In this document: positions 1-64,000 of the stretch, one piece after another
Layout: each line of letters starts with the position of its first letter
Position numbering within the stretch: position 1 is the stretch's first letter
Assembly (NCBI RefSeq): GCF_964204645.1
Contig: NC_134028.1
Coordinates: 26,138,153-26,202,152, forward strand
Length of the DNA: 64,000 nt
DNA from: Tubulanus polymorphus
Taxonomy: Eukaryota; Nemertea; Palaeonemertea; Tubulaniformes; Tubulanidae
Direction of reading: 5' to 3'
The notes under the pieces: model-generated
Database searches by the model: none
Seen by the model: the letters and a program-made list of their open reading frames with translations, nothing else
Told to the model about the DNA's origin: nothing
Made by a program: the position numbers and the translations under genes

Positions 1-615
1 CCTTGGCATTAGAGCATCGTCATCGAGTGGATTCAAAAAGATTTCATTAAATCAAATTAGATGAATAGCGGTTTATCTGTACGAGTGGTATTGATTGAGG
101 AATTGATGTGCTGAATCTGGTGTTGTTAGCCGATTAAATGCGTTTCCTCGTTCGAATTGGTTTTATTTACCGAAGGCCACAGTCATATATCAGGCGGATA
201 AACCCCAGACATGCGAACTGAATTAAAGCCACCGATGACACTTACGACGGTTGAACGATAGTAAACCTGGCGCTTTTCTCCGACTTTTGACCAACTCGGA
301 CAAAATCAAAACTGAATTACTAATTTATTTTCCGAACCTTTACTCGCACCATTTTTTCCAAGACTGTCCGAGATTTATTGTGTATAATTTACCCTGAATT
401 ACACATCCCTCAACATAGTGAAAGCGTTTTGTAATTCGAGATAATTCGAAAAGCCATCGCTGTCTTATTCATAAAGACATTCGACAAAGGCTTTGCTTCT
501 TGCTATAAACAAGATATTTGAACTGTCATAAAATTACGCAGATCTGAAACCAGTCGGGAAATGTAATTCCAAATACTCTAGATGGATTATATTTTTTCTT
601 ATTTCGGTGCGATTG

Positions 616-720
616 CATCCTCCCTCGGCAGGGATTCGAACCTGCTGTCACAGCACGAACAACGCGCCAGTTTCGATACCTTTAGGTTCCAATACACCTG
701 AGCTCAGACCACACTATTTC
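616..720 (-). repeat. tRNA-derived SINE fragment
   Basis: On the minus strand this contains a perfect Pol III B-box-like core, GGTTCGAATCCC, followed by TGCCGAGGGAGGATG. The same core and the same GGGAGGATG continuation recur at 17.46 kb, and a diverged version lies near 17.0 kb. The shared sequence extends beyond the B-box, so this is a repeat family and not independent tRNA genes. No cloverleaf can be drawn. Confidence 0.5.
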
Positions 721-3650
721 AAAAAAATCTTCTATATCCTATAGTAAAAATAAAAAATTCCATATTGCCAACCAAATTTTTGTAATAATCAAAGGAGGAA
801 GGAGGGGTATCCCTGTAAAGGTGCCAGTACATCCGAGCCGGATATTGAAGAGAATCCCCTACCGTGTTTGGTACCCTTACTCTAGACAAAACAATCTATG
901 GAATCCCCTATTTTATCATCAATCTGTCTCTCAGGGCCCACGGATTTCATACATATAACCGCAATTCGTTACCTATCGTTATTGCAGGGGTATGGAAACT
1001 GGGGATCTCTTTTTCATTCTAGGTACTATTTTTGGGGTCCTGCCCTACCCTACACAACCTGAAGTTATCAACGTAATATCAACGTCTTATGTCACCTGCC
1101 GAGAGAGGATGGTGCGCGATTATCGCATTTTTGTCGCTGCGATTCTGACGCGATTTCGGACGTGTTATTGGATATGCTTTTATCGCCAAGAACGCTGTTT
1201 ATTCGCGGTGTTATGCGGCAACATATCCATATCATTATTGTTACAGGACACTCCGTAATTGGGTTATCAAGTTTCCTGTAAATTTCATCGGGTTTCTATG
1301 GGCCAATTGCGACACACACCGTGAAAGACCGTCAATGGCTCGCTACATCTCAGATTTCTCGAAAGCGTTATACACAATGAATAGTCAAAACGATATCTAG
1401 AACCAGACAGGTGTATGGTTCGCAAATGAAATCACAATTTAGATCACAGTTTAGATAAAGCACGAAACGGCAACGATTTTATGGTATTTGAATAAATAAT
1501 CACCATATCATAATCTAGCCGAAATGCTACGATATGCGACGACGCATTTTTTCTAACATACGGATGATGAGTCCTCGAAACATTGAAACATAAATCTTTG
1601 AAGTTCATTTCGTGTTTGCCAAAACCTCTCGCTTCTCATATCAAATGTAGTATTGAGTTTTATTCGAAAAAAGATCTAGTCTCCATGTCGCTTTCGTAGA
1701 TGCCCTTTGCCATATTCATTGCATAAATGTACCCCTAACTAACTAGAATATCTGATGTTTGTTTGACGCATCTTTTCTTATACAAACATATGTAAATAAA
1801 GTAGATATAAGATAAAAAGTATCGTCGTATTCTATATAGAACAAACGGCCACATTTGTCGTATGAGTAAACTCGATAAAATGCTAATTTCAACCATAAAA
1901 CGCGGAAATTAGATTCGAAATTTTTTGTCGAGAATGACGCATTCTGCGTGAGTTTGATTGCGGTTCAGTTAGCATCAAGATGTCACTTCTTGCAGTGCAC
2001 GAAGTTGGCTTTGACTGCGCCATAGAATAAGAGCAATAACATAACGGTTCCTGCCATAATAACGATAAGATAAAGTCCGACAATGACTATCAGAATATAT
2101 AGTCGAGGTGTCGAATAAACTACTAGCTCTAAGGAAACATTTTCTGACTTTATCTTATATTATCGTCTCAAGACACGAATATAGAAGTGTCTTATTAATG
2201 GTGAAAATGAAAACTTCTAGTATTTATTTTTTTCTCGCCTTTAAAATAAGAACCGGTTGATGCACGCTACTTGTTTATGTCAATAGTATTAGAATTCTAC
2301 GAATCGTTTATTCGGTCTCGTTGACACTTGTTAGAAAATGACTTCATCAAGGTCCAGTGGATTGAGTTGTGCTAGGAATGAATGCGGAATGCAGTCTTCA
2401 CACGAGAACCTGTGATACACTCGCTATATTTCTCTAGTACAAATAAACCGCCGTATCCGTGTGGTGGACGTTATTACCTAAATATGCTGCGGGCAAACAT
2501 TATTCCCGGTCACTTCGAATAACTACCCGGTCGACCGGTCTAGTAAGACAAATTAACCATTTGACCACTAGTCACTAGCCGTGGGGGGGGGGCTGTTACC
2601 CTTAGATATCGGACTGACATAGATATGCTGGATAATTTTAGCGGAACACCTCGAACATTTCTTTAAATTCATAATGATGGATGCACCTCAACTTGTTGCG
2701 TTCGTAGATTCGTACGTAATTGGCGTGTGTTATACAACTCTGGAATAACTCAGGTAGTCTACTCATCGGTGGCAAGAGCTAATAATCGCCTCATTCCAAA
2801 CTACTGCATCTTATCGATAATTATAGTGACCTTGAATCGTCCTAAAACCGGTAATGCTTGCCTCTCACCTGACCGTGACCTTGTTTTGCCGCCAAGTAAC
2901 GATATTTAGATAATCTCAATTAATTACATGAAGCACGAGATGAAAGAATAATTGGTTGCGTCGCTGCTCACTGGGACTCGAATCCCAGGTGTAATTACGT
3001 GCCCTTGGGTTCTTTAGGTGAACTACTGACGACCCATGCCTGATAAGGGAGCAGCACCCGATGAGATATCAAAAATATATGTGCGTACACAATTCGTCTG
3101 CACTCACAGGAATGAGATGCAAATTGCGACCTCTTATTTGATTCTGACCGTTAATTTTCTCGAACTGACGGCCCTAAAGTTCCTCGATGTTTAAATCAGT
3201 GTAGAAAAACGAACTGAACAAATACGAGCACAGAATAATGTCGTTCGAGGTCAATAATAGATGATTTATTATATTTTCTAGTATCTAATGTTGATTGAGA
3301 CCCGTGTAATAAGCTCTAAGACTTTAACATCGTAGTTCCTGTAGACTGTATACAAGTCAATTGACCCCTTCAACATTGTCTGGAATCGTCTTTTCAGTCA
3401 ATCAATCATCATTTCATAAGTAGTTATTCGCTTCGCTGTTGTCACTGTATTTCTCGCTGTCTCCGAATTCTCCAGATTTGATGCTCGGTGTTGTCGACAA
3501 GACGGCGATAAGTCTGTATTTTCTATATCGGGTTCCGTGTATCACAGAATTCCAAAACTCATTCATAGCTACTATCTAAAAAATCCGATAGAAAATATCT
3601 GAGAATTATGAACTAGAACAAAGATTCTTTGATATCGGTCTACCGGATGC

Positions 3651-3719
3651 GGATGAGAACCATTCGGCCACGCGACCAGACGATAATCGTCTGGTCGCGT
3701 GACCGAATGGTTCTCATCC
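3651..3719. repeat. Near-perfect 34-bp-arm palindrome
   Basis: The arms 3651-3684 and 3686-3719 are reverse complements with a single mismatch, separated by one base (3685). The structure would extrude as a long hairpin or cruciform. Flanking sequence beyond the arms does not continue the symmetry. It could be the core of a foldback transposon or a recent inverted duplication. The following 240 bp (to about 3960) carries weak, degenerate repeated GGCCCG/AAATTT-type blocks, which may be decayed remains of the same element. Confidence 0.85.
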
Positions 3720-4138
3720 AAAGGTGCAATCACACGGGAACAACTGTTCACATGGGTGTCAAATGGGCCGTGCCTGTTTGGCCCGAGCCAAATTTTAGCA
3801 CGGGTCAAATTATTGCGAGTGATTTGCAACTGGTTCCGGAAGCGTCTAACTCGCTTTGTCATATCAATGTTCAGTATCGAGCGAGTGTGAACGGGTAAAA
3901 TTTGAACCTGATCAGTGCAAATTTGGCCCGGACCAAATCGACGCCGTGCTGATCTTTGTGAACTCATGTCGATGTCATCAATCGCGACGTTCAGTAAATT
4001 TAAATATTTATATAAGGTTGTTATTTGTAACACATTTCAAGTTTAAGTACAAACGCAATCACGATAAATAAACGCAAAAGTAATTTCAACATGTTTCTTG
4101 CACAACCCAACTTTATCATACTTTGACTAGACGCATTT

Positions 4139-4225
4139 TCACATCCTCCCTAGGCAGGTATTAGAGACTCTGCCACGCGGTGCTCGAGACGCCATCAAGT
4201 TCGAATCCCTGTGAAGACGCGGAGA
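4139..4225. repeat. Two abutting SINE-like fragments
   Basis: The first part (CATCCTCCCTAGGCAGG) is the reverse complement of the tail seen in the SINE copy at 17.46 kb. The second part (CATCAAGTTCGAATCCC) is the direct-strand B-box region of the same family. The two pieces face each other, so this is a rearranged or nested remnant. Confidence 0.4.
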
Positions 4226-7200
4226 TGCAGCGTGGTCGCTGTAGTACGATTTGACTTCGGCGCATGACTGTCTATATCTGCGGCGATATAAGTTAGCTTA
4301 GGATTATCGACGAAGCGGAAAATGTGACTTCGCCTATAAACAATTTGTCTTACAAGTTATTGGCGATCAGATTAAGACTAGCGTCTGAGTTTTGTATGTA
4401 TTCAACATCGGGGTTTGAGGGATTCTGCGCGGTACGCGTCCATATCCATATATATACATATGTACTCGTATATACATATATATATATATATAGATTGATT
4501 TGTTTCGCTAGGAATTGCAGATCCATATCGGGAGGATGAGGAAATTGACGTTGAACGGTTGACACTGTGTCAACATACAATGAGATAACACGACTAGCGA
4601 TCACAGGCAACAACTTCAATAACCGTTCAATGCGCGTAGCCAAAAATGACACAGGGAAATCTACTGTCCACGTCATACCGGATAATTCCGACATGGATAC
4701 GATGGTTCGCATTTTTTTCGATCGGGAAAAAACTATTTTACCGTAATAGGTTTTTTCCATCTTGAAACGTCACGTGGAGAAGAAAGTTAGGATTCGCTTT
4801 TGATTAAAAGTGCATCTGAAGTATAGATCTTATGTATCTAGTTTTGAAATTCTTTTTAATCATTAGGAAAAGCTCTGTTTTTTTTTAAATTTTTTCTGCG
4901 TTACTCTGTTCTTTTCTTTAAAGAAGGAATTCCTATCTTTACGGAACTGAAATGTTGCATAGTTCACATAAAAAACATACTTTTGATATATTATTTTTTG
5001 ACGCCGTAAAAACCGTTACAGTAATGTTTGTTTATACATTGATAACTAATTGTGAAAACTGGCATCTATTTTGTAAAAAGTTAAAATTTTGTGACACTTG
5101 TTTTCTATCTAATGAATTTCCATGCATTTTCAATGATGAATTAGAACATCGATTGCGTAGATGTGTTCTACGTCATCAATACGTTGCTTTGTTTAACGCG
5201 TAAAATAAAGTTAATGGTGATTAGTTCCGCTCGCATGAATCTATCGCACGTTACGAATTAAATGATTGCAGCATCCTTTCGGCAAACAAAGAGTCTTCAA
5301 AATTCTAATGCTAATTTTTCATAAATGTAATGATAAAAAACGAACCTCTAAGATGCCTTGAATAAACATTTGTAGATATGCAAACTAACTGATTAATGGT
5401 AGCGAAACCGATCCATGTTTTACCGACGCGTCTTCAATGTTCTTATATCAATTCTTTATCGGACCAAAAAATACCGTTCAGTTTATTCAACGGTCTTTGT
5501 AAATATGAACCAAATAGGAGACTGCCAGGAGGTAAACTTAGCCATCTTAATTATTCAGCCATTTACCGCAGTATTAATCATTACATAGAAACAAGACCTC
5601 CCTTCCGATATTTTTGCCCGCGTTCGGATATCACGAATGTACGTGCTTGAATTCCTCTCGAGCAACCGTCGGTTAAATTCACCGATGGTTATGTTCGAAA
5701 TCCCAGCCGTTGGAAAAAAAAATAGTTAACGGCTAGCCCAGTTCCACGGTTGAAACAAACTAATTTCATCTACAGGCGTTAGCGTACAAGTTGCGATAAC
5801 TTGCGTCGTCTTATCGAATAGCTTCATAAGTTCAACGCACACGACGCAGGGAAACACAGAAACACGCAAACAAACATGTTTCCCGAAACCATGCTCCTCG
5901 TTTCTCGTAAACGCACGCGACGTAGAGAAATGCTCGGGAACATGTTTTTTGTCTCCTGATTTTGAAATGAAAGTGGATGAATTTTGAAAAAAGGATGATT
6001 GATATATATCAAATATAATGTCAACTCTGATAGCTATTTGATCTATCTAGACTGTATTAATCGGCTTTGAAAAGTTTCGCCGCTGAAGTTCTGAAATATT
6101 CGGTTGCAAATTCGTATTGATAGGAGAGCCGAAAGAAAGCCGCCTCCTCCACGTACAACGCTGCCTTATAAAATGATCTCCATTTCATCTTGAATAATGA
6201 AGAATTTTCGACTAGCGGATACATTCCGAAACCGTATTCGAAATCTATCTCTCTCCCTTGCTCGTCAATTAGAGTCGTATTCAGTTTGAGTTTGCGGTAA
6301 CTTCGTAAACCGTATGGTCAAAATTGAATCGCGTAAAGTGACAAGTAACTCGGGCGCCATGTTTCACCAATCCGTGTCATGTTCCGGCATAACTTGTCAT
6401 CTAAAAAAAAATCGATGCCCGATTTCGGTAGATCGCGTATAAGTTGTTATCTGATACTTCCACAGTTGTATAATCGAGTCAGATATTCCGGTATTTTCCT
6501 GGCAAAGACGCAGAGAGCGCCTGTATCAGTTAACCGCGACTCACGACACACGCCAAATTGCATTCATTTCCTTCGCCAATTGCCGCGGCAACGGACCATT
6601 CTCTTCCCAATCTGGACCGAATCTCGGATAAGGCAATTTCTTACTTACTTAATCCCGCGCACTGTCATTGATTGCTTCTGTGCCGTACGAATAACCAAAA
6701 TTCCGCGAAAATTTACGGATTGTAAGAAGTCTCGACCACGCTTGTGGATTACGAGCGTGGAAAGAAACAAACAAACTTTCAACACTTTATCCTTCGCGCA
6801 GTGGATGGAGTACGTCGATTCTTCGCAACGTCTTTAAACGTAGGTTGTTTTTAAGAGTATGATTGCGGAAGCCTGTCGTAGAACAGCCTACCGGGGCTAA
6901 ATGAGAAAGCTTAATCCCAAATGCGACAGTAGAAGGAAAGGGGGAGGAAGGGGGAGGGAGGGGAGATAAGGATTATTCAGCAATTCAAAATTGAGATTTT
7001 CCATTTATCATAAATCGTTCCGAGACACGCAGAAGATTGCTCATTTTAGCAAAAATGTGTAGGACTTTGACTGTCGTTCCCTCAATCTTTCTTTCCGCAT
7101 TGCGAAAATACGGATAAAAATACGCGCGTTTGGAATCGTCTTCTTGTATCAGAGATTCCGTGATTCCGTGATTGCGAGTAGTGCGTGCGCTAGATTTTAC

Positions 7201-7518
7201 TTCACGGCGGTGTGACGCGAAGATTGAGTCTGATCGAAGTTTGATGATAATCGATCGGTTTTCGATAAAAACGACTTTGTTTTACTATTGTCACGATCTC
7301 GGTCGGCGCGTATAGTTTTCGAGACGGTAATATTTCACTGGTAGCAGAGATGTTATTAACAATCTCAGCGACGCGGACTCGACTGGCGCGGGTGTTGGTT
7401 ATGGATTCGATTTGATTCATTCGGCAAATTGTAATCAACCAATTACCGCGCATCCAGGGTAACCATCAAAAGTGACGCCAGTCTTGCATTATGTGAAATA
7501 CCGCTCTTATGTTTAAAG

Positions 7519-8038
7519 CTGGCTTTCTGACGAACCGTCGAATATGCAATTTTTATCGAAAATGAGCTGAACATATCCATCAAAATCCTCGCTGTTAAAA
7601 GTTTCATTTGTGCTGATTCTATATGGACCACAACCTTAATTACTTAATTACTGAGGCTAATTCGTTAGTTATGGTGCTTACCCTTGATTACTTAATTACT
7701 GAGGCTAATCTGTTAGATATGGCGTTTCCTCATTTTTGACAAACCATCGAATTCCATTGGGCAATATCCGTCGAATATGGGGAATGAATATTGCATGGTG
7801 AACCGTCGAATATGCGTCGAATATTATGGTCACTACATCCGGGTTTTTTCTGGACCCCATCAAATATGGCGACCTCGGTATTTGCTTGTTTAATAAGGGA
7901 TCTAAATTAGCTTACTGTAACTTAATTTCTAAGATAAATGAATCTGATATCGGAAACGAGAGCGACAAAATAAGTTAAAAATTCGAAATTGATTTTTCAA
8001 CGTAAGCGCATATATTCGACGGTTCGCCAGAGCGCCAG
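7519..8038. mobile_element. MITE-like element with about 28-bp terminal inverted repeats
   Basis: The left end (7519-7547, core GACGAACCGTCGAATAT) matches the reverse complement of the right end (about 8008-8038, core ATATTCGACGGTTCGCC), extending to CTGGC at both tips with a few mismatches. Inside are several further copies of a CCGTCGAATATG-like motif (about 7770, 7803 and 7813). A tandem pair of about 45-bp units carrying ACTTAATTACTGAGGC lies at 7637-7724. There is no transposase ORF. I could not identify a clear target-site duplication, so the exact tips are uncertain. Confidence 0.6.
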
Positions 8039-8325
8039 CGGATTGAGGGCGGAACGCTGCGTTTATTCGCACGCCGCTGGTGCCCTTCAGAAGTAGGCGT
8101 CAAGAGGCTAATGAATGTCGAAATCTTCAGGCGAATAATTTCATTCACAGTTTGAAACTCAGCGCATTCGCGAAAATATTCTTCAAATCATAAGGGCATT
8201 CCCACTCAAATAGATACGATCGTGCTACGATCCTGGAACTACAAGATAGAACATTAATGCGGTTTGTTGGTTAGTGAAAAGTTGCCTAAAACCGTCTGCT
8301 GTGTTCCAACATTCCATCTACAACC

Positions 8326-8740
8326 GATATCAAACAGGGATGCGTGCTCTGCCTTTTATTTTTTTATTTATACAAAGATGGTCTCCCCAACTATCAGGAA
8401 TGCTGACCTTGGCACGATTGGATTCCGTATCTCTCCCTAAATATTCTATCATTCGCTAATGACCTGGCTATTCTGATTACCTCAAAACCTCCAACTGGTG
8501 CGACCAATGGGGTCTTCGATAAAAAAATAACTCAGTTCTCATTATTTTCAATAAAAGGTTAGATTAATTAAAAGTATATAATTTCTATTCAGCGATAACG
8601 CACTTGAGAATGTATCCAACGCCTATTGTTACCTGTTTCAATGTACAGCATCAGGTAGTAAACACGCTTCTGCTAGGCTAACGGACCTTGCATCGGAAAC
8701 GATGTTTAGACTCCGTTTCTTTCAATGTTAACCACAACAT
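8326..8740 (+). pseudogene. Decayed non-LTR retrotransposon reverse transcriptase
   Basis: Three segments in differing frames read as pieces of one LINE reverse transcriptase. At 8326-8406 the reading IKQGCVLCLLFFYLYKDGLP fits the conserved GxxQGxxLSPxLFNLYxNDLP block. At about 8430-8500 the reading LSFANDLAIL fits the catalytic FADD block, with the second catalytic position mutated (FAND). At about 8603-8730 the reading YCYLFQCTASGSKHASARL fits the downstream YLGxxxxxSGSxxxA block. Stops and frameshifts separate them, so the copy is dead. The family (RTE, CR1 or jockey type) cannot be fixed from this. Confidence 0.75.
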
Positions 8741-11000
8741 TAATATCGCCTTTCTACATCAACATCTACCCGAGAAAAAAAACCACAATAAACTATCGGA
8801 CTATTTACACGTAGAAAACGACCAAAAAAATATAAAAGTGGACAAAATGATCTTCACCCTTGTAATTAGCTATTTGCAAAATCTTGATGTATTAAATTAG
8901 GCAGCCAGAAAAATTCACCCCAATCAGTCGCTTGCCGGTTCAGACTGCTTGGAAGATTGTTTGAATGAACCGGAACCGAATTTCCAATTATGTACTTCGA
9001 TTTAAAAAAAAAATTCTGTTAATTAGACCGCCGAGCAAACAACTATATCTGTACTTCGATTTCCGATTTCAAAATCAAACCCCCTGTTTCGCTCCCGGCA
9101 GGTGTGGTGGGTCTGTAAGGGACACTCAATCAAAAAATCTAACGAAATTTACAAACCAAATAAACAACAGGGACAATCCCTTTTTTAAGATCAAATATTG
9201 CCTTTCGAGTTTCCAAAAGTCTCGAACCCTCATTCTAATCTCGGTGCCCTCTCGCGGCGAAAACAGCCTTTCGTTATCATAAACATTAGTTCAATGGCAA
9301 ATCGAGGGCTAAATCTAATAGAGAGAAATAATGAGTAGATGTTGAAACTGTCATGTGCATCATTAATTCGTCAATATGATGTCGTCAACAAAAGATACAT
9401 GGCTGAACGACCTAGATTAAACACCGAGTCATTCTTCACCCAGGGACGAAAAATTTCTTTATAATGTCTCACGATTTTCTCTGAAAATGACGTTCAACTT
9501 CAGTCTGTATGGGTCTAATTCATAATATCAGCGTATATTGATGACGCTCGTTAGAATGTGCCCGATATTTGCCAAGCACAAGAATCGATTGAATATTTTC
9601 AATAAATGAATTCCGACGTACCCGCATTTCTTCCGATTTTTTTTTCTTTTTTTCTTAGTTTTTTTGCTTCATTCTTGATTGAATATTCTAGCACGGAACT
9701 ACCTTAAACATGTCGTATTTTTCTTGGTGATAATCTAGGAGAAGAATGTACGGTGCGCCACACCAATATAACAGTTCTCGTTTTGACGCAGCCAGGATCC
9801 ACATTCCACATGTGTTCACGAGACTTAACCCGAGAGACATCTTAAATTGAAACAAGCCACAGGTGGGCCCCGGCTCAAACTCCGAGATTCCCATTTTGGA
9901 TGTGTTGTATCCATAGGGCCAATAGCTCAATTTTGTTCGAGACAACATTTTGAATTTCGACCTCGTTCATCAGTTTTGAGATCATCTTCAAGGTCGTATC
10001 ACTGAAAAACAATCTTTAGTGCCTAGTTCTGCGACGATAGCTGGCGCACTGGGTCCATTCTGCACAACTAGACCCCCATATTAACAATCATACCAAGTTT
10101 CATAAAGATCGACGCGCTATTAACGAACTAAGTAGCTGACAGACAGACACACAGACTGACAGTATGAAAATAAGATCTCGTAACGGAAGACTACTAACAC
10201 CAGCCATTAGACAGTTAATCAGTATTTACCTTTAACAAATGAACGCAAATTCTTCACAACGATATCGGGCGAACGCGAGAGAATTTCTGCAGATCGATAT
10301 CTGCATAAACATGAATTTGTGTTAAAAGAACTTCGATTTCAATATAGCAGAAAATATGGAGAGTGGCAAGTATTACCATAACTCAGCTGAATCGAGTCAC
10401 AGGAAAATGTCTGATAATTCGAATCTATAACGTTGAGAATAAAACACAAGTTTCCTCACAAAGATCGTCTTTATAGGTTCTCACTGAAATCGCTCTATAG
10501 ATTTCGAGATTTATTTCACAGCTTCAGGCGATCAGGAAACGACTTGAATACCGGCGCTCTATACGAATATCCAATGAATTTCACCGGATATAATTGTGTT
10601 CGAGGAGGGAACGAGAAGAAGGTGTATCTCGATGCGCTACCGGGAAAGCGCCTTCAGGACTGAATAATCAGATATGTGCAATTGTTCTTCACGAGAACGT
10701 GACTGTCAATGTAGGAAGAATTTTAACGGAAAACAACTTGATTGTCTATATTTACTGGTTAATTCTGTCGTCTGCCCTCGAGTAAAATATACATCGTCTG
10801 CAGTTACTCGTCGTCGTAGTTACCCCCATTACCAAATTGCTGCCATAAGAAATGATTCCACAAGGACGAACGGAACGGTCTTTTCGAAATATCCATCGGA
10901 TAAGTTCGAATCAGCGTAAATGGAAATCATGCCAATGGGAGCGGTGAGAACGAGACGATTCCTTTTCTTTAAAGAAACAACGCCGTGCCTACAGTAATCC
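8741..11000. other. No gene recognised
   Basis: AT-rich sequence with short ORFs only, none resembling a known family. Part may be the diverged 3' tail of the LINE relic at 8.3-8.7 kb. Confidence 0.5.
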
Positions 11001-11709
11001 TACCCTAAACCTTACCCTAACCCTCTGGACCCGTTAATCACCCTCCAGACACTAAACCCTAACCCACTAAAGCCTCTTCTCACCCTCTAGGCACTAAACC
11101 CTAATTTTCAATGGTGTTGAAAAAGCATTGAAAAAGCCTCCATTTTGTTTTACCGGCACTCTGAATAGGATTAAACGGGATACCGGCACCGTAGACACTC
11201 CGTTAGACAAAAACGAGGATATTTTCATGGATTTATTCCAGTAATGTCAACGAACGCAAATTTTTATTTCAAAATATGACTTCGACGAACATGATTTATG
11301 AATCAATTGTATAGAAACTGTGCTATAAACTGCACCTGGCGTTCTTAATATGAAAACATCTATGAATAAAATCGTCATCATTCATCACGCAGATGATTGG
11401 TGTTGAGAACTAATAAAACGTTATACGTTCTTTTTGTGAGATATTACTCACATTTTTTACTGTCACCGTTGTAGTTTTGCTTAAAAACTATGTTTAGTGT
11501 TTCATATTGCTTAACATTACTAATCACATGACAAAGAAAACAAATACTAGAACAATTACCGAATGCCGGTATCCCATTCAATCCTATTCGGAGTGCCGGT
11601 AAAACAAAATGGCGGCTTTTTCAACGCAGAAAATTAATTAGGGTTTAGTGTCTAGAGGACGAGAAAAGGGTGCAGAGGGTTAGATATAAGGTTAGTGTTA
11701 GGGTGAGGT
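11001..11709. mobile_element. Foldback element with long inverted repeats holding telomere-like motifs
   Basis: The left arm (about 11001-11190) and right arm (about 11565-11709) are inverted copies. Both include the order ACACTAAACCCTAA, GTTGAAAAAGC, CATTTTGTTTTACCGGCAC and GGGATACCGGCA when read on matching strands. The left arm is longer because of an internal duplication around CACTAAACCCTAA. The outer parts carry degenerate CCCTAA/TTAGGG blocks. The centre (about 11190-11560) has no ORF of note. This is best read as a non-autonomous inverted-repeat transposon. A true interstitial telomere tract is less likely because the motifs are not tandem and are mirrored. Confidence 0.75.
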
Positions 11710-14640
11710 TATGCATTATGCTATGGCAAGGCTATAACTAGTTAAAACGTTGAAGTTACGTCAATTACCCCCGATGGCTCAAGAGGATAAACCCTAAGTC
11801 CCAATTTTTGTGGTTTTGTTACTTAGAATTTTACAGCGCTGCCGGTACTGAAGAAATTACGATTGCAGTACCGGTACCAGCACTGTAGGCACAGCGTTAT
11901 ATAAAAGCTTTTTGAAGTAGTCTTCTTTAATGTAAATGCCACTTTTGATTTTTTATATATCGTACAACGTATGTTTCATTGTAAGTACGTACCTTACTTA
12001 AAGTACTCTCTGAAAAGATCTATATAAATGATTGGAGAAAATTGTTATTTCCTCATTCGATTCGCTTTTCATTTTTGATTTGATAATCATATGCTCGCCG
12101 AACGCTTTTTGATGAATCAGAAATCCGTTGGTAATTCGTTATTTTCTGATCTATTATCGGGTTGTTTATGCAATTATTTCAACCCACTCCATTCATGATG
12201 AGAATGTCTGCATGGAAATTGCCTCCGAACCAATTAATAGAAAGCTTCTTGTCCGAAAATAAAAAAGACTAATTTCCGTATATACTCAATTCGTGTATTG
12301 AATGATGTTTATTTCATGTAGAAAATACCGCGTAAAGATAGAAGTAAAAACGCCTTAGAACTTAAATGCATAAACTCTGTCTAAGGTCCGTTGCAGTGCT
12401 GTAGGTATATCCAGTAATTCGACCAAAAAAGTAACCGCAGAAAGATTCGAACCAAGGACATCCGCTTACCTCTAGACGTTCAGTTTCGTGAAGAAAAGTG
12501 ACCTCGGTTTTTAACCTAAACTTGAATATGAAATCAATTATACGCCGATGGACTAGTGACTGGTTGTCTGGTCAGTGGCCTAACCAGTCAGTTGGAGTGG
12601 CTTGTGTGGTGACTGATAATAAAATGCTATTTTCACTAACAATATCCAATCATTGCGAATCCCAGACATAGTCTCACAAATTTTCAGGTATGGAGTAAAA
12701 TACGATGGCCGTGATCTTAAAGCGAATGAAATATGGATGGATTTTTATCATAAAACAGTTTCTTCTGTCGTTATCAATATTTAATATTTTATACAGGTAA
12801 CTATGTAATGGTTTGGAACGATGTCGTTTATTTGAACTGTCGGGGGATTTGTAACCTTACACCGCTTCCACTGCTTGATAATTTACTTCCTTCCGGTCAG
12901 GTGACTCGGTAAAACGTTCTCCGCACACAATTTCAAAGTTCGCCGAGAATCTAACCCGACTTCGATATTTTATTTTCGTTCCCCGCAGAGGCTATGAAAA
13001 GCCAGAATTGTCGGTTTATGTGAAACGATGTGACCGGTAGCCATTAAGCGATCCTCAGGTGGTCCCGCGAGGTTTGCCAACATCCGTTATACGTTTCAAA
13101 GATGCGGTTGCAAAATCGGTCGAAGTCCGGCTAACATCATCGTTACATTTACGATGTCTAGCTAGCGAACTATGTCTCCGATGCACCAGATCACCTCTAT
13201 CCGCCCTTAGTGGGCAGTCGTAACACTAGAAGTCAGATTTTTTCTAAAAATGGTTCTATGAACTCATAATTTTGTTGTACGGAAGCATGAAATACCATCA
13301 GGGGTTATAATGAACTTTGTGAGTAATTTTCGTACATCAGAACCTTCAGAGGTCGAGGGATTTTCTCATGCTATCTACGAACGGAATACATTTTCAAACA
13401 AAAAAAAACTGGAAAAAAATTCTTAATTTTTACCTCACACATTGCCGACGTTCGGAGCCCCGGAAGTGACGGGTTGAAAAATAATTTTTTTTCTCCTGGG
13501 AACGAAATAATCATTTCGTTATTTTTCCCACCATGTTACCTCCGGGGCTAAGTACGAGGGTTTATTTCCTGTAAATGGTGAAAATTACATTTGCCTGCAG
13601 CACGAGATCCCTGCGCGCTATATTATCTTTCATTTAACGGTTTATGAAGTATTTCAATTCGCTTTTGATCGTTCTCTTTATAACTTCGTTTCTGATTAAG
13701 AATTATATTCGACCGTAGCCGTATTTCTATCAACAGAACCGATCGCGTAGTTATCGATTCTCGTTGCGCTGAATGAAAGTTCGTTGATCTGTATTGAATT
13801 CACAATTCAATACTTCGTGATTTCATTTTTTCTAAATCAGCGGTGACCGTAAAATAAATGAAATGTACTGAAAATGCGCTTTTTCTCATTTCATGTCGAA
13901 ACAACGCGTATGTTTATCAGAATTAGAAACAGAACTCGGGAAAGTATACACACACTAACGTTATACATGATGGCATTTAAAAGGCCTTAATCAGACCTGT
14001 ATATTTGGTACTTAAAAGAAAATAATCCGGGACAAGATAGACAAGATTTTTTGTCTGAGACAGTGCATTGTCTATAGAGACGAGAGAAGACATGAATTAG
14101 CCCCGTTAGTGCGACTTGGTTTATCTAGCTACTAATGACTCGCGAAGTGAAGCCCCGACGAAGAAATTACTTGCCTTATTATCTACATAATGGTTAGCGA
14201 AATTACGGCGTGCAATCCGGCCGAATATTTTGTCTAAATTAGCTTTTATCCCCATCATTTCAACAGTCTAGCCGAAACAAAGGTTACCGACCCGGTGCTT
14301 TTTACAGAATTAATGCATTTTCAGAGAGGAATAGTGTATTCTTTTTTCCATCGTCGACGCGGAAATGTCTATTTTGATTTACTAGTAAATTCCTTTCTGA
14401 TGTTTTTACGGCTAAAGAGTGGTATTTATTGTAAATCAAGTCACACATGACTTTATCCGGTTACGGTTAGTAGATTATTGTAGTTTATTGGACAATATTC
14501 TGACACGATTACAGCCTCAGTCGACAGATATAAAGAACATCCCCCGATAGGTTTATTCTGTCTTTTTTAAAAGTATACATTAAGATATGAGCAGCGCTTA
14601 TTACGACTGTCATAAGTCGTGATATAGAAAAGGGATGGAC

Positions 14641-14683
14641 ACCGACCGACCGCAGGGTAAGCGGTCGGTCTGTCGGTCGGTGT
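14641..14683. repeat. CGGT-rich hairpin
   Basis: GACCGACCGC (14644-14653) pairs with GCGGTCGGTC (14661-14670) across a 7-base loop. Further CGGT repeats follow to 14683. It is a short GC-rich stem in AT-rich surroundings with no associated gene. Confidence 0.6.
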
Positions 14684-16989
14684 GGTGTATCGAATTCGCG
14701 TTAATAGCGCAAACTACTTGAGAATTTCCCGAAGGCGTATTTACCGCGACGAATATATCCGTCATTGCTCGATTCTTTATCGCGATCGTAGATTTATGGT
14801 AGTCATAAAAGAAATCCTGATGGAATTTGTGGTAACGGTACATGACTATGCACCTAATCTCCGGATTGCAGGTGTCAGGCCACCAATGACTGTTTATTAC
14901 GATGATACGAGTTTGCCTACGTATTCCGAATTCGAGCTACTTCGAAGATGAAAAAATCGGCCATCAAAACATCTCCTAAATCCTGGAAATCTCCAGGATC
15001 TCATGTTCGGAAGCTAGATCAAACTTTGCAACCGTTCCCGTGCTATAAAATCATTGAATGTACCGCTCGTCCCCTTTACGCTTGGATGAATACTGATTGA
15101 AATCTATCAACTCCATTAATGTCTAATAAATTGCAGATCTTATAGCGCGCGAGTCAGTGTTTTATGTGGTTACACTTACTGACTGCGAATTTCCACTTGA
15201 AAGGCGAAAGAAGTCGTAAAACAATTAGCGACGTAATCACGTAATTACTACCCATCCCAAAAACACATTACGGTTTTCACTTTCTGAAGTAATCACTACT
15301 GATAACGTTCACTGAAACCAACTAGATGACCTAGATGATGGACAGCTTTTATCATCCTATCAGTAATCGAACTTTAAAAGTCTGATCATGATCAAAGAAC
15401 GAATCGTAAATTGAATCTTTCTAGTCATCGAAATAAGTCTGCCGTATAGTGTCACTCAGAAGCGTCACTCAGGCGCACCCTATGACTGGTGATACACGTA
15501 TCTATCCATCTCGGATCTATGACTGAGTAGTATTCGCTTGAAATATATCTTATATCATATACACATATCATATTCAGTATAGATATTATGGGTTTGTCGT
15601 ACCATAAACCAAACTCGAAACGGTCAGTTGAAATGACAAAAGCACTTGTGATTTGATCGATGAATCTCGCGCACTGTATCAGTTAGCACGTAATTCACAC
15701 GCAGTGATAAATCCTTGGAAATATCAAATGTCAAAATCGTGTCGTTTGTCTCTCGGCAATTAGAGGAGTATACAACACTGATAGTAACATGTCAGAAACA
15801 GAAAATATTAAAACTATTTAAAGTGCGAAGCGATCCGTCAAATGTCTCGATTTATGTAATTGCACCAACTTTCTTACAGTCACTACTGAGTGAAGCGCGG
15901 AATAGAAAATTCAAAGTTGAATTCTGAGTCTTTGATTTCGGAGTAAAATCGTATGATTCCGTTTTATACGAAATATGAAAGACTCGGTGAAATATTGCCG
16001 TTAGGTTTTTCTACGAAATTAAATTAGAGCGTTCATTATTATTCGCTCCAGCTTAGCAATCTAAACTTCTCGAATTTCAATAGCATTAAAAAACTACCTC
16101 TTTTACTTTGTGTTTCTGGTTCAGTTTTTGTTGTGTAATTAAGTGAACGCTGAAGGATAGCGAACAGCTCCGCAATATCGCACGCATTACTGAAGATTTT
16201 GTGTCTGGGCTTTGATGAAATCCGCTTTTAATCTCTGTCGATAAATCGTTGATGATCTTTTTCTGATTCGCTTTAGTCCTCAATAATAATAGGTTTCGCT
16301 TCGGGCAGCGGCGCAGTGCAAATTCAACGTTACATCATTTTTGACACCGTAAAAACGATTACAAAAATGTTTAAATACATTGATACCTGGTATGAGGTTT
16401 CGTGCGAGTCGACGTCTACTAAGTCATCAATATTGGCGTTACAAAATCAATAACAATTACAATGTATTTCATAACTCTTATTCATTTATCTTTTTTTGAA
16501 TTGTAACTGTCATTTTTGTGAGGGTGTGCACTACGTCATCAGTATTTCGAGGCTAGACTGGTTGCCGGTTAATTCAATTCAATTATCGATAAATTCAAAT
16601 CCAACATAACTTTATATTATATAACTCATTGTCGACAATATGAAGCAATATATAAAAGTAATCATTCGTAAATAAGGCGTCAATAAACTTTCAAGTTAGT
16701 TTTCTTGTTTAAAATAAGTACTAGATCTATTGAATGATACTCCCCATTGACGTCTCTAAGTATTTAAAGCATTTTTATTCGATTTGAACGACTCTCTGCG
16801 TGCGGGCGTTACCAACGTACTTCAAATCATCCATGTAACTTAATTAGACAAATATTACGTGCCGCCTGCCTTTACGGCTGATGACGTTGACGTCCAAAAT
16901 CAAATTGATCGAATCGTTCGGCGGCAGATAGACCTTTTCAAAATCGGTTCCAGGAAAACTTTTGATTGCATCAAACGATGAAACAGGGG

Positions 16990-17075
16990 TTCATTCTCCA
17001 TTGGTAGGGATTCGAACCTGATGGCATCGCTAGACTCAGCCACGGCATGCGACCCTGCCGCACTAGACAGGGCCA
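16990..17075 (-). repeat. tRNA-derived SINE fragment
   Basis: The minus strand reads CCATCAGGTTCGAATCCC followed by a diverged TACCAATGGAGAATG tail. This parallels the copies at 0.65 and 17.46 kb. Confidence 0.45.
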
Positions 17076-17399
17076 ACGGTTACCGGAGTTAGTCGACTTT
17101 AGTCGAACTAAGTGAAACCGAATGTCAGTTAGTCGGAACTATATTCTGGAAATAGTTCGGAAATTAAGCGCATTCGGTTATTACTTCCGACCACTAGTCG
17201 ACTAGACACTAACACCGAATTTGGCCCTGGTGCGCAGGTACATGCGCAGGTTTACCGCACGAAAACTGGCGGCACCAATCAGATTACTCGTTGTATAATC
17301 GCTGAGGCAAATCTCACGGAAGAACTATAAATGAGAAAATCCGAGCTAAAATAAAACAGGATATCTGGTTCGGTAATAATGACATCATCTAAGCTGCGC

Positions 17400-17486
17400 A
17401 CTCGGTCCATTGTGGCCGCTGAGTTTCGTACCGTGGCGACTCATTTTGTGTCATCAGGTTCGAATCCCTGCCTGGGGAGGATGATC
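17400..17486 (+). repeat. tRNA-derived SINE fragment
   Basis: CATCAGGTTCGAATCCC with a CTGGGGAGGATG tail lies at about 17452-17484, preceded by a TGGCGACTC block that aligns with TGGCGCGTT in the minus-strand copy near 0.65 kb. It belongs to the same dispersed family. Confidence 0.5.
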
Positions 17487-19418
17487 TAAGGGCTACTCAC
17501 GACCATCAGAAAAGGGGATATAGATAGATAAATACATACTTTCATCTTATAGAAAATGGAAATCGAGGACGACATATCCTCTAGTCATTCCGCATTCCCT
17601 TTAACTGACACAGTCGCTATGAGCTTTTGGGTTGTGACGAATTCTACAAAGTGGTTAAAAGATAATTTCCTTATCGATTAAAAACGGCAGTACACATGTA
17701 CATTAACCGGTCTGTATCGACCCCTTGAATGTATGTGTGCAGTATTTCCTAAATGTATCTTCAATAAAAATTCCGCGTCTTTAATCTGATTTTACACACA
17801 AAGGTTGTTGGAATAATGTGCATGTAGTACACTATACAGATTCCGCTGATTACTACAGGAGAGCTGCAGGCAGTATTTTCTTAATCTAATATATAGGAAA
17901 AATACACAAATTCGCGTTGCTAGATTTTTCTATCGTGTTCTCGATAAATTTGATTGTCTAGTTAATAACTAGTGGAAACTAACCATGAAATAGAAATCCT
18001 TGCCCGGTGTCTTATCGTACAAAGCTTCAATTACATCACGCAAGTTTGCTTTTCCCGTTGTCCTCGGGCTCCGGTGTCAATACGTATCAGTTCGAATGGA
18101 TGTATCTATCCGCCGACGGCTTTATTTCATGGAGATAGATTTTTTTGGGGGAATACCAAGAAAACCTCGGCAACAAATAATTTTTATGATCCACGCAATA
18201 TTGTTGGTAATATTATATTCTCTGTGGTGTTTCTAAGTTTTTGCATACATATCTTCATTAATTCATATTATCACAAAAGATACCAACCATGTTTTTTAGC
18301 CTTATTATTTTCATGTTTTAATACATCATAGTATACAGAACAGGCAAGGCCAGTGGCAACGTGGCTAAAAATCACCGAAACATCCATTTTTGGTGAGAAT
18401 ATATATACAGGCGAAGTTCGATATAATGCTATTCGTTACGTGAGAAAAATCCCACAATGATTCAGCCACAGGTGAAGCTCCGCGGGGAATATATTTTGTG
18501 CAACGTTTCTGTTAAAGACTGTTAGCCATCATCGGGCGTACTGAATTGCTCAAATATATTTAACCTTTCACTTCAAGAACTTTACACCTTGATAAAACCG
18601 GAATCATCCGGGTGTTGATATGGTTTGCGGGGAATCTTTAATGTATTACGTACACAACGTTAGTCATCATCCAGTTATCAATACTGTTCACACGTGCGAG
18701 AGTGAAAATAAAACCTTTTCGCGACATCAGGATTTAAGCGGAGCAGGTATCGCGCTAATGCTAAACCCCCACCAGTGCTGCTTTGTCGCTGCTGAGTAAA
18801 AGCTTTGAAATTCAGTCTAACAATAATAAAAAGACAATCGGCATCGCGAACTATTCGGTTAAAAAAGAACTCCCGATCCCCGCGGAATCAGCCGACTGAA
18901 AGAATTCGTCTAATCCGCTGTGAACTTCAAACATGGACGAGATACTTTTTTGTCGTTCGCAGCGCGAGTCGTGTCGTTTACAAACACGAAAAACAGCTTT
19001 CTTCTCAAATCATATTTCAGAAGACGTTCGGTTTACTTTCCAATAGATGATGGATTTGTATGAAATGTTTGCTTATTTTGTATGAAATAAAGAGTTTCTA
19101 GATCTTTGCATACCGAATGCGTAGCAAGCACGCGTCATTCGGATATTTCTACCGTAGAAATGAATGGCCCCAATCACTGAATGCACTTGCCGCAGCCAGA
19201 AAACTCTTCAGGTTCCTAACAAGCAAGGTACAAGCGATTCATTTTCTCTCTCACTGGCGGTGGCGATAGTGAATTGAAATTCTGCACCAAAACCCATTGC
19301 GTCCAGACTAACCATGAACAAATAGCCATTTTCCCCACGCACAGTACAACTACTGATAATCGAATTGTCAGTAGGGTTGATTTTTTATAGAATCTCAATT
19401 TTCATTTTCTATTTACAG

Positions 19419-22400
19419 GTGATTAAGATGTTGATTATTGTGGTCGTGTTGTTCGCTGTGTGCTGGTGTCCGCTTCAGATGTACAATCTACTGTCTGAAT
19501 TCTACACCGGGATCAACGAGTAAGTTACAAGACTTCTTATTTCAAATGCGATATGCAAATTTTCAAATTCCACACAAAGAAAGTCACTAGAACTAAAAGA
19601 TATGACCTATCGAATGTGGGCGGCGTTCGCTAATCGCTGAACACGTTGATTCGATTTGCATGACTTAGAAAAAACCAGCAATGCCCGGAGCGCGCTCTGT
19701 GTCTACGAGCGGACGCACCTCACACGTCGCGACGAGCGTCCTCCGGCGAATGCGACATTTCTAACGACCTTCACCGCAACACGTCACAAAGCGATTTAAA
19801 CACTTGTCTAATGAAATTACGGCGAATAAAGAGACTGTAAATTCATGAAATGCCGACATCAGGGATTTAAAGGTCATGATTTTGAAAAATTGGCAGGCAG
19901 TATTTTATGTAGATTTTTTCGAATAACCGGATGCTAATTTCTCTTAAGTCTCGTGGTGGAACATGTCGTTCGTTGACTGGAGCAATGTTAAAGCCTATTG
20001 AAAGTGACGAGAGAATGCCTGATGATATTACTAGGGAATAAATGACAGCGATGGTGGGTTTTTTTTAAGTGTGAGTAAATGAATTTCAGATTTCGTGGAA
20101 AGCCGTTTCCGCACTAAGATCAATGGTCATGAGTATAGTAGCAGCAGTTGTCGATACTTTACACCTCCAACCTATCGATCAATGAACCTGTTCCTACCTT
20201 TCTAGTTCCCTTCTCACTCCATATCTCTCTCTCTCCCTCTCTCCCCTCTTTCTCTCCCTCCCCCTCTTTCTCTCCCCATCTCTCCCCTCTTTCACTCCCC
20301 CTCTACTTCAACTTCCGCTTGAATTTCTTGTTCGCTCATCCTAATAACCATGAATAATGCGCCTCCTAATACTACAATACTTTTCGAGGATTGGGAAAAA
20401 ATCTGACCATTCTTCGGATGGATGAGAATTCGAGGTGATCAATTCAAAGATTCGTCACAATGAGAATGAGCTGTTGGGTGTGAGTTGGTGACAAACTACC
20501 AGTGACACTGTCCGGACTCGTGTCGTAACCAATTTATAACATGTATAAATCACGACTTGGTTGAAATGACTAACGACGATTCATTAGTGAAGAAAACGTC
20601 GATTCGGAGACTGCAGGTTCTTCTCAACAACTATCGGAAAGACAGCGGATTCTTGTTAAGTGATTCCGGGTACTCTAAAACATACACTAACATTCGATCG
20701 CTATTCGTCTCCTATACGAAACCTTGAGGGCAATCAAGGCTGGATAAACAGACCCGACGTGTGAGACGGTCTGTACCGAAACACAGTCTCAAAAAGCAGA
20801 ATATAATACCGCTTTCAATTTTGTTCACCACCGCAAACTTGATATTCTCGACGTGGGCGTAAACCACAGTTTATGCGTTCATGATCATCCAACCTTTCGG
20901 GAAAAAACCTGCTGTCGTGTTGGAAATATTTCTCGCGTGGCACAAAAACGGAACTAACCTCGTGCTACCTGACGAGATGTCGGTAACACCCTTGTATTCA
21001 GTTGGTAGTATTTACTGTTTCTATAAAATGCTGCTCGCGTAGTTGGAATTATTTCCGCTATTTTGCTTAATGCTAGTCATTTAATGCGTGAACTCTTTTG
21101 ACTTCAGATTCTGTGGTCTCTTTCATAGAATAAATTACATCTTCCTTAATTCCAATGCAACCTGAAGACATGTCACTAGCAGGTAAACAAGTGCAACTGT
21201 TTTTTATCTGACGCTGAATTAGACCTTCCAAATTTTGGAGAATACACTATTAAGTACAGTTTCCAGTTTCTAGGCGATTGATTTGGGAAATGAGACGCAT
21301 CGGGACCGAATATTTTCATCGCTTAACGAATTTGTTGTATTATGGTGTTCGTATTGAACTGATTTTTTACTAGTAATTTGTACTAAATCCTGGCCGCCGG
21401 AAAATAGAAAATTAATCGTTACATCTCGAGATTTTGCAATAGACCTTCTCGTACTAACGAGGTTCCACTGTATTAGGATGTTATGCTTCCCAAAGAAATC
21501 CATAATCTTACGTTTCGAACAGATAATTACAGGACCACTTTCACTGCCTCAGAATCGGAAAATACTGTAAACACGACGTTCAATTTCTCAATGACGTTGA
21601 TATTTCTATTCCGTTAAAATGGCTAGACCCGGCCTATGGAGGTAAAAAAAGAAACCCGTCAAGTTACGTTTTATGACCCAGTTTGTCTGACATTACCCGC
21701 GGTTTAAACCAGTATCGTGCGCTGGTTCGCTCCTAGAATCAATCGCGTAAAAATCCGTTTCTTTATCTAAAATTAATCAAGAAATATTTGACATAACGAA
21801 TGTGCCATGGCGTGATTCAATCAAAATATCCAGTATTCAGAATAATATCATATCGTAGTCGATGCGCGCGACGCGATTCGATCCATTCATAAAATAACTC
21901 ATCCAAACGAACATAATGACCGTCTAAAAAACCAGCCAACATCACGGAACACGTTGCAATCTGAATCGGCAAACGAGGACGTAGCAGAAAGGATGAGGAT
22001 GAGGGGGAAAGAATGGGATTATATTACTGTCGGACGGGAAGTCGACTATTTTATATCGGGTGGTGAAACTGCACCCGGATATCCGGTGAATCGCAGATGA
22101 CTGTTCCGGTTAAGCCTTCACTTGGATTACATTAATAATTCACTCGAATCTGCCGACGGACATTGTTGTGCAGTCGGGACGAGATGAATGAAAATCATCC
22201 CATTCGCCGGAAATGATTGCGACTGTTGGCAGTATTTACAGATGGCGGGAGTCGGACCACGTTTTTCGAAATGAGCTGAAAATAATTAAAGTTACCAATA
22301 AGTTCCATTTCTATATCAAAGTTTTGTTGTTTCGCAAATTAAGGCCAGACACTGGAAAAACATTGATGATTTTGTACTGCCACAGAAGCTTGCTCGGCAC

Positions 22401-25400
22401 GCCGGAGAGAATACAATTTTTACGCAGTTTTACCCTTCGGTTTAAGGTAAAAGAATGTCCTGGCAGCGATAGCCGGTATTCCAGTGATAATACGCGTGAT
22501 TTACTAGCGCGATGTTCGTCGGTCAGGACTCCATCGAAAATTAATTTCTCGCTAAAGAGGATCACGGTAAACTGGTCGTGTAGATGAATGAATGCGACGT
22601 GTAATAAAACTAAGAGGATGTGGACTGATTATAGAATGTTAGTAGTAAGCCATGCTGCCCGGACTCGCATTACACCCGAGAATCTTAGAAATACAATTAA
22701 AAGAAAGGCTCATTCGCCGACAGGTATATATGATAAATCATCCATCTACTCCGTATGACTGCGATAAGCTTCGAGATATAAAAGACGTACGAAATCGTAT
22801 TAGCTTTATAATTGAACGACACTAGAAGTGACCTTTCCGCCCGATCCCTCTTAAGAAATAGCCCGTAAAACCGGTAATTACTTTTACATCAAATGTATAA
22901 GGAGTTGATCAAGATTCCCTGGACCTTGAAACCAAGCTCTCTGATATATTTCAATGTTATCTGATTGCCTGAAAATAACATCATAACGTATAAACACGGC
23001 CGAGTCTCGCGATACCACCAAATACCTGCACGTTTTAAACTGAAGTCTAGAGAAGTCAAACCAAACTGTGCTCTTTTTTGCTTCCATGTAACAGTTAAAC
23101 CTGGCGGTGTTTTGTCGCTGCGCTGCTTGCGTGGAATAATGATAAATGGTTTGGGGCAAATTTGACATGAGTTTAAATTGTTACGTATCACGATACTAAT
23201 CAAAACATATTGCTTCTTTACCCAGTAATATCTGTGTCGCTCTATTGTAATTATGCCCAATTTTCAGGCGCAGTCTTGGTATTTTTTTCTTTCTTAATTA
23301 AATCTTCAATAGAAGTAGAACTCGGTTATACGGTTTTTAATATATTAGTATCTCTTTGTGAACGGTACACTCAGTATTCACGGCCATAAATACGGTTAAT
23401 GGAAGTTAATAAAAGGGAATCGTTGTGAGACTTAGGTTACATCGCCCGCTCCGCAAAATCACACGGCGATTTTCCTGCGTTTAATGTTGAGGCGTTTAGT
23501 TGGAAAGTAATCTAGTTGATTGCTCCGTCGCTTCATTAGAGCTATGCACATATAACGGTGATACTGCGCACGACGGGCCAGTCTGTGATACACGGTATGG
23601 ATTTGCACTGAAATCACTGTAAACTTGGTGAGAAGATAAACATCATCAGCAATCAGCATTTCTTAAACGAGCATTAGCTAACTGAATACTTCCACCAACA
23701 ACAAACATAGCGGAAAAACAAACCACCCCTTATCTGAATATATCTACTTCGTCTATGGCTACCAGGGTCGTCACTAGGGAACTTTAAAGGGGGTCAGAAT
23801 TGATACAAGCGGTACTATATGCCATACTTCGCACTGTACCTGCTCCGCGTACATAAACCGACCCAAATTATCTTCCAAATCAAAATCAAACGATTCAAAT
23901 TTTCCGCGTTAATTTGATTTCGGGACGTTTTAAAGGTGGCTGTATATCGACACAGACGATAGAAACAAGCTCCTCGAAAAACACACGGTCGTATGCACAA
24001 GTGTCAATTATGAGAGCGGTCTAGCGACAAATTGGCCCTCATACAAAAATCAGAGTTGACGTTTTACCGAAAGGCAAAATAATCGTGAGGGAATTTTTCT
24101 TTACATTCGTCTACCACAAGCCGTAAAAATCAACTCATGCAATATATCATCGAAATACTTGAGCAGATTCTCTGTGACGTAATACATAGATTTTAATAGT
24201 CGAGAACTGTAGGATATCCGACGAATCGGCTCTGGATAATGGCTCTTATGTTCTTCAATAGCTCCTCGTCATTTATATCGTTTACACAAAAAACTCCTAA
24301 TTTTCAGAAAGGCCCCGAAAGTCGCGCATAGACTGTAGTCTTTATGTACAGATTTTTTTCTATATAACACTAGTGAATATCAAAAATTCGATATTTGATA
24401 GAATGCTCTAGTCTGTTTTCTGAGCGCCTTTTTGATACACGTATATGTAATGAATGCATCGAGATGCGACTTCTATTTGACAAGAATAAGTTGGTTCGAA
24501 GTGCTCGGTCGGTTCTGTGCGTTACATCGTAATGGCACAAGACGACAGAGAGCACTCTCATCTTCTTAAGTTTATTTATTACGCCGTAAATTAATGTTGA
24601 TGTCTCGTATCAATTCATGTAATCATTAAGTCACATTCTACAAATTGTACAATCGAGCATAAAGAAAAATCTCATTAACTTGTGATTTTCGCTCTTTTCT
24701 TTTCATCTGCTACAACGCGGCTACCGTTACTGGTTCCACGCCGTGTCGCAGCGCTTTAAATGGACAAGGCTTCCCGCACACGATGCTGGGAAACTGGGCT
24801 ATCACGTATAATAATATATAACACACTATACTTATGACAAAATCAGAGGTTGGTCCGGGGTTAACTTGATTGACACAATGAATTGAGGTATATATCGGGC
24901 AATAGCAAAGTAACTTTCTTTTAAACCCTGTCGCCACCAGGATTCGAACCCACTCGGCCACTGCATCTGGCTCCTGTATTTCGGTAAAACTGTTCCCTTA
25001 AAACCGGGACCCAGTTCGCCCACTATCGTCAGTTTAATTATAATTTATTTCAAATGTTCTTGACCCAAGTTAGACCCAAGAGTTAAACCTCAACCCAGAA
25101 CTTTGGAACTGGATCCAAGTCTCTGAATATCATGTGTTATTTCCAATCAATCTCAGTTGCCAGTTAATCAACCAGTTCGCTTTGATTCCGTTGTTTGAAA
25201 GAGAGAAAAAAACTCTCAGCCGTTCTATTACGATAAACGTGACCTTCACCTCTAATACGGCGATATTGACAATGTTTTTGATGGATATATGTGCTGTATG
25301 TGTGCTATTTGTACGAATTCATTGTGAACAGTATAATATACGATGTTATCGCTTATTGAAAAACCGACCAAATAAATGGCTTTTCTGTCTAAGAATATTA

Positions 25401-28400
25401 ACGACGCGCAAAATGTGTCGACACGATTTTTAAGAAGTAGATTATCTGAGAGAGGCGGACGGCGCGGGCGGATTTATGGAATTTTCCAATCGACGATTTT
25501 TCAGCCGATGGAATTTGTCAAAAGAAAAATGCAATATTCATCATGAATGAGATTTTTGGATAGTGGTATCTCATCTGGGTCGGTCACAGCTAAGTGTTTT
25601 ATGAGGCAATGTATCTTGCCTTTGTTCAATTTTTCAAGAATTTTACCGTATCCGAGAAAATTGTGACACACCATAGAAATTTTTACGGTGACATAATCTT
25701 CTATAAATTAAAAACATTAGATAGCACGCTACATAAGATATAGTTACCTTCTGAAAGCCAATGAGCGAAATTTTTTGCTCGAAAAACAGTAAACAAAGAA
25801 ATTGACTGATGAGTTCAATTGTACGAGTAAGTAACTGATTTCGAACATTCGTAGATTGACTTTGAATTGAATGGCAGTTTTTTGTAACGCCATCGGAAAC
25901 TCGAATAGAATATACGTGGTTATGATTGCGATCGCGAGTATAAAAGCCTGGCGGTCGTTCGGGGCTTTAACGCCTGTCATTAGCTGGCGTTTCTTCGACG
26001 CTTCGGTCAACGACAAAATCAAGATGAAATTCGCCTTGAAGATCAAAGCAAAAGGAATGAGTATACAGAATGCCAAATGAACGAGTTGTCTAATTTTCGG
26101 TGGATCGATGGGCACATTTTTTGTAATCCACACGTATTTAACTACCGGGCAAATAGTGCGCGCCATGGTTTGGATTCTGAAGAAATAACGCCAGATTTGA
26201 GTTACGATACTTAAAAATACAATACTTAACATGCATATATTACAGTTGGACTTAGTGCAGATGAGTCTAGACTTTAACGGATAGATCACAATGATCGCTC
26301 GCTCTAAACTAATCAAAGTTGTCAGTAGATTTCTGATCATTTTGAAAATGATTTGAAGGCTCACTGTGTAGTGGTAGATTTGAGCTCCGAAAAACAACGG
26401 CACCGTCAAATACGCCCCGTCGCCGAGTTCTAACAGACCGCTGACGTATCTACCGGAATACGCCAGCGCTGAACTGAGCAAAAACAGATTATCAGCGACC
26501 GCTAACACTCGTAACAGATGATACGTGACGATAACACGCGATTTGAACCGATATAGAATCGAAAACGTGTAAATATTCAGCAGAAAACCAACGATAGAAA
26601 CTGGCAGCGCTCCGTGTACAAAATATACTATCTTCTGATAGGTTTTCATGTTGAAACTACATTCATCGTTATTGAACGCCTCAGACAAAGTCGAATTGGT
26701 GTCATTTAACTTCATAATGTCGGCTGCATCAGGCGACATATTCGAATTAAAGCCCATGTTACGCGCATTGTGCGAAATATATTTTCAATTTATCTTTATA
26801 AAGCCAATGCACATAGTGATAATACAGTATATGGACCTTCAATACACTGACTTAACATTTCATCAAGTTTTTGTGCTATAACTAATGAATCTTCGTCAAA
26901 TTCTACCCATGTTGTCTAATTCAATTCGATTTCCATATATATTTTCCTGATGCATCGAGATTAGCTCTAACAAAAACACAATAACCGGGCGCAATACATA
27001 TTCCGTACAGTGAAATCCACCTTAGGCCAGTAGCACCAATGTTATTTTGGACTGTAAAAATTTCACCGAGTTGAGAATCAGCGAACCCGGTAGCGTTGGG
27101 ACTGCTGTAAATATTTCACAGTGAAATCCACCTTAGGCCAGTAGCACCAATGTTATTTTGGACTGTAAAAATTTCACCGAGTTGAGAATCAGCGAACCCG
27201 GTAGCGTTGGGACTGCTGTAAATATTTCACCGAGTTGAGAATCAGGGAACTCGGTAGCGTTGGGACTGCTGTAAATATTTCACCGAGTTGAGAATCAGGG
27301 AACTCGGTAGCGTGTTGGGACTGCTGTAAATATTTCACCGAGTTGAGAATCAGGGAACTCGGTAGCGTGTTGGGACTGCTGTAAATAGTTCACCGAGTTG
27401 AGAATCAATGAACTCGGTAGCGTGTTGGGACTGCTGTAAATATTTCACCGAGTTGAGAATCAATGAACTCGGTAGTGTGTTGGGACTGCTGTAAATATTT
27501 CACCGAGTTGAGAATCAGGGAACTTGGTAGCGTTGAGACTGCTGTAAATATTAAGAGCAATTCACTTTGAGTTGACCACAGTATATCGAGCAAGGAGTTG
27601 CATCCAACTTATCCAACGCATGCATTTCAGTAATAGTTGCTGATTAAAATGTCTGAAACGTCGTTGATGAGCTCGTGATAATGGTGGTGTTTAACATTAA
27701 TATTAATTCCGAGCCTCGTAATGTGATACTAATTCTTAAACTCAACTGCATGACCGCACCCCTTGCAATATAATCAAAATGACACATGCAGGACTGACTA
27801 TTGGGTGTGGTAGGATGCTGAGTTTAAATACAACTTACATTAGATTGTTACCTTCGTGTTTCTCTACGAAATGAACAACAACTTAAGTTCAATAAGTTGA
27901 ATATCAATCCCACTATATTAATGACGTTCATAGTTTATTTGAAGACGATCATGGACGAAAATAAAGAAATGTTTATTTAGGTTCTACCCTTTATTTAGGT
28001 TCTACCCTAAATTCATTAGTACTAATTATCCCATCAAATCCATGAGGTTAAATCGTCCTTTATAACGTCTCATTTCTGATGACGAATCGAATATTTCTGA
28101 CGGTATTTAAAACTATTCTAAAGACTTGGATAAAGGTGGCGACCACCTTTATCCAGAGCTAAGTCTTTAAAATAGACCGTCAGAAATATTTGATTCGTCA
28201 TCAGAAATGAGACGTTATAAAGGTTTTCAGTTCAAGTTTACTTCACGAAATGAAACCATACAGATAGATTTTTTTAGAAAAACATTATGCAGAATTTTCA
28301 ATTTTTTCACAAGCACAATTACACGTTTTAAGGAGAAAGAATGGCAGTTTTCTGTGTGGGCCAAACAAAACCTAATGGCCGCTTGGAGTCGAGCTTTGCT

Positions 28401-31400
28401 GTCTTAACATCGACGATGTCAGCGTGATTTTTCGCCAATAAGTTTATCACCGTTTTTCGTCGTCGAAATCGATAGCGTATGTTTCCAATTTCATTAGCCC
28501 TATGAGACAGAGGGCAGTCGAAACTACAGCAATGATGACAGCAATGCTGATAGGATATCTATCCGTTTGAAACAAATGCATAATTGGAAAAATCAGGAAT
28601 TCGGGCGGCTTCGACGCGCAGTGGCTATGATACATCGAGAATGAAAGAAGTTATTGGAAAGATAAGAGCGGTAAATAGGAAGATAAGACGGCTGTTCGAG
28701 GTTATAAGTGGACTATTGATGACATTTAGTTTGAAGAAGTAGAGACTCGTGGGGGGCAGGTTGAACTCGAAGGTTTGGTGTAAGCAAACTAGAAACAGTA
28801 TGAGTTTGATGATGTATATGAATAATAGAGGACCGTGGAATGTATACCGGTAAACTATGCGTTTAAACACTGAACCAATTAGGTAACACAAACATCATTT
28901 TAAACTAATGAGAGTAAACAAAAATAGCCGGATTTTATCCGTGAACTTTAAAACTAGATCGTGCTTAACAATTTCGATAAACGCGTTGACGAAAGGGAAA
29001 CATTTGATTTCGATTCCAAACATATCTGTTCAGTTTAGGGGCAATTCATTTATCACGTACGAACGTTGGGGGAGGGGCCGAGGTTGGGGTTATGCCAGAT
29101 GCGTACAAGTCTGTACACGGGAGGACGGGGTCGTTGTACGTACGTCTAATACGACCATTGCCTCGAAACTATAAACTTATACTTAAAATGAACATGCGCT
29201 CGTTTCTGCGCGTTTCTTCGCGGTTTTTGCACGGCATATTGCACGGAATGTTTTGTTTTTTTGTTTACTTGGCCCGAATCAGCCACCACAGAAGCCCACT
29301 TCACGTGTGTATGTATAAATGTATCTACGTATATTTCCAGGTTCACTTACATCAACGTGATTTGGTTTTGTTCGAACTGGTTGGCAATGAGTAATTCATC
29401 GTACAATCCATTCATCTACGGATTACTAAATGTAAGTATTTTGTGTTTGACACAATCGTGGCTTTTAAGGTTCCTCGAGCCTCGTTGACCGTCCCGTTAT
29501 GCAGTAATTCCAGTCGTTGACGATCAACGAAATAACTGCTTGGTCATTCATAAGATGAAAAAATTATTGACGCGGGGAACTATAAACGGCGCGTACCACT
29601 TAACGGTCTCTGCGATACGCTTCACTTCTTCTTTACTGTCATAGTGAAACGTTTAAACGCGACATATTTTTGCATAGATGTATAAAATAGGATAACAGAT
29701 AGATGTATTATATGTACGTATTGATTCAGAAGCATTTCTGGCCGTAGATTCCCCCGAGTACACACAGCCCGCTATAGCGTTACGTCACTGTAACACCATT
29801 AACACCGTCGATGTTTTATTGGCGATTTCACGGCGCTTTGGTCAACCTATTACGTCCAATAAAGCATTAACGGCAGGTAATAATGTTAGTCTAGCGATGA
29901 CCGAATTGACAAAAACGGGAATGCGGGTGTTTTTTTCGAGGAAATGCGACAGTAACAATCTGTCTGATGGCGTCTTGGTCAATTCATCAAAGCTCGATTT
30001 ACGTATCTCAAATTGCGTCATTTCTAATGCATTGCCCGATAAGACAGGTTTACACTAACAATCTGTCACACGAAAACAACGTTATAGAATATCTTTCACC
30101 GAGAACCTTATAGAGTCTGTGAACCACAGAGTAACAACCCCGGTGGCGACAGGGTTTCTCGGTCGAATGTTCTCCTCTGGTCTCTCCCCCATTGGGAAAA
30201 AGAAACATCGAACCCATATAATGCCCTGCCTGGCGCTTAGCGGGTTGAGGGTGTTTAAAAAAAAACATAGTAACAACAAACATGACCCATTCTCCAGGAC
30301 TGGGTGAATATAGATTATTTAGACGACGTGTGTTTTTTGCACATGACACATTTTTCCCGAAATTTGTAAATGACAATTAATTTACGTGTTTTATTTATTT
30401 TTGTTGTCTCGAACACCTACGGGCAAACTATGACGTCACGTCAACTGCGACTTTACTTGAGAATCAATGTATCTTATCGGGGTCGTCACTAGGACTTTTT
30501 TAATTATTTGAATGTGAAAAAACAAAATGTGGAACTAAAAAATGCGGAACTTTAGGGTCGTCAGTACACCCGACCGCCGACGGGCATACTTTTGTTTAGA
30601 AAAGAAATACATTTGTTTAGAACACAGAAGAAATGAACAAATTATGCATGAATACATTAATATATGCAGGATGAATGCGATCAGTAGTAAATACCACTCG
30701 CGCTTAACGGTGCACTGTGACGTCATGTGCACGTGGTCTATAGACCCAACGTGGGCACCGTATATTCAAAAAATTGTTTCATTGATTTCGGAAACAGACT
30801 CCTGATGACGTTACATTACGTACATCACGTTCTTAGATCAAAGTACACCCCAGACTGTGTAGTCTGCGGTAGCCATATGACGGTAGAATTAATTAGTTTT
30901 ACTTCATCAACTAATCAAGAAGCAGACAACTACATCAAATACACGTGCACCTGTTCCATACGACGCGCGCACCTGTTTCATCCGACTACGCTGTTATATG
31001 GGATGAATTAATCCTTAAAATCAGCGCAATATTAATCAATATATGATAATCTTTAATTTGAGATGTAATCCGTGAATTAAATCGCATTAATATATCGACT
31101 TCGATAGAGTTCAAACCGTGGTCATCAGTCCCTCGAGACTGATCAATGAAAAATGATTTGCTTTTCATTTAGAACGAAATTATGAGATATCCTTTGCATC
31201 TCAAATCGGTTGCCAATAATATATCATTCTAGGATTTTCGTTTCGCTTAATTACGAAATTATAAGATTTCTTTCTTTAATCTTATTTTCATCTTTCAATG
31301 ACTTCAGATCGGTTTCCACAGTCGTTCGACTATCAATGATTACGAATGAATATTTAATGAAATATCTCATACGAAACTCAGATGATGAAGTGATTCTTAG

Positions 31401-33001
31401 GTCATTCTGTAAGTTGTAATAGCGGGGTCGCTTCCAGTTCGAGTAGGTTACATCGAAAAATGAATTGCCCCAATTTATCATTTCATTTGACTACGTCCAG
31501 ATGGTAGTACTGTGAACGAAATAATGAGAATGTAGGAGACACCAAAATGGGAGAGAGAGAATGAATTATGGAACTAAACATGGTTTTATAGGTACTGATA
31601 TGATGTTGGACTGTCCGGCTAAGGTGAAGTACCGTATACGGACTGCTCAGTGTACTGTGAAATTGAATATGAGTTATTATTATGAAATGAGTATCATAAA
31701 ATACTGTTGCACGAAGAGAATTACATATCTATAAGGTGAACGGCCATCAAATCACTAATTAGATATCACGATGAAGAGTTCCCATGTATTATGTATGGAT
31801 TCGACACCACCACTCGTGTTCAATAATATTCCCCTAAACCTTATGTATGTAATTATCATCATTAATTTAATACCGAACTGTCGCAAATAGGTATAGATAG
31901 ATAGAATCGTGATTACAAGAGATTATTGAAATCATGTACGTATTAGTGAAATATAAAGCTATTATCATTGCGTCAGTCAGCTCGAGTGGAATTAGAAGTA
32001 AATAAATCATGATGAGTTTCGTCTAAAATATATATTTCAGTACAAAATGAACGCCGAATTTCACAATTTTTGTAATGTTATTTTGATACGTCAATATTGA
32101 TGACGTAGTGGCTCGCAGAACCATAGTATTTATCAATATATAACAACGTTATTGTAACGGTTTTAAATAAAGGCATCAAATATGGACGTGAAAATCAGAA
32201 CTCTAGTTTTACAGGTCCATGAGCCAAACCACCACAACATGAAATATATGACTGAAGGAGTGCTAGTTACTGATGTTAATGGTTTAATTAGTGAGCGAAA
32301 GTAAGACTTCTTCCGTTGACGCGCACGACGGAAATTTAAGCAAGATATTTACAACTCGGGGGCCATTTTTAAAGATTAAGTTAACGATCAAAAGACTTAT
32401 CTAACCTTTTGGTTGAAGTTTGTCGGTTAACTGTTATGGTATCTATCCAATGGTTAACTGTTGAAAAATTGATTATATGTATATCTAATCAATGCTGTCT
32501 ACATAGCAATAGGGAAACGCAAGTACCATAATGACAGTAGGAACCTATCCACTTCTACAATTTACGATCATATTTTCCGATGACATAAAACATTCCCGTT
32601 ATTTCTACCCATTCATATTTCACGCATCTGTAGATGATATTTTTCCTTTCGTTGTAGGAGAACTACAAGCGCGGTTTTCGAGCTCTGTTTACGAAATGTC
32701 TGTGTTGTCCGTGCGTCAAACCGGAAGAACCATACCAGTACAACTATAGATCGAGCGTGCGTTTAGACTAAATGTTTTACTACTGTCGTTTTAGGAAAAA
32801 TACAAGCGAGCGTTCTGTGCTATTCTTTGTGTGCAAAGACCGTGCGGTAGCTCCGAAAAAGAAGTCGGCGACTCGGATGAGAGTCGTAAATCTACCTCCA
32901 GCGAAATGGCGGCCAACCGGATCGTTATTGGCACCAATAGTTCTCGGTTTAAAAGATACCAACGCGTTCAGTATGTCGATGACGATTCAAGTTTTATGTA
33001 A
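19419..33001 (+). CDS. Neuropeptide-type GPCR, 3' exons (TM6, TM7, C-tail), 5' part not found
   Basis: This is the 3' part of a rhodopsin-class receptor. Exon 19419-19519 reads VIKMLIIVVVLFAVCWCPLQ and on to GINE: the basic end of loop 3 and TM6 with the CWxP motif. Donor GTAAGT follows, phase 2. Exon 29341-29431 reads FTYINVIWFCSNWLAMSNSS then YNPFIYGLLN: loop 3 and TM7 with NPFIY. Phase 0 donor GTAAGT follows. The receptor ends in one of two alternative terminal exons, 32658-32771 or 32795-33001, listed separately. All phases agree. The WLAMSNSxYNPFIY string is typical of leucokinin, luqin/RYamide and tachykinin-like receptors; leucokinin-type is my first guess, by resemblance only. It would sit in the plasma membrane of target neurons or muscle and signal through G proteins. 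Exons for TM1-TM5 are outside the window or unrecognised. The 9.8 kb intron contains an antisense GPCR. Confidence 0.85.
20221..20310. repeat. CT-rich microsatellite
   Basis: About 90 bases made almost wholly of C and T in CTCT/CCCTCTTT runs, interrupted by a few other bases. It yields a spurious Ser/Pro/Leu-rich ORF. Confidence 0.85.
24922..24985 (-). repeat. tRNA-derived SINE-like fragment with fused A and B boxes
   Basis: The minus strand reads TGGCCGAGTGG directly followed by GTTCGAATCC, so a tRNA-like A-box abuts a B-box with no room for the anticodon arm. It cannot be a functional tRNA. A similar arrangement occurs at about 47.99 kb. Confidence 0.45.
25744..26757 (-). CDS. Nested single-exon rhodopsin-class GPCR (FMRFamide/peptide receptor-like orphan)
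   Basis: An intact 337-residue receptor lies in antisense inside the 9.8 kb intron of the + strand GPCR gene. The N-terminus has N-glycosylation sequons (NDT, NST) and no clear signal peptide. TM1 starts near residue 43 (IVYFVHGALPVSIVGFLLNI). TM2 holds LAVADNLFLL. The TM3 end reads SLERAIIVIYPL, so ERA replaces DRY. TM6 reads YILFEFPMAL, so FxFP replaces CWxP. TM7 reads SSVNFFVYCF, so NFFVY replaces NPxxY. The last block, SSKKFRSLAFRR, is a short helix-8-like tail. These substitutions are common in invertebrate FMRFamide-receptor-like expansions. The ligand cannot be inferred. The start at 26757 is the first Met before TM1 and gives a normal extracellular length. The stop codon overlaps a good splice donor (AAG|GTAACT), so a longer spliced tail is possible. 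Confidence 0.9.
   Translation of the reverse strand: MGFNSNMSPDAADIMKLNDTNSTLSEAFNNDECSFNMKTYQKIVYFVHGALPVSIVGFLLNIYTFSILYRFKSRVIVTYHLLRVLAVADNLFLLSSALAYSGRYVSGLLELGDGAYLTVPLFFGAQIYHYTVSLQIIFKMIRNLLTTLISLERAIIVIYPLKSRLICTKSNCNICMLSIVFLSIVTQIWRYFFRIQTMARTICPVVKYVWITKNVPIDPPKIRQLVHLAFCILIPFALIFKANFILILSLTEASKKRQLMTGVKAPNDRQAFILAIAIITTYILFEFPMALQKTAIQFKVNLRMFEISYLLVQLNSSVNFFVYCFSSKKFRSLAFRR
27008..27549. repeat. Tandem array of 53-55 bp units with a 111-bp duplication at its left end
   Basis: An exact 111-bp segment starting at 27008 is repeated from 27119. From there, units containing TTTCACCGAGTTGAGAATCA and GGTAGCGT(GT)TGGGACTGCTGT repeat roughly seven times to 27549. Units alternate between 53 and 55 bp depending on one GT. 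The array lies in the GPCR intron between the nested receptor and the TM7 exon. Confidence 0.92.
28057..28223. mobile_element. 167-bp foldback (MITE-like) element
   Basis: The two halves are near-complete inverted copies around about 28140. The outer tips are CCTTTATAACGTCTCATTTC on the left and its complement on the right. The centre is GATAAAGGTGGCGACCACCTTTATC. There are only a few mismatches and small gaps, so the insertion or duplication is probably recent. Confidence 0.85.
28447..28891 (-). pseudogene. Two overlapping hydrophobic ORFs, possible decayed membrane-protein fragment
   Basis: Minus-strand ORFs 28625-28891 (88 aa) and 28447-28635 (62 aa) overlap by a few bases in different frames. 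Each contains strongly hydrophobic stretches (for example LLFIYIIKLILFLVCL; and IAVIIAVVSTALCLIGLM followed by a charged tail FDDEKR). One frameshift would join them into a protein with about four membrane segments. I do not recognise a family. AT-rich DNA can produce such stretches by chance, so this is a weak call. Confidence 0.2.
29432..32657. other. GPCR intron between TM7 exon and terminal exons
   Basis: Begins with GTAAGT and ends with TTTCCTTTCGTTGTAG. No other exon is recognised. A GGGTCGTCACTAGG motif near 30.48 kb also occurs near 23.77 kb and marks a dispersed repeat. A tRNA-like GGGTTCGATG block lies near 30.2 kb on the minus strand. Confidence 0.6.
32658..32771 (+). CDS. GPCR alternative terminal exon A (cysteine-rich short tail)
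   Basis: After acceptor TTGTAG the frame set by the TM7 exon reads ENYKRGFRALFTKCLCCPC and ends SSVRLD before TAA (32769-32771): 37 residues. ENYKRGF is the usual start of helix 8 after NPxxY. The CLCCPC cluster is a plausible palmitoylation site. The tail is short and lacks a Ser/Thr cluster. If this exon is used, exon B lies in its 3' UTR. Confidence 0.85.
   Translation, partial: ENYKRGFRALFTKCLCCPCVKPEEPYQYNYRSSVRLD
32795..33001 (+). CDS. GPCR alternative terminal exon B (serine-rich long tail)
   Basis: A second acceptor (TGTCGTTTTAG, exon from 32795) lies 24 bases after the stop of exon A. In the same phase it reads EKYKRAFCAILCVQRPCG, then a Ser/acidic stretch (SSEKEVGDSDESRKSTSS), and ends DDDSSFM with TAA at 32999-33001: 68 residues. 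The first seven residues match exon A at five positions (E-YKR-F), the mark of an exon duplication. The Ser/Thr-rich tail offers kinase/arrestin sites. The last residues S-F-M fit a class I PDZ ligand. Choosing between the two acceptors would switch the tail. Confidence 0.85.
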   Translation, partial: EKYKRAFCAILCVQRPCGSSEKEVGDSDESRKSTSSEMAANRIVIGTNSSRFKRYQRVQYVDDDSSFM

Positions 33002-34434
33002 ATGTGGTAGGCTTATCAAAGACCCGTTTCGGCAAGATGGCTGCCTCCAGAATAACCAGTCTCGTTACGTATCTACGTTCAAGTCGATCGATGACGTCGT
33101 TGAGGGCGATTCGTGGAGGCAGCCATATTGGGAGGTTCTATAAATGTTGTCTACCAACCAATGTTTGTATATATCAGCACCAAATATTCACGACGATTTA
33201 TTACGGAGAGGATTGAGAATGTTCGTGTTTTGTGTTTTACCTGAAAATTCGTTCTCAAGTTCATCTTGAGTCGGAGATTTGAATGTTCGATCACGAGTGG
33301 AATTGAGCGCGCGCGCATTCTTACAGCCCCAAACAGCGATTGAGACGCTGGTGTTTTTCGGTGTTCCAACGCTAAGGTTTGATCCCGTGTTCCGCTATTA
33401 AACCTTTGTTAACCCAACCGATTTTGTGACGTAAACGTAGTGAGGCTTTCGAGAAAAGTGTGTATAACCTTCGTTTGTTTTTGTATAAATCATTGAAAAC
33501 GCTTTATGTAATTACAACGGAAATTGTTGAGAATTTGAAGAATATAGATTTGCCCGTATATTGTATGTAAACAAGAATTGTTCAAATATTACTATGTACA
33601 AATACTATATTGTTTGTTAACTATAAAGATATTTTCAAAAATGTCCTTTTCAGACAAACTTCGTGTGTTAGTGACGAAATACGATTCGAAAGATTAACCC
33701 TCTCCCCGTGTGTCTAGTTCAACAGTTTTGAGTTAGAGATCACAATGAGTAAGAATTAGTTCATTTTCAAATTATTTGACTTCGGTTAGATTCTAACTGA
33801 CAACTGTTGAACTTTATACAAAAGACGCATGAGTGAAACTACTATTCATGATGAGAAAATACACCCTTTATAACTGTTTAAATTCTGGTTTGTAAAAAAT
33901 GAATGTCCCAGCGAGAGCAATTCCCGCATCTACGATTGTGAAAATACAAGTTGTTATATGGATAAGCCGGAGCTTGTTCCGCAGTATTCTGAGGCGGATC
34001 TGCGTACATAACTCACTGCGTCGTTTTCAATCATGAAACGATATAACGAGTCAAATTTTCATTTGTAACACTGTCAAACTGGGTCCTGATGACGTACAAA
34101 GTGACTCTCCTACAAGTCTGAAAGTTATATACCCCAAATATCCGAGGTTTGGAGTTGTTTCATCTGCTTTTGTCAGTGTGTGTATTAACCGTACTTTCTC
34201 GATATCAAAGTGAATATTTTTTCAGCCACATCACACATTACTGTGTAAAGATCAGTCACACGCTGTTGTCAATAATTTTGTTAATAAACCATTGATAAAA
34301 TCTGCTGAAATCGCTGAATATTGTTTTCATTTTTTTTTGCAAAGCGGTGAATGCTGAATGGACCTCAGTTGTGATGACTCCAGCAGTGCGTGCAGAGTTG
34401 GGTACTCGAGAGGATGAATGTAATGTTTTGACGA

Positions 34435-34668
34435 CCAGTCACCACACCTGTCTGGTCACCAGTCACCACACCTGTCTGGTCACCAGTCACCACACCTGTC
34501 TGGTCACCAGTCACCACACCTGTCTGGTCACCAGTCACCACACCTGTCTGGTCACCAGTCACCACACCTGTCTGGTCACCAGTCACCACACCTGTCTGGT
34601 CACCAGTCACCACACCTGTCTGGTCACCAGTCACCACACCTGTCTGGTCACCAGTCACCACACCTGCA
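34435..34668. repeat. 24-bp minisatellite, about 10 copies
   Basis: The unit CACACCTGTCTGGTCACCAGTCAC repeats almost perfectly. The period is a multiple of three and the unit has no stop in one frame on each strand. It therefore creates spurious ORFs: TSHHTCLV repeats on + and GVVTGDQT repeats on -. The GGTCACCAGTCACC part is itself partly palindromic. Confidence 0.95.
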
Positions 34669-36867
34669 CTGACCAGATAAACTACCAAACTTCGTCAATC
34701 GCTGCAGTACGCTGTTCTGCCCTTTCCGGGAACATTTTTTTTCAAATGCTTCGCCCACACACAAAACCGTCCCATCAACCTTTAAAATAAAAGAGGGCAT
34801 ATATTTATGAGTCGTGGCAGATAAATCTTAACAAAAATCCCACCCAGGTGTCCCCAAACTTAGTTTAATGCCTGGAAATTGCACCAAAGAGGAGTGAATT
34901 TTCTAGATGATTTTTCCCGATTGACGTGAATGCTTGTCCGCCCTTTTGTTAAAAGTTGTGCTACCCTCCTTGTTTCTGGTTCGAGCAAGGGAGTTCGTGC
35001 TTAGGGGGTTCGAGGCGACGAAACCGAGTAAATATAGCTACCCTATCAACTAAATATTTCTGTTTTTTCAAGATGTAATTTTGACTAAATTATTTTGTTA
35101 AGATTTGTAATTTTGATTATCAGTCATACAAGTGTAGTACACACTTTGATTAAGAATAAACTATCATATATACTTAATTATCTTATGATTAAGATATTTA
35201 ATTATTATGCGTGGAATTCTTTTAATCGAAACAAAAATAGGTTGAGTCGAACTTTAAGCGCATCAGTAAATACATACATTATATTGATACAATCACTATT
35301 GGATATAAATGATTTTCCTATATTATAATCCCGTAGCTCATGAATCAATGAATTCGTGAGAGAGATATTTCAGAACATCAAATCACTTTTTAAGCTCGTT
35401 ACAAAATCATTAATTTCATCATCACGTTGAAACAAAACACGTCGCTGCAAATAACTAAAATCAGAATCCGATAAGATATCGTAAATCGTTTGCGTGTGTG
35501 TTAAAACAGTGGCTGATTGAAGTGCGGAGACACGAGAATGAAACATTATACCTTTCAACTGCAACGCAATTAAATATCATATTTCAGTGAAAATTACACC
35601 CTTTAAAGTTGAAAATGACTCTAAACAATATCAAACTAGCAGCGTAACTACACTTAACACGAGTATACGCATACATGTCGTGTGCGTTTATAGTTCACTC
35701 AAGCGAAGTTGAGAACGAATGCTCTTTGAATATCGATAAAACGGTTAGATTGTTTCTTGTGAAAGTTACTTTATTTTTATTAGCCCCTCGTTTGTACTAT
35801 ATAACAATATCCTCGGGGATACAGGCGTGCCCGAAATACATTGATGAATTTACAGACAGGTCGATAATGACTCCCTGAAATCTTTGAACATTAAGTTCAC
35901 TTCGTAATTATTTCCTTCTATCTATTTGATTTGTGAGCGCACAATCTTACAGTGCGTGTTTTGGTCACGGCATCAAGGCTGTAAACAACGACATCAGTAA
36001 ATTCAAATTAGACCCATAACATTATGCGATGCATTCGATAGATAAATAGTTTCACCAAATCTAACTAAATCACGAAGCAGACTTTCTAATTTTCGACTAC
36101 AGAAGTCAATAAATTTCGGGGCCCGATTCCACAGTTTCCACGGATAAGTTCGACGGTCAAAAATCAGTTTATTTCCAATCTCAACAAAATCGCAACGAAT
36201 CTACCAATGAATTGGGTCAATCCCTATATTAAGAATTTTATGAATTTTGTCAATTTCATAATTTTTGAGCCAGATCGAGAACAGTGGAACTGAAGTAACG
36301 CGTGGAGGCGTCAGTCTGAACTGTACACGCAGTACGTAGAAGGTACGGGAAGGTCGGTGAATAGAGGTTCACTTCTAAGAGCTAACTGTTCAGGCGATGA
36401 AATAGAAAAAACATATCGCCACGGGTAAGATGAAAGACAATGTAAGATCTAAAGAGAATGGACGACGTGATCAACGCGCAGTGAAAAGCTCACATCAAAC
36501 ACGGTGTAATTTAACCAGTCGTTTACGGAGACACGTTACTCACTGTACGATCGGGCATTACTGTTATTTCTATGACGTGTATATTTGTCGAACCACGCTC
36601 TTCCTGAGCCGCAAATCCTGATCGCAAAACTCGACACCAAATCATTCGCCCGCTTTTATGAAAACGTAAAAGGACACACACATAGCTAAAAATCTGTTCT
36701 CTTTAAACAAGATATTATTTCATAGGATTGTCTTTTGTTTTCGCCCGGGTGAAATTGTACGCCCTATGTAAGTTGGATGAAACAAAGCTGCCTTCATCCG
36801 GTAATAAGATGACAGATCCGTTCGTTGGATCATGATACAAAGTCCACTAATGGAAAAGACGCGGTGA

Positions 36868-37085
36868 TGTGTAACCCTGCACCCCTCAGATTATCGTGAC
36901 TCTAAGCACGATAGAGTTTAAACCCGTACTTTGAGTAGGTCAATAGTAACCCGTCACATATCGTTGATTTTCTGTATTACATTACATTATTCTATATATG
37001 AAGTTACATATTGTGAATAAAGTCAGATCGTGTTCGGATTCCATCGTTGCGCTCCTTCCTTGTGGTGTCGACGATCACACATGGG
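36868..37085 (+). mobile_element. Possible solo or truncated LTR
   Basis: The segment starts TGTAACCCTGCACCCC and ends GACGATCACACA, so it has TG...CA tips. An AATAAAG signal lies near 37016. A TGGGCGAAC string that could be a primer-binding site follows the end. No partner LTR, target duplication or retroviral-type ORF is visible. This is a tentative call on layout only. Confidence 0.25.
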
Positions 37086-39080
37086 CGAACTTCGGTTTTC
37101 GTATCTAGTCGACAAGTGGTCCGAACTAATAACTAGGTCCGAAATAAAGCAACAGTATTCAGAACTTCACCCGAGACATGTTTAATTGAAAAATGACGTC
37201 AAACATTTTTCAGCACAATATCAAAAACTTATCGTCCACACTTGACACTACATTAGTTATAGTCCGGGATGGGTCGAGGATAGTTCGCTGTGGATTAGGA
37301 TTCGTCGAAGATATTTCTATAAAATAGCTAATTACGTAAGAAGGCTAAAATGGAATGATCCATTGCGGTTGGGCGAATTTGCGTGACTTGTCTTTTCAAG
37401 ACGAAAGACGGCTGGTATAATCGTGTTAGAAATGTTTCAGTTGATTCTCCGAGAATATTTTCACCGAGCTACGCGTGTGTTAAAGTCGGAATAGATTCGC
37501 GCATTAAAATTCCATTAAAACGACTGAGACTTCCTGATTTTTAGTTAGTCTGTGACAAGCCATGCTAAGTATGGCCGATGGCACTTTCCAACTATCGCGC
37601 GCGGTATGCAATAGAATATCTCATCGAATGTCTGTCTGTTTTTTGATGATGATGGATTCACACTTTTCCTGTGTTCGTAATTAGAATATCAAATGTGTCC
37701 TGTCTGAGCGTCTCTGTCCTTTTGAATAAGTCTAATTCAATGAATGCTTATTGGGTGGATTCTATTCTTTGATTGTTCGTTACGGATGCGCTCATCGTGT
37801 TGTAAAGGTGCACGGAATGTCAAACTTTACCCGCGAATACGATTGAGTATTTTACAATATGTAGTTGGTCGCTTGCTCTCCGTGGAGAAAAATCCCCGGT
37901 TCCCTATATCAAGATTCGCTAACCGAAGTTTTGAAGTAGTTTTGAGTGCAATTGTACATTCGTGACTCAAGTCGAAAGGAAGTATTGAATCATAAGACGT
38001 AGTAGTTGAAGGTTAGCTGTAGAACCAAAATGAGCTTTGACTGGTCTTAAGTTGTCATACTGGTTATAGAACCAACTAAAATGTGCTTAGATTAGTCTTT
38101 TTAAGTAGTGCCTGAGATAAAAAAAAATTGGTTTCGACTGTTGTTAGGTTGGTTATAGAACCGAGCTTAGACTGGCCTTTTATTACTTGTAAAACGATAA
38201 GTATTGACTGTTGGTTCCTGGGGAAATGAGCAGCAAGATGAAAGCTGAAACCGAAAACCAATAACAGACATCACTGCAGAAGGTAGATATAATCGCTATC
38301 AGATTCAGAATTCCGGTTCCGGTGCGGATGAGATTAGATGGTAATTAATGATAGTTCGTGCGCTACTTTCATCACCAAATGAGGAAACATTAAATATAAC
38401 GATTTGTATAATTAATGGCACCGTCTCAAGAGAAACACGGCCCACTCTGACTCCAGTTACAGTCACCGCGATTCTTAAATGTCTCCTCTATATAGTTCCG
38501 TTGGATAGCGCGTCATCTGGGCATTCAATGTGACAAGGGACAAACGAACGCCCACCATTTTTTCCGGAAAAAATATTTTTCAAACATATTCCTTGAATCT
38601 TGGGTCCTTGACTTCAACTCGAATCAACCGATCAATTTGAACCAGTTCCACAAAAAATAAAATCATAATTGAATAACTAATTAAAATACATATATTTACA
38701 CGATTCAATCGTACACAACATAAATTAATATAATATATTACATTAATACAATCTGTTATATTACTACTGATGAGATTTATGTTGTATTTTCATTACAAAA
38801 TAAGAACAGTTTCTATTCTATCGATTGGATAATTCTTTTCTTTTCAAAATGATAGAAATTAAGTACATTGAATGCACATTGACAATAATAGCGCGACACC
38901 TTATCCGAATTGAGAATCATGATAATTAAAGGCGTTCCTCAATGAATCAAATTCTCTGATTTAACCGAGTAAAGAGGAGTCGACTGTAATAAGAATTCTG
39001 CACATTATGAATGAGTAGTTCTCTAATCTATTATTAGCACAGTTTTTTTAATGAGTCCTATCTATTGATCCGTCTGTCGG

Positions 39081-44897
<5,817 letters not shown>

Positions 44898-45801
44898 TCT
44901 ACAAATACATTTATACCAGTTGTTGCTCAGTCGTGGTGTAATTACAACAATGAACATAATATTGAAGCTGGGAATTTCATCATATACGGCAATCATTTAC
45001 CATCGCAAAGAAGGCCATAGGCATAAGTTTGATGTCCTTGTGAAGAACGACATAAATCATTCTTTCTAAGGGTGCTTCCATAAAAATTCAAAAGTCATAC
45101 GGCTACTAAATGGGATGTCTTCTTTTGTACATGGTTTTATTTAGCACTTTTAATTAACCCTGATTTTATTATTATTATGGATGGCAGCGTCAGGGCTGTT
45201 GATTCAGACTTCTCGGCTGAGAAAAAAAAGCCGCTTGATGTTTCACTAGTATTGATGTTAATCCTTTCATTTCGTCGGATGTGACATCGCCGGATTAAAC
45301 TCGGGAGAAATTCTTTACTTTATTCGTCTCGTAATTCACTGAATTGAATTGGATTTATCATTATCAGCAACATAAAATAAAAAGAAACGAACCTCCTATC
45401 TGAGCAAAAACATACTCTTCTGATGTGTCTCAATAATGGTCACAATAGCGACAAGTTTATAGTCATTTCAGTCGTTTCAATCCAGTAAAATCGGCTTAAA
45501 TTCAATCTTCGAATTATATTTGAGCAATAAATTGACGAATTTGTATTTATGAATATGGACTGGGATCTGGGAACAAACACCGATTTTGTCTAGATTAGAT
45601 TCGAATTGGTTCGAATCCCGATATATTGAATTTATTCAGACTTTTTCAAGCTTTACCATTAATAATCTAAGCGTCACAATCATACCAAAGTAGAGCATTG
45701 TTTTAATTTCATAAGTCCGCTACTCCTAAGTTGTATGAATGTAATTAGAATAAAGTCAATAGTGAGTTAGATTTGATCCCCTGTCGAAAAACCGACATTC
45801 A
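44898..45801. promoter_or_regulatory. Divergent PARG/RPS24 5' region
   Basis: About 0.9 kb separates the PARG start codon (44897, minus) from the presumed RPS24 transcription start (about 45802, plus). It should contain the PARG 5' UTR, possibly with an intron since TTTGTAG precedes the PARG Met, and promoters of both genes. No TATA box was confidently placed. Confidence 0.6.
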
Positions 45802-45808
45802 CCCTTTT
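45802..45808 (+). promoter_or_regulatory. 5' TOP motif of RPS24
   Basis: CCCTTTT lies 27 bases before the start codon. Ribosomal protein mRNAs of animals normally begin at a C followed by pyrimidines, which couples their translation to TOR signalling. The exact transcription start is inferred. Confidence 0.6.
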
Positions 45809-47700
45809 AGCATCCATATTGGAATACCTACAAGATGGTGAGCTATATTTCCGGCTTTAAATATCGCCTTTCATCCACTATTTAGACTTTTCTTTTCATG
45901 TGGAAAATCTCTTAATAGAAACAATAATTCATAATAGTCACTTTAAGACGTTCACATGTTTCTTAATCCGGTTTTAACTCGAGTAAAATTACCCGTAAAG
46001 TTACGTGGTCCCCATCCTTCTTCGACATCACTTCCTATAATTTGATTCGTAAGATTTTAATTCGACGATGTTTTGTTTCAGGCTGAATCGACAGCGACTC
46101 TTCGCACCAGAAAGTACATGTCCAACCGCCTGCTGTCCAGGAAACAGATGGTAAATTATTTACATATTTCAAATCGTAAAATGAAGTCGAATTGATGCTG
46201 AAAGATTCAATTCAATGTCAATGATGTAAAAATATCCGATATAGGGCTATAATATAAGCAGCTCAATACAACGCAGATGACAAACTATGTAAAGCTTATC
46301 AATGGAATGCAAGATCGTATTTTTAAAATCAGCAAAGTATTGCTTGACATAGTCATAGTTAGCCACTGACATTGACAAGTCGGGGAATTTTCATTGAAAT
46401 GTCTGGGAATTTTGCAAGAAAAAAAGCTATAAGTCGGGGGAAAAAGTGGCCATCCCGATTATATCATTGATTTATTTTCGGTAAATTCAGTAGATAAATG
46501 TTACATTTGATGTATATTTATAGGTGGTTGATGTGTTACATCCTGGACGATCGACCGTACCGAAAACTGAGATCCGTGAGAAACTCGCTCGCATGTATAA
46601 AACCACCCCCGACGTCGTCTTCGCGTTCGGCTTCAAGACGAAATTCGGCGGCGGACGAACAACTGGATTCGCTCTCATTTATGAAAGTTTAGATTTAGCG
46701 AAGAAGTTCGAACCGAAATACCGATTGGCGAGAGTAAGTTTGATTCATATTTCAGTGTGTGTGTACACCGCAGTACGGTGTATAAATCGGTGTTTGGCTT
46801 CGCTAGTACATTGCATCGATGTGTATTGATGTTATTAGTAATAAATAGGTTGTTATCAGTATTTTAGTGAGAAATTTGAGCAACTAACAATAGCAACAAA
46901 GACAAACAAACTCCTGGGCTGGGTTTCATAGACTTGGAATGAAAATAGTCCCTGGGAATATTTTGAAATTTGTCAGTTATAACCATGGTTTCTCATTGTA
47001 ACTATGGTGGTTGTCACTCAGATTGAGGATTTACCCCCTAGGGATAACTTTGGTACTGAGTCTATGAAACCGGGCCCTGGAGTGGAATTTTTAAACAATT
47101 TCTAATTATCTCCAGCACTGTGCAGTGAAAGGGTTAAGAGAAGTTTATTTTAGTTCATTTTCAATTGAAAATGTTGTGGGTGATGTTCTATTCGCATCTG
47201 AAGTACGATCGAAAGATATCCTTTATAACGCCGCAGTTAGGACCGATGAAAAACAAAGCGTTATAACGAATTAAGCAGCATTATGTGAATGAAGAAGGAA
47301 TGGTATTTCCATTGAATTTAATTGAGTTAAAATTAGCAAATTCGTTCTCTGAGAAATTATGTTGGCTTAAAAGTGAGCAGTGGATGGCATCGTTATAACG
47401 GAAATAGACTGTTGTGACGAAGTAGGAAATATCTAAGGGGTTGTAGGGTCCAGGCTTCAGGCCTGGTGTAACCTGCATGAATACAGTGAATAAATAACTC
47501 TGAATTGATTAATTATGTGATTAATATTACAGCACGGAATAGAGGTTGAGAAACCGAAGGGTTCGAGCAAACAGAGAAAGGAGTTGAAGAACCGAAGGAA
47601 GAAGGTCCGAGGTACGGCCAAGTCTAAGATCGGTTCCAGTGGCAAGAAATAATCCAACGGTTCTGAATGTTACATTTGTAAAATACGTATAAAAAATAAA
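45802..47700 (+). CDS. RPS24: 40S ribosomal protein S24
   Basis: This is a component of the small cytosolic ribosomal subunit. Exons: first exon to 45837 carrying only the ATG (45835-45837); 46082-46150; 46524-46733; 47533-47652 (TAA). They join to 133 aa, the normal family length. The start reads [20 protein letters not shown], the core [20 protein letters not shown] and [20 protein letters not shown], and the end is a basic tail with [10 protein letters not shown]. The ATG-only first exon is a known feature of animal RPS24. The 5' end carries an oligopyrimidine tract CCCTTTT at 45802-45808, typical of TOP mRNAs whose translation is growth-controlled. A poly(A) signal AATAAA is at 47695-47700. 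Intron 3 holds a foldback element. YARS2 starts about 0.4 kb downstream. Confidence 0.98.
46913..47081. mobile_element. Foldback MITE-like element in RPS24 intron 3
   Basis: The left end CTGGGTTTCATAGACTTGG is mirrored by the right end AGTCTATGAAACCGGGCCC. The inverted repeats of roughly 50 bp show several mismatches and enclose a short core. It lies wholly within the intron 46734-47532. Confidence 0.65.
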
Positions 47701-47904
47701 TACCTGAACAAGTGGAATTTTCTGTGTTGTTTCTGTTGAGAGGATTTATTTACAAGTTTAACTGCTGGACCAGAATTGTTTGAAAAGCAACCACGGATGT
47801 GTTAAGTCTAGAAGATCTTGAGGCATAACTAGAATTTATGGAAACTGCTGGTCAAATCCAACCGGACAGAATTTTCTGGGATAAGCAAAGAGGCTACCTG
47901 TAAG

Positions 47905-48020
47905 TGATAAGCACTAAGCAGGTCTCCTTGCCAGGGGTCCGGTATCGCTCACGAACTCGAGGAACAGCTTTAGCGTAGTGGGTTCGAATCCCTTGATGTG
48001 TGAAGATGGCCTGACTGGCA
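47905..48020 (+). repeat. tRNA-derived SINE-like fragment between RPS24 and YARS2
   Basis: TAGCGTAGTGG (A-box-like) runs straight into GTTCGAATCCC (B-box) at about 47975-47992. The surrounding sequence cannot fold as a tRNA. The fused layout resembles the fragment near 24.95 kb. Confidence 0.4.
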
Positions 48021-48113
48021 ACAAAATTGAGTGACTATCGACCGTCTAGTGCTGCCGAAAATTACGGCAAAAAGTGGAACTAACGCAGAAGTCGGTCATG
48101 TGGTTTGTTCAAA

Positions 48114-52488
<4,375 letters not shown>

Positions 52489-52544
52489 TTAGTTTATAGA
52501 CTTGTGCGACAAGAATCTTGTGTTTTTATAGTCATTGTAATAAA

Positions 52545-53706
52545 TGAAATTTAATACAAAAAGTCGCGCAAAGTTCTCAATGGTGTCTGCTAGAAAGTCT
52601 TGAAGAGTTTCAATCTTTTCTGAAGTTCGTTGTAACAAGGTTCAACTGCAGCCAGCCAGCATCCCGTCGACCAGGATACACACGATGAAAGTGCATCTCA
52701 ATGAAATCTATTAAATGAGCCACAAAATATTCAACGAAGACAAAAAAACTGTAATTATAGTGGAAAACATGTATATTTTAACACGACTCGAGAGGGACTG
52801 ACATCAGTCTTATTTACAATACAACGAACACAGCTCTTAAAGCTACATTTCGATTCAGAGCTGTTGCTGATGATGATGGCAATGAGACCTGTCATTTTGA
52901 CGAGTCTAAATTGAATAAACTACAAACACACTTTTCAGGCATCATCCATTCACAGTAAATGATAATAGTTAACTTAAGAGCAATGAAAGATTCGAGATTA
53001 AAAAATCCAGGATCAGATTACAGGTTTGGAATTGAAATATGACTCTAGAGGAGTCAACCTTAACAAATCTAAGGAAATGGGTGCGGTATTTGGTTTTTCA
53101 GATAGTTTGGAAATTTAATCAGTCGGCTTTAGCCATGGTTTCAACAGTAACAAGAATTAAATGCCCAAATATTTTATTATATTGCCTGGTTCGTTATTTT
53201 GCCCCGGAAGGTATCCTAAATGGGGGCCAAAAAGTAGACTAACACCAACTTTACTGTATTTGTTGCGACCACTAGCTGAGGTGAACTACAGTAAAACCTT
53301 AAGTTCACCACGAACAAGAAAGTTAGCACCGAGCGCCTTATTCACGTGCACCCTATAAATTACTGGTTTTATTCTAGTCTTTAAAGAATTCATGGGATGA
53401 TTTCGAATTTGAATCTTTTTTTTCTAAACCCGACAATAGATAACTTTTTTCTTGCGTTGATATATTTACCATTACTATTTCGGAATAAATTAAATAAATA
53501 ACGTAAAATATATTTTGATATTTAATAGTTATTTTTATGAAGTGTGTTGTTTCCCTGTTGTATCAGAAGCTGCCATAAATCACGACCCCCAGACATACAT
53601 CAACATGAGTACCGCACCAGACAATCACTGTGATTGTGTGTGACGATCACTGCGATTGTGCGATGACGTTTTCAATTTTTAAACTTTTTATCAAGATTTT
53701 CTATAA
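52545..53706. other. Convergent YARS2/UBE2S intergenic region
   Basis: This DNA lies between the YARS2 poly(A) signal (52539-52544) and the minus-strand UBE2S poly(A) signal (TTTATT on +, 53707-53712). I see no gene in it. Confidence 0.6.
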
Positions 53707-53820
53707 TTTATTCTTTTTAATATAAAAATTGCTATAATACACCGACTGTATAAATTAAAGAGAGAATTCTTCCTTAAATATTTTGTTTCTTTTTTTTTTG
53801 CGGTTATGTTTTTTTTTTCA

Positions 53821-56443
53821 TCATAATCTCTTCAACGTTTTTTTCTTATCTTTTTTCTTTTTTTCGATGAGTTTTTTATCGCCGGCGTGTTTCTTCGCCA
53901 TCGGACCTTCGCAACATTTTTCCGTCAGCGACGACGAGGTCGAGGTTGACGCGGAGACATTATCAGGTGAATTCGATTGCCTGAAATATTTCAAATACAT
54001 CTCTATCTGACATTTCATAGAACAGGTACCAGTAATTTTGAAGAGAACAGTAGACTACGCCTGTAGCTTTAGCGCTGGGCCTGACAGGATGTTACCGGTA
54101 TAGACTAATACCACTAATAAATTTGTTCACATCGATAAACAGGGTCCCTTAGTACGGATGAGTCATTCCTTGATTTAAGGAGTTTTCAAGGAGAATTTCA
54201 AATTTTGAGGAATTGTCTACATCACTTTCATATCCTAATTACTGTAGACTTTTCCTAAATCGGCACTGTTTATCTCGGTAAACCATGAATTCAGAGGTTT
54301 TGTAAATAAATTACACCACTAAACCCGGTTTCTAATTCAGTAACCGCCATATTGGGCAATGAAAAGATCCTGGTCCAAACTGTACTGATTTAGCGTAATC
54401 TACAACCACAAACATTTCTAGTTGCATATTTCTCAAAATTGAAAGAGTTTCATAGGAATTTTGGGCATTATGCTCAGATTACAGGAGTTTCAAGCACATT
54501 TAAACACAGTTTCTATTTAGGAGTTGTTAAGGAATCAAGGAGTTGTAGGAACCCTGTAAACAGTAAGGACAGGAAATCATTCTATTATTCCTACCGAAGT
54601 GGTTTAGCGTGTATTTCCGTGTACATTTTCGCTCGTTGCGAATAATCGTCATATTTTTCTTGCAACAGTTTTCCGGCCTCTTCGTTCAACGCCGATTCAG
54701 GATTTGGGACGATCAACAAACATTTCACAGTCTGTAGAAATATCGAATTAAATAAAACCGACATCATAAATCTGAGTTATCAAAGTTAGGGAGAAAAACC
54801 TATAATATTTCCTCTGATCTAAACCTACCAATAATATATGCTTTATTCCCAGATCTGCCTTCCAATCTTTTTTCAAAGTGTTCACGCAAATTTCACCGTT
54901 TTTCGACACGTTTGGATGGAATATTTTTGTTACGAAAAAACCTTTCGGAGGCTCGGCGGGGAAGTTCTTCCCCAAGACTAGTTTCATACGAAAATGTCCG
55001 CCAGCATACGGGGTTCCAGCTGCAATCAAAATAAACATTCTTTCATTCTATTCATCTTGAGACAATCAATTACAGAACCACGAACTACAAACATCTGCGG
55101 GCAGGTCCAAGCTGAATAGGGGGTGCGGGGTCCAGTAGTATCCACAGCATAGGCCCTATGTAGAGCATCATAGATCAGTGGAAACAACCACTAGGCCTAC
55201 CACAAGACTGAGTGAATGTTGAAGGGGATGCAGGGTCCAGGCTGATGGGCGATTCAGTGTCTGTAAGGTAGGGTGCAGAATTCGACTTGAGGTGATGCAG
55301 GGTCCAGGGCTGAGGCGGTGGTAGAGTAAAGGCTGAGGGGGGATGAAGAGTCCACGCTGAGGGGGGACCAGAGTCCAGGCTGAGGGGGGATGAAGAGTCC
55401 AGGTTGAGGGGGGATGAAGAGTAAAGGCTGAGGGGGGATGAAGAGTCCAGGCTGAGGGGGGATGAAGAGTCCAGGCTGAGGGGGGATGAAGAGTCCAGGC
55501 TGAGGCGGTGGTAGAGTCCAGGCTGAGGGGGTTCATTGACTCACCAGGTCCATCGATTGTAGCTTGAATATCAGTAATATCTTCATCATTAAACGATATT
55601 TTGATACCCTCTGGAGGATCGTTCGTCAACTCTTGTAACTCTTTCACAATTCGGCGAATTATTTGAGGTGAAAAATTTTCAACATTACTCTGAAAAATAC
55701 GAAACACATAATTGCCATGAGTCGTGGCCTTGACCTCACGGGGTCATCGTGTAACGCTGGCGGTACAAAACAAAATCAAAGCTCTTCCCCAGTCACGTAT
55801 AGAATTACATTTCATACGCTAGAATAAAAGATAAAAGGGATAGAGCTTTTTTTTGGTTTTGCATTCCAGACCAAGCTTTCATCATGTACAGCTCCTTAAA
55901 ATACAGTTTAAAATGGACTAAAAATCAAAGTTATAGGTCAACTGCCAGTCAGTCCTCTCTGGTCCTAAGACTTCAATCAGGTATGCACTACAAAAAAAAT
56001 GAATGAGCTAGGCCACCTGATGTGCTCTCAAGCAAAGTTGAAATAGACATTTGAAATTATTCTGGGGGGTCACTGAACTCCTATAACCAAAAGACGAGAG
56101 AGAGAGAGCGAGAGGGGTCATTTTCAAAATAATTGACAAATCGGAGTCCCATTACATTACTATTAGATTATATGAACGCACAGCGGTGATGTTGAATTGC
56201 TGGGGTTTGAAGGGTAGCCACACAACTGATCAAAGGCCTATTTGATGATAAGCCCCTATAGCTAATAGGTCGGGTCTGTGTGTGTGTGTGCCTGTGGTAC
56301 AAAAAATCTCAAGTATGATGAGTGTATGACAGAGAATTTAAAATCGAAAGAAAGGGATTCCCCGCAGTTTTAGTCAAGTATTCCGTTAATCTGGCCGAGT
56401 TGATCGAGTCATTCCGATAGCTATCGATACTCACCGTGGACAT
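53821..56443 (-). CDS. UBE2S: Ubiquitin-conjugating enzyme E2 S
   Basis: UBE2S extends Lys11-linked ubiquitin chains on APC/C substrates in mitosis. Five exons in phase give 213 aa (vertebrate about 222): 56443-56435 (only MST), 55689-55545, 55019-54829, 54731-54595, 53980-53821. The E2 fold starts [19 protein letters not shown]. The HPN motif FHPNV is at 85-89 and the catalytic Cys at 96 in [22 protein letters not shown] follows. After the UBC domain there is a Ser/Thr linker, then GPMAKKHAG and a Lys-rich tail ending LKRL. This is the C-terminal peptide by which UBE2S docks on APC/C; human ends LRRL. The gene is divergent from ARL6IP1 and convergent with YARS2. Intron 2 contains a 24-bp minisatellite. 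The start is short but phase-consistent. Confidence 0.97.
55103..55533. repeat. 24-bp minisatellite in UBE2S intron 2
   Basis: The core (about 55304-55532) has roughly nine copies of GGGGATGAAGAGTCCAGGCT + GAGG. Degenerate copies continue left to about 55103. The array starts within about a dozen bases of the exon 2 donor on the minus strand. In the sense strand it reads as SAWTLHPP repeats in the frame of exon 2. Confidence 0.92.
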
Positions 56444-56953
56444 CTCCTGTTTTGAAGCCGAAATTCCAACCAGAATAAGATGAAAAATAGAGGTTTATCG
56501 CCACGAAATTCGACTCAATCCGCGCAACAAATTCGATGGCGTCGATCGTGAATCATGGGAATCCCGACGTTTGAGCCAATCAGGGAGCGCGGTTTATTTG
56601 AATAGTTTCGGCCGCTGGCACGCGGGGATCTTCCGCGTTTGTAAACAACCCACTAGAAAAGCGAGACATTTTACACCACACCTTATTTTAATTCAATCTT
56701 ATAATTTATGATTTTAAATCATTTGCAAATTTACAGTAGCATACTGCGTCGCAAGCTTATTCAATTCTGAGCGACTGTTCCTTTAAGGTGATGAGCCATC
56801 TCCAGCGTTTTGTTTTACAATATTTTGTATCTACATGTACTTCTCCTTATTTTGGAATTATTTCATGAATTATTATTTGAAATGGATTCATCTATGTCTA
56901 CAGGGATTCTACGTTCCTTCGTTTAAAACACCTCACTTTCACAGGGAATCAAG
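56444..56953. promoter_or_regulatory. Bidirectional UBE2S/ARL6IP1 promoter region
   Basis: Only 510 bases separate the two start codons, on opposite strands. The left half is GC-richer (around 56520-56640, with CGGCCGCTGG and CGCGG blocks) than the AT-rich surroundings, as expected of a shared CpG-type promoter. No TATA box was placed. Confidence 0.7.
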
Positions 56954-58848
56954 ATGGCCGAATTTCAAGAAACTGACATCGATCGTTACACAGAGGAAGA
57001 GGTAAAAACACTCTTAAAATAACCGAAATTTCTCGGGAACAATTTTCTGTCGAAAGAGATTAATTATATCTATATTTTGCATGAAAGTTAGCGTGCAATA
57101 ACCCGCAGAATCACAATAAAATAGACTGTAAAAACATCAATTCAATTACAAATAAATTGAATCGCTTGTTTATTGAGTTTCCAATCGAGCTTGTGGATAT
57201 ACTCTCTCTGAAGATAGACAGAGATTCCCTTTCTCAAATTTCGGATTATTTAACTAGTTTGATTAGTATATGAATTATTCATAAGATCTTTGATTAGATC
57301 AATTAGAAAAATAATATATTATAGTTAAAATCTAATTGACGGACGCCTCGTTACTACACAGACAGCCATTGATTTGAATTCAACCATAATTTAAATTTAG
57401 AATACACTATGTTTCATGATTCACCGTCGACTACTATGTTGAAAAAAAATTACCCCAAATATATATACAAATTAGGAAGAAGTTTAATCAATAAAACTTC
57501 CTACTTTCTACAACTGCGTTGATATTTCTCTATTACTAACAGAATGATTTGGTTGCTAAAATAAAGAAAGAACTGGAGGGCTGGAGAGAGGTTCTGTTAC
57601 CTATAAATAAAGTACTGACCTGGGAGAAACCTCCGTATCCAGTAATACTCGTCTCTGGAATCACTTTCATATTCTTGTAAGTATTTATCAATCCTTTAAT
57701 GAGCGAACCCCTGACACTCTTCAGGGTGGCCACTGACATCAGGGAATCAGAACAATCTAGAAAATATCGGGGAAAATTTGACAGATTTTGTTGTATGCAG
57801 TAAACCTCGGATTTACTCGGGGAATGAGTGGCGCCACTCTGTTCATTTTCTACTGCTATCATTTGAAAATGATATGAGATTTGAATCGGGACTTAATTCA
57901 ATGAAAATGAATTATAGTGTTAACTCAAACTCCACTGTGGAACTGGATCCCACACATCCACTTCTGACTATTGAAGTTAATTGACGTGTTTTATCTGTAC
58001 TGTTTCAGTCTGATTTGGTATTTCGATCCGTCAGTATTAACGACATTCTCGTTACTGGGACTGATTATTTCACTGGTTGATTATCTCGTGCCGACCATAG
58101 CTTCGAGTTTGTTTAAATCGGACAATTGGTAAGTAACAGGGTTAGATGACTCGCGCTTTGATTTGCTTTTAAAACCAGCGAATAAATGGTTTACCGAGAT
58201 AAACAGTAGGACCACTGATTTATGAGGGGTCTACTATAATTGGGATATAAAAGTGATGCCTATATCCAGGAACAACTAATCTATAGGGAGCCTGTGACAT
58301 AATAAGAAGTTGCTGATCCGTTTTTCAGGACTGTCGTTCAGGAAAAAGAATTCGAAAACATTTGTATTCGAATTCACAACGCGAAAGTTCACATTCAGAA
58401 TCTGCGAACTCAGATTTTCAACTTGAAAACTGAGAAACCGAAAACGGTGAGTACAGACAACGGCGTTTTAATTCCAAGTCTTTCCATCTTACTCCTAACA
58501 TTCATTGATAATCACGTGTTTTATTTTCAGTATTTTATTGCTGTCGTTATCACACTGCTCGTGACTGCTTACATTGGAAATTTAATCGACAATTTGTTGC
58601 TGACATACTTGATCGGTAAGAGCAAAAATATCCCTCAAAAAGTTCTCCCAGTGTTTCAGAGAATTTTTCATGTACGGCATAAAAGTTTCGCACCCTGTTT
58701 ATACATTGAATTGTTTATTGCAGTTGTATTCTTGGTTCTATTGCCCGGCTTGCGACACCACGGAATCATTCAGAAATACACGTCGACATTGACCTCAAAA
58801 GTGAAAGAGTTCATACAAAGCAAAACGAAAAAAGCGAAGAAGAATTAA
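56954..58848 (+). CDS. ARL6IP1: ADP-ribosylation factor-like 6-interacting protein 1 (reticulon-like ER-shaping protein)
   Basis: ARL6IP1 is a small ER membrane protein that promotes tubule curvature. Six exons join in phase to 209 aa (human 203): 56954-57001, 57543-57676, 58009-58128, 58329-58446, 58531-58615, 58724-58848. After a short acidic start (MAEFQETDIDRYTEEE) comes ELEGWREVLLPINKVLTWEK, the diagnostic family block. The first membrane hairpin spans about residues 38-85 (YPVILVSGITFIFLLIWYFD, then GLIISLVDYLVPTIASSL). A second lies at about 141-180 (YFIAVVITLLVTAYIGN, then VVFLVLLPGLRHHGIIQKY). A Lys-rich end KTKKAKKN follows. The LLPGLxxHGIIxKY string matches the vertebrate protein. 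The start context CAAGATGGCCG resembles a TISU element. A poly(A) signal AATAAA is at 59136-59141. Confidence 0.96.
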
Positions 58849-60692
58849 TGAGAGACAACTGGAAGAGTTTGGGCTGAACCGTCCTGTCCCGGGGCTAATG
58901 AACAACACTGACTGACTGACATGTAAGCCAGAATCCGAGAGGATATTTTAGGGTTATATTTATAACCACAGATAGATTATTATTATAACTATTAAACCCT
59001 TCCATATATGAATATTATTTCTATCACCGCGATGTAGATGATTATTAGCGTTCATAATTTTTAGCTTGGAAAAAAGACGATAAAAATATTCTTGAGAATT
59101 GACGATGAACCCTCGATATTCAGGATAAACCCAATAATAAATTCTTTAACTTTGACCTTTAATCAGGTTTATGACTCATGCGTTTTTAAGATAAAACTTG
59201 CCACTTAAGTTCACACCGTACAAAGGTTGATTATAAAAGAAATAAAAGAGTTACATAATTTTGGTCTGGAATTTACACAGTTTGTCTGCGGGGCGTTCAC
59301 TGCCACTGAAACAGCGTTTGTTTTAACTACCACAAATAAAATTTGTTGTGCCAAAAAGCCGAATGTGCTTCTACTAAAGCTGCTTATCTCAATATTGTCA
59401 TGCGTAATAAACCTCTACATTTTCTTCACAACTTTGTGATAGAAAAATTAATAAATGAATATAATTACTCGTAATGAAATATAAATATTCTGGTGAGGGA
59501 TGGTTCGGTACTGAAGGGGCTGTTCATAAAGTAGATAATACACACGCGTGAGGGAAACATTCACCACTTGCTCGTGATCGGTCGTAGAGGGCTACGAAAA
59601 TAAGCAGCAAAATAATATTCGTATGTACAGTTTAAGTCCATTATAACAACACTATTATCAGGACCGATAAATATATGGCGTTATAAGTTGTAATTTGATT
59701 GAGCGAATTTTTTTTCCGGAAAATGTCAGCAGCGAGTTGTGGCAATAAAAATGATGGCAGCGTTGTAAAGAACATTGACTGTACTTGTTGAACGGCCCCT
59801 AATTGTGATGAGCACCTCTTAGTACGGAAATATTAATTACCGCTATACGATATGCGTTGTATTAATTGATTAACATTTGGATGCAACTGTCAGGGTTCAT
59901 AGCAGTCGTTGATGAGGCTATGAACCGTGAAATGTGATAGTAGATTTTTACATAATGACGTGAACATTTTTGATATGATGGATATCGATATTGTATTAAT
60001 GAAGTGACTATTGTTGTAATCATGTTCAGAAAATCTCTAAAACGTTTTTTTTTCTCTACGGATCGTGTTGTATTTTAGTATCCGATGATTTGTGTAATTT
60101 TTCAAGACTTAAATTTAAAGTTTCATTGGTTGTGAAAATTGCTGGCAGTGATGATTTTTGATGCTCAAGTTTTCATCGATATTCGCTCTACATTCAACAC
60201 TTGTTCCTCAGCTGTAACTATTTCCAATCACTTTCTGTTATCATTCATATACAGTATATGTTGTACTGGTTATAATATGAATGTAGTGAAGGTCAGAACT
60301 ATATTTAACTCTCTCTCCTCTCTCTCTCTCTTTAACATACTGTTATCTCGTTCACTCAGCCCAGAATGAAAATTAGTTATCAGTCAATAGTAGATAAGCT
60401 TATTAAATTATGGCCGAAAGTTTTTGTTTTGAAATAGAAGTTCGGGAACACTCCTCGTCATAGCTATAGCCGTTTCAATTCAATATGGTTCGTATCCGTT
60501 CATTTGAAAGCTTATTGTTCATGAACATATCAGATAGCTGAATTGAGCTGATCTGTTCTGTTGCCCTGGCTGTCTAGCTGCACTGGCCTGGTCTCTGTAC
60601 TGATATATCGCACATGTTGCATATGTAATATTAGTCATATATATGTTAAACTCTGTATAATTGGGTATATGTAATCTCTATATTTCATATCC

Positions 60693-60908
60693 AGGGTTCA
60701 TAGTGATTCTGCGAAGGGCTTATTTTTTGAAAGATTTGGTAAAGCCCTTAAAAAGTGCTTGCTTACCATAAAAATTCCAAACAGGGCTTTCATTTGGCAT
60801 TTGGTGCCCCAAATTATTTTTTGGACTGTTATGTGTTATGTACATTGACAAAGGTGGCAGTCTAAAATGATAAGTGTCACTCTTGCCTTGCAATCTTCTA
60901 TGAACCCT
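60693..60908. mobile_element. Foldback MITE-like element with AGGGTTCATAG ends
   Basis: The left end AGGGTTCATAGTGATTCTGC is mirrored by the right end (reverse complement AGGGTTCATAGAAGATTGC). The arms are about 25 bp with mismatches and the core is about 165 bp. Related GGGTTC(A/G)TAGC ends occur near 59.89 and 61.82 kb. Confidence 0.5.
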
Positions 60909-62655
60909 TTATACTGATTATATATGCATCGGTCTGGAAACTTGATGAAAATATGAATTAGAATATTTATTGATAATATTGAATAGTTCCTGACTTCGAA
61001 GTAGGGGTTCATTAGTGGGCGTTCATAAAGTATGCGCACATCCATGGAGGAAGGTGGTAAAAAATAATCCACTTTTTCCTCATAGACGCTGCTGCTGAAA
61101 TCAGCTCACGATTGCGTATGTTTACGTTATGAACTGTCCTCTAACGGTTTCTCTCACTCAAGAAAGAAGAAAAACTTTTTTTTAACTTGTGTGTATTAGA
61201 TACTTGAGATTTTTTTTCGAAACAATTCCAAATGATTGTGGAGATTGCTGAATTGCGTAGAGATTGTAAATATATTTTAAGAATTTGCATTTTATAATTA
61301 ATTTATTTGCATGAGTGATGTTTATTTTTTTTAATATAATATGTAGTCGGTTAATAACACGGTGGACAGCGTCCGATATTTATGGTTTTTCGTAGATCTA
61401 ATCTAGTCCGTACGTAATATTATGGTATCTTTTTTTTCGGTTCGTTGTTTCGGAAACTAGCAGGCATTCGAATCGTGAAATTTCTGTTTAGTATTTTCTA
61501 TATAAAGTTCATATTCCACTTGTCATGCTAGAATAAACATGACACTCTACGCCTTGTTTTTTAGGAAAGATTACCGGGGATGTTATAATTGTAAATTTTG
61601 TTTATTTTATGCATACGTCATAAATGAACGATTCTCCGTCTTGTACATGTACATGCACATGTACCATATACATTGTACATGTAATTTCGCTCTAGTAAAA
61701 AGTCCGCTTTAAAACATTTGAATGAAATGATTTTGACTCGGGAGTCGAACTATGGATTCGAGTGATCGATGGTGAAAATAATGTTGAAATGATCGACAGG
61801 TCTCTAAATGTGAATATTAGGGCAGGGTTCGTAGCGAGTCTAAATCTGAAAAGTGCTGCGTGCTTTTGTAATGATTAGGGATACGCCCTGATTAGAAATT
61901 GTTTTGCAGGTAAAACCCTGTAAGTGTTGAATAGACCTTACCATGAAATGTCTGCTGGTTTTTGACCTTATCAATTTTTTTTTTACGCTGCATTCGAACA
62001 CAACACAGATAACGGGGGGGGATTGGTCCTTAAACATGTCACAAACAATATAAAGTGGAGCATTTCGATATGTAACCACTAGATGACACCTATTTGAAGT
62101 CACGTGTGGAGACTCCACTCAAGTCTAGACATAATAACGACAGATTTGGCTAGCTGTTCGTTCTGTGAACTTTGAATCTTCATTTTTATCAGTCTTTTAA
62201 TTCAGAGGCTTTTGAAAAGGCTGATCAATCTTTTAAGAGTTCTTGTTTTGTTTGTGACAAGTGGACTATTGAGACAGTGGCCTCAATTCATGTGGTGTAG
62301 TGGTAAACCTTGACAACTTCCCCTCCCTAGTACAATGTACTTTTACCCGAGAAAGAAAGAATAATGATGTGTTTTAGAATTGTTGAATCGAGTGATTTTA
62401 ACCTACCCGATAGAAACATACACCTTTTATAGTCTGATGACAAGACTCCCAGCTTGAACCCAACACGATGTGTAATGTGAGCTTTTTATATAGGGTAGCT
62501 TGTTGTAACGCATGGCTTTTTGCAAGAATAAAAAAAATAATCTCATCAATTATGATGTATATTGTGAATTTGACTCTCGTGTTGTTTTATGAAATGTGGA
62601 TTCTGTATATTACCGCCTTTTTGCGGAGAGCAGAACAACTAGATGTGAGAACCTT

Positions 62656-62919
62656 GCAGACAGTCCGAGGTGAGAGGCAGAACCCTGTCCCAGTGAACCA
62701 TGCAGACAGTGAGAGGCAGAACCCTGTCCCAGTGAACCGTGCAGACAGTGAGAGGCAGAACCCTGTCCCAGTGAACTGTGCAGACAGTGAGAGGTAGAAC
62801 CCTGTCCCAGTGAACTGTGCAGACAGTGAGAGGCAGAACCCTGTCCCAGTGAACTGTGCAGACAGTAAGAGGCAGAACCCTGTCCCAGTGAACCGTGCAG
62901 ACAGTGAGAGGTAGAACCT
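62656..62919. repeat. 39-bp minisatellite, about seven copies
   Basis: The unit GAGGCAGAACCCTGTCCCAG + TGAACCGTGCAGACAGTGA repeats with few changes. Its period is a multiple of three, so the + strand shows an RQNPVPVNxADSE repeat ORF, broken after three units by a TAG. It is not a gene. Confidence 0.95.
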
Positions 62920-63774
62920 TGCTAAAATGTCCTAAACTAGAAGAAAATGTCTTATTTGTCTTATCAAAATGTCTTATCTCACATGCCCATTGCCATCGGG
63001 AATCCCTTAAGATATCAAATGCCTATTTCTGTGAGATGATTGTTCGTAGGTTCGACAAACCATTTCGGTATTTTCATGTACGTGGTTATAGAGATCAGTT
63101 TCATGTATTGTTTCCTTTTGAATGACGTTCACGATAGTAAGAGGCGCTTGCTCTTGGCCTGACCTTGGAGTAATTATTTACTTCAAGGCCTGGCTGATCA
63201 ACTACAGCTAACAGTATGGTTTCAGTGAAAATTATGACATCCTGCTGAGCCGAGGCCAGGATGAGGTGTTGATGATTTTAATGAGATTATTGAGGGAAGC
63301 TTAGCAGGTCATTTTTCAAACATTTGTCATCATAATTTACAATTTGTCATGGTACTGGTTTTGGAAACTTTCCGACATAGATTGGGAAAAAGTCAAATAG
63401 TTATGATTGGGAAAATGACCGTTAGACGGATAGATATATTATGGCCTAGCGGAATGGCTGGAGATACACTAACTAATCATCTCGATGATTGCTCGTAGCA
63501 TACAGCGTCATACAATAGGTATATAATACGAAGTCACGACGATACTGTTAGTTCTGATTCTGAGGCAGCTTACATTCTTATTTCATCTTCCTAGAGATAG
63601 ACTATTTACACGAAAAAGCCCCTTTTTGGAATGCATTTGAGGGCCGGGTGGCTAGCCACCCTATTCACCCCCTAGATCCGCCCCTGCAAAGTTTACTATT
63701 CAGGACTTTGCTTCTGCATATAAAAATCAAACCGATAATCAGTGGACGTACCGGTATCAAATTAGCAGGTGGTG

Positions 63775-63776
<2 letters not shown>

Positions 63777-63868
<92 letters not shown>
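63777..63868. repeat. (AT)46 microsatellite
   Basis: An uninterrupted AT dinucleotide run of about 92 bases. It is self-complementary and prone to length change and assembly error. Confidence 0.97.
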
Positions 63869-63873
<5 letters not shown>

Positions 63874-64000
63874 CAAAAAATATTACCGGGGAATTTCGAA
63901 GGGTGCTTTAAATCTAAGACCGTATTGGGCAATACGGCTTCAGTCTGAGTCCACCCCTGATGGCTATAGTGACGATCAAAAAGATTGTTAATTTCGCAAT

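Follow-up and report, generated by a model that had tools for sequence, protein, structure and literature searches.

Introduction

C-terminal isoforms are common among neuropeptide GPCRs. According to PMC9624432, they occur for 21 of 49 such receptors in Drosophila, where RYa-R has three, the tails differ by splicing or stop suppression, and eight receptors including RYa-R possess tails that differ in their content of candidate arrestin sites. In Aplysia, apTKRPR-A and apTKRPR-B derive from one class A neuropeptide receptor gene and are identical until the intracellular C terminus; one tail is poor in Ser/Thr (5A mutant) and the other is richer (14A mutant), and desensitization through the richer tail depends on phosphorylation (PMC11365428). 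The abalone transcripts Hdh-TKRL and Hdh-TKRS are identical from the start to TM7 and diverge from the intracellular amphipathic helix (PMC9521575). NPR-22a and NPR-22b, splice variants of the luqin/RYamide receptor of C. elegans, are both functional with similar potency (PMC5576490), and the two splice variants of the insect receptor ETHR, A and B, use alternative 3' exons that have been placed in one exon tree (PMC8291126).

The locus described here, in the nemertean Tubulanus polymorphus, differs from each of these systems. The excerpted text of PMC9624432 does not mention a terminal exon in which a helix-8 unit has been duplicated. The Aplysia isoforms belong to another receptor, the present genome having its own tachykinin-receptor-like gene with one tail exon, and the excerpts of PMC11365428 describe no homology between the Aplysia tail exons. 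The abalone receptor is likewise a tachykinin receptor, for which the authors leave splicing versus gene duplication undecided (PMC9521575), while the available portion of PMC5576490 does not state the position at which the NPR-22 variants differ. In ETHR, the differing part is larger, the variants being 43.4% identical, and ligand sensitivity differs by assay (PMC8291126). C-terminal GPCR isoforms are known. Among the titles and abstract openings listed for duplicated receptor tail exons there is no match to the compact copying of an acceptor and helix 8 in one terminal exon that is proposed here, which does not prove that none exists. We consider it probable, from the sequence features analyzed below, that the receptor gene has a single terminal exon, served by two competing 3' splice sites that originated by tandem duplication and subsequent divergence.

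Structure and Classification of the Receptor Gene

The genome analyzed comprises 267.8 Mb in 77 contigs, and the window, that is, the whole stretch of 64,000 nucleotides under study, corresponds to C4:26138153-26202152. Positions given without a contig refer to the window. The receptor gene spans the left half of the window and extends beyond it, the TM1-5 exon being located 12 kb upstream. A 7tm_1 profile search of the genome located the TM1-5 match at C4:26125700-26126332, and exon 1 (C4:26125526-26126311) is joined by splice sites into a whole receptor. The TM6 exon (19419-19519, plus strand), for which phmmer matches to NPFF2R and NK3R were obtained, is bounded by an ACAG acceptor and a phase 2 GTAAGT donor and encodes VIKMLIIVVVLFAVCWCPLQMYNLLSEFYTGINE, including the first base of the next exon. 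The TM7 exon (29341-29431, plus strand) is common to both isoforms and ends with NSSYNPFIYGLLN, where ...NPFIYGLLN is followed directly by a phase 0 GTAAGT donor. The introns measure 31.3, 9.8 and then 3.2 or 3.4 kb, and the protein assembled from the first ATG on contains 363 residues with tail A and 394 with tail B.

With tail B, the receptor matches 7tm_1 (PF00001) at 213.2 bits, against a cut-off of 30.5, over profile positions 1-260 of 260, as expected of class A. It contains IDRY and NPFIY, and DRY and NPxxY are motifs of class A GPCRs. The nearest solved proteins for the whole receptor are the substance-P receptor (200.4 bits), the neuromedin-K receptor, NK3R (196.8 bits), and NPFF2R (192.8 bits), so the lead is narrow; when the comparison is restricted to the segment from TM6 through tail A, the best match is NPFF receptor 2. 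The preliminary description of a neuropeptide-type GPCR is borne out by these matches. By sequence, the receptor is tentatively placed in the tachykinin/luqin-RYamide/NPFF group of class A, and it may be a luqin/RYamide receptor. Luqin-type and tachykinin-type receptors are paralogous according to PMC5940834. A clearer tachykinin-receptor candidate is located at C4:4076018, where the segment from TM6 to the tail scores 96.2 bits with NK3R versus 54.8 with NPY2R, and a further, equally tachykinin-receptor-like paralog (214.8 bits) lies at C4:26798126-26811422.

Several other features of the window were observed. Inside the TM6-TM7 intron of the receptor, an intronless 7TM-like frame of 346 residues occupies 25747-26784 on the minus strand; it scores 25.8 bits with 7tm_1, under the cut-off of 30.5, and is probably a nested, divergent GPCR gene. 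Directly past the tail B stop, in the presumed 3' UTR, a 17-nt inverted repeat with 94% complementarity and arms 64 nt apart (33033-33130) may form a hairpin; it was rejected as a repeated mobile element, because its 141 bp gave a single genome match in a search that skips very common words. An AATAAA at 34283-34288 (plus strand) is a possible poly(A) signal for both isoforms, with ATTAAA at 33397 and AATAAA at 34786 as alternatives. Minisatellite arrays (unit length 24 to 111 bp, score at least 150) were detected at six places, 27007-27552, 34434-34666, 39935-40280, 41202-41615, 55294-55531 and 62670-62918, one of them approximately 1.4 kb beyond tail B, and an AT repeat lies at 63777-63868. 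Pfam matches were obtained for poly(ADP-ribose) glycohydrolase (39483-39875, minus strand), ribosomal protein S24e (46524-46826, plus strand) and a ubiquitin-conjugating enzyme (54751-55047, minus strand), while four of the seven window frames tried gave no Pfam match over the cut-off.

Two Candidate Acceptors in the Terminal Exon

As had been proposed from first inspection, two phase 0 acceptors 137 bp apart fit the TM7 donor at 29431, and the coordinates read as claimed. The 3' splice site A (32638-32657, plus strand, TATTTTTCCTTTCGTTGTAG) has a pyrimidine fraction of 0.82 at -20 to -4, and site B (32775-32794, plus strand, TTTTACTACTGTCGTTTTAG) a fraction of 0.76; these values are reached by 1.1% and 3.4%, respectively, of the YAG sites on both strands of the window. 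Tail A (32658-32771, plus strand), ENYKRGFRALFTKCLCCPCVKPEEPYQYNYRSSVRLD followed by the stop, consists of 37 residues plus TAA, starts with ENYKRGF and combines helix 8 with a Cys cluster. Tail B (32795-33001, plus strand), EKYKRAFCAILCVQRPCGSSEKEVGDSDESRKSTSSEMAANRIVIGTNSSRFKRYQRVQYVDDDSSFM followed by the stop, consists of 68 residues plus TAA and starts with EKYKRAF. Both starts and both lengths are thus as first described, and the locus presents a GPCR core followed by two in-phase coding choices for the C terminus, the layout of alternative C-terminal isoforms.

Exon B does follow closely on stop A, but the spacing measures 23 bases (32772-32794) and not the 24 originally counted. Since only 23 nt separate the two units, and unless a donor lies inside exon A before its stop, the layout is best read as a single terminal exon offering a choice of two 3' splice sites. 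Mutually exclusive last exons would be separate, each with its own end, and the original view of separate last exons is not supported. It had also been suggested that the splice signals of B lie partly in exon A. This holds for a candidate branch site, CTAAA (32768-32772, plus strand), which resembles the branch-site consensus and crosses the stop codon of tail A, but not for the pyrimidine tract, which lies wholly in the gap (32775-32791). It is possible, though on balance doubtful, that the stop and last codons of tail A double as the branch region of B, in which case the two isoforms would be bound to each other in sequence and could not evolve independently.

Coding Potential of the Tails and Alternative Readings

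The synonymous codon score of tail A is reached by 0.09% of 1,095 open intronic segments of equal length and that of tail B by 10% of 219, while past residue 11 the corresponding values are 0.35% of 2,011 for A and 13% of 381 for B; all four percentages are rough, because the intronic segments overlap. Codon use in tail A is coding-like, and its assignment as coding sequence is well supported. For tail B, the case for coding appears moderate, with a strong acceptor, a strong helix-8 start and codon use that is weakly coding-like.

The weak codon signal of tail B past helix 8 is what would be expected if the unit had been duplicated but one tail alone were used, the other being a relic or following a 3' splice site that is never chosen. 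We regard this as unlikely. Good pyrimidine tracts precede both acceptors, helix 8 is kept and the end is clean in both frames, and tail A has coding-like codon use. Furthermore, open frames of 68 codons are found in just 2.5% of intronic segments, compared with 12.6% at 37 codons. The age of the duplication is also relevant here. Within the first nine residues, three of the six identical residues (E, R and F) are encoded by different codons. The duplication therefore does not appear to be recent, and the pair is as expected of an old duplicate maintained at the protein level. A relic so old that its synonymous sites have changed would be expected to have lost its frame or its acceptor.

Retention of the TM7 intron would yield a truncated third isoform, in which 18 residues (VSILCLTQSWLLRFLEPR, then a stop) follow the donor. 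The frame does stay open over these 18 codons, and a short NK1R is known in mammals according to PMC11365428; however, the GTAAGT donor is of the consensus type, and such an isoform, compatible as it is with the two helix-8 acceptors, leaves them unexplained. As the main alternative to two acceptors, it is very improbable.

Relatedness of the Two Units

Both strands of the window together contain 6,679 AG sites, and the 11-residue peptide that follows each of them was compared by BLOSUM62 with the starts of the two tails. Against the start of A, that of B scores 31 and the next best site 16; against the start of B, that of A scores 31 and the next best 23. A helix-8 profile was derived, with A and B left out, from 25 further receptors encoded in this genome, which were drawn from 36 loci. 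Among the same AG sites, the top scores with this profile are those of A (16.9) and B (15.6), followed by 11.9 at a site inside exon A and then 7.1. No third tail exon was found among the phase 0 AG sites of the window, the best score beyond A, B and the exon A site being that 7.1, on the minus strand. At the DNA level, 32 of 48 positions from -12 to +36 are identical between A and B, whereas no other 48-mer in the window exceeds 27 of 48. Because acceptors and helix-8 codons are under constraint at both sites, this identity would be inflated to some degree. The agreement includes 10 of the 12 intronic bases before the junction.

Moreover, the pattern YAG-GAR-NNN-TAY-AAR-MGN-NNN-TTY (YAGGARNNNTAYAARMGNNNNTTY) has two matches on both strands of the 268 Mb genome, and these are sites A and B. 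It should be noted that this pattern was composed after both sites were known and that the reversed control has four matches, so a few per genome are expected and the unlikely part is the 137-bp spacing of the two. Past their starts, the tails had been called unrelated. This is only partly upheld, since blastp aligns 24 columns with 10 identities and a gap of two residues (E = 0.001, for a single comparison). The alignment pairs one Pro-Cys of tail A with one of tail B, and the kinship of the tails may accordingly reach beyond helix 8.

The AG-site scan, the profile ranks, the DNA identity, the genome pattern and the blastp alignment all back the original proposal of a shared helix-8 start and a duplication followed by divergence; the units are related beyond chance, which is what distinguishes a tandem exon duplication. 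Acceptors and helix 8 each restrict sequence, so that some likeness would be expected if an AG downstream of exon A merely happened to precede a helix-8-like start, but this origin of B is rejected in view of the gap from 31 to 16 among all AG sites, the two genome-wide pattern matches lying together here, and the continuation of the likeness into the intron. Duplication rather than chance is the best account of the two starts.

Comparison with Paralogous Receptors

In the tachykinin-receptor-like gene (C4, 4076018 to about 4076510), a TM6-TM7 exon with a phase 2 donor is followed 172 bp on by a tail exon (FRQGFKSVFKWIPC...). The intron lies two codons later than in the receptor studied here and is in phase 2. 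Among 1,964 AG sites across 38 kb on the plus strand, scanned in the gene's own phase, this tail exon scores 12.0 and all others at most 5.8, and no second tail was found over the 38 kb downstream. Since this gene yields one tail, the scan does not create second tails by itself. That the intron was inherited within the wider receptor family is not supported by the relatives compared: the paralogs L015, the nearest by TM7 match, and L019 have no intron at this position. As the intron is absent from these two and displaced in the tachykinin-like gene, it seems, like the double tail, to be peculiar to the present receptor among the four genes examined. Regarding orthologs, a scan of viral_contigs gave no match, as expected for an animal gene.

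Predicted Consequences of Acceptor Choice

In the proposed mechanism, a short stretch containing a 3' splice site and helix-8 codons would have been copied in tandem and would later have diverged. Splicing from the TM7 donor into the first of the two acceptors would give tail A, which is short, with a Cys cluster and few Ser/Thr; as the terminal exon would be single, exon B should then form part of the 3' UTR in the mRNA of this isoform. Joining to the downstream acceptor would skip 137 nt and give tail B, which is long and has a Ser/acidic stretch. If no further intron follows, both stops lie in the last exon, where stop codons should not trigger nonsense-mediated decay, and neither of the two should do so.

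We infer that both acceptors are used and that the tails differ in role. Because the core is identical in both isoforms, the choice of ligand should stay the same, and acceptor choice would most likely tune desensitization, internalization and surface level. The preliminary description had envisaged a switch between membrane anchoring (tail A) and arrestin/PDZ coupling (tail B), which is not supported in that form. Cysteines occupy positions 14, 16, 17 and 19 of tail A and positions 8, 12 and 17 of tail B; since tail B too has juxtamembrane cysteines, the contrast is not clean. Class I PDZ ligands have S/T-x-hydrophobic at the extreme C terminus, and tail B, which ends in SSFM, is a putative and loose fit with Met as the last residue. 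Arrestin-code motifs were scored as S/T-x(-x)-S/T-x-x-S/T/E/D. Tail A has no match to the long form of this code and tail B has two overlapping matches, at least as many being present in 38% of 5,000 shuffles of tail B. The short form is as given in PMC9624432. Ser/Thr residues number 3 in tail A versus 13 in tail B. By analogy with the Aplysia tachykinin receptor isoforms, these differences in tail length and Ser/Thr content, together with the Ser/acidic stretch, should alter phosphorylation-dependent desensitization.

The arrangement suggests how tail diversity of a receptor may be gained at small cost. A copied splice site with its helix-8 codons would provide a second tail that, by the way it arises, is joined correctly to the receptor, and the remainder of which would then be free to diverge. 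If both tails are used, they would constitute a natural pair that isolates the effect of the tail on desensitization and would join the Aplysia isoforms as a test case among invertebrate peptide receptors.
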